Source: Halobacteriales archaeon QS_4_69_225
GTDB taxonomy: Archaea; Halobacteriota; Halobacteria; Halobacteriales; Haloarculaceae
Assembly (NCBI GenBank): GCA_003020965.1
Contig: PXRL01000026.1
Coordinates: 124,001 to 188,000, forward strand
DNA length: 64,000 bases
Direction: 5' to 3'
Numbering within the stretch: position 1 is the stretch's first letter; the number at the start of each line of letters is the position of its first letter. This document shows positions 1 through 64,000 of this stretch, one piece after another. The notes beneath the pieces are model-generated. The model had not been told where the DNA came from. It saw only the letters and a list, made by a program, of their open reading frames with translations, and did not search any database. Both the position numbers and the translations under genes were made by a program.

Positions 1-122
1 CGGAGGTGATCTGCAGCCGCTGTGAGGGCCACCTCGGCCACGTCTTCGACGACGGCCCCGACCCGACCGGCAAGCGCTACTGCATCAACGGCGCGGCCCT
101 CGACTTCGACGACGAGGAGTAA
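1..122 (+). CDS. msrB: peptide-methionine (R)-S-oxide reductase MsrB, C-terminal fragment (truncated by window edge)
   Basis: Frame from base 3 reads [39 protein letters not shown], the typical MsrB C-terminus (CxxC, GHLGHVF, RYCIN). Confidence 0.9.
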
Positions 123-255
123 CCGGCGGGATACCGGGGTCTCGTCGGCCCGCACCGTCGGCGCCGACGACTCCGGCGGGTAGGCGCCGGTTGTTTTATT
201 GTGTGTTGGTCACACGGAACGTAACACGTGGGCGTTCGAGGCGCCCCCCAGACAC

Positions 256-669
256 ATGGACGAGGACACACTCGAGCGGCCGGTCAAAGAGGTCATGAAC
301 AGCCCGGTACGGACCGTCGACTACGACACGTCGGTGGCGGACGCCGCACGGACGCTGACGAGAGATGATATCGGGTCGCTGGTCGTCGGCGACGACCCCA
401 TCGGCATCGTCGCCGAGTCGGACATCGTCGACGCCGTCGGCGCCGAACGCGACGTCGACCGCATGACGGTCGGTCAGGTGATGACGGAAGGCGTCACGAC
501 GGTCGACGCCGCCGACTCCGTCGAGACCGCCTGCGAGCGGATGCGCGACGAGGGCATCAAGAAGCTCCCCGTCACCGGCGACGACGGTCTGGCCGGCATC
601 ATCACGACGACCGACGTCACCCACGCGCTGGTGCCCGAACTCGACGACGTCATCACTGCCTTCCAGTGA
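256..669 (+). CDS. CBS-domain pair protein
   Basis: MDEDTLERPVKEVMNSPVRTVDYDTSVADAARTLTRDDIGSLVV...; two CBS repeats. ATG at 256 preferred over the ORF start at 199. Confidence 0.85.
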   Translation: MDEDTLERPVKEVMNSPVRTVDYDTSVADAARTLTRDDIGSLVVGDDPIGIVAESDIVDAVGAERDVDRMTVGQVMTEGVTTVDAADSVETACERMRDEGIKKLPVTGDDGLAGIITTTDVTHALVPELDDVITAFQ

Positions 670-754
670 CGGCGGCCGGCGGCCGCCCGGTCGCCGCGCC
701 GCGGGGCCGGCCGCGACCGACACCCTCTGGTGTGACCGCCGCCTACCGACCGGC

Positions 755-1777
755 ATGTCGGACCAGATGACGGCGGCGGTCGTATCCGAACCCGGTGCGG
801 AGTTCGAACTCGTCGAGCGTGCGGTGCCCGAGCCGGACCCCGGCGAGGTCCGGGTCGACGTCGAGGCCTGCGGCATCTGCCACAGCGACGCCTTCGTGAT
901 GGAGGGCACGTATCCTGGCGTCACGTACCCCCGGGTGCCGGGCCACGAGATCGCCGGCCGCGTCGACGCCGTCGGCGAGGGCGTCGAACGGCTGGCCGCC
1001 GGCGACCGCGTCGGCGTCGGCTGGCACGGCGGCCACTGCTTCGAGTGCGAACCGTGCCGCCGCGGGGAGTTCACCGCCTGTGAGAACGGCGACATCACCG
1101 GGCTGACCTACGACGGCGGCTACGCGGAGTACGCGACGGTGCCGGCGGAAGCCGTCGCGACCGTCCCGGAGGCGCTGGACGCCGTCGACGCCGCGCCGCT
1201 GCTGTGTGCCGGCGTCACGACGTACAACGCCCTGCGGAACACCGACGCCCGGCCGGGCGATCTCGTGGCGATCCAGGGCATCGGCGGGCTGGGCCACCTC
1301 GGCGTCCAGTACGCCCACGCCGTCGGCTTCGAGACGGTCGCCCTCTCGCGGAGCGCCGACAAGGAGCCGCTGGCGCTGGAACTGGGCGCCGACCACTTCC
1401 TCGACACGACCGAGACCGACCCCGCCGAACGCCTCCAGGAGCTCGGCGGCGCGTCGGTCGTCCTCGCGACGGCGCCGGCGAGCGAGGCCATCAGTTCGGT
1501 CGTCGGCGGGCTCGGCCTCGACGGCTCCGTCGTCGTCGTCGGCGTCCCGGGCGACCCCATCGAGGTCGACGGCGCGGAACTCGTCGGCGCCCGTTCCGGC
1601 GTCGAAGGGTGGGCCTCCGGCCACGCCCGCGACTCCCAGGACACCCTCGAGTTCAGCGCGCTCCGGGACATCGCTCCGGAGGTCGAGACGTTCCCGCTGT
1701 CGGAGGTCTCGGCGGCCTACGAACGGATGATCGACAACGAGGCCCGCTTCCGGGTCGTCCTCGAACCCGGCGCGTAG
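755..1777 (+). CDS. zinc-dependent alcohol dehydrogenase (MDR family)
   Basis: CGICHSD, GHEIAGRVDAVGEGV, structural zinc cysteines, IQGIGGLGHLGVQYA Rossmann motif. Confidence 0.92.
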   Translation: MSDQMTAAVVSEPGAEFELVERAVPEPDPGEVRVDVEACGICHSDAFVMEGTYPGVTYPRVPGHEIAGRVDAVGEGVERLAAGDRVGVGWHGGHCFECEPCRRGEFTACENGDITGLTYDGGYAEYATVPAEAVATVPEALDAVDAAPLLCAGVTTYNALRNTDARPGDLVAIQGIGGLGHLGVQYAHAVGFETVALSRSADKEPLALELGADHFLDTTETDPAERLQELGGASVVLATAPASEAISSVVGGLGLDGSVVVVGVPGDPIEVDGAELVGARSGVEGWASGHARDSQDTLEFSALRDIAPEVETFPLSEVSAAYERMIDNEARFRVVLEPGA

Positions 1778-1964
1778 GGCGGCGCTTCCGCGCGAGCGTT
1801 CCGTCGGCGGTCTTCGACTCGTGGCTCTACGGGCGAAGAACGGCTCGAGACGCGACGCGTGCGGACGGCCGAGCCGTCGCTTCTCGACGGAGACGACGGA
1901 AAGTGAGACGCCTACGGGAGTTCGGCCCACCGCGCGGGACGGCGAGAGCCGTCCGCGCCGGGAG

Positions 1965-2039
1965 TGGGCCAAACCGGATTTGAACCGGTGACCTCCCGGT
2001 TATCAGCCGAGCGCTCATACCTAGCTGAGCTATTGGCCC
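1965..2039 (-). tRNA. tRNA-Ile (GAU anticodon)
   Basis: Reverse complement GGGCCAATAGCTCAGCTAGGTATGAGCGCTCGGCTGATAACCGGGAGGTCACCGGTTCAAATCCGGTTTGGCCCA folds as a cloverleaf; anticodon loop CTGATAA; TTCAAATC T-loop. Confidence 0.95.
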
Positions 2040-2111
2040 TAGGTAGGCGCACCCGGACGTAGCGCCGTGGTTCGTTTAAACGTTTCTTTCGACGGGCGGC
2101 GGTGCCGTCGG

Positions 2112-2663
2112 TCACCGCTCGCCTGTCTCGGTCTCGGCGTCAGCGTCGCCCTCGTCGTCGGGGTCGGTGAACTCGTAGGCGTCCTCGTCGACGTCGACGG
2201 GGTCGCCGCCACCGTCGCCGGGGACCGTCTCGCCGTCGCCGTCGCCCGGGAAGCCGCCGACGTAGACGTTGCCGCTCGCGAGGCCGCCGGTCTTGGCGTC
2301 GGCGTACGGCCGGACGACGTAGCGCTTCGTGGCGCCGCGGATGACGTACCGCGACGGCGGCAGCACGAACAGCAGGCCGACGAGGTCGGTGACGAGCCCC
2401 GGCGTCAGCATCAACGCCCCGGCGACGAGCAACAGCCCGCCGTCAAGGAGCTCGTCGGTGGGGACCTCGCCGCGGGCGACCTTCTGTCGGAGTTTCGAGG
2501 AGGTGTGTCGGCCCTCGGCGCGGACGAGCAGCAGCCCCAAGAGTGCCGTCAGCACGACGATGGCGACGGTGGGGACCGGGCCGAGCCGCGTCGCCAGCAC
2601 GACGAGCAGCATCACGTCCAGCAGGGGCACGAGCAGCAGGACGCCGATGACCCGCAGGTCCAT
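2112..2663 (-). CDS. FxsA family membrane protein
   Basis: MDLRVIGVLLLVPLLDVMLLVVLATRLGPVPTVAIVVLTALLGLLLVRAEG...GGLLLVAGALMLTPGLVTDLVGLLFVLP matches FxsA; acidic tail. Confidence 0.85.
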   Translation of the reverse strand: MDLRVIGVLLLVPLLDVMLLVVLATRLGPVPTVAIVVLTALLGLLLVRAEGRHTSSKLRQKVARGEVPTDELLDGGLLLVAGALMLTPGLVTDLVGLLFVLPPSRYVIRGATKRYVVRPYADAKTGGLASGNVYVGGFPGDGDGETVPGDGGGDPVDVDEDAYEFTDPDDEGDADAETETGER

Positions 2664-2888
2664 ACCGTCGTTACCGCCGGCCGGCTGAAAACGTTTCCGA
2701 GATGCCGGACGGTAGCGTTTCGTTGAAGGGAGTAGCGTCTTTCGGCGGTGATGAGGGCGTCTCCGAACGTCTCCTCCCGTTCGAGGTCCCGCCCGGCGCC
2801 GGCTGGCCGGCCGGCTCTCGCGTAACTGAACACCGCCCGCCGGGCGACACCGACACGGCCTTGTGCGGCGGTCGGCTTGACCCGGGTG

Positions 2889-4409
2889 ATGCGAGCCGCG
2901 CTGGTGATACTCGACGGCTGGGGGCTCGGGAGCGGCGACGACGCGGGCCGCGACGCCGTCGCGGCCGCGGCGACGCCGACCCTCGACCGGCTCCGGGCGG
3001 CGGGGGCGTCCGGCACCCTCGAGACCCACGGCCGCCGGGTCGGCCTCCCCGAGGGGCAGATGGGCAACAGCGAGGTCGGCCATCTCAACATCGGCGCCGG
3101 CCGCGTCGTCACGCAGGACTCCGCACGGATCACCGACGACGCCGAGGCCGGCCGTCTCGCCGAGGACGACGCCATCGCCGACGCCTTCGATCGCGTCCGC
3201 CGGCGGGACGGCCGCGTCCACTTCGCGGGACTGGTGTCGGACGGCGGCGTTCACTCCCGGCAGTCGCACCTCCACGCCCTCCTCGAACGAGCCGCCGAGG
3301 CCGGCGTCGAGGCCGTCACCCACGCCTTCACCGACGGCCGGGACACGCCGCCGACGAGTGGTGCCGACCACCTCGCGGCGCTGGAGGCCGCCGTCGACGA
3401 ACACGGTACCGGCGACGTGGCGACGGTCTGTGGCCGCTACTACGCGATGGACCGCGACGAGAACTGGGAGCGGACGAAACGGGCCTACGACGCCATCGTC
3501 GACCGGGAGGCACCGTACACGGCCGACTCCGCCGTCGCAGCAGTCGAGGCGGCCTACGACCGCGACGTCACCGACGAGTACGTCGAGCCGACGCTCGTCG
3601 CGGGCGGGCCGCCGCTGGCGGACGACGACGCGGTCGTCTTCGTCAACTTCCGGGCGGACCGCGCCCGCCAGCTCGTCCGGATGCTGGCCGGGGTCGACCC
3701 CGAGTGGCCCACCGAGGCCGCGCCGCCGGACGCCCGGGTCGTCACCATGACCGAGTACGACGACGACTTCGACCTGCCGGTGGCGTACCCGCCGCTCGAG
3801 CCCGAGCGGACCCTCGGCGAGGCCGTCGCCGACGCCGGCCACACGCAACTGCGGGCCGCCGAGTCCGAGAAGTACGCCCACGTCACCTACTTCCTCGACG
3901 GCGGCCGGGAGGGCGCCTTCGACGGCGAGCGCCGCGAGATCGTCGACAGCCCGGACGTGGCGACCTACGACGAGCGGCCCGAGATGTCGGCCGCGGAGTT
4001 GACCGACCGCGTGGTCGAGCGGGTCGAGACGGACGACCCCGACGTCCTCGTCTGCAACTACGCCAACCCGGACATGGTCGGTCACACGGGCGACTTCGAG
4101 GCGGCCGTCGCGGCCGTCGAAGCCGTCGACGCGGCGCTCGGGCGCCTCGAGGCGGCCGTCCGCGAGGCCGGCGGCCACCTGCTCGTGACTGCCGACCACG
4201 GCAACGCCGACGACATGGGCACGCCCGAGGACCCCCATACCGCCCACACCACGAACCCGGTCCCGTTCGTCTACGTGGCGCCGGACGGCACCGACGGCGA
4301 TCGGACGGTCCGGGCCGGCGGGACGCTGGCCGACGTCGCGCCGACGCTACTGGGGCTCGCCGACGTTCCGGTTCCCGACGCGATGACCGGCGAGAGCCTG
4401 CTCGAATGA
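2889..4409 (+). CDS. gpmI: 2,3-bisphosphoglycerate-independent phosphoglycerate mutase
   Basis: ALVILDGWG, GQMGNSEVGHLNIGAGRVV, FTDGRDTPP, TADHGNAD, HTTNPVPFV motifs. Confidence 0.95.
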   Translation: MRAALVILDGWGLGSGDDAGRDAVAAAATPTLDRLRAAGASGTLETHGRRVGLPEGQMGNSEVGHLNIGAGRVVTQDSARITDDAEAGRLAEDDAIADAFDRVRRRDGRVHFAGLVSDGGVHSRQSHLHALLERAAEAGVEAVTHAFTDGRDTPPTSGADHLAALEAAVDEHGTGDVATVCGRYYAMDRDENWERTKRAYDAIVDREAPYTADSAVAAVEAAYDRDVTDEYVEPTLVAGGPPLADDDAVVFVNFRADRARQLVRMLAGVDPEWPTEAAPPDARVVTMTEYDDDFDLPVAYPPLEPERTLGEAVADAGHTQLRAAESEKYAHVTYFLDGGREGAFDGERREIVDSPDVATYDERPEMSAAELTDRVVERVETDDPDVLVCNYANPDMVGHTGDFEAAVAAVEAVDAALGRLEAAVREAGGHLLVTADHGNADDMGTPEDPHTAHTTNPVPFVYVAPDGTDGDRTVRAGGTLADVAPTLLGLADVPVPDAMTGESLLE

Positions 4410-4458
4410 TCGTCGGCCAGAATGTTTATGATTACAGACACGAACTGAGCCGAACGCA

Positions 4459-4698
4459 ATGAGCGACAGCAGCTTGGGCCCGCTCCTGATACTCGGGATG
4501 GTAGCGCTGATAGCCGGTGCCATCGCTCTCGTGTACGGACACATGGAACTGCTGGAGGCCCAGCAGGACTCCGGGTTCTTCGCGATGGGCGGTGGCGACG
4601 ACGGAGAGGCGATGAAGTGGCAGATGGTGCGGCTCGGCGGCCTCGTCGTCGCGGCCGTCGGGGGCGTCCTGACCTTCTCCGGCGCCGTCAACGACTGA
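4459..4698 (+). CDS. small two-TM membrane protein, uncharacterised
   Basis: 79 aa, two hydrophobic segments; start shortly downstream of gpmI. Confidence 0.7.
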   Translation: MSDSSLGPLLILGMVALIAGAIALVYGHMELLEAQQDSGFFAMGGGDDGEAMKWQMVRLGGLVVAAVGGVLTFSGAVND

Positions 4699-4708
4699 AC
4701 AACCCGTT

Positions 4709-5533
4709 TCATCCCTTCTCGCGGCCGGTCCGGAACGAGAGGTCCAGCGACGCCGCCGAGTGCGTCAGACTCCCTAGCGAGACGACGTCGACGCCCGTGG
4801 CGGCGTAGTCGGGCACCTCGTCGACGGTGATCCCGCCGGAGGCCTCCGTGAGCGCGCCGCCGTCGACGGCCGCGACGGCCCGCTCGGTCTCGGCGGGGGT
4901 CATGTTGTCCAGCAGCACCACGTCGGCGCCGGCCTCGACGGCCCGCGGCGCGTCGCCGGGCGTCTCGACCTCGACTTCCACCTTCGTCGCGAAGGAGGCC
5001 CGCTCGCGGAACCGCTCGACGGCCTCGGTCATCCCGAGTTCCTCGACGTGGTTGTCCTTGACCATCACCATGTGCGAGAGGTCGAGTCGGTGGGTGTCGC
5101 CGCCGCCGGCGGCGACCGCGCGCTTCTCGACGCCGCGGAGGCCGGGCGTCGTCTTGCGGGTGCCCGCGACCCGGACCTCGTCGCTCACCCCGCGGGCGGC
5201 CTCGACGGCCCGCCGGGTGCGGGTGGCGACGCCGGAGGCATGGCCGGCGACGTTGACCGCCACGCGCTCGCCGCGCAGCACCTCCCTCGCGGGCCCCTCG
5301 ACGCGGAGGACGGCGTCGCCCGGTTCGACCCGCTCGCCCGCCTCGAGGCGGTCCGTCACCGCGACGTCGAGGTACTCGAAGACGGCCGCGGCGGCGTCGA
5401 GGCCGGCGACGACGCCCGGTTCCGTGGCGACCAGCCGGCCGGCCGTCTCGCCGGGGACGTCGTTGGTGACGTCGTGGTGACCGAGGTCCTCCCGGAGCCA
5501 CCGCTCGACCTGCGAGCGCTCAATCGGCGTCAA
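4709..5533 (-). CDS. nadC: nicotinate-nucleotide pyrophosphorylase (carboxylating)
   Basis: GTRKTTPGLRGVEKRAVAAGGGDTHRLDLSHMVMVKDNH signature; adjacent to nadB/nadA. Confidence 0.95.
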   Translation of the reverse strand: MTPIERSQVERWLREDLGHHDVTNDVPGETAGRLVATEPGVVAGLDAAAAVFEYLDVAVTDRLEAGERVEPGDAVLRVEGPAREVLRGERVAVNVAGHASGVATRTRRAVEAARGVSDEVRVAGTRKTTPGLRGVEKRAVAAGGGDTHRLDLSHMVMVKDNHVEELGMTEAVERFRERASFATKVEVEVETPGDAPRAVEAGADVVLLDNMTPAETERAVAAVDGGALTEASGGITVDEVPDYAATGVDVVSLGSLTHSAASLDLSFRTGREKG

Positions 5534-7112
5534 CGGTCGCGCCCTCCTCGAGGTGGTGACAGCCCCGGGAGCGGTCGTTCTCGGCGGCCGCCCGGGCGAC
5601 GAGCAGGGCCGTCACGGCGGCGTTGCGCAGCTCGTACAGCGACCGGCTGGTCCGGGTGCGGGTGTAGGCGTCGACCTCGCCCTTCAGTCGCCGGAGCACG
5701 CCCGCCGCGCGCCGGAGGTCGTCGGGCGTCCGCCGGATGCCGACGTAGTCGTCCATGACGCGGCGGAGCCGGACGAACTTCTCCTCGGCGAAGCCGTCGG
5801 GCATCGCCGGGTCCCGGTCGAGCAGGTCGGGCGCCTCGACCGGCTCGGGGTCGTGGCCGGCGGCGGCCTCGCCGGCCCGCAGCCCCCACACCAGCGACTC
5901 CAGCAGGCTCGTCGACGCCAGCCGGTTGGCGCCGTGGACGCCCGTCCGGGCGCACTCGCCGGCGGCGAACAGCCGGTCCAGCGACGCCCGACCCTCGGTG
6001 TCGACGTCGATGCCACCACAGAGGAAGTGCTCGGCGGGCGCGACCGGAATCCCGTCGGCCGGGTCGACGCCGCGGCGCTCGCACTCGGCGTACAGGTCCG
6101 GGAACTCGCTCTCGAAGTCGAGCGGCGAAACACCGGAAGAGCCGAGCTCTTCCGAGCGTCGTCTCGCTTCGCTCGACGACACGTCCAGTCTCACCTCGCC
6201 GGTTCGCTCGCGTTCCTGCTTGACGGCGCGGGCGACCACGTCGCGGGGGGCGAGTTCGGCGTCGGCGTGGTAGTCGGGCATGAACCGCTCTCGGTCCCCG
6301 TTCCGCAGTAGGGCGCCCTCCCCGCGGACGGCCTCGCTGAGGAGGAAGGTGCCTTGGCCGCCCTCGCCACCCGCGAAGGCCGTCGGATGGAACTGGACGT
6401 ACTCCATGTCCGCGACGTCGGCGCCGGCGAGCGCCGCCATGGCGATGCCGTCGCCGGTGGCCGTCGCCGGGTTCGTCGACCGCCGGTAGCACGACCCGAC
6501 CCCGCCCGTCGCCAGCACCGTCGCGCCGGCGACACAGGGCGCCCGCTCGCCGTCCCGCTCCAGGATGGCGCCGTGGACGCGACCCTCGTGGGTGACGAGC
6601 TCGAGGGCGGCGGTGTCCTCCAGTATCTCGACGCGATCGTGGTCGGCGAGGTGGCTCAGGAACGGCGCCAGCAGGTGCCGGCCGGTCGAGGCGTCGACGT
6701 GGAGGATGCGCGCCTCGCTGTGGGCGGCCTCGCGGCCGTAGTCGAAGGCTTCGTCGCCGTAGCCCGAAGCGCGACGAGATTGCGTCGCGGGCTCGGACCC
6801 GCCGTCGAAGTCGACGTCCAGCGTCTCGACGAACACGTCGCGGACGGCCCCGTCGGCCGCCGAGACGAGCACGTCGACCGCCTCCGGGTCGGCGGCACCG
6901 GCGCCCGCCTTGAGGATGTCCTGCTTGAACGTCTCGGGGTCGCCGCGGGCGACGGCGACGCCGCCCTGCGCCCAGTACGATGTCGAGTCCTCGGGTCGGG
7001 AGGCCTTCGTCGCCAGCGTCACTTCGTCGCCCCGCCGGGCGGCCGCCAGCGCGGCCGCACAGCCGGCGATGCCGCTGCCGACGACCAGCAGGTCAGTCTC
7101 GCGCTCTTGCAT
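5520..7112 (-). CDS. nadB: L-aspartate oxidase
   Basis: VVGSGIAGCAAALAAARRGDEVTLATK, EYVQFHPTA, HFLCGGIDVDTEGRASLDRLFAAGECARTGVHGANRLASTSLLE. Confidence 0.95.
   Translation of the reverse strand: MQERETDLLVVGSGIAGCAAALAAARRGDEVTLATKASRPEDSTSYWAQGGVAVARGDPETFKQDILKAGAGAADPEAVDVLVSAADGAVRDVFVETLDVDFDGGSEPATQSRRASGYGDEAFDYGREAAHSEARILHVDASTGRHLLAPFLSHLADHDRVEILEDTAALELVTHEGRVHGAILERDGERAPCVAGATVLATGGVGSCYRRSTNPATATGDGIAMAALAGADVADMEYVQFHPTAFAGGEGGQGTFLLSEAVRGEGALLRNGDRERFMPDYHADAELAPRDVVARAVKQERERTGEVRLDVSSSEARRRSEELGSSGVSPLDFESEFPDLYAECERRGVDPADGIPVAPAEHFLCGGIDVDTEGRASLDRLFAAGECARTGVHGANRLASTSLLESLVWGLRAGEAAAGHDPEPVEAPDLLDRDPAMPDGFAEEKFVRLRRVMDDYVGIRRTPDDLRRAAGVLRRLKGEVDAYTRTRTSRSLYELRNAAVTALLVARAAAENDRSRGCHHLEEGATVDAD
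6134..6180 (-). repeat. palindromic insert inside nadB (two adjacent hairpins)
   Basis: CGGAAGAGC-CGA-GCTCTTCCG (6134-6154) and GTCGTCTCGC-TTC-GCTCGACGAC (6158-6180; 10-3-10 with two internal mismatches). Encodes SSSEARRRSEELGSSGV, unlike usual NadB sequence. Confidence 0.75.
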
Positions 7113-7118
7113 CCTGTT

Positions 7119-8255
7119 CTACACCTCCAGCATCCGCTCGAGGGCCAGCCCGGCCAGTTCCTTCTCGCGGGGGTCCACCTCGACGACGTTGCGCTCGATT
7201 CCGTCGGCCAGTCCCTCCAGCACCCACGTCAGGTAGTTGGGGTCGACCTGTCGCATCGCGTTGCAGTCCATGCAGGCGTCGCCGCACAGCGGCAGCACCT
7301 CCACCTCGGGGTGCCACCGCTGGAGGTGGTTGGTGAGGTGGATTTCGGTGCCGATGGCCCACGTCTCGCCGGGGTCGGCGTTCTCGACGGTCTCGCAGAT
7401 GGTCGACGTCGAGCCGGCGACGTCGGCGGCCTCGACGACCTCGCGGCGGCATTCGGGGTGGACGATGACGTTACCGTCGGGGTGGGCCTCCCGGAACGAC
7501 TCGACGTGCCGTTCGGTGAACCGCTCGTGGACCTGGCAGTAGCCGTCCCACAGGACGATGTCGGCGTCGGCGACTTCGGCGGCGTCGGCGGCCTCGGGGT
7601 CCCAGGGGTCCCACTCGGCGGTGGCGTCGGCCATCCCCAGCCGGTGGGCCGTGTTGTCGCCGAGGTGCTTGTCGGGCAGGAACAGCACCTTGTCGCCGCG
7701 CTCGAAGGCGTACTCGAAGGCCTTGTGGGCGTTCGAGGAGGTACAGACCAGCCCGCCCTGCTCGGCGCAGAACGCCTTCAGGTCGGCGTAGCTGTTCATG
7801 TACGTGATGGGGATGATGTTCTCGTCGTCGTCGGCCGCCTCGTTCAGCTCCGTCCAGGCGGCGTCGACCTGCAGCGCCTCGGCCATCCCCGCCATCGGAC
7901 AGGACGCCTCCATGCTCGGCAGGATCACCGTCTGGTCGTCGTCGGTGATGATGTCGGCGGATTCGGCCATGAACGTCACGCCACAGAAGACGACGTAGTC
8001 GGCGTCGGCCTCCGCGGCGTGCTTGCTCAGCTGGTAGGAGTCGCCGATGAAATCCGCGTGCTCGACGATCTCCCGGCGCTGGTAGTTGTGCCCCAGGATG
8101 ATCACGTCGTCGCCCAGCTCCGCGCGGGCGGACTCGATGCGCTCGGCCCGCTCGGCCTCCGCGAGGTCGCGGTAGGCCGGCGGCAACTGCTCGAGGTTGT
8201 CGTACTTGAACAGGCTCAGGTCGGTCTCGAAATCGACCGTCTCCATCTCTGGCAT
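7119..8255 (-). CDS. nadA: quinolinate synthase
   Basis: ILGHNYQRREIVEHADFIGDSYQLSKHAAEADADYVVFCGVTFMAESADI; cysteine motifs; clustered with nadB/nadC. Start among MPEM/METV uncertain. Confidence 0.95.
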   Translation of the reverse strand: MPEMETVDFETDLSLFKYDNLEQLPPAYRDLAEAERAERIESARAELGDDVIILGHNYQRREIVEHADFIGDSYQLSKHAAEADADYVVFCGVTFMAESADIITDDDQTVILPSMEASCPMAGMAEALQVDAAWTELNEAADDDENIIPITYMNSYADLKAFCAEQGGLVCTSSNAHKAFEYAFERGDKVLFLPDKHLGDNTAHRLGMADATAEWDPWDPEAADAAEVADADIVLWDGYCQVHERFTERHVESFREAHPDGNVIVHPECRREVVEAADVAGSTSTICETVENADPGETWAIGTEIHLTNHLQRWHPEVEVLPLCGDACMDCNAMRQVDPNYLTWVLEGLADGIERNVVEVDPREKELAGLALERMLEV

Positions 8256-8391
8256 GAATGATGCCTCAGTAACTATCTCTACGGACCGGGCTATTGATAA
8301 GATTTCTTCTTCAATACCGGGATCACCGGAGAGATGGTGTCGCAATTCGCCGGCGGCCGGGCCGAACTCCTACCGACGGCGGCCGCGGCGG

Positions 8392-10245
8392 TCAGTCGTA
8401 CGTTTCCCGCTCGGCGACCTGGACCTCGGTGCCGTCGTTGCGCACGACGACGCGGCCCGTCCCGTCGACGACTCGGTGTTCGAGGGTGAGGCCGTCGACG
8501 GCGACGGTGTCGTTGGCCGGCGGCACCGGCGCCGACCCGGCCGTCGAGCCGTTCGCCTGCACCCGGAGCTCGAAGCCGTTCGTCGTCGGCGCGAGTTCGA
8601 CCGCCCGGCCGTCGACCCGGACGTCGGCCCGCGCCGGCGGCGAGCGGTACGACCGGGTCGTCTCGCCGTCGTGGTGGAGATCGACCGCGTAGACGCTGTC
8701 GTTGCCGACGACCTCCCAGCCGGTCCGGTTGGCCTCCAGCGTTTCCCGCCAGGTCACCCCGCCGACGACGACCGTCCGGTTGCCGGCGAAGGCCAGCGTC
8801 TGCTCCCGGACCGCCGGAGTCCACAGCTGGCGGGCCGGACTGGTGAGGATGACGCCCGAGACGTTGACGGAGTCGCTCACGTTGCCGACCTCGACCAGCC
8901 GGTCCTGGCCGACGGTGACGTTCTCGCCGTAGGCAACCCGGTAGTCGCGGACCTCGACGGACTCCGAACCGGGGACGCCGGCCCCGTCGACGACGACGAG
9001 CCCGGCCGGTATCGCCGGCGTCGCGACGAGCACGGCCGCGACGGCGACGGCCGCGGCGGCGGTTCGGCGGCGGGTGACCGGCGAGGCGGCGACACCGTCG
9101 GGCAGCAGCGGCGGCAGCGCCGGCACCGACAGCAGCACCCAGGCGGAAACGAGGCCGGCGATTCCGACCCCGTTGAGTTCGCCCTCGACGGCCGCCCAGG
9201 CGCCGCCGGCGAGCACGCCGCCGGCGACGAAGACGAGCCAGACGACCCCGAGCCGGCGCCGGTTCGGGGCCCGCGGCAGAACCGACAGCGGCCGCGGGAG
9301 CGGTCGGTTGCTGGCGCCGGCGGCAGCGGCCACCAGCACCGACAGTACGGCGACGAGCGCGACGCCCGCCCCGCGGTAGAGGACGAACGTCTCGCCGTCG
9401 GTCGAGACGAGCAGCCACAGCGCCTGGACGGTCCCGAGCAGGAAGGTCCCGACGAACACCCGATCGAGGGCCGGCCGCCGGCCGCGGCGGCGCAGCAGCA
9501 GCGACCCGGCGACGACGCCCAGCAGGAATCCGAGCATGTGCGCCTGGAAGGCGATGCCGGCCCACGCCGGCAGCGACGGGCCGCTCGCCTCGAACGTCGC
9601 CCGGACGATCGGCTCCGTCAGCGCCGTGTACACCGTCCCGACCGCGCTCGCGGCGACGACGGCCACCACAGTCGTCACCGGGTACGTGATCACCGCGAAG
9701 CCCGCGATGGCGAAGACCGCGCCGGAAAAGCCCAGCCCCGGCCCGGCGGCGAACGCCGACGTGACGAACGCCGCCAGCAGCAGCACCGCCGGGAAGACGA
9801 CCAGCGCCCGGACAGCCGGACGGCCGAGAAGTCCCGACCCGGCCGTCGGACCGCCGAGCCGGTCGCGGCCGCGGGCCGACGGCGGGTAGTGTCCCCAGGC
9901 GTACTCAACGATCGGCGCGAACGCCAGCGTCCCCGCCATGTTGCCGACGATGTGGCCCGGCGAGCCGTGGGCGATGCCGGCCGTCAGCAGCCCCGTCGGG
10001 TAGAAGTACGACCACGTGACGAACGGGTAGATGACCGGCGTCTCCCAGTGCCGGAGGCCGTTCTGTGCGAACAGGTAAAAGCCGACCACGACGGCGATCG
10101 TGACGAGCGTCCCCCACGGCACCCCGAGGACGAACCGGTCCGTCAGGCGTGCGCGCCAGCGGCCGCGACCCTCGTAGTACCAGACGACGCCGAGCGCGAA
10201 GGTCAGGGCGGCGACGAGACCGACCCGCGTTGGCGTGACTACCAT
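8392..10245 (-). CDS. rhomboid family intramembrane serine protease
   Basis: HGSPGHIVGNMAGTLAFAPIVEYAWGHY, GFSGAVFAIAGFAV (GxSG), HMLGFLLGVVAG; multi-TM with extracytoplasmic C-terminal domain. Confidence 0.85.
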   Translation of the reverse strand: MVVTPTRVGLVAALTFALGVVWYYEGRGRWRARLTDRFVLGVPWGTLVTIAVVVGFYLFAQNGLRHWETPVIYPFVTWSYFYPTGLLTAGIAHGSPGHIVGNMAGTLAFAPIVEYAWGHYPPSARGRDRLGGPTAGSGLLGRPAVRALVVFPAVLLLAAFVTSAFAAGPGLGFSGAVFAIAGFAVITYPVTTVVAVVAASAVGTVYTALTEPIVRATFEASGPSLPAWAGIAFQAHMLGFLLGVVAGSLLLRRRGRRPALDRVFVGTFLLGTVQALWLLVSTDGETFVLYRGAGVALVAVLSVLVAAAAGASNRPLPRPLSVLPRAPNRRRLGVVWLVFVAGGVLAGGAWAAVEGELNGVGIAGLVSAWVLLSVPALPPLLPDGVAASPVTRRRTAAAAVAVAAVLVATPAIPAGLVVVDGAGVPGSESVEVRDYRVAYGENVTVGQDRLVEVGNVSDSVNVSGVILTSPARQLWTPAVREQTLAFAGNRTVVVGGVTWRETLEANRTGWEVVGNDSVYAVDLHHDGETTRSYRSPPARADVRVDGRAVELAPTTNGFELRVQANGSTAGSAPVPPANDTVAVDGLTLEHRVVDGTGRVVVRNDGTEVQVAERETYD

Positions 10246-10373
10246 CGACGGGACGTTCGGGCGCCGGCGTCATATATCCGGCTCCATCGCGGCGGCCGCG
10301 CCCGCGTCCGATCGCCTCGCCAGCGTCAGTTCGACCCCAGTTGCGAGCTCGACGGCGGACCTCGCGGCGGCGG

Positions 10374-11879
10374 TCAGGCTTCGTACACGATTTCGCCGTC
10401 GACGACCGTCATCGCCACGTCGATGTCGGCGATAGCGTCGTCGTCGACCGACCACGGCGAGTCGGCGAGAACGACGAAATCCGCCCGCTTGCCGGGCTCG
10501 ACGGTCCCGAAGCGGTCCTCGGCGAAGCCGGCGTAGGCCGCCCCGGAGGTGTAGGCCTGTAGCGCCTCCGTGACGCCGAGCCGCTGGCCCGGTTCCGGCG
10601 CCGTGATCGTCTGCTGGACGCCGTACAGCGGGTCCAGCGGCATGCAGTCGCTGCCGAACGCCAGCGGCACGTCCGCCTCGATGACGTCGGCGAAGCGGTT
10701 CGACGCCGCCGTCCGCTCGGCGCCCAGCCGGTCCTCGTAGAGGCCGCCCTCGCGGGCCCACCGCAGGAAGTTCGGTTGCATCGACGCGACGACGCCTTCG
10801 AGTTCCGACGGCTCCCCCGGCAGCAGTTCGGCGTGCTCGACCCGGTGGCGCGCCGACGGGTCGTCGGGCAGCGCCGCCAGCGTCTCCGCGACCGCCTCGT
10901 CGCCGATGGCGTGGACCGCCAGCTGCATCCCCAGTGCCTCGACGCGCTCGACGACCGACTCCAGTTCCGCCGGCGGGACGACCCACTCGCCGGTCCCCTC
11001 GCGGTCGGCGTAGGACTCGGCGAGTTTCGCCGTGCCAGCGCCGAGCGACCCGTCGGTGTAGGTCTTGACCCCGCCGACCTCGAGGTACTCGCCGCCGTGG
11101 TTCGTCGTCAGCCCCGTCTCCGCGACGGCGTCGAGGTGGTCCGCCCAGTAGTAGAGCCGCACCCGCAGGTCCAGCTCGTCGTCGACCGCAAGCGAGCGGT
11201 ACGCCGCCGGCGCGTCGGAGTGCCGCACCATGTCGTGGACGCCGGTCACGCCCCGCTCGTGGGCGAAGTCACGGGCCGCCGCGACCAGTTCCCGCGTCTC
11301 CTCGCGACCGGGAGCGGTCTCGGTCCGGAGGAACTCCGCGGCGTCCTCGCGGACCACGCCCGTCGGCCCGCCGTCCTCGCGGGCGACGCCCGACTCGGGC
11401 AGTTCGTCGCCGTACCGCTCGAGGACGACCGAGTTGACCGAGGCGGTGTGGAGGTCCTCGCGGAAGGCGACGACCGGCCGGTCGTCGGCCACCGCGTCCA
11501 GCTCCTCGCGGGTCAGATACGCACCCGAGGGCCACGTCGACTCGTCGTAGCCGTAGCCGAGCACCCACTCCTCGCCGGGCGCCTCGCGGAGTAGCTCCAG
11601 CGCAGTCTCGCGGTCGTCGGCCGCCCCGAGGTCCGCGTGGACCAGTCGGCGGCCCACCACCTCCATGTGGGTGTGAGCGTCGATGAATCCGGGCAAGAGG
11701 ACGCCGCCTCCGCAGTCGACGACGTCGGTGTCGACGCCGGTGAGGAACTCGATCTCGTACTCCGAATCGACCCGGACGACCCGGCCGTCTCGGACGGCGA
11801 CGGCCTCGTGGGTCTCGTCCGGCTCCCCGAGAGTATGCACCTCGGCGTTCCTGAACACGCGGTCGGCGGCCTCAGTCAT
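10374..11879 (-). CDS. amidohydrolase family protein (YtcJ-like)
   Basis: GGVLLPGFIDAHTHMEVVG, GVTGVHDMV, AVHAIGDEAV, FGSDCMPLDPLYGVQQTIT. Start MTEAADRVFRNAEV chosen. Confidence 0.9.
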   Translation of the reverse strand: MTEAADRVFRNAEVHTLGEPDETHEAVAVRDGRVVRVDSEYEIEFLTGVDTDVVDCGGGVLLPGFIDAHTHMEVVGRRLVHADLGAADDRETALELLREAPGEEWVLGYGYDESTWPSGAYLTREELDAVADDRPVVAFREDLHTASVNSVVLERYGDELPESGVAREDGGPTGVVREDAAEFLRTETAPGREETRELVAAARDFAHERGVTGVHDMVRHSDAPAAYRSLAVDDELDLRVRLYYWADHLDAVAETGLTTNHGGEYLEVGGVKTYTDGSLGAGTAKLAESYADREGTGEWVVPPAELESVVERVEALGMQLAVHAIGDEAVAETLAALPDDPSARHRVEHAELLPGEPSELEGVVASMQPNFLRWAREGGLYEDRLGAERTAASNRFADVIEADVPLAFGSDCMPLDPLYGVQQTITAPEPGQRLGVTEALQAYTSGAAYAGFAEDRFGTVEPGKRADFVVLADSPWSVDDDAIADIDVAMTVVDGEIVYEA

Positions 11880-11997
11880 ACCGGACGGCAGGGCGGCTCG
11901 GTTTATCAAACGGTCGCTCGGCCCCGCGACGCGGCTGCCGGTCGTCGGGAGCCGCCCGCGACGGAACGCCTTAGTCGTCGGGCCGCGACCGGTCGGT

Positions 11998-13206
11998 ATG
12001 GACACCGAGGAGCTCGTCGCGGCCGTCCGGGACGGCGAGTTGCGCCTGCACGAACTCGAAGCACACGCGGACGCCGACGCCGCCGCCACGGCACGCCGCC
12101 GGCTGCTGACCGAGGAGACCGACGCCGACCTCGAGACCGTCGGCGCCTACGGCTTCGACGCCGCCGACGCCGGGTCGAACATCGAGAACGCCCTCGGCGC
12201 CGCGCAGGTGCCGATGGGCGTCGTCGGCCCGGTCGAGATCGACGGCGGCGCCGTCGACGGCCAGCGGTACCTCCCGCTGGCGACGACCGAGGGGGCCCTC
12301 GTGGCGTCGGTCAACCGCGGCTGTGCGGCGATCGGCGCCGCCGGCGGCGCGACCGCCCGGGTGCTGCGGAACGCCATGACGCGGGCGCCGGTGTTCCGCG
12401 TGGCCGACGTCGGCGAGGCAGACACGGTCGCCTCCTGGGTCCGGGACAACGTCGAGGCGCTCGCCGAGGCCGCCGAGGCGACGACCGGCCACGGCGAGCT
12501 GCGGGAGGTGACGCCGTACGTCGTCGGCGACAGCATCTTCCTCCGCTTCGCTTACGACACCAAGGACGCCATGGGGATGAACATGGCCACCATCGCGACG
12601 GAGGCCGCCTGCGATGTCGTCGAGACCGAAACGCCCGCCGAACTGGTCGCGCTGTCGGGCAACCTCTGTTCGGACAAGAAACCCGCCGCCGTCAACAGCG
12701 TCGAGGGCCGCGGCCGGACCGTCGCCGCCGACGTCGAGATTCCGGGCGACGTCGTCGAGAGCTACTTCGACACGACGCCGGCGGCCATCGTCGAGGCCAA
12801 CACCCGCAAGAACCTCGTCGGCTCGGCGAAGGCCGGCTCGCTGGGCTTCAACGCCCACGCCGCCAACACCGTCGCCGCCGCCTTCCTCGCGACCGGTCAG
12901 GACATGGCCCAGGTCGTCGAGGGCGCAAACGCCATCACGACCGCCGAGGTCCGGGACGGGGCGCTGTACGCCAGCATCACCCTCGCGTCGCTGGAGGTCG
13001 GCACGGTCGGCGGCGGGACGACACTCCCGACGCAGGCCGAGGCGCTGGACGTCGTCGGCGTCGGCGGCGGCGGCGACCCCGCCGGGTCGAACGCCGACGC
13101 GCTGGCGGAGGTCATCGCGACCGCGGCGCTCGGCGGCGAACTGTCGCTACTCGGGGCGCTGGCGTCCGACAACCTCGCCAGCTCCCACGAGGAACTGGGC
13201 CGGTAA
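11998..13206 (+). CDS. hmgA: hydroxymethylglutaryl-CoA reductase (NADPH)
   Basis: ENALGAAQVPMGVVGPVEIDG, GNLCSDKKPAAVNSVEGRGRTV, DTKDAMGMNM, NAHAANTVAAAFLATGQDMAQVVE, VGTVGGGTTLPTQAE. Confidence 0.96.
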   Translation: MDTEELVAAVRDGELRLHELEAHADADAAATARRRLLTEETDADLETVGAYGFDAADAGSNIENALGAAQVPMGVVGPVEIDGGAVDGQRYLPLATTEGALVASVNRGCAAIGAAGGATARVLRNAMTRAPVFRVADVGEADTVASWVRDNVEALAEAAEATTGHGELREVTPYVVGDSIFLRFAYDTKDAMGMNMATIATEAACDVVETETPAELVALSGNLCSDKKPAAVNSVEGRGRTVAADVEIPGDVVESYFDTTPAAIVEANTRKNLVGSAKAGSLGFNAHAANTVAAAFLATGQDMAQVVEGANAITTAEVRDGALYASITLASLEVGTVGGGTTLPTQAEALDVVGVGGGGDPAGSNADALAEVIATAALGGELSLLGALASDNLASSHEELGR

Positions 13207-13233
13207 CGGGCGGCGGCGCCGCGGCGAGTCGGG

Positions 13234-13566
13234 TCAGTCCCCGCTCGATTCGACCCGGTCCTCGACGCGCTGGCTCACCTGCAGCGCGAGGCCGGCGACC
13301 AGCAGCGAGCCGACCGCCAGCAGGACGACGGTGTCGCCGGCGCCGAAGACGCCGAAGAAGCCGAAGCCGAGAGCGAAGAACCCCCAGCCGGCGGCGGCCC
13401 GGGGCTCGTCGCCGGCCGCGTGGACGACGGCGGCCGCGAGGAGGACGACGGCACCGCCGCCGACGAACAGCCCGTTCGACAGCCCGACGACGAGGTCGGC
13501 CAGCAGCACCACGGCCAGCCCGCCGACGACGATGGGTCGGCTGTACGTCGTCGGCTCGCGTTCCAT
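13234..13566 (-). CDS. uncharacterised membrane protein
   Basis: 110 aa with several hydrophobic segments; MEREPTTYSRPIVVGGLAVVLLADLVVG. Confidence 0.65.
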   Translation of the reverse strand: MEREPTTYSRPIVVGGLAVVLLADLVVGLSNGLFVGGGAVVLLAAAVVHAAGDEPRAAAGWGFFALGFGFFGVFGAGDTVVLLAVGSLLVAGLALQVSQRVEDRVESSGD

Positions 13567-13605
13567 ACCGGCCGGACGGCCGACCGGTACAAAGCGCCGT
13601 CGGAG

Positions 13606-14022
13606 TCAGCCCGCGGCGACGAGGCCGGCCACGAGCCAGAGACAGCCGCCGAGCAGCACCGCGAACCCGGCGAAGAGGACGACCCCGCTGCCGAGGGCGG
13701 TGCCGACCGCAACGAGCGCCCAGCCGGCGCCGCCGACGGCGTGGGCGATGCCGATCCGGCGCCGGCCCCGGCGGAGGTAGGCGGTACCGCCGAACGACAG
13801 CCCGACGGCGACGACGATCACCGACAGGAAGGCGACCGGCAGCCGCGTTCCGCCGACCGCCAGCGGGTCGACGAGCGGCTCCGCGAGAAAAAGTAGCCCC
13901 CCGACGCCGACCGCGAGACCGATGACCGCCGGCACCGGGTCGAACTCCGCGGCGTCGCCGTCGCCAGCCGGGCCGACGTCGGCGGGGCCGAACCGGAACT
14001 CGCGGTCGTCGTCGCCGCTCAC
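13606..14022 (-). CDS. uncharacterised membrane protein (GTG start)
   Basis: GTG start overlaps the stop of the upstream zinc-ribbon gene; four hydrophobic segments. Confidence 0.65.
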   Translation of the reverse strand: MSGDDDREFRFGPADVGPAGDGDAAEFDPVPAVIGLAVGVGGLLFLAEPLVDPLAVGGTRLPVAFLSVIVVAVGLSFGGTAYLRRGRRRIGIAHAVGGAGWALVAVGTALGSGVVLFAGFAVLLGGCLWLVAGLVAAG

Positions 14023-14522
14023 AGCGTCCGGTAGACGCCGTCGCTTTCGGTCACCTCGCCGGCCTGCCGGAGCTTCTCGAGGGCCCGCTCGACGTACGAC
14101 TCCGGGACGCCCGCCTCGGCGGCGTACTCGCGGACGGCGTCGGCGGTCGGCTCCTCGAGGTCGGCCAGCGCGTCGAGGACGACCTGTCGCCGGCTCCGGG
14201 AGCCGCCGCCTTCGGTCGCGCGCTCGCCGGCCGCCGTGGCGGCCTCGGCGTCCAGTCCGGCCGCCGAGAGGTACGCCTCGTCGCTCATGCCGACCTCGTC
14301 GGGGTCGATCTCCGCCGGGTCGACGAACTCCCCCTCGTCGGCCCGGTCGGCCAACATCGACCCCCGGACGCGGGCGGCCGCCTCGGAACTGTCCGTCTCG
14401 GCGAAGGCCTTCAGCTTCTCGAAGCGGTGTCGCGTCCGACAGCGGGGACACTGCGTCGTCTCCGGTCGCCCCTCGACGACCCAGAGGTGCTGACAGTCCG
14501 AGCAGCCCACGACCGAGTACAT
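14019..14522 (-). CDS. zinc-ribbon plus winged-helix protein (DUF5817-like, haloarchaeal)
   Basis: MYSVVGCSDCQHLWVVEGRPETTQCPRCRTRHRFEKLKAFAETD, C-terminal wHTH-like region. Confidence 0.8.
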   Translation of the reverse strand: MYSVVGCSDCQHLWVVEGRPETTQCPRCRTRHRFEKLKAFAETDSSEAAARVRGSMLADRADEGEFVDPAEIDPDEVGMSDEAYLSAAGLDAEAATAAGERATEGGGSRSRRQVVLDALADLEEPTADAVREYAAEAGVPESYVERALEKLRQAGEVTESDGVYRTL

Positions 14523-14649
14523 ACCGCCTCTCACGACGTCGCAGGACAAAAACCCAGGGCTGCCGCGGGCGGTTGTGTTTCGTTAAGCAATGCTGGCGGA
14601 AAATTCACCGCCGGGCGGGACTGGAAGGGGCGGGCTCTCGGCGAGCGAG

Positions 14650-14870
14650 ACGACGCAAGCAGCGAGGGACCTCCGGTCCCTCGGGCCGCTCGCGCGGCGC
14701 CGCCGCGCGAGGAGACCGCAGGACGCAGTCCGAGGACCGTGGTTCGAAAGACGGCTCCCCGAGCCGTCTTTCGTCATTGCGGGAAATCGAAGATTTCCCG
14801 CTTGCAGTCAGAACGCGATGCGTTCTGACGACATCACGAGAGAGCTTCGCTCTCTCGAACGACAGCGAGT
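14650..14870. repeat. hairpin array A: six tandem stem-loops, mostly 9-11 bp stems with 3-nt loops
   Basis: CGAGGGACC-TCC-GGTCCCTCG; CTCGCGCGGC-GCC-GCCGCGCGAG; GAAAGACGGCT-CCCCG-AGCCGTCTTTC; GCGGGAAATC-GAA-GATTTCCCGC; TCAGAACGC-GAT-GCGTTCTGA; CGAGAGAGC-TTC-GCTCTCTCG. All perfect. Confidence 0.9.
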
Positions 14871-14992
14871 CGCAGCCGCCGAGAGCGCAGGGGCTTCCGG
14901 GGTCTTGTCCACTCCGTTCACATCGTATTTACTCTTGACAGTAGCACCCTACAGGCCGAAACCCACAACTGGCCGGCGGCCGCTCTCGGGAT

Positions 14993-15865
14993 ATGGAGGG
15001 TATCGGACCGCCGCTCGTCACCCCGTTCGACGCCGACGGCGACGTCGACCACGACCGCCTGCGCGAGCTCGTCGCGTGGCTCGAGACCCGCGGCGTCGAC
15101 TTCCTCGTCCCCTGCGGCTCGAACGGCGAGGCCGAACTGCTGGGCGCCGCCGAGCGGACGGCCGTCGTCGAGACGGTCGCGGAGGCGGCGTCCGTTCCCG
15201 TCCTCGCCGGCACGGGCCGGCCGGGGACCCAGGAGACGGTCGAGGCCACCGCCGCGGCCGCCGAGGCGGGCGCCGACGCCGCCCTCGTCGTCACCCCGTT
15301 CTACTACCGCCACGACCAAGCCGCGCTGGCGGCCCACTACCGGACGGTCGCCGACGCCGCGTCGATCCCCGTTTACCTGTACTCGGTGCCGAGCTACACC
15401 GACGTCCGGCTGGCGCCGAAAACGGTCGGGGAGCTGGCCGGCCATTCGAACGTCGCCGGGATGAAAGACTCCAGCGGCGACGTCGACGCGTTCGTCCGGA
15501 CGCGGCGGGCGACCGCCGACGAGTCGTTCGACCTGCTGGTCGGCAGCGGCGGCGTCCTGGCGCAGGCGCTTGCGGCCGGCGGCGACGGCGGCGTGTTGGC
15601 GCTGGCGAACGTCGCTCCGGCGGCGACGACGGCGGTGTACGACGCCTTCGCGGCCGGCGACGCGGAGCGCGCCCGGGCGCTGAACGCCGACCTCGTCGCG
15701 TTGAACCGGGCGGTGACCGCCGAGTTCGGCGTCCCCGGGCTGAAGAAGGCGATGCGGGCCCGCGGCGCCCCGGCCGGCCACGCCCGGTCGCCGCACCGAC
15801 CGCCCGACGAGGCGGCGACCGAGCGGCTGGCGTCGCTGCTCGAGGCGGCCGGACTCGACGACTGA
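14993..15865 (+). CDS. dihydrodipicolinate synthase / N-acetylneuraminate lyase family aldolase
   Basis: GIGPPLVTPFDADGDVD, LVPCGSNGEAELL, PFYYRHDQAAL, YLYSVPSYT, GMKDSSGD. Confidence 0.88.
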   Translation: MEGIGPPLVTPFDADGDVDHDRLRELVAWLETRGVDFLVPCGSNGEAELLGAAERTAVVETVAEAASVPVLAGTGRPGTQETVEATAAAAEAGADAALVVTPFYYRHDQAALAAHYRTVADAASIPVYLYSVPSYTDVRLAPKTVGELAGHSNVAGMKDSSGDVDAFVRTRRATADESFDLLVGSGGVLAQALAAGGDGGVLALANVAPAATTAVYDAFAAGDAERARALNADLVALNRAVTAEFGVPGLKKAMRARGAPAGHARSPHRPPDEAATERLASLLEAAGLDD

Positions 15866-15889
15866 GCCCACCGATCGTCGGAGGGCTCA

Positions 15890-15996
15890 TACTGCCGGCT
15901 GTAACTACCTGAAGCGGTCACATCCAAGAATGGGGTTGTGAACGGCATCCGAACGGATATCGTCAAATAATCTCGAAAGAATTACAGCCGGCAGTA
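15890..15996. mobile_element. MITE-like element, copy 1 (107 bp, terminal inverted repeats)
   Basis: TACTGCCGGCTGTAA ... TTACAGCCGGCAGTA, perfect 15-bp TIR; related copy at 47249-47353. Confidence 0.8.
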
Positions 15997-16024
15997 TCAA
16001 GATGCCGCCGGCCGTCGTCGAGAC

Positions 16025-16378
16025 ATGGAGCGCGTCGGACTCTCCGAACGGGAGACGATCGAGGCCGTCGAGCGGGTGCACCTCACGCAGCTGGCGGCCG
16101 GCGAGCGGACGAGCATCCAGGGCTTCGAGATCGAGCCGGGCGCGACCGTCCCGGAGCACAGCCACCACCACGAACAGACCGGCTTCGTCTACGAGGGCGA
16201 ACTCACCTTCCTCGTCGGCGGGGAACGGAGCGACCCGCGCGAGGTCGTCGTCGGGCCGGGCGAGTCGTTCACCATCCCGGGCGACGAGCCCCACGCCGCG
16301 GTCAACCGGGGCGACGGCGTCGTCCGCGGCGTCGACATCTTCGCGCCGGCGCGGCCCGACCCCGACTGGGCGGAGTGA
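16025..16378 (+). CDS. cupin domain protein
   Basis: GFEIEPGATVPEHSHHHEQTGFVYEGELTFLVGG; cupin motifs 1 and 2. Confidence 0.88.
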   Translation: MERVGLSERETIEAVERVHLTQLAAGERTSIQGFEIEPGATVPEHSHHHEQTGFVYEGELTFLVGGERSDPREVVVGPGESFTIPGDEPHAAVNRGDGVVRGVDIFAPARPDPDWAE

Positions 16379-16494
16379 CGACGACGAGAACGACTCGATC
16401 GGGGCGGCGGGCCGCTCTCGCGCGGCGGCCGACGACGCCAACCCGTCCGCCCGCTCGGGGGTCCGCGGCCCGGTCGGGGGTCGCGTCTCCCCGG

Positions 16495-16900
16495 GCAGCG
16501 CCCACGCCGTCCGCAGAATCTCGTCGTGATGGGCGAGCGGGGGTCGATCGAGGTCGTCGCGTGGCCCGTCGGGACGGAGCCACCCGACGGCCGCGGGTTC
16601 CGGTCCCGGGGCGAGCGTTCCACCGACCGCCCGGCGCGAAACGGCGTGGTCGAAGACGACTACGTGTTCGCCGTCGGCAACTCGCCGGCCTCCACGTGCC
16701 CGCCGGGGGCCGTCCGGTCGGCGCGACTCGGGCCGATCGCACGCCGACCACGAGAACCCGCTCGATCCGACGACCGCGACGCCCGCCGCGGGAACCGGCG
16801 TGCGCCGGACCACCCGCTCGCAGTCCGAGCAGTACCTCCGGTTCCGTTCCTCAACCCGTCGGTCGCACGGACGCGTCCCGCCGCCGGGACGGCAGGTGGC
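16495..16900 (-). pseudogene. decayed NUDIX hydrolase
   Basis: Fragments in two frames: RNRRYCSDCERVVRRTPVPAAGVAVVG, PGGHVEAGELPTANT*, HVVVFDHAVSRRAVGGTLAPGPEPAAVGWL...ILRTAWAL. The REXXEEXG part of the Nudix box is missing at the junction. Confidence 0.7.
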
Positions 16901-17067
16901 AGGGAAGGTGATCGCGCCCCGGACGCGGGGTGCCCCGACGGGACCGTATCGGTCCCGGCGACCGGTCGTCACGGGTCCGGGGGTCGGAACCACCGGGGCC
17001 GGTCGGGACCGCTGTCCGTGACGGCGCGGCCGCTGGTCGGACGGAACGCGGAGAAGGCGACCCGAAC

Positions 17068-18324
17068 TCAGGCCAGGTCGTAGAGGTTGTCGACGACGGC
17101 TTCGGCGTACTCGCTGGTGGCGAGCTTCTCGCCGCCCTCGATCTGTCGCTCGATGTCGTAGGTGACCGTCCGGTCGACGATGGTCCGCTCGACGGCGTCC
17201 CGGACGAGGTCGGCGGCGTCGTGCCAGCCCATGAACTCCAGGAGGATGCGGCCCGACAGGATCATCGCCGTCGGGTTGACCTTGTCCTGGCCGGCGTACT
17301 TCGGTGCCGAGCCGTGGACGGGTTCGGCGAGCACGCGGCCGTCGCCGACGTTGGCGCCGGGCGCGATACCGAGCCCGCCGATCTGGGCGCCGCAGGCGTC
17401 CGAGAGGTAGTCGCCGTTGAGGTTCGGCAGCGCCAGCACGTCGTACTGGTCGGTCCGGGTGAGGATCTGCTGGAGCATGTTGTCGGCGATGCGGTCGTTG
17501 ACGACGACGGCCTCGTCCGGCGGCTCGCCGTCGCGCTCCTCCCAGAGCGTGTCCTCGGTGATGACCGCCTCGCCGTACTCCTCCTCGGCGACCTCGTAGC
17601 CCCAGTCCCGGAAGGCGCCCTCGGTGAACTTCATGATGTTGCCTTTGTGGACCAGCGTCACCGAGTCGCGGTCGTGTTCGAGGGCGTAGTCGATGGCCTT
17701 CCGGACGAGCCGCTTCGTGCCGAACTCGGTGATGGGCTTGACGCCGATGCCGACCGGCCCGTCGTGGATGGTCGAGTCGTACCCCATCTCCGCCTCGACG
17801 AACTCCCGAACCTGCTCGGCGCCCTCGGTGTCGGCCTCCCACTCGATGCCGGCGTACACGTCCTCGGTGTTCTCCCGGAACGTCACCATGTCCATCCGCT
17901 CGGGCCGCTTGACCGGCGAGGGGACGCCCTCAAGGTGGTAGGTCGGCCGGATGTTCGTATAGAGGTCGAGCCGCTTCCGTAATGCGACGTTGAGACTCCG
18001 GAACCCGGCGCCGACGGGCGTCGTCAGCGGGCCCTTGATCGAGATCTTGAACTCCCGTAGCGCCTCGGTGGTGTCGGCCGGCAGGTTCTCGTCGTACATC
18101 TCCCGGGCGGACTCGCCGGCGTACACCCGCATCCAGTGAATCTCCCGGCCAGTGGCGTCGGCGGCCGCCTGCAGCACCGTCTGGGCGGCCGGACCGACGT
18201 CCACCCCGATGCCGTCCCCGTGGATGATGGGAACGATGGGGTCGTCGGGCACGACGAGTTCGTCGTCGCCCTCCACCTCGACTCTCCGGCCCGCAGAGGG
18301 TACTTCCACTTTGTCGTATGCCAT
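17068..18324 (-). CDS. icd: isocitrate dehydrogenase (NADP-type)
   Basis: PIVPIIHGDGIGVDVGPA, SLNVALRKRLDLYTNIRP, FRENTEDVYAGIEWE, VHGSAPKYAGQDKVNPTAMILSG. Confidence 0.95.
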   Translation of the reverse strand: MAYDKVEVPSAGRRVEVEGDDELVVPDDPIVPIIHGDGIGVDVGPAAQTVLQAAADATGREIHWMRVYAGESAREMYDENLPADTTEALREFKISIKGPLTTPVGAGFRSLNVALRKRLDLYTNIRPTYHLEGVPSPVKRPERMDMVTFRENTEDVYAGIEWEADTEGAEQVREFVEAEMGYDSTIHDGPVGIGVKPITEFGTKRLVRKAIDYALEHDRDSVTLVHKGNIMKFTEGAFRDWGYEVAEEEYGEAVITEDTLWEERDGEPPDEAVVVNDRIADNMLQQILTRTDQYDVLALPNLNGDYLSDACGAQIGGLGIAPGANVGDGRVLAEPVHGSAPKYAGQDKVNPTAMILSGRILLEFMGWHDAADLVRDAVERTIVDRTVTYDIERQIEGGEKLATSEYAEAVVDNLYDLA

Positions 18325-18457
18325 GCCGACGGGTTTTGGCGGCCGCCTCAAAGGCGTACCGCTCCCGCGGCGGATTTTGCATGAACGTCCCGGAGGGACC
18401 CGGCGCCGGCGCCGACGCTACCACAAGCCGTAATCCCTCGCCGACCGCAGGGGCCGT

Positions 18458-19396
18458 ATGCGCGTTATCGCCCACGGCGGCGCCGGCACCCCGCCCGAGG
18501 AACCGGCGGACAGACAGACGGCGCTCGAGGAGGCCACCGCGGCCGGCGCGGCGGCGGCGACGCCGACCGACGCCGTCGTCGTGACGCTGCGGGCCCTGGA
18601 GTCCGACCCTCAGTTCAACGCCGGCGTCGGCGGGGCCGTCCAGTCCGACGGCCACGTCCGAACCGACGCCGGCCTGATGACCGACGACCGCGCGGTCGGC
18701 GCCGTCGCCGGGATGCCCGGCGTCGAACACGCCGTCGACGTCGCCCGCGTCGTCAAGGAGCGAACGCCGCACGTCCTCGTGACGGGCGTCCACGCCGTCG
18801 ACCTGGCGGCGGCCGCCGGCGTCGAGGCCGGCGTCGACCTCCGGACCGACGAGACCGACCGACGGTGGGCCGACGTCGACGCCCCCGACGGCGACCCCCT
18901 GGCCCACGCCGACTGGGTGCGCGAGCGGTTCGGCGACCGTCTCGCGGCGGCGCCGGACACGGAGGCAGATTCGGAGGCCGAGACGGGGGCGAACGACGAC
19001 GACCATGACCACAATCACGACCACGACACCGTCGGCGCCGTCGCGACCGACGGCGACCGGGTTGCTACCGCCACCTCCACCGGCGGCCGGTGGCTGGCAC
19101 TGGCCGGCCGGGTCGGCGACGTCCCGCAGGTCGGCGCCGGCTTCTACTGTACGCCGGCCGGCGGTGCCTCGGCGACCGGCGCCGGCGAGGACATCGCCCG
19201 GACGACCCTCTCGCGGCGGGCGGTCGACCGCCTCGCCGACGGCGCGGACGCCCAGACGGCCGCCGAGGCCGCGATCGAGGAGTTCGGCGGCCTCGTCGAG
19301 GGGTCGGCTGGGGTGATCCTCATGACGCCGGACGGCGACGCCGGGGCGGCCTACAACAGCGAGGCGATGCAGACGGCTGTCGCCGGCGAGGTGTAG
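18458..19396 (+). CDS. isoaspartyl peptidase / L-asparaginase (Ntn hydrolase)
   Basis: MRVIAHGGAGTPPEEP, FNAGVGGAVQSDG, HDTVGAVATDGDRVATATSTGG (nucleophile Thr in GTVGAVA context). Confidence 0.9.
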   Translation: MRVIAHGGAGTPPEEPADRQTALEEATAAGAAAATPTDAVVVTLRALESDPQFNAGVGGAVQSDGHVRTDAGLMTDDRAVGAVAGMPGVEHAVDVARVVKERTPHVLVTGVHAVDLAAAAGVEAGVDLRTDETDRRWADVDAPDGDPLAHADWVRERFGDRLAAAPDTEADSEAETGANDDDHDHNHDHDTVGAVATDGDRVATATSTGGRWLALAGRVGDVPQVGAGFYCTPAGGASATGAGEDIARTTLSRRAVDRLADGADAQTAAEAAIEEFGGLVEGSAGVILMTPDGDAGAAYNSEAMQTAVAGEV

Positions 19397-19444
19397 CCAG
19401 CCGACCTGCCAAGGGCGTTCGTCCGTTCGGCACGACGAACGGAT

Positions 19445-19887
19445 ATGCCGACCGTCAGCGACGCGTACATCGAAAGCCGCCAGCGCGTCCGACCGACCGG
19501 TACGAGCAACCACGGCTCCGCCCACGACGTATCGTCGTCGAGTGAACGGACGAGGTCGGCGCGATGTCTGCGGTGCGGCACGCCGGCGAGACCTGCGTGA
19601 CGGCCCGCATCGACGAACTGAACTTCGAGCGGCCGGTCCCGCAGGGCGACACCCGCGTCGTCGAGTCGTACGTCTACGAGGCGGGCCGAACGAGCGTCGA
19701 GGTCCGTATCCGCGCCTTCCGGGAGCCACCCCGGACCGGTGACCGCGAGCAGACGACCGACGTCTACGTCACCTTTGTTGCCGTCGACGGGTCCGGCTCG
19801 CCGGTGGCGGTACCGGGGTCGATCGTCGCCGACGACCGCTGCGGACGGCTCCGGCGGGGCGCCCTCGAAAACGCGCCCGCCGAGTGA
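19445..19887 (+). pseudogene. acyl-CoA thioesterase (hotdog fold), frameshifted
   Basis: MPTVSDAYIESRQRVRPTGTSNHGSAHD (frame 1), then frame change and in-frame TGA before TDEVGAMSAVRHAGETCVTARIDELNFERPVPQGDTRVVESYVYEAGRTSVEVRIRAFRE. Confidence 0.7.
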
Positions 19888-19890
19888 GCC

Positions 19891-20616
19891 TCAGAGCGCC
19901 GCGACGGCTTCGAGGGCGACGTCGATGGTCCGGGCGACGTTGTCCCGGGCCTTCGGCGGTAGCTCCTCGTCGTCGGTCTCGCCCTTCTGGGTGCCCGCGA
20001 CGAGGTTGCCGTCGACGGTGCAGACCGCGCCGGCCGCCAGCCCCTTCCGGCGGGCCAGCGTGAAGATGGCGGCGGCCTCCATCTCGACGGCCAGCAGTCC
20101 GGCCTCGTTCCACTCCCGCACGTAGGCGTCTGTCTCGGCGTAGAAGGCGTCGTCCGTCGCGACAGGGCCGACGTGGACCGGCGCCTCGCGGGCGGCGGCG
20201 GCGTCGACCAGCGCCGACAGCGTCTCGTGGTCCGGCACCGCCGGCACCGCGACGTCCTCGTACCGTTCGGTCGTCCCCTCGTCCTTGGCGGCGCCGGTGG
20301 CGACGACGGTGTCGCCGATTTCGATGTCCGGCTGGAGGGCGCCGGTGGTGCCGACGCGGACGAGCCGCTCGACGCCGACAGCCGCCAGCTCCTCGACGGC
20401 GATGGCCGCCGACGGCGAGCCGATGCCCGTCGAGCAGATCGTCAGCTCGCGGTCACCGTAGACGGCGTTGACGAGCTTGTACTCGCGGTTCTCGGCGACG
20501 GTCTCCGCGTCGTCGCAGTGGTCGGCGATGCGGTCGACGCGGCCGGGGTCGCCCGGCAGTAGCGCGACATCGTGGGTCTCGCCCGGCTCGACCAGCAGGT
20601 GCGGCTGTTTGGCCAT
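19891..20616 (-). CDS. uridine phosphorylase-like nucleoside phosphorylase
   Basis: VALLPGDPGRVDRIA, ICSTGIGSPSAAIAVEELAAVGVERLVRVGTTGALQ, LLAVEMEAAAIFTLA. Confidence 0.9.
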   Translation of the reverse strand: MAKQPHLLVEPGETHDVALLPGDPGRVDRIADHCDDAETVAENREYKLVNAVYGDRELTICSTGIGSPSAAIAVEELAAVGVERLVRVGTTGALQPDIEIGDTVVATGAAKDEGTTERYEDVAVPAVPDHETLSALVDAAAAREAPVHVGPVATDDAFYAETDAYVREWNEAGLLAVEMEAAAIFTLARRKGLAAGAVCTVDGNLVAGTQKGETDDEELPPKARDNVARTIDVALEAVAAL

Positions 20617-20645
20617 GTCGAGTTCTCGCGGGCGACCCCCAAAAG

Positions 20646-21287
20646 TCAGTCGTCCTGGCGGAACGGCGGCGCCGTCGGAATCGCCGCCGGCTCCGGGACG
20701 CTGTGGTCGGCGGGGCCGCCGTCGCCGTCGCCGACGAACACCGTCCGGTAGCCGCGGTCGGACGCCGGCCGGACGTCGTAGTCGACGTTGTCGCCGACCA
20801 CCACGTAGTCGTCGGCCGGGACGGCGTCGGTGACGGCGTCGAACGGCGCGTCGGCGGGCTTGAACGCCTCGACGTCGTCGGCACACACCACGGCGTCGAC
20901 GTGATCGGCGAGGCCGGTCACCGCCAGCTTCCGGCGCTGGACCGGGCCGTAGCCGTTGGTCACGACGCCGACCCGCTCCAGCGACGCCAGCAGTTCCCCG
21001 AGACCCTCCGGGGCGTGCGTGGCCGCGAGTTCGGCCTCGACGTACGTCTCGGCGAACCGCTCGGGGTCGATTTCGAGGCCGGCCTCGCGGGCGGCCCGGG
21101 CCGCGCCGACGTACGGGCTCTCCTCGAAGGCCGCGAACGTCTCGACGTAGCCGGGGCCGAGCGCCTCGGCGGCGTCGTCGGTCGGCTCGACGCCCGCCCG
21201 CCGGCAGGCGTCCCGGAAGATGCCCGCCCGCTCCGGGTCGTAGACCACCAGCGTCTCGTCGAGGTCGAAGAGATAGCCGACCGTCAC
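20646..21287 (-). CDS. HAD family hydrolase (GTG start)
   Basis: VGYLFDLDETLVVYD, GVVTNG, KPADAPFDAV, VVGDNVDYDV. Confidence 0.88.
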   Translation of the reverse strand: MTVGYLFDLDETLVVYDPERAGIFRDACRRAGVEPTDDAAEALGPGYVETFAAFEESPYVGAARAAREAGLEIDPERFAETYVEAELAATHAPEGLGELLASLERVGVVTNGYGPVQRRKLAVTGLADHVDAVVCADDVEAFKPADAPFDAVTDAVPADDYVVVGDNVDYDVRPASDRGYRTVFVGDGDGGPADHSVPEPAAIPTAPPFRQDD

Positions 21288-21439
21288 GCCGGTACCCACG
21301 TCGGCGCCGGAATAAACGCTTTCGCCCCCTTCAGCGGCGGTGTTCAGATAGGCACCGGCGAGCCGGTCCGTTTCTGCCGGAGAACCAACCGAATCCTGGC
21401 GGACTGAAAGGGCGAGGCGCTGCGTGGCGGCTTCGCCGT

Positions 21440-21700
21440 GGTTCGAGAGAGCCGAAGCTCTCTCGTCATCACGAAAGGCGCGAAGCGCCTTTCGAACGAC
21501 CACGTTAGATGGCGGCCGGTGAAACCGGCCGCCCACTCGACGACCCTCGACGACGCAAGCCGCGAGGGAGCCGCAGGCTCCCTCGGCCCGCTCGCGCGGC
21601 AGCGCCGCGCGAGGACACCACAGGGAGCAACGCGACCGAGGAGCGTGGTTCGAAAGACTCGCCTCGAGCCGTGCGAGCGGGCCGAAGGCCCGCGAGCAGA
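21440..21700. repeat. hairpin array B: six stem-loops with 3-4 nt loops
   Basis: CGAGAGAGC-CGAA-GCTCTCTCG; CGAAAGGCGC-GAA-GCGCCTTTCG; GGCGGCCGGT-GAA-ACCGGCCGCC; CGAGGGAGCC-GCA-GGCTCCCTCG; CTCGCGCGGC-AGC-GCCGCGCGAG; GCGGGCC-GAA-GGCCCGC; spacers shared with array A. Confidence 0.9.
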
Positions 21701-21766
21701 AGTCGAGAGCGCCGAGGGCTTTCTCCTGCGTCCCGTTCTCCCAAGCCTCATCTGAATATCACTCTC

Positions 21767-22288
21767 TTAGCCGAGCAGGACGCCGGAGACGGCGGCCGTC
21801 CCGGCGACGAGGCCGACGCCGTAGACGGCCGCGGAGAGTGCCCACCCCTGTCTGACCGTCGCCGGTCGCGTCTCGAATGCGTTGCCGCCGTATCGGGGGA
21901 AGACGAGCCACGAGAAGACGCCGTACAGCAGGCAGACGACGAGCGCGGCCGCCAGCAGTTCGGCGCCGCCGGTGACGCCGGCGACGTCGAGTTCGCCGAC
22001 GCCGAGGGCCTCTCGGAGCCGCTCGGCGGCGAGGTGTAACCCCTCGAAGACGACGCCGGCGGCCACGCCGGCGGCGAGGTGGGTCGCGTCGGCGGCCGAC
22101 CGCGACACCTCGCTCGGCGGCTCCCGCCACAGCGCCGCCGCGGCCACGTACGGCGGGACGTAGCCGTAGGACTGCCGCCACATGGCGACGGTCGCGCCGA
22201 GCGTCGCCGCGAGGCCGACGACCGCCGCGGCCGAGAGCCGCAGCCCCGGCGAGGGAGCCGTCCCGCCGAAGCCGTGGAGCGGTATCAC
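21767..22288 (-). CDS. uncharacterised membrane protein (GTG start)
   Basis: Several hydrophobic segments; GTG start overlaps the stop of the PfkB gene. Confidence 0.65.
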   Translation of the reverse strand: MIPLHGFGGTAPSPGLRLSAAAVVGLAATLGATVAMWRQSYGYVPPYVAAAALWREPPSEVSRSAADATHLAAGVAAGVVFEGLHLAAERLREALGVGELDVAGVTGGAELLAAALVVCLLYGVFSWLVFPRYGGNAFETRPATVRQGWALSAAVYGVGLVAGTAAVSGVLLG

Positions 22289-23127
22289 GACACCACCCGC
22301 TCGACGCGCTCCCGGGAGAGGTCGGGCCGCGGACCGCGCTCGCCGGCCGCCAGGGCACCGCAGGCGTTGGCGACCGACAGCGCCCGCTCGGGGTCGCCGT
22401 CGGCGATTCGGACGGCCAGAAAGCCCGCCGCGAAGGCGTCGCCCGCGCCGGCGACGTCGACCGGCGGCCCGTCGAAGTCGTATCCCGGGGGGTCGAAACG
22501 GCCCTCGGGGCAGTTCAGGGTCGCCCCCCGGTCGCCGCGCGTCGTCACCGTCCAGGCGGGCGTCGCCGTCGCCGCGGTCTCCCGTTCCGTGGCGAACAGC
22601 AGGTCGACGTGGTCGACGACGTCGCCGTAGTCGCGGTCGGCGAGCCGCCGGCCGGGGTCGAAGCTGACCGCCAGCCCGCGGTCGGCCGCCGTCGCTGCCA
22701 ATACCGCCGCCGTCTCCGGGTCCTGACCCGTCAGGTGGAGCGCGTCGGCGTCGTCGAACGCCGCGGCCGGGACGTCGGCCGCCGACAGCGCTTCGTCGGC
22801 GCCGCCGGTCCCCAGGACCGCCACCTCGCCGTCGTCGTCGACGAGGAGGTATTTTCGGGCCGTCGCCGCGTCGGCGACCGTCCGGAGCCGCGTCTCCACG
22901 CCCGCCCGCCGCAGTTCCGCCCGGACCGCCGAGCCGGCGCCGTCGTCGCCGACGCTGCCGAACAGTCGCGCCTCCCCGCCGAGCCCGGCCAGGGCGGCAG
23001 CGACATCGGCCGCGCCGCCGCCGGGTTCCGTCCGCTCGCGGACCCGGGCCTCGTCGTCCGGCGCTGGCAGCCGGTCGACCCGCAGGGTGACGTCCCAGTT
23101 GACGTGTCCGGCACACATCACGCGCAT
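22285..23127 (-). CDS. PfkB family carbohydrate kinase
   Basis: [66 protein letters not shown]. Confidence 0.9.
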   Translation of the reverse strand: MRVMCAGHVNWDVTLRVDRLPAPDDEARVRERTEPGGGAADVAAALAGLGGEARLFGSVGDDGAGSAVRAELRRAGVETRLRTVADAATARKYLLVDDDGEVAVLGTGGADEALSAADVPAAAFDDADALHLTGQDPETAAVLAATAADRGLAVSFDPGRRLADRDYGDVVDHVDLLFATERETAATATPAWTVTTRGDRGATLNCPEGRFDPPGYDFDGPPVDVAGAGDAFAAGFLAVRIADGDPERALSVANACGALAAGERGPRPDLSRERVERVVS

Positions 23128-23239
23128 GCCGGCGGCTACCGGCCGCGGGGTAAAAGCCCGCACGGTTGTACTGCGGGTCGGTGACGCCGGGCGCGGGGAG
23201 ATCCGGGTTCGGAACGTCGAAACGGCCTCGCTCTCGCCG

Positions 23240-24061
23240 TCAGGCGACCGCGAAGAGGACGACGTTGTGGGCGCCGGGGCCGAGCCCGACCGCTGCCACG
23301 AGTCCCAACAGCGGGTAGCCCTCGGTCGGCGTCTCCCGGACGTAGCCGTCGAAGGCGACGACGACGGCCGCGCCGACGAGCAGCTTCACGACGACGAACA
23401 GCCAGGCGTCGCCAAGGACCGCCGGCGCGGGCAGTCCGGCGCCGACCTCGATGATCAGCCGCGAGAGGGGGGTCTGCTCGCCGAAGCCCAGCAGGTCGTA
23501 GCCGACGGCCGTCGAGACGCCGTCCAGCGCGTGGCCGAACACCGCCAGCAGGCCGACGGCGCCGGTCGCCTTGCCGGTGCCGAGCCGCCCGAGGCCGGCC
23601 CAGGTCGCCGCGGCCGCCAGCGTCGCGCCGGCGACGATGGCCGCCGACCGGCCGACTGCCGCCGCGTCCGGCGTCGGGAGGGCGACGACGGCGCCGATCA
23701 GCGCGACGAGCAGGAGGCCGACACCGGAAACCGCGAGGACGGCGGGCGCGCCGGTGGTCAATCGGTCGGCCGGCCGGTCGGCGACGGCGGCCCACGCGAG
23801 GCCGGCGGCGGCGCCGACGGTGGCGTAGACGGCCGGCGAGCCGAACAGCGGCGCCACGGGGTCCGGCACCGCTCCGGCCTGGAAGAGGGCGTACAGCGCC
23901 CCGCCGGCGGCCATCCAGGGGGCGAAAGCGGCGACGGCCGCCTCGGTCACGGACGGACGGCGGCGGCGGAGGGCGGCGCCGGCGACCCCGACGGCGGCGA
24001 CCAGCCCGACGAGATACGGTAGCGGCGGCAGCGCGAAACCCGACGGGAGCACCTGGAGCAC
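23240..24061 (-). CDS. DUF63 family membrane protein
   Basis: FGHALDGVSTAVGYDLLGFGEQTPLSRLIIE, GLGPGAHNVVLFA; multi-TM. GTG start assigned. Confidence 0.82.
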   Translation of the reverse strand: MLQVLPSGFALPPLPYLVGLVAAVGVAGAALRRRRPSVTEAAVAAFAPWMAAGGALYALFQAGAVPDPVAPLFGSPAVYATVGAAAGLAWAAVADRPADRLTTGAPAVLAVSGVGLLLVALIGAVVALPTPDAAAVGRSAAIVAGATLAAAATWAGLGRLGTGKATGAVGLLAVFGHALDGVSTAVGYDLLGFGEQTPLSRLIIEVGAGLPAPAVLGDAWLFVVVKLLVGAAVVVAFDGYVRETPTEGYPLLGLVAAVGLGPGAHNVVLFAVA

Positions 24062-24148
24062 GGCTCCAGCACCGGCCGGGCCGGGCGAAAGGGTTGCGAT
24101 CCGAAACCGAACGCAACCCCTTTCTTCGGACCGGCCGAACGCGGTGGC

Positions 24149-25042
24149 ATGAGCCCCGAACTCACCGACGAACAGCTCGAGAAACACCGCGAGGCCGGCG
24201 AAATCCTCGCCGAGGTCCGCGAGGCGGCCGCCGACCGCGTCGAGGTCGGCGCCTCCCACCTCGAGGTCGCGGAGTTCGCCGAAAATCGCATCCGCGAACT
24301 CGGTGCCGAGCCCGCCTTCCCCGTCAACATCAGCATCGACGAGGAGGCCGCCCACGCGACGCCGACGCCGGACGACGAGGCGACCTTCGGCGAGGAGATG
24401 ATCAACCTCGACATCGGCGTCCACGTCGACGGCTGGCTGGCCGACACCGCCGTCACGGTCGACCTCTCGGGGCACGCCGACCTCGCGGAAGCGCCCGGCG
24501 AGGCGCTGGAAGCCGCGATCGAGGTCGTCGAGCCGGGCGTCGAGACCGGCGAGATCGGCGCCGAAATCGAGTCCGTCATCGACGGCTACGGCTACAACCC
24601 CGTCGTCAACCTCACCGGCCACGGTCTCGGTCACTGGGAGCAACACACCGAGCCCAACGTCCCCAACCGGGCCGTCGAGCAGGGCATCGAACTCGAGGTC
24701 GGCGACGTCGTCGCCATCGAGCCGTTCGCCACCGACGGCGGCGGAAAGGTCACCGAGGGCGCCCACGAGGAAATCTACTCGCTGGAGCGGGAGGCCAGCG
24801 TCCGCGACCGGGGCGCCCGGCAGGCCTTAGAGCAGATCGTCGAGGAGTTCAAGACGCTGCCGTTCGCCCGCCGGTGGCTCGAGACCTCGCGGGCGGAGAT
24901 GGCGCTGCGCCGACTCGAACAGAAGAACGTCGTCCACGGTTACCCCGTCCTCCAGGAGGACGAGGGCTGTCTCGTCAGCCAGCGGGAACACACCGTCATC
25001 GTCACCGAGGACGGCTGCGAAGTAACGACGCGGGCCGGGTGA
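24149..25042 (+). CDS. map: methionine aminopeptidase type II
   Basis: INLDIGVHVDGWLADTAVTVDL, NLTGHGLGHWEQHTEPNVPN, VAIEPFATDGGGKVTEG. Confidence 0.95.
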   Translation: MSPELTDEQLEKHREAGEILAEVREAAADRVEVGASHLEVAEFAENRIRELGAEPAFPVNISIDEEAAHATPTPDDEATFGEEMINLDIGVHVDGWLADTAVTVDLSGHADLAEAPGEALEAAIEVVEPGVETGEIGAEIESVIDGYGYNPVVNLTGHGLGHWEQHTEPNVPNRAVEQGIELEVGDVVAIEPFATDGGGKVTEGAHEEIYSLEREASVRDRGARQALEQIVEEFKTLPFARRWLETSRAEMALRRLEQKNVVHGYPVLQEDEGCLVSQREHTVIVTEDGCEVTTRAG

Positions 25043-25238
25043 GCCGCCGGAGGAACGGCCGGCGGGCGACGGGCCGCCGCGGTCGACCCCGACCGAGGCC
25101 AGCGGCACGGCTCGCCCGCGCGTAGCGTAGAACGGATGTCGTCGCGGTCGGTCCGGGATTCGCGTTCGCGTTCACGTTACTCGCCGGAGCAGGTCGCCCC
25201 GGGACGGTCACCTGATTCGAGGCGGATGGCCCCTCTCG

Positions 25239-25340
25239 ACGAGCGAAAGCGATCAAGTAGGGTAGGGAGGATAGCGCGGAACGGAGTTCCGCGGACCATA
25301 CGAGCGGGCAAGCCCGCGCGCAGAAGCCGACACGGATGGA
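25239..25340. repeat. hairpin-rich segment C, related to arrays A/B
   Basis: CGCGGAAC-GGA-GTTCCGCG and GCGGGC-AA-GCCCGC; CGAGCGGGC..GCCCGCG.GCAGAAG.CGA shared with array B; GAGCGAAAGCGA nearby. Confidence 0.65.
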
Positions 25341-25399
25341 GGCTCTACCCTCGGTGTGCGTGGTGCTGGCGCCGGGGTCGAGGCCATACCTTTCTGACG

Positions 25400-25690
25400 A
25401 AATTACTCATGACCGCCCGTGCAAGCCTCGGCGGGCGCACGTCTCGCCGAGGTAGGGCGCACGTAACCCGTCCCCTGACGTCGGGGCCACGATGTGGCCA
25501 CCGACAATCAAAGTGGGAGTGTCGCCGACCGGCCGAATCAATCCAAGGCGGCGTAGCACCCCTACGTGCGCTGTTCGGCCGGGATGACGCGACTGCAACG
25601 AAGGTCGCGCCTCTCCATGCACGGGGGCCGGGCCGAAACCACTGTGAGAATCTCCCGCCCTCGACGAGCGAACTCTTGTAGGTGAGCGAC
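25400..25690 (-). other. candidate structured non-coding RNA or degraded mobile-element segment; strand uncertain
   Basis: Dense inverted repeats: CCTCGGCG/CGCCGAGG, GGCCAC-GAT-GTGGCC, CGGCCGAA/TTCGGCCG enclosing CGTAG/CTACG, GCGAC/GTCGC; neither strand gives a convincing protein. Confidence 0.4.
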
Positions 25691-25705
25691 GTAGGGCGAG
25701 GCAGT

Positions 25706-25903
25706 TTACACGTCGTTCATCCGCGTCAGCGTCTCCTCCCCGCAGATCCGGCAGGCGGTCACGCGGTACGGCTCCCGCGAGAACTCCGCGTTCTCGTTCT
25801 TGTGGCTCTCCGTTAGCAGTCGGATACCGACCTCGTGAGGCGTCTCGCCGTCGCACGCCTCGCAGTTCTCGGCCATCGCGCTGTCGTCGGATACGGTTGA
25901 CAT
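25706..25903 (-). CDS. small zinc-ribbon protein
   Basis: MSTVSDDSAMAENCEACDGETPHEVGIRLLTESHKNENAEFSREPYRVTACRICGEETLTRMNDV; two CxxC motifs. Confidence 0.85.
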   Translation of the reverse strand: MSTVSDDSAMAENCEACDGETPHEVGIRLLTESHKNENAEFSREPYRVTACRICGEETLTRMNDV

Positions 25904-26139
25904 CGTCGTCCGTCGGTAGCGCCGAAATCTGTATAAGTACCGCCTTCGGTTGAGATCGTTCGTACCGTTCAACGCCGGTCGAAACGCCGCGAGCCAACCG
26001 TCGACGAGACGGCGACGAGCGCCCACGAAACGGGAGATACGAGGAAAACGGCGGCGGCAGAACGGCTTGAACGGCCAACAGATTCAAATAGGAGAACGAA
26101 CGCGAACAGCGTTAACCGCCCGTGGACCGACCGGCGCAC

Positions 26140-26670
26140 ATGGACCAACTGGTCGCACCGTGGCGCATCGAGTGGGTCGAACGCGACGACGACCCCGACG
26201 GCTGTCCGTTCTGCGTCCTGCCGGAGCGGTCGGACGCCCGCGAGGCAAACGTCGTCGCCGCCGCCGACCGCGCGTTCGTCCTGTTGAACAACTACCCCTA
26301 CAATCCCGGTCACGCGATGGTCATCCCGCGGGCGCACACCGGCGCGTTCACCGACCTCGACGAAGCGACGCTGTTGGAACACGCCCGGCTCAAACAGCGA
26401 ACGATCGAGGCCCTCGAGGCCGCTCTCGACCCCGACGGCCTCAACGCGGGGCTCAACCTCGGCGACGGCGCCGGCGGCTCCGTCGACGACCACCTCCACA
26501 CCCACGTGGTGCCGCGGTGGACCGGCGACACCAACTTCATGCCGGTCTGCGCGGACACGAAGGTCATCGTCGAAGCCGTCGACGACACCTACGAGCGGCT
26601 GCACGAGGCCTTCGCCGAACAGCCCGACACGACGGTCGCCGACAGCGGCGCGGTCCGGATCGACCTATGA
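26140..26670 (+). CDS. HIT family hydrolase
   Basis: NNYPYNPGHAMVIPRAHTGAF, DHLHTHVVPRW (HxHxH). Confidence 0.92.
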   Translation: MDQLVAPWRIEWVERDDDPDGCPFCVLPERSDAREANVVAAADRAFVLLNNYPYNPGHAMVIPRAHTGAFTDLDEATLLEHARLKQRTIEALEAALDPDGLNAGLNLGDGAGGSVDDHLHTHVVPRWTGDTNFMPVCADTKVIVEAVDDTYERLHEAFAEQPDTTVADSGAVRIDL

Positions 26671-26730
26671 CTGCGCCGGCTCTACGGCCCAATCCTACCG
26701 CTTAACCGGATGGTTCCGTTAGTGGGAGCG

Positions 26731-27672
26731 ATGAGCGACGCCGCGGCCACGTCGGCTGGCCTCGAGACGGACGCCGCCCGGCGGGGGTTCACCCGCGCCA
26801 GCGCCGTCAACGTCGTCGGCAACGCCGCGAAGATCGCCGCCGAGGCCGGCGTCGGTCTCGCGTTCGGCTCCATCGCGCTGCTGGCCGACGCCGCCCACTC
26901 CGTCGGCGACCTCGTCGCCAGCGGCGTCGTCCTCGTCTGGGGCCGCAGCGTCTACGCCGACCCCGACGAGGCCCATCCCCACGGCCACCAGCGCGTCGAG
27001 CCGCTGGCGGCGCTGTTCGTCGGCACCGTCGTCGTACTGTTGGGGCTGTCGCTGCTGTACCGCTCCGCCGAGAGCCTCTTCGGCGTCCCCTCGGTGGAGA
27101 CGAGCCCGCTGCTGGTCGGCGCCCTGCTGTTTTCGATGCTCGACATGTACCTGCTGTACCGGTACACGAGGCGGGTGAACGAGAGCGTCGAGTCGGCGGC
27201 GCTGTCGGCGCTGGCCGTCGATTGTCTCAACGACATCTACACCTCGGCGGCGGCGCTGGTCGGCGTCGCCGGCGCCCTTCTCGGCTACCCGCTCCTGGAC
27301 GCCGGCGCCGGCGCCGTCGTCAGCCTGCTCGTCGTCTACCAGGGCGTCGAGATCGGCCGCGAAAACGTCTCGTATCTCGTCGGCGCCGCCCCCTCGGAGG
27401 CCGAACGCGGGCGCGTCATCGAGGCGCTCTGCGACCACCCCCACGTCGAGGGCGTCCACGACGCCGTCGTCTTCTACGACGGCACCGACCTCGAGGTCGA
27501 GGCCCACGTCGAGGTCGACGGCGAGCTGACGCTCGTGGAGGCCCACGACATCGAGACGGAGCTGGTCGATGCGCTGTTCGCGATGGACGACGTCGGCGAC
27601 GTCCACCTCCATCTCGACCCGGCCGGCATCGGCGAGTGGGAGGACGCCGGTAACCCGTCGAAGGGCCGATGA
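26731..27672 (+). CDS. cation diffusion facilitator family transporter
   Basis: FGSIALLADAAHSVGDLVASGVVLVWGR, DPDEAHPHGHQRVEPLAALFVG; C-terminal cytoplasmic domain. Confidence 0.92.
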   Translation: MSDAAATSAGLETDAARRGFTRASAVNVVGNAAKIAAEAGVGLAFGSIALLADAAHSVGDLVASGVVLVWGRSVYADPDEAHPHGHQRVEPLAALFVGTVVVLLGLSLLYRSAESLFGVPSVETSPLLVGALLFSMLDMYLLYRYTRRVNESVESAALSALAVDCLNDIYTSAAALVGVAGALLGYPLLDAGAGAVVSLLVVYQGVEIGRENVSYLVGAAPSEAERGRVIEALCDHPHVEGVHDAVVFYDGTDLEVEAHVEVDGELTLVEAHDIETELVDALFAMDDVGDVHLHLDPAGIGEWEDAGNPSKGR

Positions 27673-27759
27673 CGCCGGTCGGTCCCCGCGAGTTCGAGAA
27701 CGGGAAAGCTATCGCTGTCGTGGAGCTGTTCGGTCGGCCTCGACCGCGTCGTCGGTCAC

Positions 27760-28057
27760 AGCGGTAACAGTACGGGAGCCCACCCCTTCAGGGATGGGAG
27801 GAAGCGCATAAGCTTGATGTGATTCCGGGACCGAGCAAGCGGGTACGTCCCACAGGCCCAGAAGTGGTCGGTGGGACGGGCTGTCCGTCAGCCAGCCCCG
27901 GAGTCAGGGGACAGCAAACGAGTCCCTCCGACTCCCAACCTGAAAGCCACCTGAGAAAGCCCCGGATTAGAACGTCCGAGGTGTGGGGCTTTCTAGCCGG
28001 GAGCGCGACACTCGGGAGTCCCACTGGCAAGCCCACGAGTTTATTCGTGGGTAGCTG
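27760..28057 (+). mobile_element. mini-element derived from an IS200/IS605 (IS1341/TnpB-type) element, PATE-like, 298 bp
   Basis: Left end TCAC|AGCGGTAACAG..AGCCCACCCCTTCAGGGATGGGAGGAAGCGC and right end CCCACGAGTTTATTCGTGGGTAGCTG match the ends of the intact tnpB element at 44377-45810; no tnpB ORF inside. Confidence 0.8.
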
Positions 28058-28385
28058 ACAGTCGCTCACCGTCCTCCCGAATCTTCCGTACGAACGGGTC
28101 CGACCCCGACTCGAACGTCTCGCTGTTTCGAGCGTGGACCGACAGCGTCAGACCGTACCCGAGACCGATCCGGTAGGCGAGGTCCCGAAAGTCCGCTATC
28201 GGGGTCGATTCCCGCTCGTCGACGACGACGAACAGGTCCACGTCCGAGTCCCGTCCACGAGTTTCACCGCGAGCGGTGCTCCCGAAGAGAAGCACCGTCT
28301 CGACGGTATCGGGATGCGCCGAGCGGACGGCGTCGGCGAAGGCTACGGCGGCATTCCGATGGTCGGTAGCTGCCGTATCGCTCAT
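28041..28385 (-). CDS. nucleotidyltransferase domain protein (MNT-like), C-terminus modified by adjacent mini-element
   Basis: VLLFGSTARGETRGRDSDVDLFVVVD (GS-x10-DxD); last codons SATHE* are encoded by the element right end. Confidence 0.82.
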   Translation of the reverse strand: MSDTAATDHRNAAVAFADAVRSAHPDTVETVLLFGSTARGETRGRDSDVDLFVVVDERESTPIADFRDLAYRIGLGYGLTLSVHARNSETFESGSDPFVRKIREDGERLSATHE

Positions 28386-28423
28386 GTACCGAGTTTCGGG
28401 TAGCAGCGACATAAGTAGGACGA

Positions 28424-29668
28424 CTACACCGGCTCGCCGAAGCAGTAGACCGTCTCGTTGGCCGTCACCTCGACCTCGAGGAAGTCGCCGACCTCGACGC
28501 CCTTGGCGTCGGCGTCGGTGACGATGACCTGCCGGTAGGCGGAATCGCGGCACTTCACCGAGTCGCCGGTGCCCTCCTCGACGACCAGCACCTCGCGGAC
28601 GTCGCCGACCATCCGCTCGTGGGCCTCCCGACAGACCTCCATCTTCAGGTCCGTCATCGCCGAGGACCGTTCTTTCTTGATCGTCCCGCCGAGGCCCTTC
28701 ATCTCGGCGGCGTCGGTGCCAGGCCGCTTGGAGAACCGCGTGATGTTGATCTTCTCGGGACGGACCTCCGCCAGCAGCTCCATCGACCTGCGGTGGTCGG
28801 CCTCCGTCTCGGTCGGGAAGCCGACGACGAAATCCGTCGACAGCGTCCAGTGTTCGAGGCGGTCGTCGAAGGCTGCGACGACCTCGCGGAACTTCCCGAC
28901 GCGGTGCTGGCGGCGCATCTCCTCGAGCACCTCGTCGCTGCCGGACTGCACCGGCGCGTGGATGAAGTTGTACAGCTTCTCGTTTTCCGCGAAGACGTCG
29001 GCCAGCTCCTCGTGGATGCCGTGGACGCCGCCGGGGTTGGCCATGCCCAGCCGGACCCGGAAGTCGCCGTCGATGTCGCAGATCCGGTCCAGCAGCTCCG
29101 GCAGCTTCCGCTCGCCGGTGTCCCAGCCGTAGACGCCGGTGTCCTGGCCGGTGACCCGCAGCTCCTTCGCGCCGGCGTGGACCAGCGCCTCCGCCTTCCG
29201 GACGTTCTCCTCGACCGGCGGCGAGTCCACCCGGCCCGTTGCGAACTTCGTGATGCAGTACGAGCAGTTGGACATGCAGCCGCGGGCGATGGGGAGGATG
29301 CCGACGACGCCGTCCAGCACCGGCTCGGCGTCCGGCGTCGTCGTCGGACACTCGCCGTTGGTGACGGCCTCGGGGACGTCCTCCCAGTGCAGCACCTGGA
29401 CGTCGAGGCCGTCGAACTGCTCGCCCTGGGCCAGCGCCATGCAGCCGGTGACGATGAGGTCGGCCGTCTCCGACTCCAGCTCCTCGGCCCGCCGCAGCAT
29501 GTTCCGCTCGGTCTTCTCGACGACGGTGCAGGTGTTGAGGATGGCCACGTCGGCTTTCCCGGGGCCGTCGACCCGGTGGTGTCCCGCGTCGCGGAGCTTT
29601 CGCTCGATCTGCCGGCTCTCACCCCGGTTGGACGTACAGCCGTACGTCTCGATGTGGTACGTGGCCAT
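28424..29668 (-). CDS. tRNA (N6-threonylcarbamoyladenosine37) methylthiotransferase (radical SAM, archaeal CDKAL1/e-MtaB type)
   Basis: YHIETYGCTSNRGESRQIE, ILNTCTVVEKTERNMLRRAEEL, PIARGCMSNCSYCITKFATG, C-terminal TRAM. Confidence 0.93.
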   Translation of the reverse strand: MATYHIETYGCTSNRGESRQIERKLRDAGHHRVDGPGKADVAILNTCTVVEKTERNMLRRAEELESETADLIVTGCMALAQGEQFDGLDVQVLHWEDVPEAVTNGECPTTTPDAEPVLDGVVGILPIARGCMSNCSYCITKFATGRVDSPPVEENVRKAEALVHAGAKELRVTGQDTGVYGWDTGERKLPELLDRICDIDGDFRVRLGMANPGGVHGIHEELADVFAENEKLYNFIHAPVQSGSDEVLEEMRRQHRVGKFREVVAAFDDRLEHWTLSTDFVVGFPTETEADHRRSMELLAEVRPEKINITRFSKRPGTDAAEMKGLGGTIKKERSSAMTDLKMEVCREAHERMVGDVREVLVVEEGTGDSVKCRDSAYRQVIVTDADAKGVEVGDFLEVEVTANETVYCFGEPV

Positions 29669-29764
29669 CGCGTGGCGAAGGTAGCGGACGGGAAGGCAAA
29701 AGGCCGACGTTTCGGTCGACGGCCCCCGAAAGGCACTTGCTGCCGCCGACGGAAGCCTGCGAGG

Positions 29765-30928
29765 ATGCCCTCCAGACGACGCGTCATCTGCGGCGCCGGG
29801 AGTCTCGCTGCGGCCGGACTCGCCGGCTGCACGACCGGCGACCCGGCCGACCGCGCCGCTTCGGGGGACGACCCCGACACCGAGTGGCCGCAGCCCGGCG
29901 GCACCGAACGGTACGACTGCTACCGAAGCGAGGCTGTCGCTCCCCGCGAGTCACCGAGCGAGCGCTGGACGGCGGAGACGTCGATGCCGATGGCTCGTCC
30001 CATCGTTGCCGACGGGCGGGTCCTCCTGTTCACCTCCAACAGGCTGGAAGCGTACGATCTCGACTCCGGCGAGGCAGCCTGGCGCGTCGGCGGCGACGAC
30101 GACGAGTGGGACGTCCGGACCTCGCCCATCGTCGTCGACGGGACCGCCTACGTCGGCGTCGCCCTCCCCGACGGTGTCCTCGCCGTAGACCTCGCCGACG
30201 GCGAGCGGATCTGGCACGTCGAACTGCCGGACTCGCCGACGACCGCGTCCGTCGTCGACCGCCGGCGGGAGCGCCTCGTGATCGGCACCGAGGCCGGCCT
30301 CGCCGGGGTGACCGTCGACGGCGACCCGAACTGGACCCGTGAGACGTTCAGCCCCGTATCTGCGCTGTCGTCGTGGGGCGACGAGGTCTACGCCGGCACC
30401 GAGGGCGGCGAACTGTACGCCTTCTACGACCCGGACGACCTCGAGGGAATGTGGCGTCGGCAACTGGACGGGTCGGTCGTCCAGGTCGCGCTCCTGAACG
30501 GTGACGGCGTCGTCGTCTCGACGTTCGGCGGCGCGGTCGACCGTCGAGACGATTCCGCGACCGGCGCCGCCCGGTGGTCCCACGACGCCCTCGGCTCCCG
30601 GGGCTTCGTCGCCGCAGGGAACACGTACGCCGTCGGCCGCGGACTGACGTCCATCCACACCCGGACGGGCGAACGACACTGGACGCTCGACCTGGACCTG
30701 AAGGCACCCCCAGCCGGTGCGGGTGATACGATCTACACCGGCGGAGATGGCTTCGTCGCCGCCTACGCGATGGGAGGTGGCATCGGCCTCGGCGACGACC
30801 GGGCCCGGGTCGAGCGGTGGCGCTACGAGGTCGACGGCGGCGTCTTCGAGGGCGTGTCGGTGGCCGACGGCGCGGTGTTCGCGACCGCGTCGAACGGGGA
30901 CGGCGCGACGCTGTACGCCCTCGAGTAG
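29765..30928 (+). CDS. PQQ-like beta-propeller lipoprotein
   Basis: RRRVICGAGSLAAAGLAGC Tat/lipobox signal; repeated W-Y-x-D-x(2)GxxxW outer-membrane propeller-like repeats. Confidence 0.8.
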   Translation: MPSRRRVICGAGSLAAAGLAGCTTGDPADRAASGDDPDTEWPQPGGTERYDCYRSEAVAPRESPSERWTAETSMPMARPIVADGRVLLFTSNRLEAYDLDSGEAAWRVGGDDDEWDVRTSPIVVDGTAYVGVALPDGVLAVDLADGERIWHVELPDSPTTASVVDRRRERLVIGTEAGLAGVTVDGDPNWTRETFSPVSALSSWGDEVYAGTEGGELYAFYDPDDLEGMWRRQLDGSVVQVALLNGDGVVVSTFGGAVDRRDDSATGAARWSHDALGSRGFVAAGNTYAVGRGLTSIHTRTGERHWTLDLDLKAPPAGAGDTIYTGGDGFVAAYAMGGGIGLGDDRARVERWRYEVDGGVFEGVSVADGAVFATASNGDGATLYALE

Positions 30929-31573
30929 TCAGAACGCCCCGGCGTCGTACCCCTCGACGATGGCGACGCCCGAGGAGGCGCCGATGCGCTCGGCGCCGGC
31001 CTCGAGCATCGCCACCGCGGCCTCGAAGTCGCCGACGCCGCCGCTGGCCTTCACCGGCAGGTACTCGCTCATGACCTCGACGTCCGCGATGGTCGCGCCG
31101 CCCTCCGAGAAGCCGGTCGCGGTCTTGACGTAGTCGGCGTCGGCGTCGGCGGCCAGTTCGCAGGCCGTCCGCAGTTCGTCGTCCGCTAGCAGCGGCGCCT
31201 CGACGATGACCTTCACCGGGACGGGCACCGCGGCGACGACACACTCCAGTTCCTCGCGGACGGCCTCGTGGTCGCCGGCGTGCAGCCGGCCGACGTTGAC
31301 GACGACGTCGATCTCGTCGGCGCCGTCCCCCCAGGCCCGCTCGGCCTCGGCCTCCTTGATCGCCGGCGCCGCCTGGCCGTGCGGGAAGCCACAGACGGCC
31401 ACGACCGTGACCGCGGGCGCCGTCTCGACGGCCAGGGAGACGTGACACGGCGGCACGCAGGCGTTCATCCCGTGGTCGGCGGCGGTCTCGACGACCGTCC
31501 GGACGTCGTCGGGCGTCGTCTCCGGCCCCAAGACGGTGTGGTCGACGCGCCCCGCGAACTCGGCACGGTCCAT
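30929..31573 (-). CDS. deoC: deoxyribose-phosphate aldolase
   Basis: [79 protein letters not shown]. Confidence 0.95.
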
Positions 31574-31656
31574 GTGCCGTTCTCGCGGCGACGGGGCATA
31601 AAGCCGCCGCGGCGCGGAACCGACGGACAGTTACCCGCCGGCCCGAACGTGGTGTC

Positions 31657-33411
31657 ATGACCGACTACTTCGAGGTCGGCACCCGCGACGCGGCGGCGCG
31701 GCGCGGCGAACTGCGGCTCGCCGACCCGGTCGCGACGCCGGCGGTCGTCGACGACATCGTCGAGGACGCCGGCAGCCGCTGGCACGAGGAGCGGTCGGCG
31801 CCCGAGGGCGACGAGGCGACGCTGACGGTGCTGCCGCACCGGGCGCTGCCGCCGGGGACCGAGCGGCCCGTCGCCGACGCCTTCGCCCCCGACCCGCTGG
31901 ACGTCGACGCCCCCAGCGCGGTCGTCGTCTCGCCGGCGACCGCCGCCGATCACGGCGCCGACGCCTACGTTCTGGCCGGCGCGACCGGTTACGTCGGCCA
32001 CGCGGAGGCGTTCGTCGACGCCGTCGTCACCGTTCGCGAAGCGGTGCCGGACGACACGGCGCTGTACCTGCCCGGCGTCGCCACGCCGGCCAACGCGGCG
32101 ACGCTGGCTTACGCCGGCGTCGACCTGCTCGACGAGACCCGTGCCCGGGCCCGCGGTCTCGAGGGGTTCTACCTCACGACCGACGGCGAGGCGTTTCTCG
32201 AGGACCTCGAGGAGTTGCCCTGCGCCTGCGCGGCCTGTCGCGGGCCGGTCGCGTCGTTCACGCGGGAGGACTGCGCCGACCACAACGCCAACGTCCTGCG
32301 TGCGGAGCTGGCGCGGGTTCGCGGCCGGATCGCCGACGGCCGGCTGCGGGACTACGTCGAGGGTCAGGCCCGCTTCGAGGCGTGGCTGACGGCGACGCTC
32401 CGGCGGCTCGACCAGCGGTACGGCTACGTCGAGACGCGGACGCCGGTGTTCCGCCGGGCGGAGCTGCTGGCGTCGACCGACGACGCCCTCCGGCGGGTCG
32501 AAATCCAGCGGTTCGCCGACCGGGTGACGTCGCGCTACCGCCGCCGGCTGGAGGCGCCGCTGGTGCTGCTGCCGTGTTCGGCCCGGAAGCCCTACAGCGA
32601 CTCTCAGAGCCACGAGCAGTTCGCCCGGGCGATCGGCTACCGCGGTCACGTCGTCTCGATGACCTCGCCGATCGGTGTCGTCCCGAACGAGCTGGAGACG
32701 ACCTACCCCGCCCAGCACTACGACAGCGTCGTCACCGGGCGGTGGACCGAAACCGAAATCGAGTTCGTCGCGAACGTCCTCCGGCGGTACCTCGAGCGGG
32801 CCGGCTACGACCGCCACGTTGCCCACGTCCCGGAGGACGGCTACCGCGAGGTCTGCGAGCGCGCCGCGACGGCGACGGACGTCGACTTCGAGTACACCGT
32901 CGTCGACCACCCGACGACCGACGAGTCGCTGGCGGCCCTCGACGCCGCCCTCGAGGGCCACGACAGCTACTACAAAAGCGAGCGGGAGGCCGCGACGGTG
33001 CGGGCCATCGCCGACTTCCAGTTCGGGCCGGGCGCCGGCGACGACGTGTTCGGTCCCGACGCCCGGACGGAGGGCCGGTACCCGAAGCTCCGCGTCCTGG
33101 ACGGCGACGGGACGCAGCTGGCGGCGATGGTCCCCGAGTACGGCACGCTGTCGCTGACGCCGGCCGGCGCCCGCGCCTGGGCCGACAGCGACGCCCCGAC
33201 CAAGCGGGTCGGGATCGGCGACTTCGTCCCGAGCGGCAGCGTGCTGGCGCCGGGCGTCGTCGACGCCGACGACGCCATCCGGCCCGGCGACGAGGTGGTC
33301 GTCGAGGGGCCCGACGCCCTCGCGGTCGGACGGGCCGCCTGCCACGGCGCGGCGATGGTCGAAAGCTCTCGCGGCGTCGCCGTCGACGTCAGACACTGCG
33401 AGGAGCGGTAG
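31657..33411 (+). CDS. arcS: archaeosine synthase alpha subunit (ArcS/TgtA2)
   Basis: TGT-like N-terminal half, CACAACRGPV cysteines, PCSARKPYSDSQSHEQF, C-terminal PUA domain. Confidence 0.9.
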   Translation: MTDYFEVGTRDAAARRGELRLADPVATPAVVDDIVEDAGSRWHEERSAPEGDEATLTVLPHRALPPGTERPVADAFAPDPLDVDAPSAVVVSPATAADHGADAYVLAGATGYVGHAEAFVDAVVTVREAVPDDTALYLPGVATPANAATLAYAGVDLLDETRARARGLEGFYLTTDGEAFLEDLEELPCACAACRGPVASFTREDCADHNANVLRAELARVRGRIADGRLRDYVEGQARFEAWLTATLRRLDQRYGYVETRTPVFRRAELLASTDDALRRVEIQRFADRVTSRYRRRLEAPLVLLPCSARKPYSDSQSHEQFARAIGYRGHVVSMTSPIGVVPNELETTYPAQHYDSVVTGRWTETEIEFVANVLRRYLERAGYDRHVAHVPEDGYREVCERAATATDVDFEYTVVDHPTTDESLAALDAALEGHDSYYKSEREAATVRAIADFQFGPGAGDDVFGPDARTEGRYPKLRVLDGDGTQLAAMVPEYGTLSLTPAGARAWADSDAPTKRVGIGDFVPSGSVLAPGVVDADDAIRPGDEVVVEGPDALAVGRAACHGAAMVESSRGVAVDVRHCEER

Positions 33412-33488
33412 ACCCTGGAGCCATCGTGCGGAGTAGCGGTGACGGATTGCCGGAAAAGTATAACCGACGAGAGCGCTTACGCTATTCC

Positions 33489-33764
33489 ATGAGCATCAGC
33501 CGTGACGAGGAGGTACTCGGCGGCGAGCCCCGAATCGACGGAACACGAACCGGTGTTCGCCACGTCGCCGCACGGGTGGTCGACGGCCGGCGGTCCCCGG
33601 CACACGTCGCAGACCAGTTCGACGTGCCGCTTGCAGATGTGTACGAGGCACTTGCGTACTACTACGAGCATCTCGACGAGGTGCGCGAACTCGAAGCCGA
33701 AAACGAAACGGCGTTCGAGCGCGTCCGGGAGTCGTCGCTGCGACCCAAAAAGACCATACAGTGA
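33489..33764 (+). CDS. DUF433 family putative antitoxin
   Basis: GGEPRIDGTRTGVRHVAARVVDGRRSPAHVADQFDVPLADVYEALAYYYEHLDEV. Confidence 0.88.
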   Translation: MSISRDEEVLGGEPRIDGTRTGVRHVAARVVDGRRSPAHVADQFDVPLADVYEALAYYYEHLDEVRELEAENETAFERVRESSLRPKKTIQ

Positions 33765-33830
33765 CCGGCGGGCGGATTCTGCTCGACGGACACGTCGGGC
33801 GAGTCTTCGAACGATACCGCGCAGGCCCCG
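33761..33830 (+). pseudogene. truncated DUF5615 (PIN-like) toxin start
   Basis: GTG start overlapping the DUF433 stop reads (V)TGGRILLDGHVGRVFERYRA, then loses similarity and runs into the next gene. Confidence 0.55.
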
Positions 33831-33865
33831 GCCAGCTTTTTACCCGCTCGGTGCTACTATCGGAT

Positions 33866-34252
33866 ATGGACGAGATTTCGCTCGGCGTTCCCGAGCCGCT
33901 CCTGGAGTCGCTGCCCGAGGAGGGGTCGGCGGCCGCCCGGGACATGCAGCGCGCGGTCGAGGGGTTCAACGAGCGCGTCAACCACCACGTCGAGACGGCC
34001 GACGACGACGCCGAGGCCGCGAAGGGCGTCCTCGACGTCATCGAACACCTCGAGGCGCGCAGCGAGCGCTTCGACGAGTTCGTCCCCGAGCTTCGGGCGT
34101 GGGGGCAGTCGCCCATCTACGCCATCGCCTGGCGGAACCTCTACGCCGACCTCGTCGCCCAGCTGTACGACTACGAGTGGCTCGCGACGCAGCTGGACCG
34201 CGAGCGCAACTTCCGGCTCGTCGACGACGGCATCCGGCTGTCTGACCTATGA
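33866..34252 (+). CDS. conserved haloarchaeal hypothetical protein
   Basis: MDEISLGVPEPLLESLPEEGSAAARDMQRAVEGFNERVNHHVETADDDAEAAKGVLDVIEHLEARS...; ATGA overlap with the next gene. Confidence 0.75.
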   Translation: MDEISLGVPEPLLESLPEEGSAAARDMQRAVEGFNERVNHHVETADDDAEAAKGVLDVIEHLEARSERFDEFVPELRAWGQSPIYAIAWRNLYADLVAQLYDYEWLATQLDRERNFRLVDDGIRLSDL

Positions 34253-34545
34253 CGGAGCCGGAGCCGGAACTGGAGCTGCGGTTCTTCGCGACGTTCCGGG
34301 CGGCCGTCGGCCAGAAGGAGGTCACCCGCGAGGTCGACGCCGACGCGACCGTCGGGGGCGTCCTCGCGGCGCTGGAGGCCGACCACCCGGACCTGGAGGG
34401 CGAGCTGCTCGACGACGACGGCGACATCCGGCCGCAGCTGAGCGTCCTGCGGAACGGCCGGGAGGTCGTCCACCTGTCGGGCACCGAGACGGCGCTGGAA
34501 GACGGCGACCGGCTGAGCGTCTTCCCGCCGGTGGCCGGTGGATGA
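34249..34545 (+). CDS. ubiquitin-like small archaeal modifier protein, SAMP3/MoaD-like, C-terminal GG
   Basis: ELELRFFATFRAAVGQKEVTREVDADATVGGVLAALE...RPQLSVLRNGREVVHLSGTETALEDGDRLSVFPPVAGG*. Confidence 0.88.
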   Translation: MTEPEPELELRFFATFRAAVGQKEVTREVDADATVGGVLAALEADHPDLEGELLDDDGDIRPQLSVLRNGREVVHLSGTETALEDGDRLSVFPPVAGG

Positions 34546-34805
34546 TGCGTCGGAGAAAGGAGTACCGCGGCATCTCCAAGCGGCTGGCGGCCGACTACCT
34601 CGAGAACCTCGGCGGCGAGCGGGTTGACCCCGACGGCGACCGCGTCGAGGCCGCCGACTGGGCGGCCGACCTCGACGCCGAGACCGTCGAGGCCGCCGGC
34701 TCGATCGAGCTGACGGAGGTGACCGTCGAGTTCGAAGGCGAGGCGGCGGCCGTCGAGGAGCTGATCGAGAGCTTCACGCGGAAGGCGATGCGCGCCGGGG
34801 GCTGA
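34542..34805 (+). CDS. conserved protein coupled to SAMP gene, C-terminal RAGG
   Basis: 87 aa, overlaps both neighbours; ends FTRKAMRAGG*. Confidence 0.75.
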   Translation: MMRRRKEYRGISKRLAADYLENLGGERVDPDGDRVEAADWAADLDAETVEAAGSIELTEVTVEFEGEAAAVEELIESFTRKAMRAGG

Positions 34806-35164
34806 TGGCCGTGTCCGGCGACCCGATCGACGGCGACGCGCTCGTGCTCGCGGCCGCGAAGGCGTCGGTCTCCGGCGAGCGGCTGCCGGAGCTCGTCGAC
34901 CGGGCCCAGGAGCATCTCGCCGACCGCCGCTCCGAATACGGTCGTCGCTACGAGTGCGCCCACGAGACGGACGACCGGGTCGTCTTCTTCGTCGAGGAGG
35001 GCCACTGGGCGGAACTCGGCGAGGAGTTGGACCTCGACCGCCGGGAGTGGACGGCGCTGCGCCGCGCCCACGAGGAACACCTCAAGCGGCTCGGCAGCGA
35101 CCTCGACCGCCGCGAGGAGTTCGAATCGGCCCTGGAGCTGCGCGAGGTCGTCGTCGTGAGCTAG
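34805..35164 (+). CDS. conserved haloarchaeal hypothetical protein
   Basis: 119 aa acidic protein, overlapping start with preceding gene. Confidence 0.75.
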   Translation: MAVSGDPIDGDALVLAAAKASVSGERLPELVDRAQEHLADRRSEYGRRYECAHETDDRVVFFVEEGHWAELGEELDLDRREWTALRRAHEEHLKRLGSDLDRREEFESALELREVVVVS

Positions 35165-35757
35165 CTCCGCTCGGCGAAGACGAACTCGGTGCTGCTGCCG
35201 AGCGGGTCGGTCGCGGTCGTCGTCTCCAGCGACCCGAAGCCGGCCGCCCGCAGCTGCTCCAGCGTCCGCTCGCGGCCGGGCGCCGAGAAGAACATCGACC
35301 CGCCCATCCAGCCGCGCCGGACGGTCTCGTACCGGCCGCCGGGTAGCGTCATCAGCAGGACGCCGCCGGGCGTCAGGACGCGAGCGAACTCCTTGTAGAC
35401 GTCGGGCTGCCGCTCGCGGTCGACGTGGAAGACGGCGTGGTAGGCGGTGACCGCGTCCGCGACCGACTCGCCGACGGGCAGCCGCAGCATGTCGGCCTGA
35501 GCGAGCCGGGCGTCGGGCGCGCGCTCGGCGGCCAGCTCCAGCCCCCGGCGGGCGAAGTCGACGCCGAAACTGCCGGCCGGCAGGTTCGCGAGCGTCCGGG
35601 CACCGTCGCCGCAGCCGGCGTCGACCACCAGCGGGTCGGCCGGGAGCCGCTCGCGCAGGTCCTCGAGCAGGTCGGCGTCGCTGCCGTCGGGATCCCGTCG
35701 GTCGGCGTACGTCTCCGAGACCTGCTCCCACTGCCGGCGGACGTCTTGGCGATCCAT
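35161..35757 (-). CDS. class I SAM-dependent methyltransferase
   Basis: VVDAGCGDGARTLANLPAG, GVDFARRGLELA, ARVLTPGGVLLMTLPG. Confidence 0.88.
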   Translation of the reverse strand: MDRQDVRRQWEQVSETYADRRDPDGSDADLLEDLRERLPADPLVVDAGCGDGARTLANLPAGSFGVDFARRGLELAAERAPDARLAQADMLRLPVGESVADAVTAYHAVFHVDRERQPDVYKEFARVLTPGGVLLMTLPGGRYETVRRGWMGGSMFFSAPGRERTLEQLRAAGFGSLETTTATDPLGSSTEFVFAERS

Positions 35758-35819
35758 ACCACACGGAGGCGCCGGAGCGGCAGAAACCCCTCGACTCCGG
35801 CAACGGCGCGCCCGGCCGC

Positions 35820-36722
35820 TCACGGCGCCAGGAACGACGCGATGTCGCCGGCGCTCCGGTCCGGCCGGGCGGCGTGGGGCCAGTGGCCCGTCGCGTACCG
35901 CCGGACGGTCACGTCGTCGCCGGCCGCACGCAGGGCGGCGAGCACCGACGGGCCGAGCGCCGGGTCGTTTTCGCTCCACAGCACCAGCGTCTCGACGTCG
36001 AGGGGCCCGTTCGGCGCCCGCAGCCGCCGCGGCGCCGTCCGGGCGAAGGCCCGGTAGTAGTGCAGCATCGCCTCGACCGTCCCCTCGCGTCGCCAACTCG
36101 CCCGGTAGACGTCGAGGTCGGCGTCGGTGAAGACGCCGTCGGCGCCGGCCCGGAGCCCTCGTTCGAGGGCGGCGAAATCGTTCCACGAGAGCAGTCGCTC
36201 GGGGAGCCGCGGGAGCCCGAAGAGGGCGGCGTACCACGACCGCAGCGCCTGCCGGAGGGTGAACTGCTCGCGGAGCGCCCGCGGGTGCGGCGCGTTGCAG
36301 ACCACCAGCCCGTCGACGAGGTCGGGCCGCCGCAGCGCCGTCTCGAGGGCGACGACGCCGCCCCAGTCGTGGCCGAGTAGCGCCGCCCGCTCGTGGCCGG
36401 TCCGTTCCAGCAGCGCGCGAACGTCGCCGACCAGCGCCCCGAGCCGGTAGGCCTCGACGCCGGACGGCGCCGCCGAGAGGTTGTAGCCGCGGAGGTCCAG
36501 CACGAGCAGGCGGAACCGCCGGGCCAGCCGGTCGATATGGCGGCGCCAGGCCCACCAGCACTCCGGGAAGCCGTGTAGCGCGACCAGCGGCGGGTCGGCC
36601 GGGTCGCCGGCCGCGACGTAGTGGAGGGCGACGCCGTCGGCGTCGACGACGCGGTGGGTCCACCCCCGGTCGTCGTCCCAGGTCGTCCCCGGGGTCGGCG
36701 TCGACGGCCGCGGGCGGCTCAT
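35820..36722 (-). CDS. alpha/beta hydrolase
   Basis: PLVALHGFPECWWAWRRHIDRLA, ALLGHDWGGVVALETA (GHDWGG nucleophile elbow). Confidence 0.9.
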   Translation of the reverse strand: MSRPRPSTPTPGTTWDDDRGWTHRVVDADGVALHYVAAGDPADPPLVALHGFPECWWAWRRHIDRLARRFRLLVLDLRGYNLSAAPSGVEAYRLGALVGDVRALLERTGHERAALLGHDWGGVVALETALRRPDLVDGLVVCNAPHPRALREQFTLRQALRSWYAALFGLPRLPERLLSWNDFAALERGLRAGADGVFTDADLDVYRASWRREGTVEAMLHYYRAFARTAPRRLRAPNGPLDVETLVLWSENDPALGPSVLAALRAAGDDVTVRRYATGHWPHAARPDRSAGDIASFLAP

Positions 36723-36788
36723 CGGCGGCGGCCGTGGTCGCGGCGGCCCGCGCCGGCCGGCCGCCGACCTGGGTCGAGACGGCGGCGC

Positions 36789-37136
36789 TCAGACCTCGTC
36801 ACGGTCGGTGAAGGTGTACCGCCGGGCGATGCGGTCGCCGTCGAACTCGTGGAAGTCCGCCCAGGCGAAGGCGACCGACGCGCCGTCCTGGCGGCCGGTA
36901 AAGCGGCCTCGGGCCGCAACCGTGTCGCCGTCGGTAACCACCGACTCGAGCTCGTGGCTGCCGTCTTCCAGCGGCCGCCCCTCCTCGTAGAACTCCCGCA
37001 GCGCCTCGCGGCCCTCGATTGCGGCCCGGCCCGGCCGCTCGTAGCGGACGTCCTCGGCGAACAGCGCCACGAGGTCGTCGTAGGCGCTCTCGTCGACCAG
37101 CTCGTAGTACCGTCGGACGGTGGCTTCGCGGTCCAT
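36789..37136 (-). CDS. SnoaL/NTF2-like family protein
   Basis: MDREATVRRYYELVDESAYDDLVALFAEDVRYERPGRAAIEGREALREFYEE. Confidence 0.88.
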   Translation of the reverse strand: MDREATVRRYYELVDESAYDDLVALFAEDVRYERPGRAAIEGREALREFYEEGRPLEDGSHELESVVTDGDTVAARGRFTGRQDGASVAFAWADFHEFDGDRIARRYTFTDRDEV

Positions 37137-37288
37137 GCTCGGCGTTCGACGTTACTGGATAAAAACCCGTCCGGTCGTGGCGACCGTCGGTACATTTTTC
37201 TCTTGGTTTGATTCATAGAACCTTACCGACACTCGATTTGTGACACATTCCGATCGAACCGTGTGTCGACGAACCTGACAATAAACAG

Positions 37289-38380
37289 ATGGTGAAACTG
37301 AGTCGGCGAACGGCACTCAGAACGGCCGGCATCGTTGCGGGATTCGGTCTCGGCGGCTGTCTCCGGCTCGGCTCCGAGCAGGGCGACTGCGAGAAGGGTC
37401 GCACTGTCCACGACCACGACGTCGAACTTTCGGCCGACGCAGAGTGGGGTCACCCGCGCTACGACGCCGCCAACACCGGCTACAACCCCGACGCCACCGG
37501 ACCGGAGAGCCTGGAGGACCCGGCGTGGCGCTACGCCTACTGTGCACCATTCGAGGACCTGGGATGTCTGGTCCACAGCCGCGGGGTACTCCAGTTCGGA
37601 CCGGAGCAGAACGACGCCCGAACGGGCGAACGTATCGAGGATTTATCAGACGACTGGGAAATGAAAGCCCGCTTCCGGGGTGCCCGGGTCGTCGACGGCG
37701 TCACCTACGATACCGCCGGGAGGGATGTCTTCGCGCGTGACGGTGACGACGAGCGGTGGCGGACGGCTCCCGAAGACGAGGACGCTTCCCTCCTGGGGGT
37801 CGCCGGCGGGTCCGTATTCGTGACTGCCGGCACGATAGATTCCAAGCGGACGTACGCGCTCGACGCCGAAACGGGTGACCAGTTGTGGAGCGTCGAGGTC
37901 CACCCGGACGGGCTCGCGGCCATCGCGGACGGTCGCGTCTACATGGGGGTCGAGGACAGTGTCCTCCTCGCGCTCGACGCCGCCACCGGCGAGGAATGCT
38001 GGCGGCGGGACCTCGAGTTGTTCCGCATCGAGCTACCGGTCGCGGTCACCGGCGACGCCATCTACGCGGCCGGCGCCGGCGGGCGGGCGGCGTCGCTCAC
38101 CAGGGACGGCGAACGCTGCTGGAACGTCGAGACGGACGTCGATACCCTCGTGTCCCCGACCGTCGCCGCCGGCACCGTATACACGGGCGGTGGGTTCACC
38201 CCGCGTTCTGGTTCGCTCGTTGCCCTCAACGCCGACGATGGTACGACGCGGGCTACCTTCGGGACCCGCCAATACGACGACGGCGAGGTCGCCTATGCCG
38301 GGCTGACTACCGGTCCAGTTGCCGTCGAGGGCGTGCTGTACGTCCCGACGAGGGCCGGCGACATCTACGCCTTCGACTGA
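37289..38380 (+). CDS. PQQ-like beta-propeller repeat protein with lipobox
   Basis: MVKLSRRTALRTAGIVAGFGLGGCLR signal; repeats such as TYALDAETGDQLWSVEV. Confidence 0.82.
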   Translation: MVKLSRRTALRTAGIVAGFGLGGCLRLGSEQGDCEKGRTVHDHDVELSADAEWGHPRYDAANTGYNPDATGPESLEDPAWRYAYCAPFEDLGCLVHSRGVLQFGPEQNDARTGERIEDLSDDWEMKARFRGARVVDGVTYDTAGRDVFARDGDDERWRTAPEDEDASLLGVAGGSVFVTAGTIDSKRTYALDAETGDQLWSVEVHPDGLAAIADGRVYMGVEDSVLLALDAATGEECWRRDLELFRIELPVAVTGDAIYAAGAGGRAASLTRDGERCWNVETDVDTLVSPTVAAGTVYTGGGFTPRSGSLVALNADDGTTRATFGTRQYDDGEVAYAGLTTGPVAVEGVLYVPTRAGDIYAFD

Positions 38381-38465
38381 CGGGCGAGGGCGGTCAAGCA
38401 GTCACGACACCGGTACTGGTCGTCCGGCAACCACTCAGCGGCCTAAAAAAGCGTGTGTTCGATTC

Positions 38466-40406
38466 TCAGTCGTCGGCGGGAGCCGCCGAGTCGCCGGCGG
38501 TGACGCCGGTGCCGGGGCCGACATCGATGTCGAGTTCGGCCAGCCGCTCGTCGGTGACGACGCCGTCGACCCAGCCGCGGTGGTCGTAGTACTCCTCTTT
38601 CATCTCTTCGAGTTCGACGAGGCTGCCCTCGACGCCGCCCTGGCCGGGCATGGCGCCGTCGGCGCCCTCGACGAACCGCGCCGGCAGGTCGTCGTCGCTG
38701 CCGTCGAAGCCCGCGAGGTTGTTGTAGTACCGCTCCAGCGTGTAGATACGCTGGCCGGCCTCGATGAGCTCCTCCTCGCCGACGTCGCGACCCGTCATGC
38801 CGTTGTACTGCAGGACGTACTCCTCGATGCCCTCGGCGAAGGCGTTGAACTTGCAGATGTCGAAGCTGTCGGAGACGGCGTGGAGGTCCTGGAAGGTGGC
38901 GGTGAGCTCGCCCTTGCCGCGCCACTCGACGGGGTCGACCTTCTCGGGGATGCCGAGGATCTCCGCGGCGGGCGTGTAGCCGCGCAGGTGACAGGCCCCG
39001 CGGTTCGAGGTGGCGTAGGCGATCGCCATGCCCTTCATGCAGCGCGGGTCGTAGGCGGGGATGGTCTGGCCCTTGACGGCCAGGGAGTTGTCGCCGGCGT
39101 CAAACGTCTCCGCGAGGTGGTCGGCGCCCTCCGCGAGGTGGTCGGCGAGTTCCGTCTCGCGGGTGGCGATCCGCGTGAGCATCTCGACCATCTCCTCGCT
39201 GTCGCCCCAACTGATGCCGTCGCCGAGGTCGTCGAACTTGCCCTCCTCGGTCATCTCCATGGCCATCGCCAGCATGTTGCCGGCCTCGATGGTGTCCATG
39301 CCGTGGTCGTTGCACCGCTGCAACATGAGGGCAATCTCGTCGCGGTCGGTGTGGCCGGAGTTCGGACCGAGCGCCCACGCCGACTCGTACTCGTAGGACT
39401 CCGTCTGGACGTTCATGTCCTCGCCCTTGTGGGCCACGTCGACCTCGACTTCCTTCTTGCAGGCGACCGGACAGGAGTGACAGGTCGGCTCCTCGACGAG
39501 AATGTTCTCCCGGACGTTCTCGCCGGAGACCTTCTCGGCGTCGAAGCCGTCGTCGCCGTAGCCGTCCTCGCGGGCGTCGGCCGTCGAGGTGTACTTCGCG
39601 TTGCGGGCCGGCAGTCCCGACATCTCCTCGGTGGCGTTCATCAGGACGTTCGTCCCGTACAGCGAGAGGCCGCCCTCGTTCGGCGCGGTGACCTCCGACT
39701 CCTGGATGACCTCCATGGCCTGCTGGTGGCCCTCCCGGAACGTCTCGGAGTCGGCCGGCCGCTGCATGTCGGTGCTGGCCTTGACGACGACCGCCTTGAG
39801 GTTCTTCGTCCCCATCACGCAGCCGGTGCCGCCGCGGCCGGAGGCCCGGTCGTCCTCGTTCATGATGCAGGCGTACCTGATTTCGTTCTCGCCGGCCTCG
39901 CCGATGCCCATCACCGAGAGATCGCGGCCGTACTCGCCGTCGTGGGCCTCCTCGATGGCGTCGCACGTCTCGTGGAAGCCCATGCCCCACAGGTCGGAGG
40001 CGTCACGCAGTTCGACCTCGCCGTCCTCGACGTAGGCGTAGACGGGTCCGTCGGCCTCGCCCTCGAACAGCAGGCCGTCGAAGCCCGCCCACTTCAGCCG
40101 GGCGCCGGACCAGCCGCCGTGATGCGAATCGGTGACGGTCCCGGTCAGCGGCGATTTCGTACAGACGGCGATGCGGCCGCTCATCGTCACCTGCGTGCCC
40201 GTCAGCGGGCCGTTGGTGAACGCCAGCAGGTTCTCCGGGCCCATCGGGTCGACGTCCGGGCCCTGGTCGAAGACGTACTTGGCGCCGAGGCCGCGGGCGC
40301 CGATGTACTTCTCGGCGTCGTCCTGGTCGATGCTCTCGTAGTTGACGCTCCCGTCGGAGAGATCGACGCGAGCGACGTGGTCGTGGAATCCGCCCAAGTC
40401 GGTCAT
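38466..40406 (-). CDS. aldehyde:ferredoxin oxidoreductase family (tungsten enzyme)
   Basis: GARGLGAKYVFDQGPDVDPMGPEN, SGRIAVCTKSPLTGTVTDSHHGG, GRGGTGCVMGTKNLKA, CHSCPVACKK. Confidence 0.93.
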   Translation of the reverse strand: MTDLGGFHDHVARVDLSDGSVNYESIDQDDAEKYIGARGLGAKYVFDQGPDVDPMGPENLLAFTNGPLTGTQVTMSGRIAVCTKSPLTGTVTDSHHGGWSGARLKWAGFDGLLFEGEADGPVYAYVEDGEVELRDASDLWGMGFHETCDAIEEAHDGEYGRDLSVMGIGEAGENEIRYACIMNEDDRASGRGGTGCVMGTKNLKAVVVKASTDMQRPADSETFREGHQQAMEVIQESEVTAPNEGGLSLYGTNVLMNATEEMSGLPARNAKYTSTADAREDGYGDDGFDAEKVSGENVRENILVEEPTCHSCPVACKKEVEVDVAHKGEDMNVQTESYEYESAWALGPNSGHTDRDEIALMLQRCNDHGMDTIEAGNMLAMAMEMTEEGKFDDLGDGISWGDSEEMVEMLTRIATRETELADHLAEGADHLAETFDAGDNSLAVKGQTIPAYDPRCMKGMAIAYATSNRGACHLRGYTPAAEILGIPEKVDPVEWRGKGELTATFQDLHAVSDSFDICKFNAFAEGIEEYVLQYNGMTGRDVGEEELIEAGQRIYTLERYYNNLAGFDGSDDDLPARFVEGADGAMPGQGGVEGSLVELEEMKEEYYDHRGWVDGVVTDERLAELDIDVGPGTGVTAGDSAAPADD

Positions 40407-40567
40407 GATAATCCGTATCAGTTGTTATCGGTCCGCATCATCCTAACCTTTGCTACGCGGGGGTAACTGCCGAAGGTTACGCGCAGGCGCCGTGGACACG
40501 TTCGCACGAGGCCAACTCGCCGAGCGCGGCCGAAACCCTTTCGACCGGCGAGCGGCCACCGGCCCCC

Positions 40568-40942
40568 GTGTCACGCGCTCGGTCGGACGCCGCGTCGACG
40601 GCCCGATGGGTCGCCGTCGCGGCGTATGCGACGGTCGTCGCCGCGTCGGTCGTGGGGCCGCCCGCGGCCCTCGGCACCGACGTCGCTGGCGTGGGTCTCG
40701 ACAAGTGGGCCCACGTGGCGGGCACGGCGGTCCTGGCCGTCGTCGTCGCCGCCGCCCGACGGGCCGATGGCCGCGACCTCCTCGTCGTCGCGGCCGCCGT
40801 CGTCGCGCTCGGGGCCGCAATCGAGGGCATTCAGGCCCCGTTGGCCCACCGGACGGCATCGCTCGCCGACGCCGCCGCCAACGGCGTCGGGGCGGTCCTC
40901 GGCGTCGCCGGCTGGCGGCTCGCGGCGACCGACGAGGGGTAA
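40568..40942 (+). CDS. VanZ-like membrane protein
   Basis: VGLDKWAHVAGTAVLAVVVA, AIEGIQAPLAHRTASLADAAANGVGAVLG. Confidence 0.78.
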   Translation: MSRARSDAASTARWVAVAAYATVVAASVVGPPAALGTDVAGVGLDKWAHVAGTAVLAVVVAAARRADGRDLLVVAAAVVALGAAIEGIQAPLAHRTASLADAAANGVGAVLGVAGWRLAATDEG

Positions 40943-41250
40943 TGGACTGCCGGACATCGACCACAGCGGAGCTACCCCGGAGGCGTCCACGGCACTAACC
41001 ACCACCGGGCGCGCGACGCCGAACTCGCCCGACGGGGGCCACACGATGCCGCCGGAACACGACTGAGACGGCACCGGGTCTACTGAGGGTCGAAGAGCGG
41101 AAGACGCCGGGCGAAATCACCGCCGGCGCGCGTCCGGCCCGAGACCGTCGATGGTTGGACGGCCGCGGTGGACGACGAAGCCGACCGGCGCGGTCCGGGG
41201 GGGAGGGGGTAAGCGACACGGCTATGCCGGGCGACCGCCTAGCGGCGACG

Positions 41251-42426
41251 ATGAGTCAGCCGACGCCCGACGGCTACGAGGAGGGACGGGGGATGGACGC
41301 CCACAACGCGGTGATGCGGGAGGTCCGGAGCCGCAACGACCGGAGCTACGACCCGACGGAGCCGACCCGGGTGTGGCTCGACGAGGACAACACCCCCGAC
41401 GGGGTTCGGGACTCCCTGACGATCATCCTCAACACCGGCGGCTGCCGGTGGGCTCGGGCCGGCGGCTGTACGATGTGCGGCTACGTCGCCGAGAGCGTCG
41501 ACGGCGGCAGCGTCGACCACGGGAAGCTGATGACGCAGTTGGAAGCCTGTCTCGACCACGAGCGGGAGAACGCCGACGAGCCGGCCGGCCTGGTGAAGAT
41601 CTACACCTCGGGGTCGTTTCTCGACGAGCGGGAGATTCCGCCGGAGACCCGCGAGGCCGTCGCGGAGACGTTCGCCGACCGCGACCGGCTGGTCGTCGAG
41701 TCGCTGCCGGACTTCGTCGACCGCGAGAAGCTGCGCGAGTTCACCGACCGCGGTCTCGCGACCGACGTCGCCGTCGGCCTCGAAACGGCCACCGACCGCG
41801 TCCGCCACGACTGCGTGAACAAGTACTTCGACTTCGCCGACTTCGAGGCCGCCTGTGCGGAGGCGCAGGCGGCGGCCGAGCGAAGCGAGGCCGCCGCCGA
41901 ACGGGCGAGCGGGAGAAGCGAACGGCGCGAGCGACGACACGCGAGCCGGGCGGCGGGCGAGGGGAGCGAGGCCGCCGCCGGCGTGAAGGCGTACCTGCTG
42001 ATGAAGCCGCCGTTCCTGGCGGAACCCGAGGCCGTCGCCGACATGACGCGCTCGGTACGGCGGTGTGCGGCCGTCGAGGGCTGTCACACCGTCTCGATGA
42101 ACCCCTGTAATGTCCAGCGGCACACGATGGTCGAGGAGCTGTACCACGACGGCGGCTACCGGCCGCCGTGGCTGTGGTCGGTCTGCGAGGTGCTGGAGGC
42201 GACGGCCGACGCGGACGCCATCGTCGTCTCCGACCCCGTGGGCCACGGCTCCGACCGCGGCCCGCACAACTGCGGCGACTGTGATGACCGCGTCCAGACC
42301 GCGATCAAGGACTTCGACCTCCGGCAGGACCCCTCCGTCTTCGAGGAGGTCGCCTGCGACTGCGAGGCCACCTGGGAGTACGTCATGCGCGAGGAGACGG
42401 CGTACAACCAGCCGCTCGTGCGGTAG
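41251..42426 (+). CDS. archaeosine biosynthesis radical SAM protein RaSEA
   Basis: ILNTGGCRWARAGGCTMCGYVAES (radical SAM CxxxxxxCxxC), VGLETATDRVRHDCVNKYFDF, HTVSMNPCNVQRHTMVEELY, CGDCDDRVQTAI. Confidence 0.9.
   Translation: MSQPTPDGYEEGRGMDAHNAVMREVRSRNDRSYDPTEPTRVWLDEDNTPDGVRDSLTIILNTGGCRWARAGGCTMCGYVAESVDGGSVDHGKLMTQLEACLDHERENADEPAGLVKIYTSGSFLDEREIPPETREAVAETFADRDRLVVESLPDFVDREKLREFTDRGLATDVAVGLETATDRVRHDCVNKYFDFADFEAACAEAQAAAERSEAAAERASGRSERRERRHASRAAGEGSEAAAGVKAYLLMKPPFLAEPEAVADMTRSVRRCAAVEGCHTVSMNPCNVQRHTMVEELYHDGGYRPPWLWSVCEVLEATADADAIVVSDPVGHGSDRGPHNCGDCDDRVQTAIKDFDLRQDPSVFEEVACDCEATWEYVMREETAYNQPLVR
41868..41980 (+). repeat. palindromic low-complexity insert inside RaSEA gene
   Basis: GGCGGCGGCC-GAGCGAAGCGA-GGCCGCCGCC (10-bp perfect outer stem, 41868-41898) and a 16-bp direct repeat AGCGAGGCCGCCGCCG at 41884 and about 41965; encodes AAAERSEAAAERASGRSERRERRHASRAAGEGSEAAAG. 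Confidence 0.75.
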
Positions 42427-42722
42427 CGGGCCCCCCGGCGGCCACCGGGACCGGCCGACCGCGCGAGCCGCATCCGGCACCGACCCGGGCGACCGACCGG
42501 CGGTCCATCGCCGTCCCGGAGACGGCGTACCCCATCGGGTTCTCGTCACCGCCCTCCGTCGTGGCACGAGGCGGACGCAGTCGTCTCCTGTTGTGACGAT
42601 GATCGTGATTGTGGGGTTTGAGGGACGTCCGGGAGTACCTTTCAGTCGAGCGGCGGTCGAGATAACCCGCGGCGTGGCTCCCGTCGTGGCGCCCGCCGGG
42701 CGGTCGAACCACAGCAGACATC

Positions 42723-42968
42723 ATGAATCCACAGCAGTTCATCCTGGCCGGCACACGCGGCGGCCAGCTTCGTGTCCGGATTCTCGAGGCGCTGGACGGG
42801 ACCCCACGCACCGCCGAGGAGCTGTCTGCCATCCTCGAGGCCGACGCGGAAACGCTGCGGGAGCATCTCGTCGTCCTCGAGGCCAACGGCCTGGTCGTCG
42901 TCCCCGACCGGACGGACGCCGCGGGGTACGTCCCGGCCGAGGGGGTCACGGCCGGGGCGGAGGAGTGA
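42723..42968 (+). CDS. small winged-helix (ArsR-like) DNA-binding protein
   Basis: RVRILEALDGTPRTAEELSAILEADAETLREHLVVLEANGLVVV. Confidence 0.8.
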   Translation: MNPQQFILAGTRGGQLRVRILEALDGTPRTAEELSAILEADAETLREHLVVLEANGLVVVPDRTDAAGYVPAEGVTAGAEE

Positions 42969-43001
42969 ACGGGCGGTCGACGGTGCGTGCGCCGCCGGCG
43001 G

Positions 43002-43676
43002 CTACTCGAAGGCCCGGAGCACGCCCTGGCCGTCGGTCGGGCCGATGTCGGGCAGCGCCGCGCGCTCGGGGTGCGGCATCAGCACCGCGACGGTGTCCGT
43101 CTCGCCGAGCACGCCGGCGACGTCGTCCGTCGAGCCGTTGGGGTTGGCCGCCGCCGTCACCTCGCCGTCGGCGTCGCAGTAGCGGAACAGCACCCGGTCC
43201 TCCTCGCGGAGCCGCCGGAGCCGGTCGTCGTCGATCTCGAAGCGGCCCTCGCCGTGGGCGATGGGGAGTTCGATGACCTCGCCGTCGTCGTAGGCGGCCG
43301 TCCAGGGGGTGTCGGCGTTCTCGACCCGCAGGTGGACGCGCTCGCACCGGAAGCGGGCGCTGCGGTTGGTGGTGAAGGCGCCGGGCGTCAGCCCGCTCTC
43401 GCAGCCGATCTGGGCGCCGTTGCAGACGCCGAGCACTGGTGTCCCGTCGGCGGCGGCCGCTCGTACCTCCTCCATCACCGGCGAGCGAGCTGCCATCGCG
43501 CCGGCCCGGAGGTAGTCGCCGTAGGAGAACCCGCCGGGGACGACGACGCCGGTCGTGTCCTCGGGCAGTCCCGCCTCGTGCCAGACGATCTCGGCGTCGA
43601 CGCCGAGGTGTTCGAGCGCACGCCGTGCGTCCCGGTCGCAGTTCGACCCGCCGAAGCGGATGACGGCGACGGTCAC
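43002..43676 (-). CDS. purQ: phosphoribosylformylglycinamidine synthase subunit PurQ
   Basis: VTVAVIRFGGSNCDRDARRALEHLG, VVPGGFSYGDYLRAGA, GVCNGAQIGCESGLTPGA. GTG start at 43676 preferred. Confidence 0.94.
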   Translation of the reverse strand: MTVAVIRFGGSNCDRDARRALEHLGVDAEIVWHEAGLPEDTTGVVVPGGFSYGDYLRAGAMAARSPVMEEVRAAAADGTPVLGVCNGAQIGCESGLTPGAFTTNRSARFRCERVHLRVENADTPWTAAYDDGEVIELPIAHGEGRFEIDDDRLRRLREEDRVLFRYCDADGEVTAAANPNGSTDDVAGVLGETDTVAVLMPHPERAALPDIGPTDGQGVLRAFE

Positions 43677-43800
43677 AGCAGCCACCTCCATCGAGTGTGG
43701 CTGCCGGGCGTCGGTGTCATCGTGACGGCGACGGTCACAGTAGCCACCTCCGTCGAGTGTGGCTGCCGGGCGTCGGCGTCATCGTGATGGCGACGGCCAT
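43661..43800 (-). repeat. 62-bp tandem duplication covering the purQ Shine-Dalgarno/start region (about 2.25 copies)
   Basis: TGACGGCGACGGTCACAG[CT]AGCCACCTCC[AG]TCGAGTGTGGCTGCCGGGCGTCGG[TC]GTCATCG starts at 43661 and 43723, with a partial third at 43785 (TGATGGCGACGGCCAT). Confidence 0.92.
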
Positions 43801-44051
43801 TACGCCTCGACGACCTCGACGTCGTAGTCGTGGATGGTCGGGTTCGCCAGCAGGCGCTCGGCCATCTCGGTCGCGCGGGTCTCCGCGGCGGCGGCGTCGT
43901 CGGCCTCGAGGTCGACTTCGAAGCGATCCGCCGACCGGAGACCCTCGATCTCGAAGCCCAGCCGTTCGAGCGCCCGTCGCGTGGTCTCGGCCTCGGGGTC
44001 GAGAACGCCCCGCTTGAGCCGGACCGTGACGGTCGCGGTGTAGGCGGTCAT
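43800..44051 (-). CDS. purS: phosphoribosylformylglycinamidine synthase subunit PurS
   Basis: YTATVTVRLKRGVLDPEAETTRRALERLGF, 83 aa, upstream of purQ. Confidence 0.93.
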   Translation of the reverse strand: MTAYTATVTVRLKRGVLDPEAETTRRALERLGFEIEGLRSADRFEVDLEADDAAAAETRATEMAERLLANPTIHDYDVEVVEA

Positions 44052-44142
44052 GTCCGCGAGAGCGGGGCCGCGAGGCAAAACGGTTGTGTCTCGCCGGGAG
44101 TGTCCACGTTCATGTATCGGAAGACGGCTCCGGCCGTGGACC

Positions 44143-44295
44143 TTACTCGTACTGGGAATCGATGACCTCGTTGACCTCCGCCGACCAGTCCTCGTCGGCG
44201 GCGTCCCTGACGTGCTCCGCCCACCGCCTGACGAACTCGCGTCTCTGTGCGACGTTAGCCCGTTGTTGGTCCCTAAGTTCCTCTAAGTTCGGCAT
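44143..44295 (-). CDS. small protein downstream of DUF6036 gene
   Basis: MPNLEELRDQQRANVAQRREFVRRWAEHVRDAADEDWSAEVNEVIDSQYE; ATG overlaps the 3' end of the interrupted gene. Confidence 0.6.
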   Translation of the reverse strand: MPNLEELRDQQRANVAQRREFVRRWAEHVRDAADEDWSAEVNEVIDSQYE

Positions 44296-44375
44296 ATCGG
44301 TCCGATACCTCCAGTTCCTCGACGTACGTTTCGAGCGTATCGGTATCAAGCTGTTCCCGAAAAACCGTATAGAGG

Positions 44376-45668
44376 TCAGCTACCAACGGCTGAAGCCGTT
44401 GGCTTGTCGGTGGACTCCCGTTCTGCCGACACATACTGGTCGGACGCCACTTCAGTAGCGTTCACGGTCATCACCCCCGACTTTAGGGCATACTGACAGA
44501 ACGCCCCTCCAGCGGGGGACTTCTGCCCTCGCTGGAGTTTTAGTGTAAGTTTCCGAGCAATATTCTTCGCGGCGTTGTAGTCGGCGTTTGCCGTGTACAA
44601 ACAGTCCAGACACTCGAAGTGTTGCCCGTCGCGGTTTTCATCAAGGGTCGTGCCGCACTTCGAGCATTGCTGGCTCGTGTAGGATGGGTCGACCGTTTCC
44701 ACAACGATGCCAGCCAGTTCCGCTTTGTGTTTCGTCTGCTGTTGGAGTTCGCGGAACGCCCACTGCTGGAATTTCTTGCCGTCGCTGATACGGTCACGAA
44801 TCTGCTCCAAGTTCTCGAACGCGATATGCGAACAGTTCTGTCGGTGGGCTTCTTCGACAAGTGCCTTCGAGCATCGGTGCAGATAGTCCTCACTCCAGTG
44901 TCCGAACCTGTCACCGATACGGTGGTAGGTCAGATGGGCGCTTCGCGTCCCCGTCTGTTGGAGGCTGGCACGCCGCTTCTCGAACTCGCGGCGTCTGTGG
45001 TTGAGGAAGTCAGCATTGCCGACGAATCTGCCCGTTGAGGTCACGGCGATATGGTCGTCAACGTTGCAGTCCACGCCAAGCACTCTCGAATGCTCGGCTT
45101 TCTCAGGATGGGCAACGTCGAGTTCCCGTTCCATTGCCGCGTGGAGGTAGAACTCGTCAGTTTCGCTATCGTAGTGAACGGTGCTGGTTGAGAAGGAGTA
45201 GTCGTCGTTCAGTAGGTAGTCGCCGTGTGGCGTGCCGTCCGGGCTGTCGGGCAGGTCGTAGTCGCATTCGACTCTGCCGTTGATTGTGGCGAGACTCACC
45301 TTGTCCCGGTAGTAGGTAGCGGCTCGCTTGTCGTAGACGATACTAAATGTGTCGTACTCGGGCTTGCTGGTGTTCTCGCCGTCAGCAAGCCGATCAACAC
45401 AGTTCCCAATATCATCGGTAGCACGTTTGATGGCTTTCTGGACGAGGTTCGCGTGCAGGCCGTTCGTCTCGTGGCGGAGTTCGTTGTAAATGGCGGCTTC
45501 GGCTTCGCTCTTGCTGGTCACGCAGTCCTCATTGGGATAACGCCATGCCCAGTCTGCTGTGCGATTCGCGCAATACTGGAACAGGTCATTGGTGGCGTGG
45601 AGGTCACTTTTGCGGTCGTCAGGCACGTTGAGTCGCACCCGAACCGTGCGGGTTACGTCCCACGCCAT
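44376..45668 (-). CDS. tnpB: RNA-guided endonuclease TnpB family protein (IS1341-type OrfB)
   Basis: VLGVDCNVDDHIAVTS, IAFENLEQIRDRIS, VETVDPSYTSQQCSKCGTTLDENRDGQHFECLDCLYTANADYNAAKNIARK (RuvC D/E/D plus zinc finger). Confidence 0.95.
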   Translation of the reverse strand: MAWDVTRTVRVRLNVPDDRKSDLHATNDLFQYCANRTADWAWRYPNEDCVTSKSEAEAAIYNELRHETNGLHANLVQKAIKRATDDIGNCVDRLADGENTSKPEYDTFSIVYDKRAATYYRDKVSLATINGRVECDYDLPDSPDGTPHGDYLLNDDYSFSTSTVHYDSETDEFYLHAAMERELDVAHPEKAEHSRVLGVDCNVDDHIAVTSTGRFVGNADFLNHRRREFEKRRASLQQTGTRSAHLTYHRIGDRFGHWSEDYLHRCSKALVEEAHRQNCSHIAFENLEQIRDRISDGKKFQQWAFRELQQQTKHKAELAGIVVETVDPSYTSQQCSKCGTTLDENRDGQHFECLDCLYTANADYNAAKNIARKLTLKLQRGQKSPAGGAFCQYALKSGVMTVNATEVASDQYVSAERESTDKPTASAVGS

Positions 45669-45810
45669 GTAAATCACAGTAACGGCTACTCTTTATTAAT
45701 AGCTTTGATTGCATCGGGGAGTCGGCAATGCAGGTATTGGTGGTTTATGACATAGAGTTCGCGCGCTTCCTCCCACGGCTAAAGCCGTGGGCTTCCGCGC
45801 TGTTACCACT
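44377..45810 (-). mobile_element. intact IS200/IS605-group IS1341-type element (tnpB only), 1434 bp
   Basis: Left end TCAC|AGTGGTAACAGCGCGGAAGCCCACGGCTTTAGCCGTGGG, right end CCAACGGCTTCAGCCGTTGGTAGCTG|A; single tnpB ORF inside. Confidence 0.9.
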
Positions 45811-46269
45811 GTGAGTCCTCGAAGTCCTTCTCGGTTCCCAGGAAGAGCTTGTACGCGATCTGCTGTTCGAGCGGACCGACGTTGACCTCGTGGCCGTCGA
45901 TTCGGGCCAGCGCGGTCGCTCCCCAGTACCCTTCATCCCGGAGCCTGGAAGCGAGGTCCCGGGCTCCTTCGGAGGACAGCGGTTCGATGATGGTGTCGAT
46001 GTCCTCGGTCGACCGCGAGCGCCCGGTCAGTATCGCGACGTATCCGCTCACGACGACGTACCCTACACCGAGGTCGTCCAGTATCGATGTCACGTCGATG
46101 ACGAACTCGTCGAGCAGGGAGAACTCCTTGTCCAGGTGGAGGACCCCATCGTCGAGGCGCATCGAACCCGAATCGGTCGTCCTCACATATAAACTGCCGC
46201 ACAAGTGGAATGTCGCTCTTTTGCCAACCGGCCTCGCACGAGGAGATATGACGGACGACGCCCGCATCC

Positions 46270-46640
46270 GGAGGAACCGCCCGTGAGTCGCGACTACACG
46301 AGATAACTGTCGTCGGCGACGACGACACGGGGCTCATCGCGCGGGTGACGACGCTGTTGTTCGAGCGGGACGTCAACATCGAGGACCTCGGCTAGGGACC
46401 GATCATCGCCCAGCGGGCGTTCGACGCGCCGCCGGGCGCCGACGTCGACCGGTTGCAGCGCCGCGGCCAGCCGCTGGAGGCCGAGGCGCTGTTGGAGGCC
46501 GTCCGGCTCCACCTCGACGACGCCGTCTCCGCTTACCGCGGACGGACGGACCTGCGCGACGGAATCGACGCTGACGACTACCGCCTCGGACTACCGCCCG
46601 ACCTCGACGAGCGGCTGCCGGACCGCCCCATCGACGGCCT
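46270..46640 (+). pseudogene. purU: formyltetrahydrofolate deformylase (PurU) remnant with internal deletion
   Basis: EITVVGDDDTGLIARVTTLLFERDVNIEDLG*GPIIAQRAFDAPPGADVDRLQRRGQPLEAEALLEAVRLHLDDAVSAYRGRTDLR...PDRPIDGLG: N-terminal ACT segment fused to the PurU C-terminus, with a stop at the junction. Confidence 0.82.
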
Positions 46641-46683
46641 CGGGAGGCCGTCTCCGACGACTGAACGCGTCCGACAGCTTTAT

Positions 46684-46699
46684 TTTAGGTCGGCCTAAA
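46684..46699. promoter_or_regulatory. palindrome resembling a DtxR-family (Idr/SirR) metalloregulator operator
   Basis: TTTAGG-TCGG-CCTAAA, 6-bp perfect arms in AT-rich context; no intact gene directly adjacent. Confidence 0.5.
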
Positions 46700-46706
46700 T
46701 AGTGGA

Positions 46707-46751
46707 GCGTGGGACCGGGCCGACCGGCGCGAGCGACCCGCGGTCCCACGC
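46707..46751. repeat. 11-bp inverted repeat
   Basis: GCGTGGGACCG ... CGGTCCCACGC, 23-nt spacer, next to the TTTAGG palindrome. Confidence 0.7.
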
Positions 46752-47248
46752 CCGACCCCGGAACCGTGGGCATCACCGCCGGGGCGCGGGACCCCCCCGT
46801 CGACTCCGTATCCGTCCCCCCTTTTCCATCCCCCCTTCCCGGGCAGGGGCGCGTCACAGTCCCGCCAGCCACAGCGCAGCCACCGTACGTCCCCGGTCGT
46901 CGAGGCCGGCATTGTTGGACGAGTGCCAGCCGAACCGGAGAACGGGTGGGATTACGGGACCGGTCGCTGCGGTCGCACGTCTCGCTGTGCTTCTCGGCTT
47001 CCCTTCGATCGGCCTACGGTGCCTGTTTCGGAAGACTCCCGTCGGTCATCTTCCGGCGTTCGACTCACCGTCGCCGGGCTTTCCGCAGCGACCGGGGACT
47101 TTCCGCACCCGATCGACGACGGTGGTCGTAACGGAATCCGTCTGGACACTACCTCGGAGCCACCGGGTCGGGGTCAGCCCGGCCGAATCCTTCCCGAGGA
47201 AAAGCGGTGCCGGCCTCTCCGTAGCCGGCACCCGGGCTCGCCGCCTCG

Positions 47249-47353
47249 TACTGCCGGCTGTAAGTACCTGAATCGGTTCGGGGCATTCGACGGTAGCCGT
47301 CCGATGGACGCCGTGTTGCGGTACCGGGGCTCGAAACAGTAGGGCCGGCAGTA
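47249..47353. mobile_element. MITE-like element, copy 2 (105 bp)
   Basis: TACTGCCGGCTGTAAGTACCTGAATCGGTTC ... TCGAAACAGTAGGGCCGGCAGTA; first 30 bp nearly identical to copy 1 at 15890. Confidence 0.8.
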
Positions 47354-49087
47354 TCAGAAGAGCCCCGGGAAGAACACGTAACAGAACAGCATCGTCAGCG
47401 CGCCGACGGCGGTACTGTAGTACAGCAGGACGATGAAGTTCAGCCGCATCACGCGGCCCTCCGAGCCGACGAGGCCGACGGTCGCCAGGGCGGCCACGAG
47501 GTTGTGGATGGCGACCAGGTTCCCGATGGCGCCGCCGACGGCTTGCGCCCCAACGACGAGCTGTCGGGGGGCGCCGACCCGTCCTGCCGCCTCGAACTGG
47601 AAGCCGCTGAAGGTGATGTTCGAGACGGTGTTCGACCCGGCCATCGCCGCCCCGAGCGCCCCGATGAGCGCCGCGACCGCCGGATACGCCGGGCCGAGGG
47701 TGTCGGCTGTCGCGCGCGCGAGCACGACGATCATTCCCTCGGGTTCGACGCCCGGCGGGTTGCCGGACTGGAGCATCACCTGTACCATCGCGATGACGAA
47801 TATCAGGGCGATGATCGGCGAAACCAGTTTCCGACCGGTCTCGGAGAGCGCGTCGCCGACCGCCTCGCCGGACATGCCGAAGACCGGGACCGCCACGAGG
47901 GCGCTGACGATCAGCCAGAATCCCGGGACGCTCACCCAGGCGATCGAGCCGCTGATGTCGGTGCCGAGAATCGTCTCCCAGGCCAGGACGATGCCGACGG
48001 TGACGTCGCCGATCTGCACGCCGAAATCGGGGTTCGAGATGGCGCTGCTGATCGGGTCGACCGCCCGCGTGACGACGAGCAGTACCACGAGGAGGACGTA
48101 CGGCGACCACGCCTTCAGCAGTGACATCTCCTCGTCGACGTCGATGGCGTCGTCCGTGTCGCCGGGCTCGATGGAGCCGACCCAGTGGTCGGGCCACTCC
48201 TCGCGGGGCGGGAAGTCCCACTCCGAGTCCGGCAGCAGGTAGCCCGCCCGGAGTACGGCGACGGTGACGGCACCGCCGACCATCGAGCCGATGAGCGACG
48301 GAAATTCGGCGGTGAGAAACCACGCCGAAACCCAGTAGGGGACGGCGAAGGCGACGCCGGCGAACAGACACAGCGGGGCCACCTCGTAGGCGTCGCTCAG
48401 GTCACTATCCTCGCCGCCGAAGAAGTGGACGGCCATCAGCACGGCGATGAACGGCATCACGAAGCCGACCAGCGCATGGTACGTGGCCGCCCAGGCCGCG
48501 ACCTGGTCGGCGAACCCGAGGACGGTGAAGCCGCCCTCGTTGATCTCCGCTTCGAACACCTGCAGCGGACTCCGGATGCCGATGATTATCGGCGTCCCGA
48601 CGGCACCGTACGTGACCGCGATGATGTGTCCGATGATCGCGACGACCACCGACGCCAGGGCCGGGAAGCCGAGCGCGAGCAACAACGGCGCGACGACGGC
48701 CGCCGGCGTTCCGAACCCGGCGGCACCCTCGATGAATGTCGCCAGGAAGAACGCGAGCAGTACGATCTGGACCCGGCGGTCGTCGGAGACCGCCGCGAAC
48801 CCCCTGTTGATGCGGTCGAACGCCCCCGCCTCCTGGAGTATGTACAGGACGAACAGGGCACCGAAGACGATCCAGAGTATCGTGATGGCCGTTATCGCAC
48901 CGTTTATCGAGGCCGCCGCGATCCAGTTCACCGGCATCCCCCACGCGAAGTACCCGACGAACACCGCCGTCAGCCACGCCAGCGGCATCGCCCGGGTCGC
49001 CGGCCAGAGGAGCCCGACGAGCAACACGCCCGCCACGAGCAGCGGCAGGGACGCCAGAAGGAGTTCGGGGCCGCTTACCATCGGCAC
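47354..49087 (-). CDS. lctP: L-lactate permease
   Basis: WMPATRAMPLAWLTA-type N-terminus, FIEGAAGFGTPAAVVAPLLLALGFPALASVVVAIIGH, GALGAAMAGSNTVSNITFSGFQ. Confidence 0.94.
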   Translation of the reverse strand: MPMVSGPELLLASLPLLVAGVLLVGLLWPATRAMPLAWLTAVFVGYFAWGMPVNWIAAASINGAITAITILWIVFGALFVLYILQEAGAFDRINRGFAAVSDDRRVQIVLLAFFLATFIEGAAGFGTPAAVVAPLLLALGFPALASVVVAIIGHIIAVTYGAVGTPIIIGIRSPLQVFEAEINEGGFTVLGFADQVAAWAATYHALVGFVMPFIAVLMAVHFFGGEDSDLSDAYEVAPLCLFAGVAFAVPYWVSAWFLTAEFPSLIGSMVGGAVTVAVLRAGYLLPDSEWDFPPREEWPDHWVGSIEPGDTDDAIDVDEEMSLLKAWSPYVLLVVLLVVTRAVDPISSAISNPDFGVQIGDVTVGIVLAWETILGTDISGSIAWVSVPGFWLIVSALVAVPVFGMSGEAVGDALSETGRKLVSPIIALIFVIAMVQVMLQSGNPPGVEPEGMIVVLARATADTLGPAYPAVAALIGALGAAMAGSNTVSNITFSGFQFEAAGRVGAPRQLVVGAQAVGGAIGNLVAIHNLVAALATVGLVGSEGRVMRLNFIVLLYYSTAVGALTMLFCYVFFPGLF

Positions 49088-49402
49088 TCGTTCCGACGGC
49101 CGTCGGTACGGGACCCGGCTCTCCGCTCGCCATCGCGGCCTCGCGGCCGCGGGTCGATGCTTTCTGCCGCCGCTGCCGACTCGAGCGTCGTTCGCACGGT
49201 CAGTGCTCTCGCCTCCGCCCCGTGGTCGTCAATGATAGACACACCAACCGCGTGGCCACTACTGACAGTAAAAATTATTGGAAACACCGGGGCCGAGACA
49301 GGGAATCAGCCGTCCCGCCCGACTCGTTCATGGGCACTCGCCCGCCGGGGCGGGGCTCGTCGTCTCCGGACTGTCGACGGCCTCGCTTTCGACCGGGAGG
49401 AG

Positions 49403-49582
49403 TCAGGCGCCGGCGCCGCCGCGGTCGGTCCCCTCGTCGTCGGCGTCGGAATCGGTGTCGGCGTCGGCGTCGCGGATCCGGCCGAACGCCCACACGAACG
49501 CGGCCGGAACCACCAGGATCAGGAGGATGATCAGGACCGCGATCGCCATCGCCGGGTCGGAGATGGTCTGTAGCGGCAACAT
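49403..49582 (-). CDS. small single-TM protein next to lctP (below ORF-track cutoff)
   Basis: MLPLQTISDPAMAIAVLIILLILVVPAAFVWAFGRIRDADADTDSDADDEGTDRGGAGA*; one strong TM helix plus acidic tail, same strand as lctP. Confidence 0.72.
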   Translation of the reverse strand: MLPLQTISDPAMAIAVLIILLILVVPAAFVWAFGRIRDADADTDSDADDEGTDRGGAGA

Positions 49583-49629
49583 GGCTCAAGATTTCGCCGT
49601 CGACGGTGAAAAACGCTCGGGGTCGGCCG

Positions 49630-50649
49630 CTACAGGTCCCGGATGGCCTCGACGGCCTCGTCCAGCGCCGGCGCGTCGAACAGTTCCCGGCCGAGGTAGG
49701 CGTTGGCTCCCGCCGAGTACATGTCCCGGAGGGCGTCGACGACGGGCGCCGGCAGCGGCTCCGGTTCCGCCTCGCAGAGCCGCCGCCAGTCGGCGACGTC
49801 TCGCTCTTCGGCGGCGGCCTTCGCCGCCTCGACCGCCTCGACCCACTCCGGCTGGGTCCGGCGGTGGTACTGCCGGACGACCTCCTTCGAGAGCTGCTGG
49901 CCCTCGCGGGAGAAGCGGTTCTCGTCGAACGTCCCGACGACGTCCGCGACCCGCACCTCGCCGTCGACGTACAGACACTCGATCTTGCCGTCTTCGTGTT
50001 TCAGGCCGGCCTCGGCGGCCGTCTCGGTCACGAGGTCGTCGACCTCGCGGGCGACCGCCGCCAGCTCGTCGACGTCGGCCCGGCCGGCGATGCGGTCGGC
50101 CTCGTCGCGGTCGAGGTACCGGTCGGACTCCTCGAACTTCGTCGAGAACTCCACGACCGGCTCCGGGAGGTCGACGGGGTCGTCGGGCCACGTCTCGTGG
50201 TCGAGGCCGAACGTCTCGGGGTCGGCCCGCCGCCGCAGCGACGACCCGACCGGGACGGTGTTCCGGAAGACGATCTCCAGCGGGATCAGGTAGTTCTCGC
50301 CGGCGGCCTCGTGGAAGGCGTCGTAGTCGTACTCGCGGCCCTCGTGGGGGAGGTCGGGCACGCGGGTCAGCTCGATGGCCATCTCGCGGGGCGGCGAGCC
50401 GGCTGCCGGCAGCGGGACCACCGCGCCGCCGTCGACGACGCCCCGGTAGTGTGTCGGGACGCCGGCCGCCTCCAGCCGCTCGAAGTTGGCCGCCCCCATC
50501 GCGCACAGCGACGCCCCCTTGTTCGGAACCGCGTCCGGCATCGTCCCCCAGTCGAACACCGAGTAGTCGTCGGTGAAGACGAACGCCCCGCGCCCCAGCC
50601 CGTCGGCCGTCGCGGGCTCCTCGACGCGGAACCGCTTGACGCTGGTCAT
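49630..50649 (-). CDS. purC: phosphoribosylaminoimidazolesuccinocarboxamide synthase
   Basis: [69 protein letters not shown]. Confidence 0.93.
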
Positions 50650-50757
50650 CGCCCGAAGCGAGTCGGGCGACCGGCAAAGGCGTTTTCATCGCCCGCACCC
50701 GCCGGCGTCGAGGTCCGACGCCGACGGACGTCGGACGTCGATCCGGGCGACGGCCGT

Positions 50758-52287
50758 TCAGCCGCCGGTGCCGGCGCCGGTGTCGGTGTCGGCATCGGCG
50801 TCGAGATCCGACGGCGGCTCGCTGTCCGGGCCGAGCTCCAGCGTCGAGACGTCGTCCGGCAGCGCCGATAACGCCGTCTCCGGCCACCCCCAGTGGGCGA
50901 CCGTGAACGCGACGTCCGGGTTGGCGGCCGCCAGCCGGCCGACCCCCTCGGCGGCCGCCTCGTAGGCCGCCGGGCCGAGCCGTTCCGGCAGCTCCGCCGT
51001 CAGCGGGTAGCTGTCCGACAGCGCCGCCGGGAACGGCCCGAACGGCGGCCGGAGCCGCCAGGTCTCGTCGAAGCGGTCGTTGTTGCCGCCCTCCGACAGC
51101 AGCACCCGCTCGCCGTCGACGGCCAGCCGGTCGAGTCGGTCGTGGTGCCGCCGGACCTCCGGCCGACGGGCGGCGTCGGCCGAGAGCCCGAAGAACGCCC
51201 CCTTCGAGACGGGATCGGTCGCCGCCAGGTCGGCGTCCAGCAGCGCCCGGTAGCCGTCGACCATCGCCGGGTGGCCGCGGGCGCGGCGCTCGACCAGCTC
51301 CAGCAGGTTTCCCTCCCGGAGTGCCTGCTTGACCGTCCGCAGCTCCCGGTAGCTGACGTGGAGGTTGTGCTCGGCCAGCCGCCGCTCCCGCTCGTCGTCG
51401 GGCAGCGCCCGCAGCGAGCCGGCGGCGTGGTCGGCACAGACCGGACAGGCACACGGCAGGTAGTCCAGGTCTTCAAGATGGTCGGTGCCGGCGACGGTGA
51501 GATAGCGGTCGTCGCGGGCGTACAGCGCGTAGGCCGCCGAGTCGAACAGGTCACAGCCGGCCGCGACCGCCAGCGCGAACGTCATCGGGTGGCCGGCGCC
51601 GAACAGGTGGACCGGGGCGTCGGCGCCCAGCCCCCGCTTTGCCGCCCGCACCACCTCGACCGTCTCGGCGTACCGGTAGTCGTTCAGCAGCGGGACGACC
51701 CCCCCGACCGGGAAGACGTCCAGGTCGGTCTCGTAGGCGTGGGCGGCGGCGCGCTCCCGCAGCTCCGGGTACGTCGACCCCTGGACCGGCGCGTTGACGA
51801 GCATCTCGCCGGTGTCGACCGACTCGGCGGCCGCCAGTCGCCCCTGCGTCGTCGCCAGTTCGTCCTTGGCGCGCTCGCGGTCGGCGGCCGGCGGCGTCGG
51901 AACGTCGACCGGCGTCCCGATATCCGAGCCGATCGCCCGCTGGAACCGCAGGATCTCCCCGTTCGTCACGGAGATCTCGCCGTACTCCGACAGCTGGAAC
52001 GACCCCGAATCGGTCATGATGGCCCCCGAGAACCCGAGCAGCTCGTGTAGGCCCTCCTCGAGGGCCCGCTCGCGGTAGTCGTCGCTGTTGTAGAGAACGT
52101 AGCCGTTCGTGATGAGGATCTCGGCGCCGAAGGTCGACTCCAGGGCGGCCGGCTCGACCGTCGGGATGTGCGGGTTGACGACCGGCAGCAGCGCCGGCGT
52201 CTCGACGGTGACGCCGGCCCGCGGGACCTCGAGTTCGCCGATGCGGCCGGCGGCGTCGGCGTCCCGCAGCTCGAAGATGTCGCGCAT
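50758..52287 (-). CDS. tgtA: tRNA-guanine(15) transglycosylase (archaeosine pathway)
   Basis: [62 protein letters not shown] zinc site. Confidence 0.95.
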
Positions 52288-52395
52288 CACCGGCCGTTCC
52301 GCGCCGACGGCGGTAAGGGTTGCGTCACGGGGGATAGTTGTACCGCCGGCGATTCGCGGCGAAAAGGTATACTCCGTCGGCCGCCGACCGACGGT

Positions 52396-53100
52396 ATGGA
52401 CGCGACGGACCGACGGGCGCTGCTCCGGCGGGACGCGGCGGGGCTCCGGCCGGAGGCGGTCGGCGTCGACCGCCGGCCGGTCGTGCTCGTCCACGGCTTC
52501 GCCGACACCGGCGAGACGCCGTGGTGGCGGCGGCTCAAGGGCTACCTCCGGGCCGACGGCTACGGCGAGGCGGACCTCCGTACCGTCAGCCTCGGCGACC
52601 GGGTCGGGCAGGCCCGCGGCTCCCCCCGCGAGTACGCCGCCGACGTCGCGGCGGCCCTCGAGTCCGTCTTCGACGCCCGCGGCCGGCCGGTCGACGTCGT
52701 CGCCCACTCGATGGGCGGGCTCGCCGCGCGGTGGGCGCTGGAGGAGCTGTCGGCGGCGCCGCAGGCTCGCGGGCTCGTGACCCTCGGGACGCCGCACCAG
52801 GGCACCCGAGCCGCCCGGCTGGCCGCGCGGACCCCGGGCGGCCGCGACATGGTCCCCGGCAGCGAGTTCCTCGGGACGCTCAACGACGATCCGACGCCGG
52901 CCGGCGTCCGGTACACCGCCGTCCGGAGCCGCTTCGACCCGCTCGTCGTCGGGCCGCGCCGCGCCCGGCTCCCCGACGACGTCCGCCGCGACGACGACGA
53001 GAACCGGACGGTCGACAGCCGAGGGCACCTCCGGCTCGTCTTCGACGAGGCCGTCTACCGCGCCTACCGGGACCGGCTGCTGTCGACGACGACAGGCTGA
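52396..53100 (+). CDS. lipase-like alpha/beta hydrolase
   Basis: [57 protein letters not shown]. Confidence 0.88.
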
Positions 53101-53125
53101 AGACCGCCACGACCCCAGCGCCGAC

Positions 53126-53410
53126 ATGGAGTGGCGACTCTTCGCGAACCTCGCCGAGGCGGCGGAGTCGAGACGTGTGGCCGTCGACGCCGGGCCGGGC
53201 GACACGTTCGGTGACGCCTTCGAGCAGCTGCTGGAGGCCCACCCCGAACTCGAGGCCGAGGTGCTTGACGACGAGGGCGAGATCCGCGACCACATCCGCG
53301 TGCTCCGCAACGAACACGACCCCTTCGTCCGGGACGACGGCCTCGACACCGCCCTCGAGGAGGGCGACGAGCTGGCGCTGTTCCCGCCCGTCAGCGGCGG
53401 CGGCCGGTAG
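53126..53410 (+). CDS. SAMP1/MoaD-like ubiquitin-like protein, C-terminus GGGR
   Basis: [65 protein letters not shown]...[15 protein letters not shown]. Confidence 0.88.
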
Positions 53411-53427
53411 CGGCCGGCGCCGGGCGG

Positions 53428-54336
53428 CTACCCGCCGTAGCCGGTCAGGTCTCGCTCCAGGACGAAGTCCGGGTCGTCGGCGAACGGCACCCGGGCGTAG
53501 GCGGCGTCGGAGACGTGCCGCGGCGTCTCCGGGACCAGCACCCGCGCGTGGTCGGCGCCGGCGGCGGCGGCGTCGGCGGCGACGGCCGCCGCCAGCTCCG
53601 ACAGTGCCTCGTGGTCGTCCCAGGCGGCGACGCCGTACTCGGCACGCGTCTCCGCGACGCCGTCGTCGGTCTCCCGCTCGAAGGTCCGCGTCCGGTAGCT
53701 CATCGCCCGCCGGCGGTCGCCGTCGTGGAGGGCCAGCGCCGACTCCGCCGCCCCGAGCCGGTGCTCGTCGATCTCGGCCAGCGCCCACGACTCCTCGAGG
53801 TCCAGCCCCAGCCCCCGGAGGTGGCGGTCGGCGTCGCTGCCGTGGAAGGTGCCCCAGGCGACGGCCGGATCGCGACTGACCGCGAGCCCGGGGTCGGCGT
53901 CCGGGTCGGGCTCCGGCTCGAGCCAGCGGAACTCGGTGACGGGCTCGAAGCCGACCGCCCGGGACTGCCCCAGGCCGGCGGCGTTCCAGGAGAAGACCAT
54001 GTTCCGGCAGACGGTCGCCCCCCGGTCGGCCGCCCACTCGAAGGCGGCGTGACTCAGGCCGGGACTGACCGAGGCGCCGCGGAACTCCGGGGCGACGCGC
54101 ATCCCCTGGGCCCACGCCTCGCGGTCCGACAGTAGCACCGCCTGGAGGAGCCCGATCGGCCGGCCGTCGACGACCGCCACGAGGGTGCGCTGGTCGGGGC
54201 CGTCCGTCTCGACCCACTCTTCGAACACGTCGGGGATGTAATCGCCGCCCAGCTCCGGGAAGGTGTTTTCGGTGAAGGCGGCGACGGTCTCGCTGTCCCC
54301 GGGGCGGGCCTGCCGGACTGCGACGTCGGCCGTCAC
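53428..54336 (-). CDS. GNAT family N-acetyltransferase
   Basis: VRQARPGDSETVAAFTENTFPELGGDYI, WAQGMRVAPEFRGASVSPGLSHAAFEWA, ARAVGFEPVTEFR. Confidence 0.85.
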   Translation of the reverse strand: MTADVAVRQARPGDSETVAAFTENTFPELGGDYIPDVFEEWVETDGPDQRTLVAVVDGRPIGLLQAVLLSDREAWAQGMRVAPEFRGASVSPGLSHAAFEWAADRGATVCRNMVFSWNAAGLGQSRAVGFEPVTEFRWLEPEPDPDADPGLAVSRDPAVAWGTFHGSDADRHLRGLGLDLEESWALAEIDEHRLGAAESALALHDGDRRRAMSYRTRTFERETDDGVAETRAEYGVAAWDDHEALSELAAAVAADAAAAGADHARVLVPETPRHVSDAAYARVPFADDPDFVLERDLTGYGG

Positions 54337-55577
54337 GTCCACGGCACCGACCGCTCCTGCAGTTCGCCGGCGACCGACCGGCGCATCGTCGCCGCGGGGT
54401 CGTCGGCGTTGGCCAGCGCCCACATCAGCTTCACGTACGCCGTTTCGGGCAGCGTGTCGCCGGCCTCGACGACGCCGGCCGACAGCAGGTCCCGGCCGGT
54501 GTCGTACACCCGGTCGCAGACGCGGCCCTCCAGACACTGGCTCGTCATCGCGACCGTCGTGCCGTCGTCGACCAGTTCCTCGATGCGGTCGACCCAGGCG
54601 GTGTCGACGTGGCCGAGGCCGGTCCCCTCGAGGACGAGCCCCTCGGCGCCGGCGACGGCCTCCAGCGCCGACGGCCCGGTACCGGGGACGAACTTCAGCA
54701 GTTCGACGTCCCGCTCGAGGTCGGCCTCGATGGCGGGGTCGCCCTCGCCGCGGGCGGCGACCGGCCGCCGGAACGACACCTCGCCGCTCTCCCAGGCGAC
54801 CTCGCCGACCGGCTCGGCGCCGACCGTCTCGAAGGCGTCCCGCCGGGAGGTGTGATTCTTCCGGACCCGGGTGCCGCGGTGCAGCGCACAGCGGTCGTCG
54901 GACGCGTCGGCGTGCATGCAGACGAGTACCTCCGAGTGGTCGGCAGTAGCGGCCTCGACGGCACAGACGGCGTTCATCACGTTGTCCGAGGAGGGCCGGT
55001 CGGCCGACCGCTGGCTGCCGGTGAAGACGACCGGCACCGGCGTGTCGAGCGTGAACGACAGCGCCGAAGCGGTGTACTGCATCGTGTCGGTGCCGTGCAT
55101 GACGACGACGCCGTCGGCGCCGCGGTCGATCTCCTCGTGGACCGCCGCCGCGAGGTCGACCCACACGTCGGGCGTCATGTTCTCCGAGAGGATGTTGGCG
55201 ACGACGCGGCCGCGGTAGTTCGCCCGGCCGGCCAGCTCCGGCACCGCACGCAGGACGTCCTCGGCGTCGAACTGGGCGGTGACGGCGCCGGTCCGGTAGT
55301 CGACCGTCGAGGCGATGGTACCGCCCGTCGAGATGAGCGCGACGGTCGGCAACTCGTCGTCGAAGGTTATCTCGGAGGTGCCGTCGGCGTCGCCCGGCTC
55401 GCCCACGTCGTAAGTGTCGGCTTCGAGTACGTCCACGTCAGCGTCGGCGCGGTCGACCCCGACGTTGTAGCCGCCGTCGAGCTTGACGACGAGGTGGTCG
55501 TCGGTTGTCGACGGCATCAGCACGCCCTCGTAGCTGGCGGCGTCGCGGTCGACCCGGACACGGTCCCCTGGGTTCAT
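54333..55577 (-). CDS. gatD: glutamyl-tRNA(Gln) amidotransferase subunit D
   Basis: VALISTGGTIASTVDYRTGAV, GVVVMHGTDTMQYTASAL, TGSQRSADRPSSD; N-terminal GatD beta domain. Confidence 0.94.
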   Translation of the reverse strand: MNPGDRVRVDRDAASYEGVLMPSTTDDHLVVKLDGGYNVGVDRADADVDVLEADTYDVGEPGDADGTSEITFDDELPTVALISTGGTIASTVDYRTGAVTAQFDAEDVLRAVPELAGRANYRGRVVANILSENMTPDVWVDLAAAVHEEIDRGADGVVVMHGTDTMQYTASALSFTLDTPVPVVFTGSQRSADRPSSDNVMNAVCAVEAATADHSEVLVCMHADASDDRCALHRGTRVRKNHTSRRDAFETVGAEPVGEVAWESGEVSFRRPVAARGEGDPAIEADLERDVELLKFVPGTGPSALEAVAGAEGLVLEGTGLGHVDTAWVDRIEELVDDGTTVAMTSQCLEGRVCDRVYDTGRDLLSAGVVEAGDTLPETAYVKLMWALANADDPAATMRRSVAGELQERSVPWT

Positions 55578-55659
55578 GGCCGCCGCTACCGGCCGCGCGC
55601 CCTTGAAAGCCACCGTTCGGCTGGGAAAGACCGATACCGCTGGGAGCCCTCGCCCCGTC

Positions 55660-56151
55660 ATGAGCGGCGACCAAACCCGGACCCGCGAGCGCACCGCCGA
55701 GAGCGACGTCGGCACCGAGTTCGAGGTCGAACTCGGCGAGGAGGCCTCCGACCCGGGGCCTACCGAGGAGGCGGGACTCCGTCAGCGGGTCGGCGGCCGT
55801 GCGAAGCGGCTGTTCTCGCCGCGGGCCTTCGTCGCGGCGCTCCTGCTGTCGGTCGGCGGGCTGGTGGCCGTCGACGCCGTCGTCCCGCTTCCGGGAGCGG
55901 GCCTGCTCGGCGTCTTCGCCGCGGCGTTCCTGTTCGGGCTGGTCTCCGAGCGACGGCGTTACCTCGAAACCACCGTCGCCGGCGGCCTCGCGTTCGGCGC
56001 CAGCGCGCTGGTGGGCTATGTGGTCATCGCGGCGCTGGGCGGCATCGGCGCGCCGCTGGCAGCCGTCGCCGGCGGCGTCGGCGCCCTCGTCGGTGCCGTC
56101 GGCAACTACTTCGGCCGGGACCTCCGGGACGGCCTGACGCGGGAGATTTGA
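55660..56151 (+). CDS. uncharacterised membrane protein
   Basis: Acidic N-terminus and four hydrophobic segments; divergent from gatD. Confidence 0.7.
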   Translation: MSGDQTRTRERTAESDVGTEFEVELGEEASDPGPTEEAGLRQRVGGRAKRLFSPRAFVAALLLSVGGLVAVDAVVPLPGAGLLGVFAAAFLFGLVSERRRYLETTVAGGLAFGASALVGYVVIAALGGIGAPLAAVAGGVGALVGAVGNYFGRDLRDGLTREI

Positions 56152-56240
56152 CGGCACTCACGCGGATTGCCGTGGCTGTTTGCCAGAACGATCGCCTACA
56201 GTCGGGCGGTCGGTGCGGTACCGACCCGCGGCAATCAGTA

Positions 56241-56906
56241 TCAGACCGTCAGCCGCCACTCGTCGCCGTCGGACTCGACGACGCCGTGGGCGGCCAGCCC
56301 CTCGAGGGCGTCGGCGACGACGTCCGGCGGGGCCTCGACCCGGTGGCTCAGCTCCTCGGGCGTCGCCGTCCCGGTCGCCAGCCCCCGGAGCAGTTCGCCG
56401 TAGAAGCGGCCGTCGACGCCCTCGAAGTGGGCGCTGATGTCGTCGAGCGTCTCGGTCAGCCGGCCCTGGACCCACCGCTGGGCCATCGACAGCTCGTTTT
56501 CCAGCCGCTCAAGCCGCTGGAGGTCCGACGCCAGCGACGAGAGTTCCTTTCTCTCGTCCGCGCGGCCGCCGGCCCGCTCGACGTCGATCGAGACGTACCG
56601 GCAAGCGGTGATGTCCAGGTTCCGCGACGCCGAGTAGGCGCTTTTGGTGCCGAAGTCGTACGGCGAGACGTTGACCTCCAGCCGGAGGTTCCGTGCGATC
56701 GAGAAGTACTTCCGGCGGCCGTCGTCGACGCGGGACTCGACGAGCCCCGCGTCGTCGAGTCTCTGGAGGTGGTCGATGACCGCCTTCGGGCTGACGCCCA
56801 GGTAGTCGCTGATTTCGGTGACGTAACAGGGTTTGTTGGCGAGAAGCCGGAGGATCCGCCGCCGGTTCTCGTTGCCGAGCAGATCGAGGAACGCCGCCGA
56901 ATCCAT
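56241..56906 (-). CDS. ArsR-family winged-helix transcriptional regulator
   Basis: MDSAAFLDLLGNENRRRILRLLANKPCYVTEISDYLGVSPKAVIDHLQRLDDAGLVESRVDDGRRKYFSI. Confidence 0.9.
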   Translation of the reverse strand: MDSAAFLDLLGNENRRRILRLLANKPCYVTEISDYLGVSPKAVIDHLQRLDDAGLVESRVDDGRRKYFSIARNLRLEVNVSPYDFGTKSAYSASRNLDITACRYVSIDVERAGGRADERKELSSLASDLQRLERLENELSMAQRWVQGRLTETLDDISAHFEGVDGRFYGELLRGLATGTATPEELSHRVEAPPDVVADALEGLAAHGVVESDGDEWRLTV

Positions 56907-56957
56907 GGAGCCGAACTTCGCGCCGCGAAGGAAAAAGGGTGACGCGAACCGGTCGGC

Positions 56958-57980
56958 TCAGCGCGCCCGCTCGCTGTTGCCGTCGTCGCTGGCGTCGCCG
57001 CCCGCTTCGTCGTCGCCTGCTTCGCCGTTGCCACCGCCCGCTTCGTCGTCGTTGCCTGCTTCGCCGTCGTCGCCCGCTTCGTCATCGTCGCCCGCTTCGC
57101 CGTTGCCACCGCCCGCTTTGTCGTCGTCGCCTGCCTCGCTGTTGCCATCGCCCGCTTCGTCGTCGTCGCCCGCTTCGTCGTCGCCGCCCGCTTCGTCGTC
57201 ACTTCCCCCACCCGCGTTTCTCGCGCCGTTACCGTTGCTGCCCCCGCTCGCGTCGTTCCCGTCGTCGGAGCGGTTGTCGTTTCCCGATCCGTTCGCGGGA
57301 CGGTCGTCGTCCGTCTCGTTCCGGTCGTCGGAGGCGGTCCCGTTGCCCGGCGAGTCGCCGGAAGCCGACTCATTGGCCGCCGGCGTCTCGCCGTTCTGGC
57401 CGGTCGAGTTCGAGTCGTTCGTTTCGGCGCCCGTACCTGAGGCGTTGCCCGGGGGCCCGGCGTCGGCCGGCGCGCCGATGCCGCCGGCGACCTCGGGGGC
57501 CGCGCTGCGCCGGATGTCGGCGGCGTCGTCCCGTATCGCCGCGATGCCGGGGACGTCGATGCCCGCGGCCTCGGCGGCACGTTCCGTCCGCTCGACCGAC
57601 GCCTCCAGTTCGGCGGCGCCGACGGCGACCTCGGCCGCGATGGCCCGTCGCTCGACGGCCTCACCGTCGTCGAACTCCTGCTGACGCGCCTCGAGGCGGC
57701 GCTCCCGCGCTTCGAGCGTCTCGCGTCGCTGTTCGGTGAGCCGGCGGCGCTCCTCCGGGTCGTCGGTCCGGTTCCACGCCGCGACGAACACGCCGTCGTC
57801 GACCTCGCTGGCCGCCTCGGCGCTGCTGGCCTGCATGAACGACGACACCGACGCGCCGAGGCTGGCGTTCTCGCCGGCCTCGTCGGCCTGCGTCGTCGAC
57901 CCCGTCGCGCCGCCGGCCGCGGCGGCCCCCAACAGCAGGACCGCCGCGACGACTCCGACCACGACAGCGGTTCGTTTCAT
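56958..57980 (-). CDS. secreted protein with coiled-coil-like region and acidic tandem repeats (EAGDDD-type)
   Basis: Signal MKRTAVVVGVVAAVLLLGAAAAGGATG; C-terminal DDEAGGDDEAGDDDEAGDGNSEAGDDDKAGGGNGEAGDDDEAG repeats. Confidence 0.75.
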   Translation of the reverse strand: MKRTAVVVGVVAAVLLLGAAAAGGATGSTTQADEAGENASLGASVSSFMQASSAEAASEVDDGVFVAAWNRTDDPEERRRLTEQRRETLEARERRLEARQQEFDDGEAVERRAIAAEVAVGAAELEASVERTERAAEAAGIDVPGIAAIRDDAADIRRSAAPEVAGGIGAPADAGPPGNASGTGAETNDSNSTGQNGETPAANESASGDSPGNGTASDDRNETDDDRPANGSGNDNRSDDGNDASGGSNGNGARNAGGGSDDEAGGDDEAGDDDEAGDGNSEAGDDDKAGGGNGEAGDDDEAGDDGEAGNDDEAGGGNGEAGDDEAGGDASDDGNSERAR

Positions 57981-58285
57981 TACTCGACCGTGCACCCTTG
58001 ATGGGTAAAAACCCGCTTTCCGTTCTCACCGTTCATCCCGCCGACTCGAAGCCGCAGCGAAGCGCAGAGAGTTCATCGAGCGAGGAGAACGCCCCAGCGC
58101 CGCTCGCGGTGCGGCGGGGCCGCCGGCGCCACCGGCGGTCCGTTCGCGCGTCGATCGAAGCCTCCCGGGCGAACCTCATCCGTGCGAACTGATGACACAC
58201 GAGCGACGGTACGTTCGAACGGTTCTCGAGCGGTTGCCACCTGGGACGACTCTACGTCGAGCCACACGAGAGCGAGCGGGCGGCG

Positions 58286-58552
58286 ATGCAGCGGGCCGAA
58301 CACGAACGGGTCGGCGAGCAGCTGTACGACGGCGCCGACGGCCCGGAGCCGCCCGTGATGAAGGTCGGCTCGACACGTCTTCGGGTCCACGGCGCCGGGG
58401 GCGTTCCCGGGCGGACGCTCGCGCTGCCGGAGTCCGTCCTGCCGGCCGCGGGCGTCGAGACCCCGCCGGCGCTCGGCGAGGTGTCGCTGGCGACGGCCGA
58501 CCGGGCCGCCCGGCTGCTCGACCTCGGCGCGGTCGACCCCGCGGGATTTTAG
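58286..58552 (+). CDS. hypothetical protein upstream of Vms1-like gene
   Basis: 88 aa ORF MQRAEHERVGEQLYDGADGPEPPVMKVGSTRLRVHGAGG...; start may be further upstream. Confidence 0.55.
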   Translation: MQRAEHERVGEQLYDGADGPEPPVMKVGSTRLRVHGAGGVPGRTLALPESVLPAAGVETPPALGEVSLATADRAARLLDLGAVDPAGF

Positions 58553-58576
58553 ACGGTCGCCGCCGTCGTTCGGCCG

Positions 58577-59461
58577 ATGCTCGACGACCTCCTCGGGCGG
58601 ACCGAGCTGAAGGAGCGCATCGCGGAACTGGAGGCCGAACGGGAAAGTCTCCGTGCGCAGCTGGACGCCGAACAGGAGCGCCGCTCGGAGGCCGCCCGCA
58701 AGCGACAGGACGCCGAGGAGCGGGTCAACCGCCTCGAGGACCGCATCGCCGACCTCGAGGGCCGGGTCGAGTCGACCGACGAGGCCGTCGATTTCGCCTT
58801 CCGCCGCCGGGAGACCGCACGCGGGTCGCGGCTGGCGGCCGTGCTCTCGCGGCTGGAGTCGTTCGGCGGCGATCCCGAGAGCGTCCTGACGGCCTACGTC
58901 GACGAGGAGGTGCCCGAGGCGGTCGGCGACCTCCTGGGCGACCGGGTCGCGCTGGTCTCGCGGGCGGCGCCGTGTCTGGTCTGTGCCGACGACGCCGGCC
59001 TGCTGGCGGCGGCGCTGCGGCCGCCCGTCGCCCCCGAGCCGTTCGTGTCCTGGAGCGACCGCCCCGAGCTCGACCGGGCGTGGCTGGAGCCGACGGGCCG
59101 GTACGCGCTGGCGCTCGTCCGGTCGGACGTCTTCGCCGTCGGCGTCTACGAGGGCGACGAGCGCGTTGGCTTCGACGGCTTCGACAGCGACGTCAAGGGC
59201 GACCACTCGAAGGGCGGCTTCTCGCAGGCGCGGTTCGAGCGGCTCCGCGACGAGCAGATCGCCGCCCACGTCGACCGCTGTGCCGAGGCCCTCGACGGCG
59301 TCGACGCCGACCGGCTGTACGTCACCGGCGACCGCCGGCTGGTCGGCGAGTTCGCGGCCGACGCCGACGCGACGGCCGCCGTCGACGCCACCGGCGACCC
59401 CGAACCGGCGCTGGCCGACGCCTTCGACGACTTCTGGGCCGTCCGACTGTACGGGTTCTGA
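58577..59461 (+). CDS. Vms1/ANKZF1-like peptidyl-tRNA hydrolase (eRF1-like fold)
   Basis: N-terminal coiled coil; VFAVGVYEGDERVGFDGFDSDVKGDHSKGGFSQARFERLRDEQIAAHVDRCAEAL carries the GDHSKGGFSQ.RFER signature. Confidence 0.85.
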   Translation: MLDDLLGRTELKERIAELEAERESLRAQLDAEQERRSEAARKRQDAEERVNRLEDRIADLEGRVESTDEAVDFAFRRRETARGSRLAAVLSRLESFGGDPESVLTAYVDEEVPEAVGDLLGDRVALVSRAAPCLVCADDAGLLAAALRPPVAPEPFVSWSDRPELDRAWLEPTGRYALALVRSDVFAVGVYEGDERVGFDGFDSDVKGDHSKGGFSQARFERLRDEQIAAHVDRCAEALDGVDADRLYVTGDRRLVGEFAADADATAAVDATGDPEPALADAFDDFWAVRLYGF

Positions 59462-59509
59462 GCGGCGGCCGACCTGACCGTTTATGAATCCGGCCCCTCT
59501 GGCGGGCGT

Positions 59510-60520
59510 ATGCGCGTCGCCGTTCTCGCCCACGAACGGTTCCCCGAACGTGCCAAGACTGCCGTCGGTATCCTCCGGTACGCCGACCACGACGTCGTCG
59601 CCGTCCTCGACCGCGCGTCGGCCGGCACGACCGTCGCCGACCACCGCTCCGATTTCGACGCCGGAACACCGGTCGTCGAGGGCGTCGCCGACGCCCCCGC
59701 CTTCGACGCCCTCATCATCGGTATCGCGCCCATCGGCGGCGGCTTCGACGACTCCTGGCGCCCCGACGTCCGGGCCGCCATCGAGCGCGGCGCCGACGTC
59801 GTCGCCGGCCTCCACTACTTCCTGAACGACGACGAGGAGTTCGCCCGACTGGCCGACGATTACGGCGTCGAGCTGCGCGACGTCCGCCGGCCGCCCGACG
59901 ACCTCACCGTCGCCGAGGGCGTCGCCCGCGAGCTGGACTGCGAAATCGTCCTGACGGTCGGTACCGACTGCTCGACGGGCAAGATGACGACGACGCTCGA
60001 GATGGTCGAGGCCGCCCGCGAGCGGGGGCTGGACGCCGGCTTCGTCCCGACCGGCCAGACCGGCATCGTGATCGCCGGCGCGGGGATCCCCGTCGACCGC
60101 ACGGTGAGCGACTTCACCGCCGGCGCCGTCGAGCGGATGCTGCGGGAGCGGGCCGACGACCACGACTACCTCCTCGTCGAGGGCCAGGGCAGCATCGTCC
60201 ACCCGGCCTACTCGGCGGTCACCTGCGGGATCCTCCACGGCGCGATGCCGGACCGGCTGGTGCTGTGTCACGAGGCCGGCCGCGAGGCGGTCCACGGCTA
60301 CGAGTCGTTCCGGCTGCCGGACCTCGACCGGATCGCGGAGCTGTACGTCGACCTCGCCGAGGGGGTCGCGCCGACGGAGCTGCTCGGCTGCGCGCTGAAC
60401 ACCGCGGCGCTGGACGAGGCGGCCGCCGAGGCCGCCCTCGACGACTGCGCCGAGACGCTGGGGGTGCCGGCCGTCGACCCGGTCCGGGACGGCGCGGGCC
60501 CGCTGGCCGAGCGACTATGA
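59510..60520 (+). CDS. DUF1611 family protein (DgcN-type, N-acetyltransferase of D-Glu pathway)
   Basis: VLTVGTDCSTGKMTTTLEMVEAARERGLDAGFVPTGQTGIVIAGAGIPVDR, DYLLVEGQGSIVHPAYSAVTCGILHG. Confidence 0.88.
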   Translation: MRVAVLAHERFPERAKTAVGILRYADHDVVAVLDRASAGTTVADHRSDFDAGTPVVEGVADAPAFDALIIGIAPIGGGFDDSWRPDVRAAIERGADVVAGLHYFLNDDEEFARLADDYGVELRDVRRPPDDLTVAEGVARELDCEIVLTVGTDCSTGKMTTTLEMVEAARERGLDAGFVPTGQTGIVIAGAGIPVDRTVSDFTAGAVERMLRERADDHDYLLVEGQGSIVHPAYSAVTCGILHGAMPDRLVLCHEAGREAVHGYESFRLPDLDRIAELYVDLAEGVAPTELLGCALNTAALDEAAAEAALDDCAETLGVPAVDPVRDGAGPLAERL

Positions 60521-61551
60521 ACTGGCGCGCCGAGCGGGTCGAGCTGCCGCTGTCGGTCCCGTTCACCATCGCCCGCGGGACGACGACCGTCACGGAGAAC
60601 GTCGTCGTCACGGTCGAACACGGCGGCGAGACGGGCTACGGGGCGGCGGCGCCGGCGGCCCGCTACGGCGAGACCGCCGACACCGTCGAGGCCGTCCTGC
60701 CGGCGCTGTTCGAGGCCGCCGAGGCCGTCGGCGACGTCCACGCCCGCCGGGCGATCGCCGACCGGATGCGGGGCGTCGTCCGCGACAACCCCGCCGCGCG
60801 GGCGGCCGTCGACGTGGCGCTGTGGGACCTGGCCGGGAAACTGCTCGGCGAGCCCGTCTTCCGGCTGCTCGGGCTGTCGGCGGCGTCCGACCGCCGGCCG
60901 GCGACGTCGTACACCGTCGGCATCGCCGAGACGGCGACGATGCGGCGCCGCGCCCGGGAGGCGGCCGCGGCCGGTTATCCGGTCCTGAAGCTGAAGCTCG
61001 GGTCCGACCGGGACCGCCGCATCGTCGAGGCGGTCCGGGCCGTCGCGCCCGACGTCCGGCTCCGCGTGGACGCCAACGAGGCCTGGACGCCGAAGGAGGC
61101 CGTCCGGCGGTGTGAGTTCCTGGCCGACCACGACGTCGAGTTCGTCGAACAGCCCGTCCCCGCCGAGAACCGCGAGGGACTGCGGTACGTCCACGAGCGG
61201 TCGCCGCTGCCGATCGCGGCCGACGAGTCCTGCCGGACGGCCGACGACGTCGCCGCCGTCGCCGACCGCTGCGACGTCGCGAACCTGAAGCTGATGAAGA
61301 CCGGCGGCATCACGCCGGCCGTCGAGGCGATCCACGCCGCCCGCGCCCACGGCCTCGAGGTGATGTGCGGCTGCATGCTGGAGACCAACGCCGCCGTCGC
61401 CGGCGCGGCGCAGCTGCTGCCGCTGCTCGACTACGCCGACCTCGACGGGTCGCTGCTGCTGGAAACCGACCCTTACGCCGGCGTTCCGGTCCGGAATGGC
61501 CGGTTCGACCTGGGTGCCGTTGAGGCCGGAACGGGCGCGGCGCCGCGGTGA
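60517..61551 (+). CDS. enolase-superfamily dipeptide epimerase / DgcA-type racemase
   Basis: LKLKLGSDRDRRIVEAVRAVAPDVRLRVDANEAW, VEFVEQPVPAENR, IAADESC, NLKLMKTGGI, MCGCMLET; ATGA overlap with the DUF1611 gene. Confidence 0.9.
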   Translation: MNWRAERVELPLSVPFTIARGTTTVTENVVVTVEHGGETGYGAAAPAARYGETADTVEAVLPALFEAAEAVGDVHARRAIADRMRGVVRDNPAARAAVDVALWDLAGKLLGEPVFRLLGLSAASDRRPATSYTVGIAETATMRRRAREAAAAGYPVLKLKLGSDRDRRIVEAVRAVAPDVRLRVDANEAWTPKEAVRRCEFLADHDVEFVEQPVPAENREGLRYVHERSPLPIAADESCRTADDVAAVADRCDVANLKLMKTGGITPAVEAIHAARAHGLEVMCGCMLETNAAVAGAAQLLPLLDYADLDGSLLLETDPYAGVPVRNGRFDLGAVEAGTGAAPR

Positions 61552-61761
61552 GCGGGCGGGCCGACGACAGTGCGGTTCGACGTCTTGCCTTCGTTTCGAC
61601 CCGAGTCCGACGCGCCGACCAGGGCGCCGCCGTGCTGCCGGCGCCGATGCTGTGCGTCGTCGCGACGCCAACGAGACCGCTCGTCGTCCGGGTCCGAGAA
61701 GCCGGCCGGCCGGCCGGGCGAGGGTCGGCCCCGCACGACTGCCGACCCGGCACCGGGGCCG

Positions 61762-62232
61762 TCAGTCGTCCACGTCGGAAAAGCAGTTGAACTCGACGGT
61801 GAGGAAGTCGGCCGACTCGTCGGCTACCGTCACCGCGACGATGCGGTATCGACCGTGTACCGGGCGGGGACCGAGCGATTGCTCGTACAGGAGTTGGCCG
61901 TCGTCGACGCCGTCCTTCTCGGCCATCACCCCGGCGTCGTCGGCCGAAACCGGAATCGCGTGGGCCAGTTCGTCCGCGGCGTCGTAGAGTTCGAGCACCT
62001 CGGTGTCCGTCTCCCGGACGTCCTCGGCGGCCAGTGGAATCACGAGCCGCGCGCCGTCGTCACCGGTGGTCGCCCGCACGGCGCCGTCGAGTACGGTACC
62101 GTCACCGCGGTTGACCGCGGTCGTCTGGCAGTCGCGGGTGTCGCCCCCGCCGGATTCCGACCCGCTGCAGCCGGCCAGCCCGACGGCGGTCGCGCTACCG
62201 ACGGCCGCGAGCAGCCTTCGTCTGCTGGGCAT
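61762..62232 (-). CDS. lipoprotein, uncharacterised
   Basis: MPSRRRLLAAVGSATAVGLAGCSGSESGGG Tat/lipobox signal. Confidence 0.75.
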   Translation of the reverse strand: MPSRRRLLAAVGSATAVGLAGCSGSESGGGDTRDCQTTAVNRGDGTVLDGAVRATTGDDGARLVIPLAAEDVRETDTEVLELYDAADELAHAIPVSADDAGVMAEKDGVDDGQLLYEQSLGPRPVHGRYRIVAVTVADESADFLTVEFNCFSDVDD

Positions 62233-62277
62233 AATTTTTGCTCCAAGCGAGACGTTAAATGCCTTTGTGCCGGCCGA

Positions 62278-62451
62278 CTACTCCGGCGGCACCACGAACA
62301 GCGACAGCGCGACGACGATGCCGGCCAGCGCGCTCCCGAAACCGGCGCCGACGGCCGTCGGCACCGCCGAGAGCCACCCCGCGAGCAGGCCCCCGACGAC
62401 GAGAACCGGCATCGCCGCCAGCAGCCCGTCGTACCGCGTCGCTCGTTCCAT
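62278..62451 (-). CDS. small two-TM membrane protein (below ORF-track cutoff)
   Basis: MERATRYDGLLAAMPVLVVGGLLAGWLSAVPTAVGAGFGSALAGIVVALSLFVVPPE*. Confidence 0.7.
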   Translation of the reverse strand: MERATRYDGLLAAMPVLVVGGLLAGWLSAVPTAVGAGFGSALAGIVVALSLFVVPPE

Positions 62452-62579
62452 ACCGCCACGTCGGGCGCCCGGTAATTAAATCTAATTACCGATTGCTCGG
62501 GGCGCCGGTGGGTCGGCGTCGCGGCGGGCGGCTACCTGTTACAGCGAGAGAGTCCCGCCATTTACTACGGGCGTGAATC

Positions 62580-63012
62580 GCGTTCACTTCCACTCCACTT
62601 GCCACGGACTTATGCCGGACGGGGTCGAGCGTTCGGTAACTCAATCGTCGAAACCAACCTGGAAACACTGGGGTCCTTCCCGCCGACATGCGCCACCCGG
62701 CGCTCACAGTACCCCTGCCCCTGCAACACGGGATGGGGTGACGGCACGACACAATCCAACCCCCTCGGCTGGCACGGCCCGTGTCCGTCCACGCTCAAAC
62801 CGTGGACGGTCGTCCGATGCAGTTTCGGGCGCTGTGCAAGGAGATGCTGCGTCCCTGCCGGGGCGCTGAATCCGCCACACCCCTGACGGGGCTCACGTAC
62901 CGAGCACGAACCGGAGTACACCCCTCGGGTGGAATCTTGCCTCCGTTGGCGTCGGGACCGGCCCGACTCCGAGCGCGAGGAAACCCCGGCGTGAACGCCG
63001 GGGAGGATGTCA
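62580..63012 (+). mobile_element. probable IS1341-type (TnpB) element remnant or mini-element abutting the infB stop
   Basis: Terminal hairpin GAGGAAA-CCCCGGCGT-GA-ACGCCGGGG-AGGATGTCA resembles haloarchaeal TnpB-element ends; several internal hairpins (CGTCCACG/CGTGGACG); no intact ORF. Confidence 0.5.
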
Positions 63013-64000
63013 TTTCCCCCAGAACGGGTCGCGGGTGCGGTGTTTGTCGAGGTACATCCCGAGCGCCTCGAGCTCGTCGGCGGGGATCTCGTCGGACAGC
63101 TCCTGTTCGAGGATCTTGGCGTGTTTCTCTGGGAGTTCGGTCCACAGCTCGTCGCCTTCCTCGATCTGGCGGCCGACGGTGGGGCCGTCGATCGAGGCGG
63201 CGACCTCCTCGCCGGTGCGGGCCTCGTCGACGTCCTCGCCGGCGTCCTGCAGGGACTTCAGCCGGCCGACCCGCTCGGGCTCGCCGTCCGCCCACGCGAC
63301 GACCCGGGAGTTGCGCTTCAGCGTCCCGGACAGCACCTCGACGCCGACGACGGCGGGGCTGGACTGCCGGAAGACGTGGTCCGGCAACACGCGGAACCGG
63401 CAGGGTCGCTGGATCTTGTCCAGCACCTGCTCCTGCTGGGCGCGCTCGATGGTCTCGACGTGGTCTTCGTACTCCTCGACCAGCTGGTAGATGACCTCGT
63501 CGACGAACAGCTCGACGCCGTCGGTGTCGGCCTCCCGGCGAGCGTCCTCGAGGACGTCGACGTTGAAGCCGAGGACGGCCTCGTGTTTCGGCTCGTCGGC
63601 CGTGGAGGCGACGGCGACGTCCCGGGGAGCGACGTCGCCGACCTCCGCGCGGACGACCGGCACCTCCGCGTCCTCGAGGGCGGCGGCGATGGCCTCCAGC
63701 GAGCCGAGGGTGTCGGCCTTGACGACGACGCCGTCCTCGTCGGTCGTCACCTCGATGTCGGCCAGCTCTGCGCGGACCTCCTCGACGACCTCCGAAAGCG
63801 GCCGGTCGCGAACGGCCCGGACGGGCGCGCCGGCCATCGCGTCGTCGAGGTCGGGGGCGGCGACCTTCACACCCGCGGCGGCCCGGATCGACTCGACCCG
63901 CTCGAACTCCTTTTCCGTGCGGATCTCCGCCAGCGGCCGCGGCTGCAACAGCGCCCGCACGTCGGTGACGATGGGGTCGCCGGTGCCGCCGACGACGAGC
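63010..64000 (-). CDS. infB: translation initiation factor aIF5B/IF-2 (C-terminal part; 5' end outside window)
   Basis: GVVVKADTLGSLEAIAAALEDAEVPVVRAEVGDVAPRDVAVAS, IQRPCRFRVLPDHVFRQSSPAVVGVEVLSGTLKRNSRV. Confidence 0.94.
   Translation of the reverse strand, partial: LVVGGTGDPIVTDVRALLQPRPLAEIRTEKEFERVESIRAAAGVKVAAPDLDDAMAGAPVRAVRDRPLSEVVEEVRAELADIEVTTDEDGVVVKADTLGSLEAIAAALEDAEVPVVRAEVGDVAPRDVAVASTADEPKHEAVLGFNVDVLEDARREADTDGVELFVDEVIYQLVEEYEDHVETIERAQQEQVLDKIQRPCRFRVLPDHVFRQSSPAVVGVEVLSGTLKRNSRVVAWADGEPERVGRLKSLQDAGEDVDEARTGEEVAASIDGPTVGRQIEEGDELWTELPEKHAKILEQELSDEIPADELEALGMYLDKHRTRDPFWGK

Follow-up and report, generated by a model that had tools for sequence, protein, structure and literature searches.

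A haloarchaeal array of conserved-stem triloop hairpins, probably carried by an IS6-type MITE

The hairpin array described here (array A) is probably the inside of a non-autonomous IS6-type MITE with ISH14/ISH29-like ends, with its hairpins acting as folded single-stranded DNA. It lies in the window, the whole stretch of 64,000 nucleotides that was analysed, and is one of a family of dispersed arrays. That the same perfect stems recur in many copies with differing triloops indicates selection on, or repair of, folded DNA rather than a CRISPR or a simple repeat.

Array A and its counterparts in the genome

A sequence-only reading of this DNA had described six perfect hairpins, and all six were recovered, spanning 14663-14857 (Table 1). 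The 3-nt loops given for five of them stand. The sixth, given as an 11-bp stem with a 5-nt loop, had been read out of register; it is CGAAAGACGGCTC-CCC-GAGCCGTCTTTCG, with a 13-bp stem and a 3-nt loop, and hence all six hairpins (6/6) are triloops. The array had also been placed after the DUF5817 gene. That gene is on the minus strand with its start near 14522, which puts the array 5' of it, in a divergent gap with the DUF5817 gene on one side and a DHDPS-family gene (14993, plus strand) on the other. A CRISPR is ruled out, as had been supposed, the array being made of six different palindromic units and short conserved linkers with no identical direct repeats or unique spacers; a simple tandem repeat is ruled out by the same unit structure. 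ARAGORN called a tRNA-Gly at 13978-14069 and a tRNA-Ala at 18824-18914, both within coding sequence. These calls in the window are probably false positives from high-GC DNA.

Table 1. Positions of array A, its carrier element, the neighbouring genes and the second element of the family in the window
Feature	Position	Strand	Description
DUF5817 protein gene	14022..14522	-	Left neighbour, reads away from element A; PF19134, E=3.7e-28
Left target-site duplication	14563..14570	.	CCGCGGGC; read from sequence, 8-bp rule from family
Element A	14571..14948	.	Probable IS6-type MITE with hairpin array; family terminal-repeat consensus, copy alignments, empty site in G007
Outer 10-bp stem, left half	14634..14643	.	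GCTCTCGGCG; encloses all hairpins; from folds
Hairpin 1	14663..14683	.	Stem CGAGGGACC, loop TCC
Hairpin 2	14689..14711	.	Stem CTCGCGCGGC, loop GCC
Hairpin 3	14745..14773	.	Stem CGAAAGACGGCTC, loop CCC
Hairpin 4	14779..14801	.	Stem GCGGGAAATC, loop GAA
Hairpin 5	14807..14829	.	Stem GTCAGAACGC, loop GAT
Hairpin 6	14837..14857	.	Stem CGAGAGAGC, loop TTC; module occurring throughout Halobacteria
Outer stem, right half	14877..14886	.	CGCCGAGAGC; from folds
Right target-site duplication	14949..14956	.	CTACAGGC; decayed
DHDPS-family (DapA-like) gene	14993..15865	+	Right neighbour, reads away from element A; PF00701, E=1.8e-65
Element B	21336..21763	.	Second MITE of the family; ends GGCGGTGTTCAGATAGG ... 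ATCTGAATATCACT

Hairpins of this geometry are in excess in the genome. In 1.97 Mb, 185 perfect hairpins with a stem of at least 9 and a loop of 3 were observed, against 36 in a fifth-order Markov simulation, and for loop lengths of 4-12 the counts equalled the background of the same simulation. An excess of loop-1 hairpins in the first scan was traced to loop-3 hairpins whose loop ends chance to pair. Clusters were defined as at least three triloop hairpins with stems of at least 8 and gaps of at most 60. There were 31 such clusters in the 1.97 Mb and 0 in ten Markov simulations, which were of order 1 and 5. Chance is excluded as the source of the clustering in array A. Gap lengths between hairpins peak at 5-7 nt, and the largest cluster in the genome holds nine hairpins. 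Element B carries the second array in the window, with five hairpins at 21444-21613. One of its hairpins has a 4-nt loop (CGAA), a rare exception to the loop length of three.

When 60 clusters were sorted by site with our own crude gene finder, 28 were tandem, 11 divergent and 7 convergent, and 14 were in predicted ORFs. A function as transcription terminator was rejected: element A lies between divergent genes, the linkers have no T runs, and the clusters show no convergent excess.

Terminal repeats, target duplications and spread

The carrier of the hairpin arrays is most likely of a known kind, namely an IS6-type MITE. Element A measures about 378 bp between its ends, GGTTGTGTTTCGTTAAGC on the 5' side and ...TTGACAGTAGCACC on the 3' side, where the terminal repeat has been damaged by a small deletion. 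At this length the element is too short to encode a transposase, and the only ORFs in it are mechanical ones. Its two flanking duplications match at five of eight positions, and the three mismatches are all transitions. A genome search with positions 14580-14900 returned 111 matching segments, which lie at about 40 sites as dispersed copies or part-copies. Copies of the family begin with GGTAGTGTTCAGATAAG, GGTCGTGTTTAGTTAAG or GGTCGTGTTTAGTTAAGC-like sequence and carry the inverse of the same at the other end; the genome has 59 occurrences of this terminal motif and a single one of its reversed control. Inverted pairs of the motif are bordered by 8-bp duplications, identified in this genome by eye from the inverted-pair output. 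Several are exact, and those of five elements are gtggcggc (C10:127728), cacggcgc (C12:72994), cggctacc (C23:92224), ctcatcaa (C3:140812) and ggcgcgac (C9:121826). Both terminal repeats were found in 10 of the 31 large clusters and one repeat in 9.

The same two end types (GTGTTCAGATAAG and GTGTTTAGTTAAG) are carried by the PF13610 IS6 transposons of relatives, and exact 8-bp duplications, such as TCCACCGG and GCACACGG, flank five IS6 elements of these relatives. An IS6-type transposase was assigned as the probable mover because terminal repeats and 8-bp target duplications are common to the arrays and the IS6 transposons. The autonomous IS6 relatives are 697 bp long with ORFs of about 212 codons; ISH29 has been described as having 697 bp, 211 aa and a target-site duplication of 8 (PMC6807381). 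PF13610, the IS6 transposase, was present in 38 of the 61 genomes searched, and the host genome's own assembly (89% complete) gave no match to it. For relics, a resident IS6 transposase need not be present, nor need one be found where the assembly is incomplete.

Comparison with relatives revealed an empty site. In relative G007 (locus L242), the same two genes are 84 bp apart, against 470 bp here; its DUF5817 gene is 92% identical to that beside element A, and its DHDPS-family gene is also kept. Between G000 and G013, with about 95% identical DNA, several array elements occupy a site in one that is cleanly empty in the other. At locus L288 (G013:C72:62812-65952), one array of this sister species has a left flank that matches C12 76458-77841 of the present genome and a right flank that matches C23 80180-79085. 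The position of these flanks on two contigs here hints at recombination between two arrays that rearranged the chromosome.

A different mover would be a Y1 (RAYT) transposase, acting on REP/REPIN-like or IS200/IS605-derived single-stranded DNA elements. As in REPINs, the arrays are clustered short intergenic palindromes that can fold as single-stranded DNA (PMC3116915). Such an origin is nevertheless highly improbable. A check for RAYT/IS200-like transposases had been advised in the sequence-only reading, and no Y1_Tnp (PF01797) was found in the 89% complete genome by a search that was positive in Haloferax volcanii and other controls. Unlike elements of IS200/605 type, those of this family have inverted repeats at their ends and target duplications of 8 bp, and the ends suggest an IS6-type DDE transposase. 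An assignment to the PATEs was also rejected, since the family has terminal inverted repeats and a target duplication and PATEs are defined, in the available text of their description, without both (PMC3119063).

The module of hairpin 6, CGAGAGAGC-NNN-GCTCTCTCG, occurs in at least 116 places in GTDB species genomes. Among the matches listed, all were in Halobacteria or archaeal bins except one Microbacterium locus, which was without the linkers. The module was also seen on two viral contigs, IMGVR_UViG_3300009095_000218 (L437) and IMGVR_UViG_3300021446_000141 (L438), and arrays may enter haloviruses. The arrays have matches in 43 of 61 relatives and 27 of 39 genera. Arrays inspected in several other genera were without this terminal motif; the hairpin chain may therefore be carried by elements of other kinds too. 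At locus L221 (G005:C3:103500-107500), a hairpin array directly adjoins an IS6-type element with a different end type, GCACTGTCTGGTTGAG. This arrangement is perhaps a nested insertion or a capture.

Stems, loops and the folded state

Aligned copies have stems, linkers (TCATT, TTGCA, GACATCA, GGCCG and others), flanks and ends in common, and hairpin modules come and go. The six stems, described before as all different, are each a recurrent module found in many copies and not one-off sequences, and the most variable part of the hairpins proved to be the loop, rather than the stem. The stem of hairpin 1 was found again in other copies with the loops GGA, TCC, TTC and GAA, and the loop-proximal stem of hairpin 2 reappears with at least ten different loops. 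Compensatory change, also part of the sequence-only reading, is supported at the family level, with structure kept. Across haloarchaea, the slot between the linkers GTSGTY and TSAT holds 24 different perfect stems, with 90% pairing against 69% when partners are shuffled. Of 172 arm bases that had changed between copies at 90-95% identity, 96 had a partner with the matching change, far more often than expected for two independent changes. Stem covariation of this sort is predicted both by selection for pairing and by arm-to-arm templated repair.

Loops change much faster than everything around them. In pairs at least 97% identical outside the loops, 83 of 212 loop bases differed (39%), against about 1% of other bases (arms 11/1447, linkers 6/526, flanks 21/1627), with columns assigned to classes from the hairpins in one copy before comparison with the other copy. 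In disjoint best pairs, the odds ratio for loops against linkers and flanks was 7 (p about 9e-24). The contrast is conservative: in a few cases clusters overlap, so that a locus is set against itself, which shifts the result towards identity. The copies at C10:127897 and C17:22714 show this most clearly, with 11 of 18 loop bases changed against 1 of 153 other columns. The variability was replicated in 116 loci of other haloarchaea, isolates included (loops 92/208, arms 15/1261 and spacers 74/2349 differing), and is therefore not a quirk of one metagenome assembly.

With 56 transversions and 32 transitions, the loop changes are not dominated by transitions, and deamination of the cytosine deaminase type was rejected as their source. 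Exact loop inversions between orthologues were seen in two clear cases, GCT/AGC and GCG/CGC. Inversion was rejected as the main process, with reverse-complement loops in 3 of 70 cases among paralogues, against 5% expected.

The tips may also be rewritten in the course of copying. Among orthologues, with flanks about 5-9% diverged, loops were identical in 8 of 16 cases between G000 and G013 and in 4 of 5 from two other species pairs, or 12 of 21; among paralogues at least 96% identical, with self-overlaps removed, about 19 of 65 were identical. These counts, which are small and partly made by hand, are suggestive of loop change that accompanies copying more than time. It is conceivable, if on the whole doubtful, that the elements are copied by a route that gives each copy fresh triloops and keeps stems, linkers and flanks faithful, with change tracking copying, not time. 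If true, this would be a structure-guided, loop-specific diversification of DNA hairpins throughout an entire class of archaea.

The composition of the loops bears on the molecule that folds. Of 192 family hairpins, 185 (96%) are closed by a C-G pair, and recurrent stems that close do so on a loop of exactly three in 120 of 129 cases. GNA and TNC loops account for 102 of the 192 (53%), against 10% expected in C-NNN-G contexts. On two or more G-C pairs, C(GNA)G has been shown to form an exceptionally stable, nuclease-resistant DNA mini-hairpin (PMC4686876). GNA was found on either strand: oriented units of one hairpin had 8 GNA and 17 TNC, and in the adjoining hairpin slot GNA was commoner. A strand-specific function was rejected, as there is no consistent GNA strand. 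The RNA version of the GNA mini-hairpin is much less stable, and structured RNA would favour tetraloops.

Folding alone does not decide between DNA and RNA, because element A folds as both (z=-6.1 as DNA and z=-7.0 as RNA), in each case with an outer stem and hairpins round a multiloop. If the arrays were structured non-coding RNAs, hairpins would be kept for RNA folding, and loops would vary as nothing binds them. The strong RNA folding fits such a role, as does stem covariation, which RNA selection predicts too. This is still quite unlikely to be correct. Rfam 15 gave two sub-threshold, unrelated matches and none above the gathering score; the matches, to Burkholderia and Streptomyces sRNAs, were taken as chance hairpin matches. 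The C(GNA)G and C(TNC)G triloops have no clear strand preference, whereas RNA would favour one strand, and neutral loops do not account for a loop difference so far above that of unconstrained flanks (39% against about 1%). Selection on RNA or on a DNA cruciform had been proposed together; the RNA part, for which foldability speaks, was not upheld, and the DNA part is favoured by the C(GNA)G loops and by the lack of strand preference. From loop composition and strand symmetry, we infer that the hairpins would act as DNA.

Folded DNA could also arise with no function at all. Template switching at replication would keep the arms perfect, single-stranded tips would be mutation hotspots, and the MITE would be a mere carrier. 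Much of the data suits mutation alone: the arms are perfect and compensated, the loops are hypervariable, their changes are of mixed type and include the exact inversions among orthologues, and insertion sites have no regulatory bias. We regard it as a serious explanation, though a somewhat improbable one. By itself it leaves the near-fixed C-G closing, the loop length of three and the GNA excess unexplained without selection or a stability filter, and the orthologue and paralogue counts make loop change look tied to copying.

In the preferred reading, that of folded DNA within an IS6-type MITE, the element would have been inserted between two divergent genes by an IS6-type transposase working in trans on the terminal repeats, as the common ends and target duplications suggest. 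Through the modular hairpin chain and the outer stem, either strand, when single, would fold into a multi-branched set of C-NNN-G triloops. The hairpins may be exposed in this form during replication, transposition or repair. Arm pairing would be maintained through selection or through the copying of one arm from the other, and the three loop bases would be replaced much faster, with an outcome biased to stable GNA loops. This turnover and bias are observed, and their cause would lie at the level of DNA. At a guess, the hairpins would help the element to persist or be copied in the form of structured DNA.

Known systems and significance

Several known systems resemble the arrays in part. The IS6/IS26-family insertion sequences of ISH14/ISH29 type are like the array elements in the form of their terminal repeats, their GG outer ends and their 8-bp duplication; the array elements differ in their size of about 250-680 bp, their lack of a transposase and their chains of triloop hairpins. 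The MITEs, PATEs and SMRs of Haloquadratum are, like the arrays, transposase-free mobile repeats of haloarchaea. In the available text of their description, the MITEs end in repeats akin to those of known transposons and are in many cases flanked by target duplications; unlike the array elements, PATEs have neither terminal inverted repeats nor a duplication, and SMRs have no duplication. That text mentions no arrays of several hairpins with variable triloops (PMC3119063).

The REP, BIME and REPIN sequences of bacteria (PMC3116915) share with the arrays their mosaic intergenic palindrome clusters, their spread within a genome and their ability to fold as single-stranded DNA. Mobility by RAYT has been proposed for them, whereas the arrays have IS6-type ends, an 8-bp duplication, perfect stems and hypervariable triloops, with no Y1 transposase. 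The palindromic elements of Volvox organelles (PMC2670323) are likewise short, intergenic in their spread and nested, with 3-5-nt loops; their loop is conserved (TTTA/TAAA), whereas in the haloarchaeal arrays the loop is the variable part. The d(GCGAAGC) mini-hairpin (PMC4686876) resembles the family in its C(GNA)G triloop and G-C rich stem, and about half of the family loops read GNA on one strand. It is a chemical motif studied in vitro, and the array hairpins are a genetic element.

No earlier description of the hairpin-array family was found in a search of mostly open-access literature. In our reading, the inside of the array is new: a modular chain of compact triloop hairpins whose stems are conserved or covary and whose tips are almost random. 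Specialists would be surprised by the turnover of the loops.

The finding explains a prominent part of the intergenic DNA of haloarchaea that seems not to have been described before. Hundreds of natural DNA hairpins, with a fixed geometry, stems that are conserved and tips that are close to random, provide a ready-made test of the cellular processing of hairpin DNA: are the tips mutation hotspots, are they cut and refilled, or are they rewritten at transposition? The family also bears on whether selection in vivo favours stable C(GNA)G hairpins. The tie to a specific transposase type makes the mobility of the arrays testable in genetically tractable haloarchaea.

Follow-up and report, generated by a model that had tools for sequence, protein, structure and literature searches.

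The two hairpin arrays, A and B, of the window (the whole stretch of haloarchaeal DNA analyzed, 64,000 nucleotides long) are very probably two copies of a MITE family that fits mobilization in trans by an IS6-type transposase, with an interior derived from successive insertions of double-hairpin modules of ~50 to 65 nt each. The analysis supports two layers: the array would have been built by smaller double-hairpin repeats and would be spread by an IS6-type MITE. At the level of sequence comparison, the aligned copies document family membership, the ends and their target duplications, the presence and absence of modules, their nesting, one empty site of module 2, and the spread of that module through the class.

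Arrays A and B form one dispersed modular family

An earlier note on this DNA counted six hairpins in array B, five of them with 3-nt loops, and all six were recovered as perfect hairpins. The hairpins of arrays A and B referred to here are the following.

21444-21465, forward strand: array B, first hairpin of module 2, CGAGAGAGC/CGAA/GCTCTCTCG, with a 4-nt loop
21472-21494, forward strand: array B, second hairpin of module 2, CGAAAGGCGC/GAA/GCGCCTTTCG
21511-21533, forward strand: array B, hairpin h1, GGCGGCCGGT/GAA/ACCGGCCGCC, which pairs with h0 as the site 4 double hairpin
21563-21585, forward strand: array B, hairpin h2, CGAGGGAGCC/GCA/GGCTCCCTCG, of the site 1 double hairpin
21591-21613, forward strand: array B, hairpin h3, CTCGCGCGGC/AGC/GCCGCGCGAG, of the site 1 double hairpin
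21677-21693, forward strand: array B, hairpin h11, GCGGGCC/GAA/GGCCCGC, with a 7-bp stem
14663-14683, forward strand: array A, hairpin h2, CGAGGGACC/TCC/GGTCCCTCG allele
14689-14711, forward strand: array A, hairpin h3

The window contained 55 stems of at least 8 bp versus ~39 per Markov simulation, and 11 of the 55 fell in the two ~400-bp arrays, where ~0.25 was expected per array; the density of such stems in A and B was ~20 times that of the simulation. Folded as single strands, both regions were much more stable than shuffled DNA (A, z = -7.9; B, z = -7.1).

Spacers had been described as shared between the arrays. The alignment of A with B showed 82% identity over ~120 bp (E = 2e-26), and the shared spacers are therefore real rather than compositional. 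One supposed spacer, CGTGGTTCGAAAGAC, had to be reinterpreted: in B, an internal deletion has truncated a second module 2, and this sequence is what is left of it. The two stem variants noted in module 1, GAGGGACC/GGTCCCTC and GAGGGAGCC/GGCTCCCTC, are real and define a two-allele module throughout the family, with 13 and 9 copies in two genomes. Furthermore, BLAST searches of the 2.95-Mb host genome found ~80 pieces of B and 67 pieces of A elsewhere, which places A and B in one dispersed modular family, as first proposed.

Whole elements carry IS6-type ends

Element ends were defined by aligning ~60 copies. The elements extend past the array coordinates given at first.

21336-21763, forward strand: element B, MITE-like, with left end GGCGGTGTTCAGATAGG and right end CTCATCTGAATATCACT, aligned with other copies
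14571-14945, forward strand: element A, second subtype of the MITE family, with GTGTTTAGTTAAG-type ends

Element B occupies a co-directional gap that separates a HAD-hydrolase gene from the stop of an upstream gene; the gap that holds element A is divergent, with a DUF5817 gene on one side and a DHDPS-family gene on the other. The ends of the family are imperfectly inverted, reading GG(C/T)(G/A)GTGTTCAGATAAG ... CTTATCTGAACACTACC or, in A, the related GTGTTTAGTTAAG type. Target duplications of 8 bp are exact in five copies (L014, L015, L018, L033, and L035) and match at 7 of 8 positions in four others (L013, L020, L027, and L045). The duplication around element B has decayed to 5 of 8 matching positions, and none is left around element A, whose intact relatives L033 and L035 are among the copies with exact duplications.

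Five congeners (G002, G005, G006, G009, and G013) carry a 697-bp insertion sequence that is likewise bounded by GG(C/T)(G/A)GTGTTCAGATAAG ends and exact 8-bp duplications. Its transposase matches the IS6-family model NF033587 at 193 bits and passes PF13610. Because these ends and duplications are common to the IS6-family insertion sequence and the A/B-type elements, arrays A and B are assigned, on sequence features, to the MITEs with IS6-type ends; movement in trans by an IS6-family transposase would fit both the ends and the 8-bp duplications. In the window's own assembly, which is 89% complete, no IS6-type transposase (PF13610) was detected, and the sequence may be missing from it.

Short elements with IS6-type ends and duplications matching at 7 or 8 of 8 positions were also observed in the same genome, four of ~200 to 220 bp (L109, L110, L113, and L114) and one of 118 bp (L111).

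Interior modules occupy fixed sites and are nested

Aligned copies differ in which double hairpins they carry inside, each at its own fixed point of a skeleton that is free of modules in L045 and L163. The insertion points, marked by carets, are as follows.

Site 1: GACGCAAGC^[h2+h3]^ACTGCAGG
Site for module 2: GCG^[module 2]^CAGCGAG
Site for h10+h11: GCGGG^[h10+h11]^AGTCGAG
Site 4, for h0+h1: GGCGCT^[h0+h1]^CTCGG

Modules are also placed within hairpins and within other modules, and both arrays contain examples.

21439-21499, forward strand: array B, module 2, TGGTT-hairpin-TCATCA-hairpin-AACGA, interrupting the 3' arm of h0 (CGTGGCGGC TTC GCCG^CCACG)
21423-21504, forward strand: array B, h0 hairpin, CGTGG CGGC TTC GCCG ... 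CCACG, split by module 2
21646-21666, forward strand: array B, stump of the second module 2, which a deletion has joined to the 3' arm of h10 (compared with L009 to L013)
14740-14862, forward strand: array A, module 2 at site 2, its TCAT^CACGA linker interrupted by a nested double-hairpin unit
14779-14829, forward strand: array A, nested double hairpin h5+h6

Without module 2, h0 is uninterrupted in L014 and L018, and the TCAT^CACGA linker of module 2 can hold further double hairpins, as in A, L013, and L014. The interior would have been assembled by successive small double-hairpin insertions that leave no target duplication and sometimes enter another module or a palindrome; the whole MITE may then multiply the nested array.

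Two differences between genomes G000 and G012 were also observed. At one orthologous place (L100, 2018-2500, versus L034, 2463-2527), G012 has ~580 bp with two copies of module 2 around other sequence versus a single module in G000, an apparent repeat-mediated gain or loss. In addition, the flanks of two arrays are reciprocally exchanged between L028 and L040 (G000) and L090 and L103 (G012), which looks like recombination between arrays rearranging the chromosome; these are draft assemblies, and misjoining at the repeat is possible.

Module 2 is dispersed throughout the Halobacteria

The best-defined module, module 2 (TGGTT-hairpin-TCATCA-hairpin-AACGA), is ~60 nt long, usually 54 to 68 nt, with nested versions of 109 to 124 nt, and has the inverted ends GT(G/C)GTTCG/CGAACGAC. 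Among 133 parsed copies with distinct flanks, the linker was TCATCA in 125, the preceding base was G in 120, and the following base was C in 129. Scanning of named genomes recovered no fewer than 120 module 2 stretches across the Halobacteria, and the exact pattern occurred in 210 of 400 Halobacteria genomes, representing 67 of 86 genera, versus 0 for the reversed control. Matches were present in 35 records of haloarchaeal plasmids; the phages searched gave none.

One empty site was recovered, at L310, where GGGGTCAAG|CCCCGAGG adjoins tnpA and the IS200/IS605 palindrome reads CCTCGGGGTCAAGCCCCGAGG. The filled counterpart, L306, reads CCTCGGGGTCAAG[module]CCCCGAGG between flanks 83 to 92% identical to those of L310, and the junction is that of a clean module 2 insertion with no duplication. 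The comparison of copies identifies module 2 as a mobile unit whose insertion point falls between a G and a C and whose entry leaves no target duplication. It lies inside the IS200/IS605 palindrome CCTCGGGGTCAAG^CCCCGAGG at L306, L311, L183, and L280, the first two of which adjoin tnpA, and palindromic flanks of at least 7 bp were found in 11% of 65 independent module 2 contexts versus 2.4% of shuffled ones, a significant difference. Insertion into palindromes is a preference, not a rule; a module 2 always inserted into palindromes was ruled out, since only a minority of contexts are of this kind.

The nested unit h7+h8 was also considered as a class-wide element and was rejected, its exact pattern being present in only 5 of the 400 genomes. 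A related double hairpin, TTGCCAGA..TCTGGCAGGCAGCCAGAA..TTCTGGCAAC, whose exact pattern likewise occurred in 5 of 400 genomes, was observed near tnpA in several haloarchaea (L308, L302, L305, L289, and L316 to L320).

Stems stay paired while loops flip

Substitutions in the stems preserve pairing, as seen in the second hairpin of module 2 (hp2). Of 98 copies, which were extracted regardless of pairing and are related and so not fully independent, 89 were perfectly paired, with 32 distinct stems, and mispairs amounted to 1.1% versus 12.1% once arms had been swapped between copies. The triloop was GNA or TNC in 64 of 83 hp2 copies and a C-G pair closed the loop in 83 of 98, counts that include related copies and hence are not fully independent. 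GNA loops and their TNC complements had comparable frequencies (GAA, 65, and TTC, 47; GGA, 30, and TCC, 27). The loops had been said to vary freely, and they are indeed far more variable than the stems, but they are mostly GNA or TNC and are often mutual reverse complements.

The sequence d(C-GNA-G) forms an exceptionally stable DNA minihairpin, and GNA/TNC loops with C-G closure therefore favor a role as single-stranded DNA over a role as RNA. That the arrays encode a structured or regulatory RNA or a terminator, with hairpins conserved for transcript function, would agree with stem pairing that survives sequence change and with the strong folding z-scores, and yet it is very improbable. Array B had no Rfam match even at E values up to 1, the gap is co-directional in B and divergent in A, the flanks of the modules are unrelated across dozens of genera, the modules sit inside other mobile elements, and GNA and TNC triloops occur at comparable frequencies, which is not what an RNA transcribed from a single strand would show.

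The Rfam search returned one tRNA for the window, a tRNA-Ile at 1965-2039, which is the only one that Rfam supports; the tRNA-Gly (acc) at 13978-14069 and the tRNA-Ala (ggc) at 18824-18914 called by ARAGORN lie inside likely coding sequence and are probably false.

Over the host genome of the window and a sister genome, diversity at most hairpin positions was 0.37 to 0.64 in loops versus 0.00 to 0.08 in stems, the latter biased low since the stem-based search for copies allowed no more than two mismatches per arm. The hp2 test and the orthologous arrays are free of that bias. In orthologous arrays, 27% of loop sites, 13% of sites in unstructured array sequence, and 8% of stem sites differed (P = 0.001), so that loops change at about twice the rate of adjoining unstructured sequence, and stems changed more slowly than neighboring sequence (P = 0.002). 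Reverse-complement loops exceeded the shuffled null at seven hairpin positions in the host and sister genomes; the column-shuffle P values ignore shared ancestry, and weight is put on the number of positions. An AGC/GCT loop flip was also seen between orthologous arrays. Part of the loop change resembles minute hairpin inversion, from which the loop flips would arise.

Mutation mechanics alone, namely, template switching between arms and loop inversion that make hairpins and keep them perfect with neither selection nor module mobility, would account for loops that change fastest and flip to their reverse complements and for the slow change of stems. As a full explanation it is improbable, since it leaves unexplained the fixed TGGTT/AACGA ends and the constant TCATCA linker, as well as clean presence or absence at defined sites and class-wide dispersal. 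Loops and stems together form a natural record of DNA hairpin mutation, in which arms are kept paired and loops flip and drift.

Candidate mobilizers of the modules

With stems kept paired through sequence change and loops mostly GNA or TNC closed by C-G, the modules may act as single-stranded DNA hairpins, and their mobilizing enzyme may be one that processes hairpins of this kind. A HUH/Y1 transposase of the IS200/IS605 type is the leading, still tentative, candidate. Y1 transposases are present in 272 of 400 genomes of the class, and there was no association with the presence of the module (149 of 210 genomes with it versus 123 of 190 without it; P = 0.20). A tnpA gene lay within the fetched stretch at 4 of 120 module loci, a lower bound that rests on ~3 true TnpA sequences, since several of the query frames were antisense. 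A Y1 transposase bearing module hairpins as its own ends was sought and not seen; the module was found inserted in IS200/IS605 palindromes instead. The host genome, 89% complete as assembled, yielded no Y1 transposase. Since neither this enzyme nor an IS6-type transposase was detected in the host, both mobilizers would have been lost, missed, or located elsewhere.

It is possible, at somewhat below even chances, that the modules are archaeal REPINs, that is, inverted REP doublets moved via single-stranded DNA by a RAYT-like or IS200/IS605 Y1 transposase. The left half of module 2, GTGG-TT-stem 8 to 13-loop 3, fits the published REP motif (GTGG, 2 nt, fully paired stem of 8 to 13, loop of 3, and GC-rich foot; PMC6006769), the two halves are in inverted orientation, and the module enters IS200/IS605 end palindromes without target duplication. 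Against this stand the host genome with no detected Y1 transposase, the lack of co-occurrence of module and Y1 over the 400 genomes, the lack of a dedicated gene flanked by modules among the 120 loci, and the fact that RAYTs are reported from bacteria. More speculatively, and with rather more doubt, the modules could be a class-wide archaeal minimal transposon of single-stranded DNA hairpins, a counterpart of REPINs that prefers hairpins as targets, its own copies and IS200/IS605 end palindromes among them, and so builds recursive arrays, with a mover possibly new to such repeats.

Comparison with known systems

IS6-type MITEs, SMR repeats, and REPINs are already known. The A/B family shares with IS6-family MITEs the inverted ends and 8-bp duplications of a complete IS6 element and a length too short for a transposase; it differs in that its interior is a nest of double-hairpin modules rather than a deleted insertion sequence and in that the IS6 gene was not found in the 89%-complete assembly of its host.

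Organelle genomes contain double-hairpin elements and palindromic repeats, which are also paired hairpins, dispersed, intergenic, and inserted into one another. They are likened to the haloarchaeal modules by description and belong to another genetic compartment. Chloroplast DNA hairpins undergo minute inversions, in which the reverse complement replaces the loop and the stem stays; the haloarchaeal modules differ in having 3-nt loops and in belonging to an archaeal mobile repeat family.

The REP, REPIN, and BIME elements of bacteria are associated with RAYT transposases (PMC3116915, PMC3733652, and PMC6006769), and a REP is defined by a GTAG or GTGG tag 0 to 2 nt from a 7- to 20-bp stem with a 2- to 5-nt loop (PMC6006769). 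Module 2 resembles them in its short hairpin, in a GT(A/G)G-type tag separated from the stem by 2 nt, and in its arrangement as dispersed, intergenic inverted doublets; unlike them, it is archaeal, has a right half tagged GTCG, lacks a linked RAYT, and does not co-occur with Y1. In the literature searched, the double-hairpin grammar, the class-wide spread, the recursive nesting, and the loop behavior were not found.

The SMR-A small mobile repeats of Haloquadratum walsbyi (HqIRS42, HqIRS43, and HqIRS55; Dyall-Smith et al. 2011, PMC3119063) are short, with prominent inverted terminal repeats, many copies, no target duplication, and a reported length of 110 bp; they are inserted within near-terminal palindromes of IS605-type elements, and their mobilization was called "enigmatic" in 2011 (PMC3119063). 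By description, module 2 shares the short length, the many copies, the inverted ends, the lack of target duplication, and the insertion into IS605-type palindromes, and the reported length is near that of nested module 2 (109 to 124 nt), the plain form being 54 to 68 nt. To that description module 2 adds two covarying hairpins, GNA/TNC loops, the TCATCA linker, and spread throughout the class. With its sharp ends, target dinucleotide, and empty site, and its presence in half of the sampled genomes, the grammar of module 2 makes this "enigmatic" mobilization testable in cultivable hosts.

Follow-up and report, generated by a model that had tools for sequence, protein, structure and literature searches.

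The window, by which we mean the whole 64,000-nucleotide stretch of DNA analysed here, is a part of contig C26 of a draft haloarchaeal genome (2.95 Mb). Two of its genes are interrupted by a hairpin with the same 11-nt core, GAGCGAAGCGA. One encodes RaSEA, the archaeosine biosynthesis radical SAM protein, an identity proposed by the initial annotation and matched by profile TIGR01210 (E 3e-128). The other is nadB (L-aspartate oxidase), which hits TIGR00551 at E 1e-117, below the curated cut-off. The features are as follows.

41242..42426, plus strand: RaSEA gene, host of the insertion
41844..41853, plus strand: left copy of the direct repeat CGAGGCCGCC
41868..41898, plus strand: RaSEA hairpin 1, with 10-bp arms (41868-41877 and 41889-41898) and the tip GAGCGAAGCGA (41878-41888)
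41876..41976, plus strand: DNA inserted in RaSEA, net +99 nt (33 codons) compared with the uninserted allele of the relative G434 (L223)
41949..41979, plus strand: RaSEA hairpin 2, in the same insert, with the degenerate tip GAGGGGAGCGA and the arms GGCGGCGG and CCGCCGCC
41967..41976, plus strand: right copy of CGAGGCCGCC
5520..7112, minus strand: nadB gene, host of the second insertion
6126..6176, minus strand: in-frame insert of 51 nt in nadB, missing from the readable genus relatives; the left arm is partly native
6134..6154, minus strand: second perfect hairpin in the nadB insert, CGGAAGAGC-TCG-GCTCTTCCG, without a GNA tip
6156..6182, minus strand: nadB hairpin, tip GAGCGAAGCGA at 6164-6174

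The initial annotation had placed a palindrome in the RaSEA reading frame, and GGCGGCGGCC-GAGCGAAGCGA-GGCCGCCGCC at 41868-41898 (plus strand) does form perfect 10-bp arms; the end that it gave, 41980, takes in the whole insert. It had also claimed that the core is common to RaSEA and nadB and is translated in different frames. We find the same: the RaSEA copy lies in phase 0 and reads ERSE, and the nadB copy (6164-6174, minus strand) lies in phase 2 and reads SSEAR. The nadB arms, GTGTCGTC/GACGACGC, make six Watson-Crick pairs, or eight with G-T pairs.

Comparing the RaSEA genes of haloarchaea, we find that the RaSEA copy adds 33 codons in frame to a loop that tolerates indels. We examined 80 haloarchaeal RaSEA loci, and the insert is absent from all 76 that were readable through the loop; no genus relative whose region was readable has it. 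The loop itself varies in length: the stretch compared has 24 to 84 residues, and 65 in the window. The source RaSEA is nearest to that of the MAG Halobacteriales archaeon QS_8_69_73 (87% over the best segment), followed by Natronomonas. The RaSEA copy is a recent landing. The G434 allele retains the ancestral sequence GCGCAGGCGGCGGGCGCCGGCGTG, and the first 8 nt of the left arm of hairpin 1, GGCGGCGG, are ancestral gene sequence, while the tip and the right arm are new. The allele of the nearest relative, G430 (97% identical), is TTCGAGGCCGCCGCCGGCGTG, the expected product of a deletion between the CGAGGCCGCC repeats at 41844 and 41967. Thus, we infer that the insert is probably older than the split from G430 and was later lost there. 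Over about 80 bp, the inserted DNA shares about 80% identity with dispersed repeat copies on contigs C18, C19, C3, C10 and C9.

RaSEA is not the only host. In-frame insertions missing from the orthologues were also found in nadB, in a cyclophilin (PPIase) gene and in a DUF1684 gene (L032), and the coding inserts have no common ends. In the 51-nt insert of nadB, new sequence pairs with the old GTGTCG. The PPIase insert (57 nt, two hairpins) has an outer native CGAGG that pairs with a new CCTCG, and the L032 insert (63 nt, two hairpins) shows the native-arm pattern less clearly. By alignment with the uninserted alleles, one arm in both RaSEA and nadB is old gene sequence, and the tip and the other arm are new; therefore, templated fold-back synthesis is indicated. 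The sequences also show that a few copies, including those of RaSEA and nadB, are in-frame insertions in gene parts that appear loop-like and indel-tolerant. An armless core copy lies within an intein-like segment of an MCM-like helicase gene (G000:C10:205375, L038).

The window holds two copies of GAGCGAAGCGA against 0.13 expected from dinucleotide shuffles, and the source genome holds 74. Arms of at least 4 bp (G-T allowed) flank 42 of these 74 cores, while about 4.7 are expected if the left flank of one copy is combined with the right flank of another. Since the flanks differ yet pair, the arms are locus-specific and complementary. The initial annotation had proposed a nucleic-acid-level element that tolerates coding insertion, to be refuted if the core lacked enrichment with complementary arms or if all coding copies shared one frame. 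Neither refutation materialised, and the proposal is supported by the arm enrichment together with the occurrence of more than one frame. For the exact core, a reversed-pattern control had to be dropped because the 12-mer GAGCGAAGCGAG is identical when read backwards; the generalised pattern described below outnumbers its reversed control by 437 to 159. Within the arms, G-T mismatches exceed A-C mismatches (58 versus 41, p ~0.01 against composition), which is only suggestive as a test of strand. A-G mismatches are also over-represented (116 of 328, pooled, mostly from the source genome), as if extra sheared G-A pairs were tolerated.

Examining the variants, we find that GAGCGAAGCGA is only the commonest spelling and that the conserved entity, as judged from sequence variation, is a fold. 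In the tip, a GNA or GNNA loop is closed by two inner base pairs, of which the outer covaries, and tandem G·A mismatches join these pairs to a stem whose sequence differs per copy. Among single-base variants of the core, position 6 is free (GNA) and the other positions are restricted. Tips of the form GACCGGAGGGA were found among perfect-stem hairpins and GAACGAAGTGA tips by reading the arrays; in these the inner pair is altered on both sides. When we counted, in the core loci, hairpins that combine a triloop with two inner pairs and a tandem mismatch, 64 of 80 had GA/GA, and 56 of these had a GNA loop; the loci had been chosen for the core, though many of the counted tips are other spellings. 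In a non-redundant 475 kb, the class GA-xC-GNA-Gx'-GA has 215 members, of which 93 have arms of at least 4 bp and 122 possess the full tip features without such arms. If GA, the loop ends or the closing pair is broken, armed tips are few or absent in this DNA. The array copies are mutually related, so tip and arm counts are not fully independent.

The fold persists when arms play no part in the selection. In an arm-unselected region, the inner pair is complementary in 84 of 100 tips, and 30 of these 84 have arms of at least 4 bp compared with 2.5 expected; tips without a complementary inner pair are armed in 2 of 16 cases. Picking 93 tips by the pattern GANCGNAGNGA alone, regardless of arms, we obtained a covariation of 0.479 for the structure ((((((..((...))..)))))), against 0.160 ± 0.016 for shuffled columns (0 of 500 shuffles reach the observed value), and 72.0% paired cells against 50.0 ± 1.4. 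Sliding the register abolishes the signal. All 12 tetraloop tips are GNNA; this pattern required G..A loop ends, and an earlier count of all 4-nt loops on GA/GA tips of the source genome had likewise given only GNNA. Position 3 is a pyrimidine (GNYA) in 11 of the 12, unlike the GNRA loops of RNA. Of 84 armed tips, 76 also have a pyrimidine 5′ of GA. Within the limits of sequence evidence, the comparisons show covariation of the arms and of the inner pair x/x', and almost no change in the tandem GA, in the C-G closing pair or at the G..A ends of the loop. A structural family of hairpins is well supported and all but certain.

The exact core was present in all 300 Halobacteria sampled, and armed tips were confirmed in G430, in G282, which belongs to another family, and in 80 named relatives. 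In G390, from another class of the phylum, tips are present and none of 14 is armed. We dropped a restriction of the family to Halobacteria, as unidentified IMG/VR viral contigs of other base composition bear armed tips, sometimes several with unrelated arms per contig; the fold therefore recurs outside haloarchaea. Two phage-like IMG/VR contigs bear tip hairpins whose arms are unrelated to one another, five on L511 and eight on L513; several of these directly follow gene ends. Coding regions, called by a home-made codon model and not by official annotation, make up 75% of the sampled DNA but hold only 14 of 93 armed tips; by this call the copies are mostly intergenic. Alignment with G430 reveals hairpin-rich blocks of 0.2-1 kb in one of the two genomes that have little or no counterpart in the other. 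Both the source genome and G430 are incomplete drafts, so some absences could be assembly effects. At one orthologous site, the two genomes have different perfect hairpins obeying the same rules, GAGGGT-GAGCGAAGCGA-ACCCTC and GAGAATC-GACCGGAGGGA-GATTCTC. The aligned sequences thus show hairpins sitting in repeat arrays that appear to be gained and lost between close relatives, with fast turnover.

As our best explanation, we propose an element [arm]-GA-xC-GNA(or GNNA)-Gx'-GA-[arm'], a DNA fold-back hairpin set by structure and not by sequence, which would be carried as a module in haloarchaeal repeat arrays and have its arms perfected by template switching. A purine-rich strand that becomes single-stranded at replication or repair would snap into a very stable mini-hairpin. 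The tip would then serve as the turning point for fold-back or template-switch synthesis, and copying of the adjacent arm would yield a perfect complement whatever the arm sequence. New sites may arise when tip-bearing array DNA is copied or inserted elsewhere, as the resemblance of the RaSEA insert to dispersed array copies suggests. Genic copies would survive only in frame, in sense and in indel-tolerant loops; RaSEA and nadB would gain no function, the insert being tolerated and deletable again between direct repeats. An action at the DNA level is likely and spreading is inferred, while extrusion in vivo is assumed without any experiment. Template switching accounts for the arms and not for the spread of the same tip, and the dispersed arrays, perhaps mobile, are only its likely carriers; for this reason we give the whole explanation about an even chance.

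In a rival reading, the hairpins are parts or ends of non-autonomous mobile elements (MITE-, PATE- or REP-like), with a transposase in trans and arms differing through many families. We regard this as possible but doubtful. The blocks that differ between near relatives and the similarity of the RaSEA insert to dispersed copies fit it, and so does a 362-bp block of the source genome (C27, L060:1410-1772) that is missing from G430, has the transposon-like ends TGTTTAGT...ACTAAACA and is flanked on both sides by the 9-bp CGCGYGGGA. This block probably belongs to a MITE-like family whose internal sequence recurs in related form at several loci. In addition, Natronomonas pharaonis and Haloquadratum are rich in IS605-type transposons and PATEs with near-terminal palindromes, which are likewise haloarchaeal, repetitive and mobile (PMC3119063). 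However, the hairpins do not resemble a transposon end, since the arms of one copy bear no relation to those of another and even the tip changes by covariation; the coding inserts lack common ends, and in RaSEA and nadB an arm is partly native host sequence. Terminal inverted repeats and target duplication, as expected of MITEs, are suggested at the L060 block and were not seen at the coding inserts. IS605 ends were rejected on two examples, a small sample: two TnpB loci of Haloferax volcanii pHV4 have palindromes without the tip. A motif scan for TnpB near source-genome hairpins, also a small sample, found none. In the plasmid collection, we found no match to the L060 block and short, mostly unannotated partial matches for two other blocks.

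Also possible, but in our view doubtful, is a dedicated machinery for single-stranded DNA recognition or replication in Halobacteria and some phages. It would recognise the sheared G-A/GNA tip whatever the stem, copy the tip to new sites including genes and build matching arms from local DNA, the hairpins being selected or self-propagating for the fold alone.

That the hairpin acts in transcripts, as a terminator, an mRNA stabiliser or a protein-binding stem-loop, we consider unlikely. All coding copies are sense (24:0 in the stricter call, 25:0 in another), and codon shuffles predict a sense:antisense ratio of 2.0 : 0.95, so codon composition explains only part of the skew. The excess beyond this ratio, like that of G-T over A-C in the arms, fits RNA as well as DNA. 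The RNA version also folds, and co-directional neighbours are somewhat favoured (30 same-same versus 17 opp-opp). On the other hand, intergenic copies face all ways and those on viral contigs have no orientation preference, gain and loss are rapid, and no Rfam family was found in 41700-42100. An intrinsic terminator was rejected, as a T-tract follows the 3′ arm in only 3 of 102 hairpins and orientation is mixed. DNA is favoured over RNA by the loop rules (GNYA, not GNRA), the lack of T-tracts and the weak intergenic orientation preference. It is favoured also by precedent, as GNA or GNNA loops on G-C pairs form extraordinarily stable, nuclease-resistant DNA mini-hairpins, e.g. d(GCGAAGC) with a Tm of 78 °C (PMC4686876), and GNA-capped single-stranded hairpins occur at Streptomyces telomeres. 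Coding copies are restricted in frame: nearly all lie in phase 0 or 2 and encode ERSE and xSEA peptides, a bias that codon composition accounts for in part.

A mere by-product of GAR/GCG-rich, acidic low-complexity coding or spacer DNA, yielding the 11-mer and short arms by chance, is hardly credible and already contradicted by the controls: haloarchaeal DNA is rich in GCGA and the reversed pattern, albeit with the same mirror symmetry as the core, is common too, but the core is in excess in the window, the swapped-flank, broken-feature and column-shuffle controls all fail to yield arms, codon shuffles give 0.15 sense cores compared with 10 observed, and the G390 tips are unarmed.

Returning to the fold-back hairpin, its tips follow the loop rules of the stable mini-hairpins, GNA/GNNA closed by C-G (93 armed; the stability of the tip itself is inferred). 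Those are known from in vitro chemistry and aptamers, whereas the haloarchaeal hairpins are a natural genome-wide family with a tandem G-A collar. Streptomyces telomere palindromes are natural single-stranded DNA hairpins with GNA loops and compensatory stem changes; they are confined to the ends of linear replicons, and the available part of that source does not describe a tandem G-A with a 2-bp tip (PMC7205883). The tolerance of in-frame palindromes in RaSEA and nadB recalls the Rickettsia palindromic elements (RPEs), which lie in frame in unrelated protein genes (PMC10969869). RPEs, however, are families of about 150 bp defined by sequence, while the haloarchaeal hairpins have only their tip and fold in common, bear arms particular to each locus and lie mostly between genes. 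One family sequence along whole copies, the RPE trait, was not met, as the arms are unrelated and similarity to dispersed repeats is only partial. Like REPs, which have a GTAG-type foot, and BIMEs, the hairpins are short intergenic palindromes in the hundreds, often arrayed. As far as the accessible part of the source goes, sequence is conserved among REPs and a cognate tyrosine transposase, RAYT, accompanies them (PMC2817692), whereas our arms are unrelated. In yeast, template switching homogenises inverted-repeat arms, also in coding genes (PMC8604942), and palindromes in coding sequence are treated in a quasi-palindrome/template-switch context in what was available of another source (PMC6649704). 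Such mutations likewise produce perfect arms, but their mechanism involves no conserved tip. Searching the literature, without most subscription journals, we found no description of the 11-mer or of haloarchaeal palindromes of such kind.

Because only structure is shared, a family of this type would escape the usual sequence-based repeat finding. Hundreds of hairpins with differing stems and one tip rule would mean that structure rather than sequence can spread through a genome, and they suggest that living genomes contain, in abundance and with rapid turnover, a DNA fold well studied in the test tube. They may offer a natural system for the origin of palindromes and one route by which archaeal proteins acquire new in-frame segments.

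Two further observations concern the surroundings of the hairpins. A second dispersed haloarchaeal repeat with the motifs GAAAGCCCTCG ... CTTTC(T)(G)AGTCCGCCAGG occurs at L001, L036, L053 and H. volcanii pHV4 12600-12760 (L431), and it is unannotated in several plasmids. At 8 of 20 core loci tested (L010, L007, L034, L035, L039, L041, L047 and L058), the core has a tRNA gene no more than a few hundred bases away, and L060 is a ninth locus with a tRNA.

What the first reader, a model, noticed from the sequence alone, without database searches (positions are those of the whole stretch)
44273..46162. IS1341-type TnpB element interrupts a DUF6036 nucleotidyltransferase gene; precise excision restores the frame
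The upstream part ends ...GTEKDFED and the downstream part continues LYTVFREQLDTDTLETYVEELEVSDRYAELRGT*. If the element spans 44377-45810 (after TCAC, ending GTAGCTG) the empty site reads GAG GAC TCA CAC CTC TAT ACG, E-D-S-H-L-Y-T, in frame. This defines boundaries and target (TCAC) and suggests recent insertion in a putative toxin/defence gene that TnpB could re-target.
Basis: partly seen in the sequence, partly recalled or inferred. Interest (0 to 1): 0.72.

Follow-up and report, generated by a model that had tools for sequence, protein, structure and literature searches.

The report
TnpB insertion in a decayed gene
A common mobile element of salt-loving archaea, carrying a gene for an RNA-guided nuclease (tnpB), sits inside an already damaged nucleotidyltransferase-like gene; its true right end lies two bases further out than first read, so its clean removal would not repair that gene.

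Summary
The insertion is real. An IS1341-type element (tnpB, no tnpA) lies on the minus strand inside a weakly DUF6036-like nucleotidyltransferase gene, directly 3' of a TCAC target motif. The left end (45810) and TCAC are confirmed. The right end is not: in about 20 relatives (80-90% identical, at unrelated sites in other haloarchaeal genomes) the element runs through ...GTAGCTGAC and only then diverges. The element is 44375-45810 (1436 nt), not 44377-45810. With the correct ends the empty site is GAGGACTCAC|CTCTATACGG, which is frameshifted: precise excision gives ...EDSPLYGFSGTA*, not EDSHLYT. Three syntenic homologues without the element place the junction at GAC GCN CTN CAC|CTN, so five bases beside the left end are missing here. 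The host gene also lacks 45 codons that are present in a full-length relative, so it is a pseudogene whatever the element does. TnpB looks intact and constrained (catalytic residues present, median dN/dS 0.11). Its last ~55 codons overlap a strongly conserved, covarying omega-RNA-like structure. No TnpA was found in this 89%-complete genome. Verdict: a new member of a known kind; the headline claim of frame restoration is rejected.

The parts
44375..45810 (-). IS1341-type element, 1436 nt, corrected ends (left end 45810, right end 44375, ending ...GTAGCTGAC)
   Evidence: Comparison with about 20 copies at unrelated sites: flanks diverge before TCAC and after CTGAC
45811..45814 (-). TCAC target tetranucleotide, presumed TAM of TnpB
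   Evidence: Precedes every intact left end of relatives; TCAT in one partial copy
44376..45668 (-). tnpB, 430 aa from the ATG; the stop codon TGA lies inside the terminal TGAC
   Evidence: Pfam and PDB matches; catalytic motifs kept and median dN/dS 0.11
44375..44540 (-). Putative omega-RNA scaffold overlapping the 3' end of tnpB
   Evidence: Synonymous divergence falls to 0.09-0.17 against 0.47 in the rest of the gene; fold z=-4.8; covarying terminal hairpin
44383..44402 (-). Right-end near-terminal palindrome CCAACGGC-TTCA-GCCGTTGG
   Evidence: compensatory changes across 21 copies
45772..45791 (-). Left-end near-terminal palindrome CCCACGGCTTTAGCCGTGGG
44355..44374 (-). Flank that would serve as the guide, CTCTATACGGTTTTTCGGGA
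   Evidence: Position directly 3' of the corrected right end; guide role inferred from characterised TnpB systems; guide length assumed
45811..46162 (-). 5' part of the interrupted nucleotidyltransferase-like gene; carries a 45-codon internal deletion near 45913 and lacks 5 bases before TCAC
   Evidence: Comparison with syntenic L057, L058 and L059
44273..44374 (-). 3' part of the interrupted gene (LYTVFREQLDT...)
   Evidence: 90% identical to the syntenic copy in G122; aligned at the junction
44143..44295 (-). Intact 50-aa downstream partner ORF (MPNLEELRDQQ...)
   Evidence: Conserved in the four syntenic genomes

Best explanation
This is a non-autonomous IS200/IS605-group element of the IS1341 type that carries only tnpB. 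It inserted 3' of a TCAC tetranucleotide in a nucleotidyltransferase-like gene, presumably moved by a TnpA supplied in trans. It encodes a TnpB that looks functional and an omega-RNA read from the last ~160 nt of tnpB into the flank. TnpB with this guide should cut an empty allele (TCAC followed by CTCTATACGG...) and spare the occupied allele (TGAC before the guide), so that recombination would keep the element in place. The host gene is a pseudogene regardless of the element: it has a 45-codon internal deletion and a 5-base loss at the left junction, so precise excision would leave a frameshift. Shown here: ends, target motif, ORF integrity, conservation and covariation, host-gene defects. 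Inferred: RNA expression, cutting, TAM function, mobility in trans, and the order of events.
For: Copies in 20 other haloarchaeal genomes share TCAC before the left end and CTGAC at the right end, at unrelated sites. A sister copy's empty site rebuilds the GNHD motif only with the corrected ends. Syntenic homologues without the element have CAC|CTC at the junction. TnpB motifs are intact and under purifying selection, and the 3' end shows a second, nucleotide-level constraint with a covarying hairpin and a stable fold. No TnpA in the genome, while 96 of 148 family genomes have one.
Against: No expression, cutting or movement was measured. No TnpA with matching ends was found among 30 TnpA loci, so the mobilising enzyme is unidentified. 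Rfam's haloarchaeal tnpB-associated RNA families do not match. The terminal hairpin could be conserved as a DNA signal rather than as RNA.
Confidence: 0.88

Rival explanations
1. One reading: the element ends at GTAGCTG (44377), the AC is host DNA, and precise excision restores an in-frame gene (EDSHLYT).
For: That join is in frame and only one residue shorter than the homologues' EDALHLYT.
Against: All 21 aligned copies carry the AC at unrelated sites. The same rule breaks the GNHD motif at the L105 site. This copy would have to have lost its terminal AC and met an AC in the flank by chance. The 45-codon deletion remains in any case.
Confidence: 0.04
2. Domesticated TnpB: the element is kept for a host regulatory or defence role rather than as a selfish insertion.
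For: TnpB is under purifying selection and the genome lacks TnpA.
Against: Copies lie at unrelated sites in different genomes with intact element ends, which fits a mobile element. Only one close copy is present in this genome.
Confidence: 0.05
3. The 5-base and 45-codon losses are assembly errors of a draft genome, and the gene is otherwise intact apart from the insertion.
For: The genome is a 28-contig, 89%-complete assembly; reads could not be examined.
Against: Independent large deletions occur at the same locus in G120 and G122, which are 2-contig assemblies. The 45-codon loss keeps the frame, and short-read errors of that size are unusual.
Confidence: 0.07

Closest known systems
IS1341-type elements of haloarchaea (tnpB-only IS605-type transposons; Natronomonas, Haloquadratum; PMC3119063)
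   Same: tnpB without tnpA, near-terminal palindromes, short target oligonucleotide, no target duplication, single divergent copies, terminal-only derivatives
   Different: Nothing fundamental; here the ends and the TCAC motif are set by about 20 independent insertions
ISDra2 TnpB of Deinococcus radiodurans (IS200/IS605; PMC8612924, PMC10097598)
   Same: RuvC catalytic residues and zinc finger, RNA expected from the right end, guide from the flank, TAM equal to the insertion motif; sequence match E=3e-8 to the solved structure
   Different: Distant sequence; different TAM (TCAC here); no TnpA partner; the scaffold overlaps the coding sequence to its last base
Halobacterium sense-overlapping transcripts / omega-RNAs (Rfam RF02656 and RF02657, as cited in PMC12558985)
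   Same: Structured RNA region at the 3' end of tnpB in haloarchaea
   Different: No match to any such Rfam family at E up to 1; expression untested here
PATEs, palindrome-associated transposable elements (PMC3119063)
   Same: Non-coding and terminal-only elements with the same ends occur in this and other genomes
   Different: The element in question is a full-length tnpB-carrying parent type, not a PATE

Membership tests
IS1341-type (tnpB-only IS200/IS605 group) | TnpB with RuvC residues and zinc finger | tested here: met
   Pfam PF07282 E=3e-22; GVD, FENL, ADYN and CxxC motifs kept in 19 copies; PDB TnpB/Cas12f matches
IS1341-type (tnpB-only IS200/IS605 group) | No tnpA within the element | tested here: met
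   Element fully read; no Y1_Tnp anywhere in the genome
IS1341-type (tnpB-only IS200/IS605 group) | Near-terminal palindromes and no terminal inverted repeats | tested here: met
   20-nt palindromes near both ends, in direct orientation
IS1341-type (tnpB-only IS200/IS605 group) | Insertion 3' of a fixed short motif without target duplication | tested here: met
   TCAC before all intact left ends, diverging right flanks; GNHD motif rebuilt at the L105 site
IS1341-type (tnpB-only IS200/IS605 group) | Transposition as single-stranded DNA by a TnpA | not testable with these tools
   Needs an assay; no TnpA in this genome, none with matching ends in 30 loci
RNA-guided TnpB nuclease with omega-RNA | Conserved structured RNA at the 3' end, next to the guide | tested here: met
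   Low synonymous divergence, covariation and fold z-score; expression not tested
RNA-guided TnpB nuclease with omega-RNA | TAM-dependent, guide-directed DNA cutting | not testable with these tools
   TAM inferred from the insertion motif only
DUF6036 nucleotidyltransferase (host gene) | Match to PF19502 above its curated cutoff | tested here: not met
   Full-length homologue from G133 scores 17.6 bits against a cutoff of 23.6 (E=0.0036); window fragment E=0.052
DUF6036 nucleotidyltransferase (host gene) | Toxin or defence function | not tested
   No functional evidence sought or found; a conserved 50-aa partner ORF follows

The most novel reading that the evidence does not exclude
The ~300-nt non-coding elements and ~48-nt terminal-only elements that share these ends (one at 27760-28059 in this window) give guides to this TnpB in trans or are kept in place by it, so that a genome without TnpA maintains a set of elements homed by one RNA-guided nuclease.
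Probability: 0.1. Interest if true: 0.6.

Novelty: new member of a known kind. Interest (0 to 1): 0.3.

Why it matters
The boundaries of haloarchaeal IS1341-type elements are hard to set (PMC3119063). Here about 20 independent insertions fix them, which gives a defined target motif (TCAC), scaffold and guide position for a testable haloarchaeal TnpB. The correction also shows how a two-base boundary error can produce a convincing but false frame-restoration story. The missing TnpA touches the open question of how tnpB-only elements move in haloarchaea.

Tried and rejected
Frame restoration by precise excision: rejected. A TnpA element with the same ends: none in 30 TnpA loci, and a crude phmmer screen of the loci that carry these ends listed no TnpA. 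Rfam match for the omega-RNA: none. Second copy of the host gene in this genome: none. Empty-site search with the joined flanks of L090: the right flank is a conserved gene but the left flank found no relatives, so it was uninformative. Guide target elsewhere in the genus: only 3-mismatch sites. A toxin or defence role of the host gene was neither supported nor excluded.

Full report
What is there. On the minus strand, tnpB (44376-45668, 430 aa from the ATG) lies between two pieces of one gene. Pfam gives Cas12f1-like TNB at E=3e-22 and OrfB_IS605 just below its cutoff. Solved TnpB and Cas12f structures match by sequence, best E=1e-29, with ISDra2 TnpB at 3e-8. The catalytic motifs (GVD, FENL, ADYN) and zinc-finger cysteines are present in the window copy and kept across 19 aligned copies. 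Median dN/dS is 0.11.

Ends and target. A search of 148 genomes of the same family found 19 further copies spanning most or all of the element at 80-90% identity, and one 939-nt partial copy, all at unrelated sites. Plasmid records gave more, in part the same insertions. Where the left end is intact it is preceded by TCAC (TCAT in the partial copy). Every right end in the alignment reads ...CTGAC, after which sequences diverge. The element is therefore 44375-45810. The target TCAC and the terminal TGAC both end in AC, so reading the terminal AC as flank counts it twice in the empty site.

Consequence. With the corrected ends the joined site is GAGGACTCAC|CTCTATACGG and translates to ...FEDSPLYGFSGTA*, a frameshift. 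An independent test is a sister copy (L105; the same insertion as L052 on a Salinibaculum plasmid) inside a metallophosphoesterase gene. Both joins still match the phosphoesterase domain, with a slightly better score for the corrected one (50.6 against 46.4 bits).

Host gene. The syntenic locus in three congeners has no element at this site. Their junction codons are GAC GCN CTN CAC|CTN in two of them (TTG in the third), so the right flank begins exactly where the corrected right end stops, while five bases before TCAC are missing in the window. A single third-position change, giving CTT CAC, would have created TCAC there (inference). The window gene also lacks 45 codons present in the full-length G133 copy, including NFELWFP, which probably holds an active-site carboxylate (inference from nucleotidyltransferase folds). 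G120 has a different large deletion and G122 lacks the N-terminal part, so decay at this locus is recurrent. Whether the losses came before or after the insertion cannot be told. The DUF6036 label is sub-threshold. A 50-aa downstream partner ORF is intact in the window and conserved in the three relatives.

RNA. Mean synonymous divergence is 0.47 in the body of tnpB and falls to 0.09-0.17 in the last ~50 codons. The 166-nt stretch folds with z=-4.8. The terminal hairpin shows 20 double-changed cells against 7.1 expected, and none of 500 shuffles reaches the observed covariation score. The shuffles ignore relatedness, but the slid controls also fall far below. This fits an omega-RNA overlapping the coding sequence, as reported for Halobacterium (PMC12558985), although no Rfam family matches. 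The hairpin could equally be kept as a DNA signal for TnpA.

Mobility. This genome (89% complete) has no Y1 transposase by profile search, while 96 of 148 family genomes do. Genomes with a long copy of the element have TnpA more often (18 of 20 against 78 of 127, Fisher p=0.012). That fits mobilisation in trans but is confounded by completeness and general IS load. None of 30 TnpA loci examined has matching ends. Non-coding ~300-nt and terminal-only ~48-nt derivatives with the same ends occur here and in other genomes, as described for PATEs in Haloquadratum (PMC3119063). The same paper notes the puzzle of IS605-type elements that show strain-specific insertions although tnpA copies are disrupted.

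Re-targeting. In this genome the guide is preceded by TGAC, the element's own end, not TCAC. At the homologous site G120 reads CCAC and G122 reads GCAC, each with three mismatches over 20 bases. No sampled relative offers a good target, so re-targeting would apply only to unseen strains that keep the exact empty allele.

Verdict. The element, its left end and TCAC are right. The right end is off by two bases, and the frame-restoration claim fails. This is an ordinary but well-defined member of a known element type in a decayed gene.

Noticed in passing
window 27760-28059 (+), target TCAC at 27756-27759: A ~300-nt non-coding element with the same ends as the tnpB element (MITE/PATE-like). Two more copies with conserved interiors lie in the same genome, at C7 ~65.3 kb and C12 ~1.2-1.6 kb.
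   Followed up: partly
window about 46270-46720 (+): A gene matching a conserved neighbour in G120, G122 and G133 (resembling purU, formyltetrahydrofolate deformylase; name from memory) has lost about 558 bp internally compared with G122, so it looks like a pseudogene.
   Followed up: partly
window about 45066-45112 (-), inside tnpB: A ~45-nt block just before RuvC-I (PEKAEHSRVLGVDCN) is unusually conserved at synonymous sites across relatives (pS 0.18 for codons 181-200); cause unknown.
   Followed up: partly
L158, L159, L165, L175, L176, L177, L180: Terminal-only elements of about 48 nt (TCAC + left end + one hairpin + TAGCTGAC or a near match), some with a hairpin made of one left arm and one right arm, as expected from deletion between the two palindromes.
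   Followed up: partly
L006/L184 (own genome C15, 49894-51085, -): A terminal-only element is followed about 1.1 kb later by a second right end. The stretch between them holds no TnpB match; its reverse strand may encode a small toxin-antitoxin-like pair.
   Followed up: no
L057 1329-1366 (+), G122: At the syntenic locus in G122 a lone right-end fragment of the same element family lies just downstream of the small partner ORF and replaces its last codons.
   Followed up: partly
own genome: The genome holds some twenty TnpB-like loci of varied subfamilies, several of them fragmentary, and no TnpA. The C12 copy (32.6-34.1 kb) shares the ends of this element although its TnpB is only 48% identical.
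   Followed up: partly
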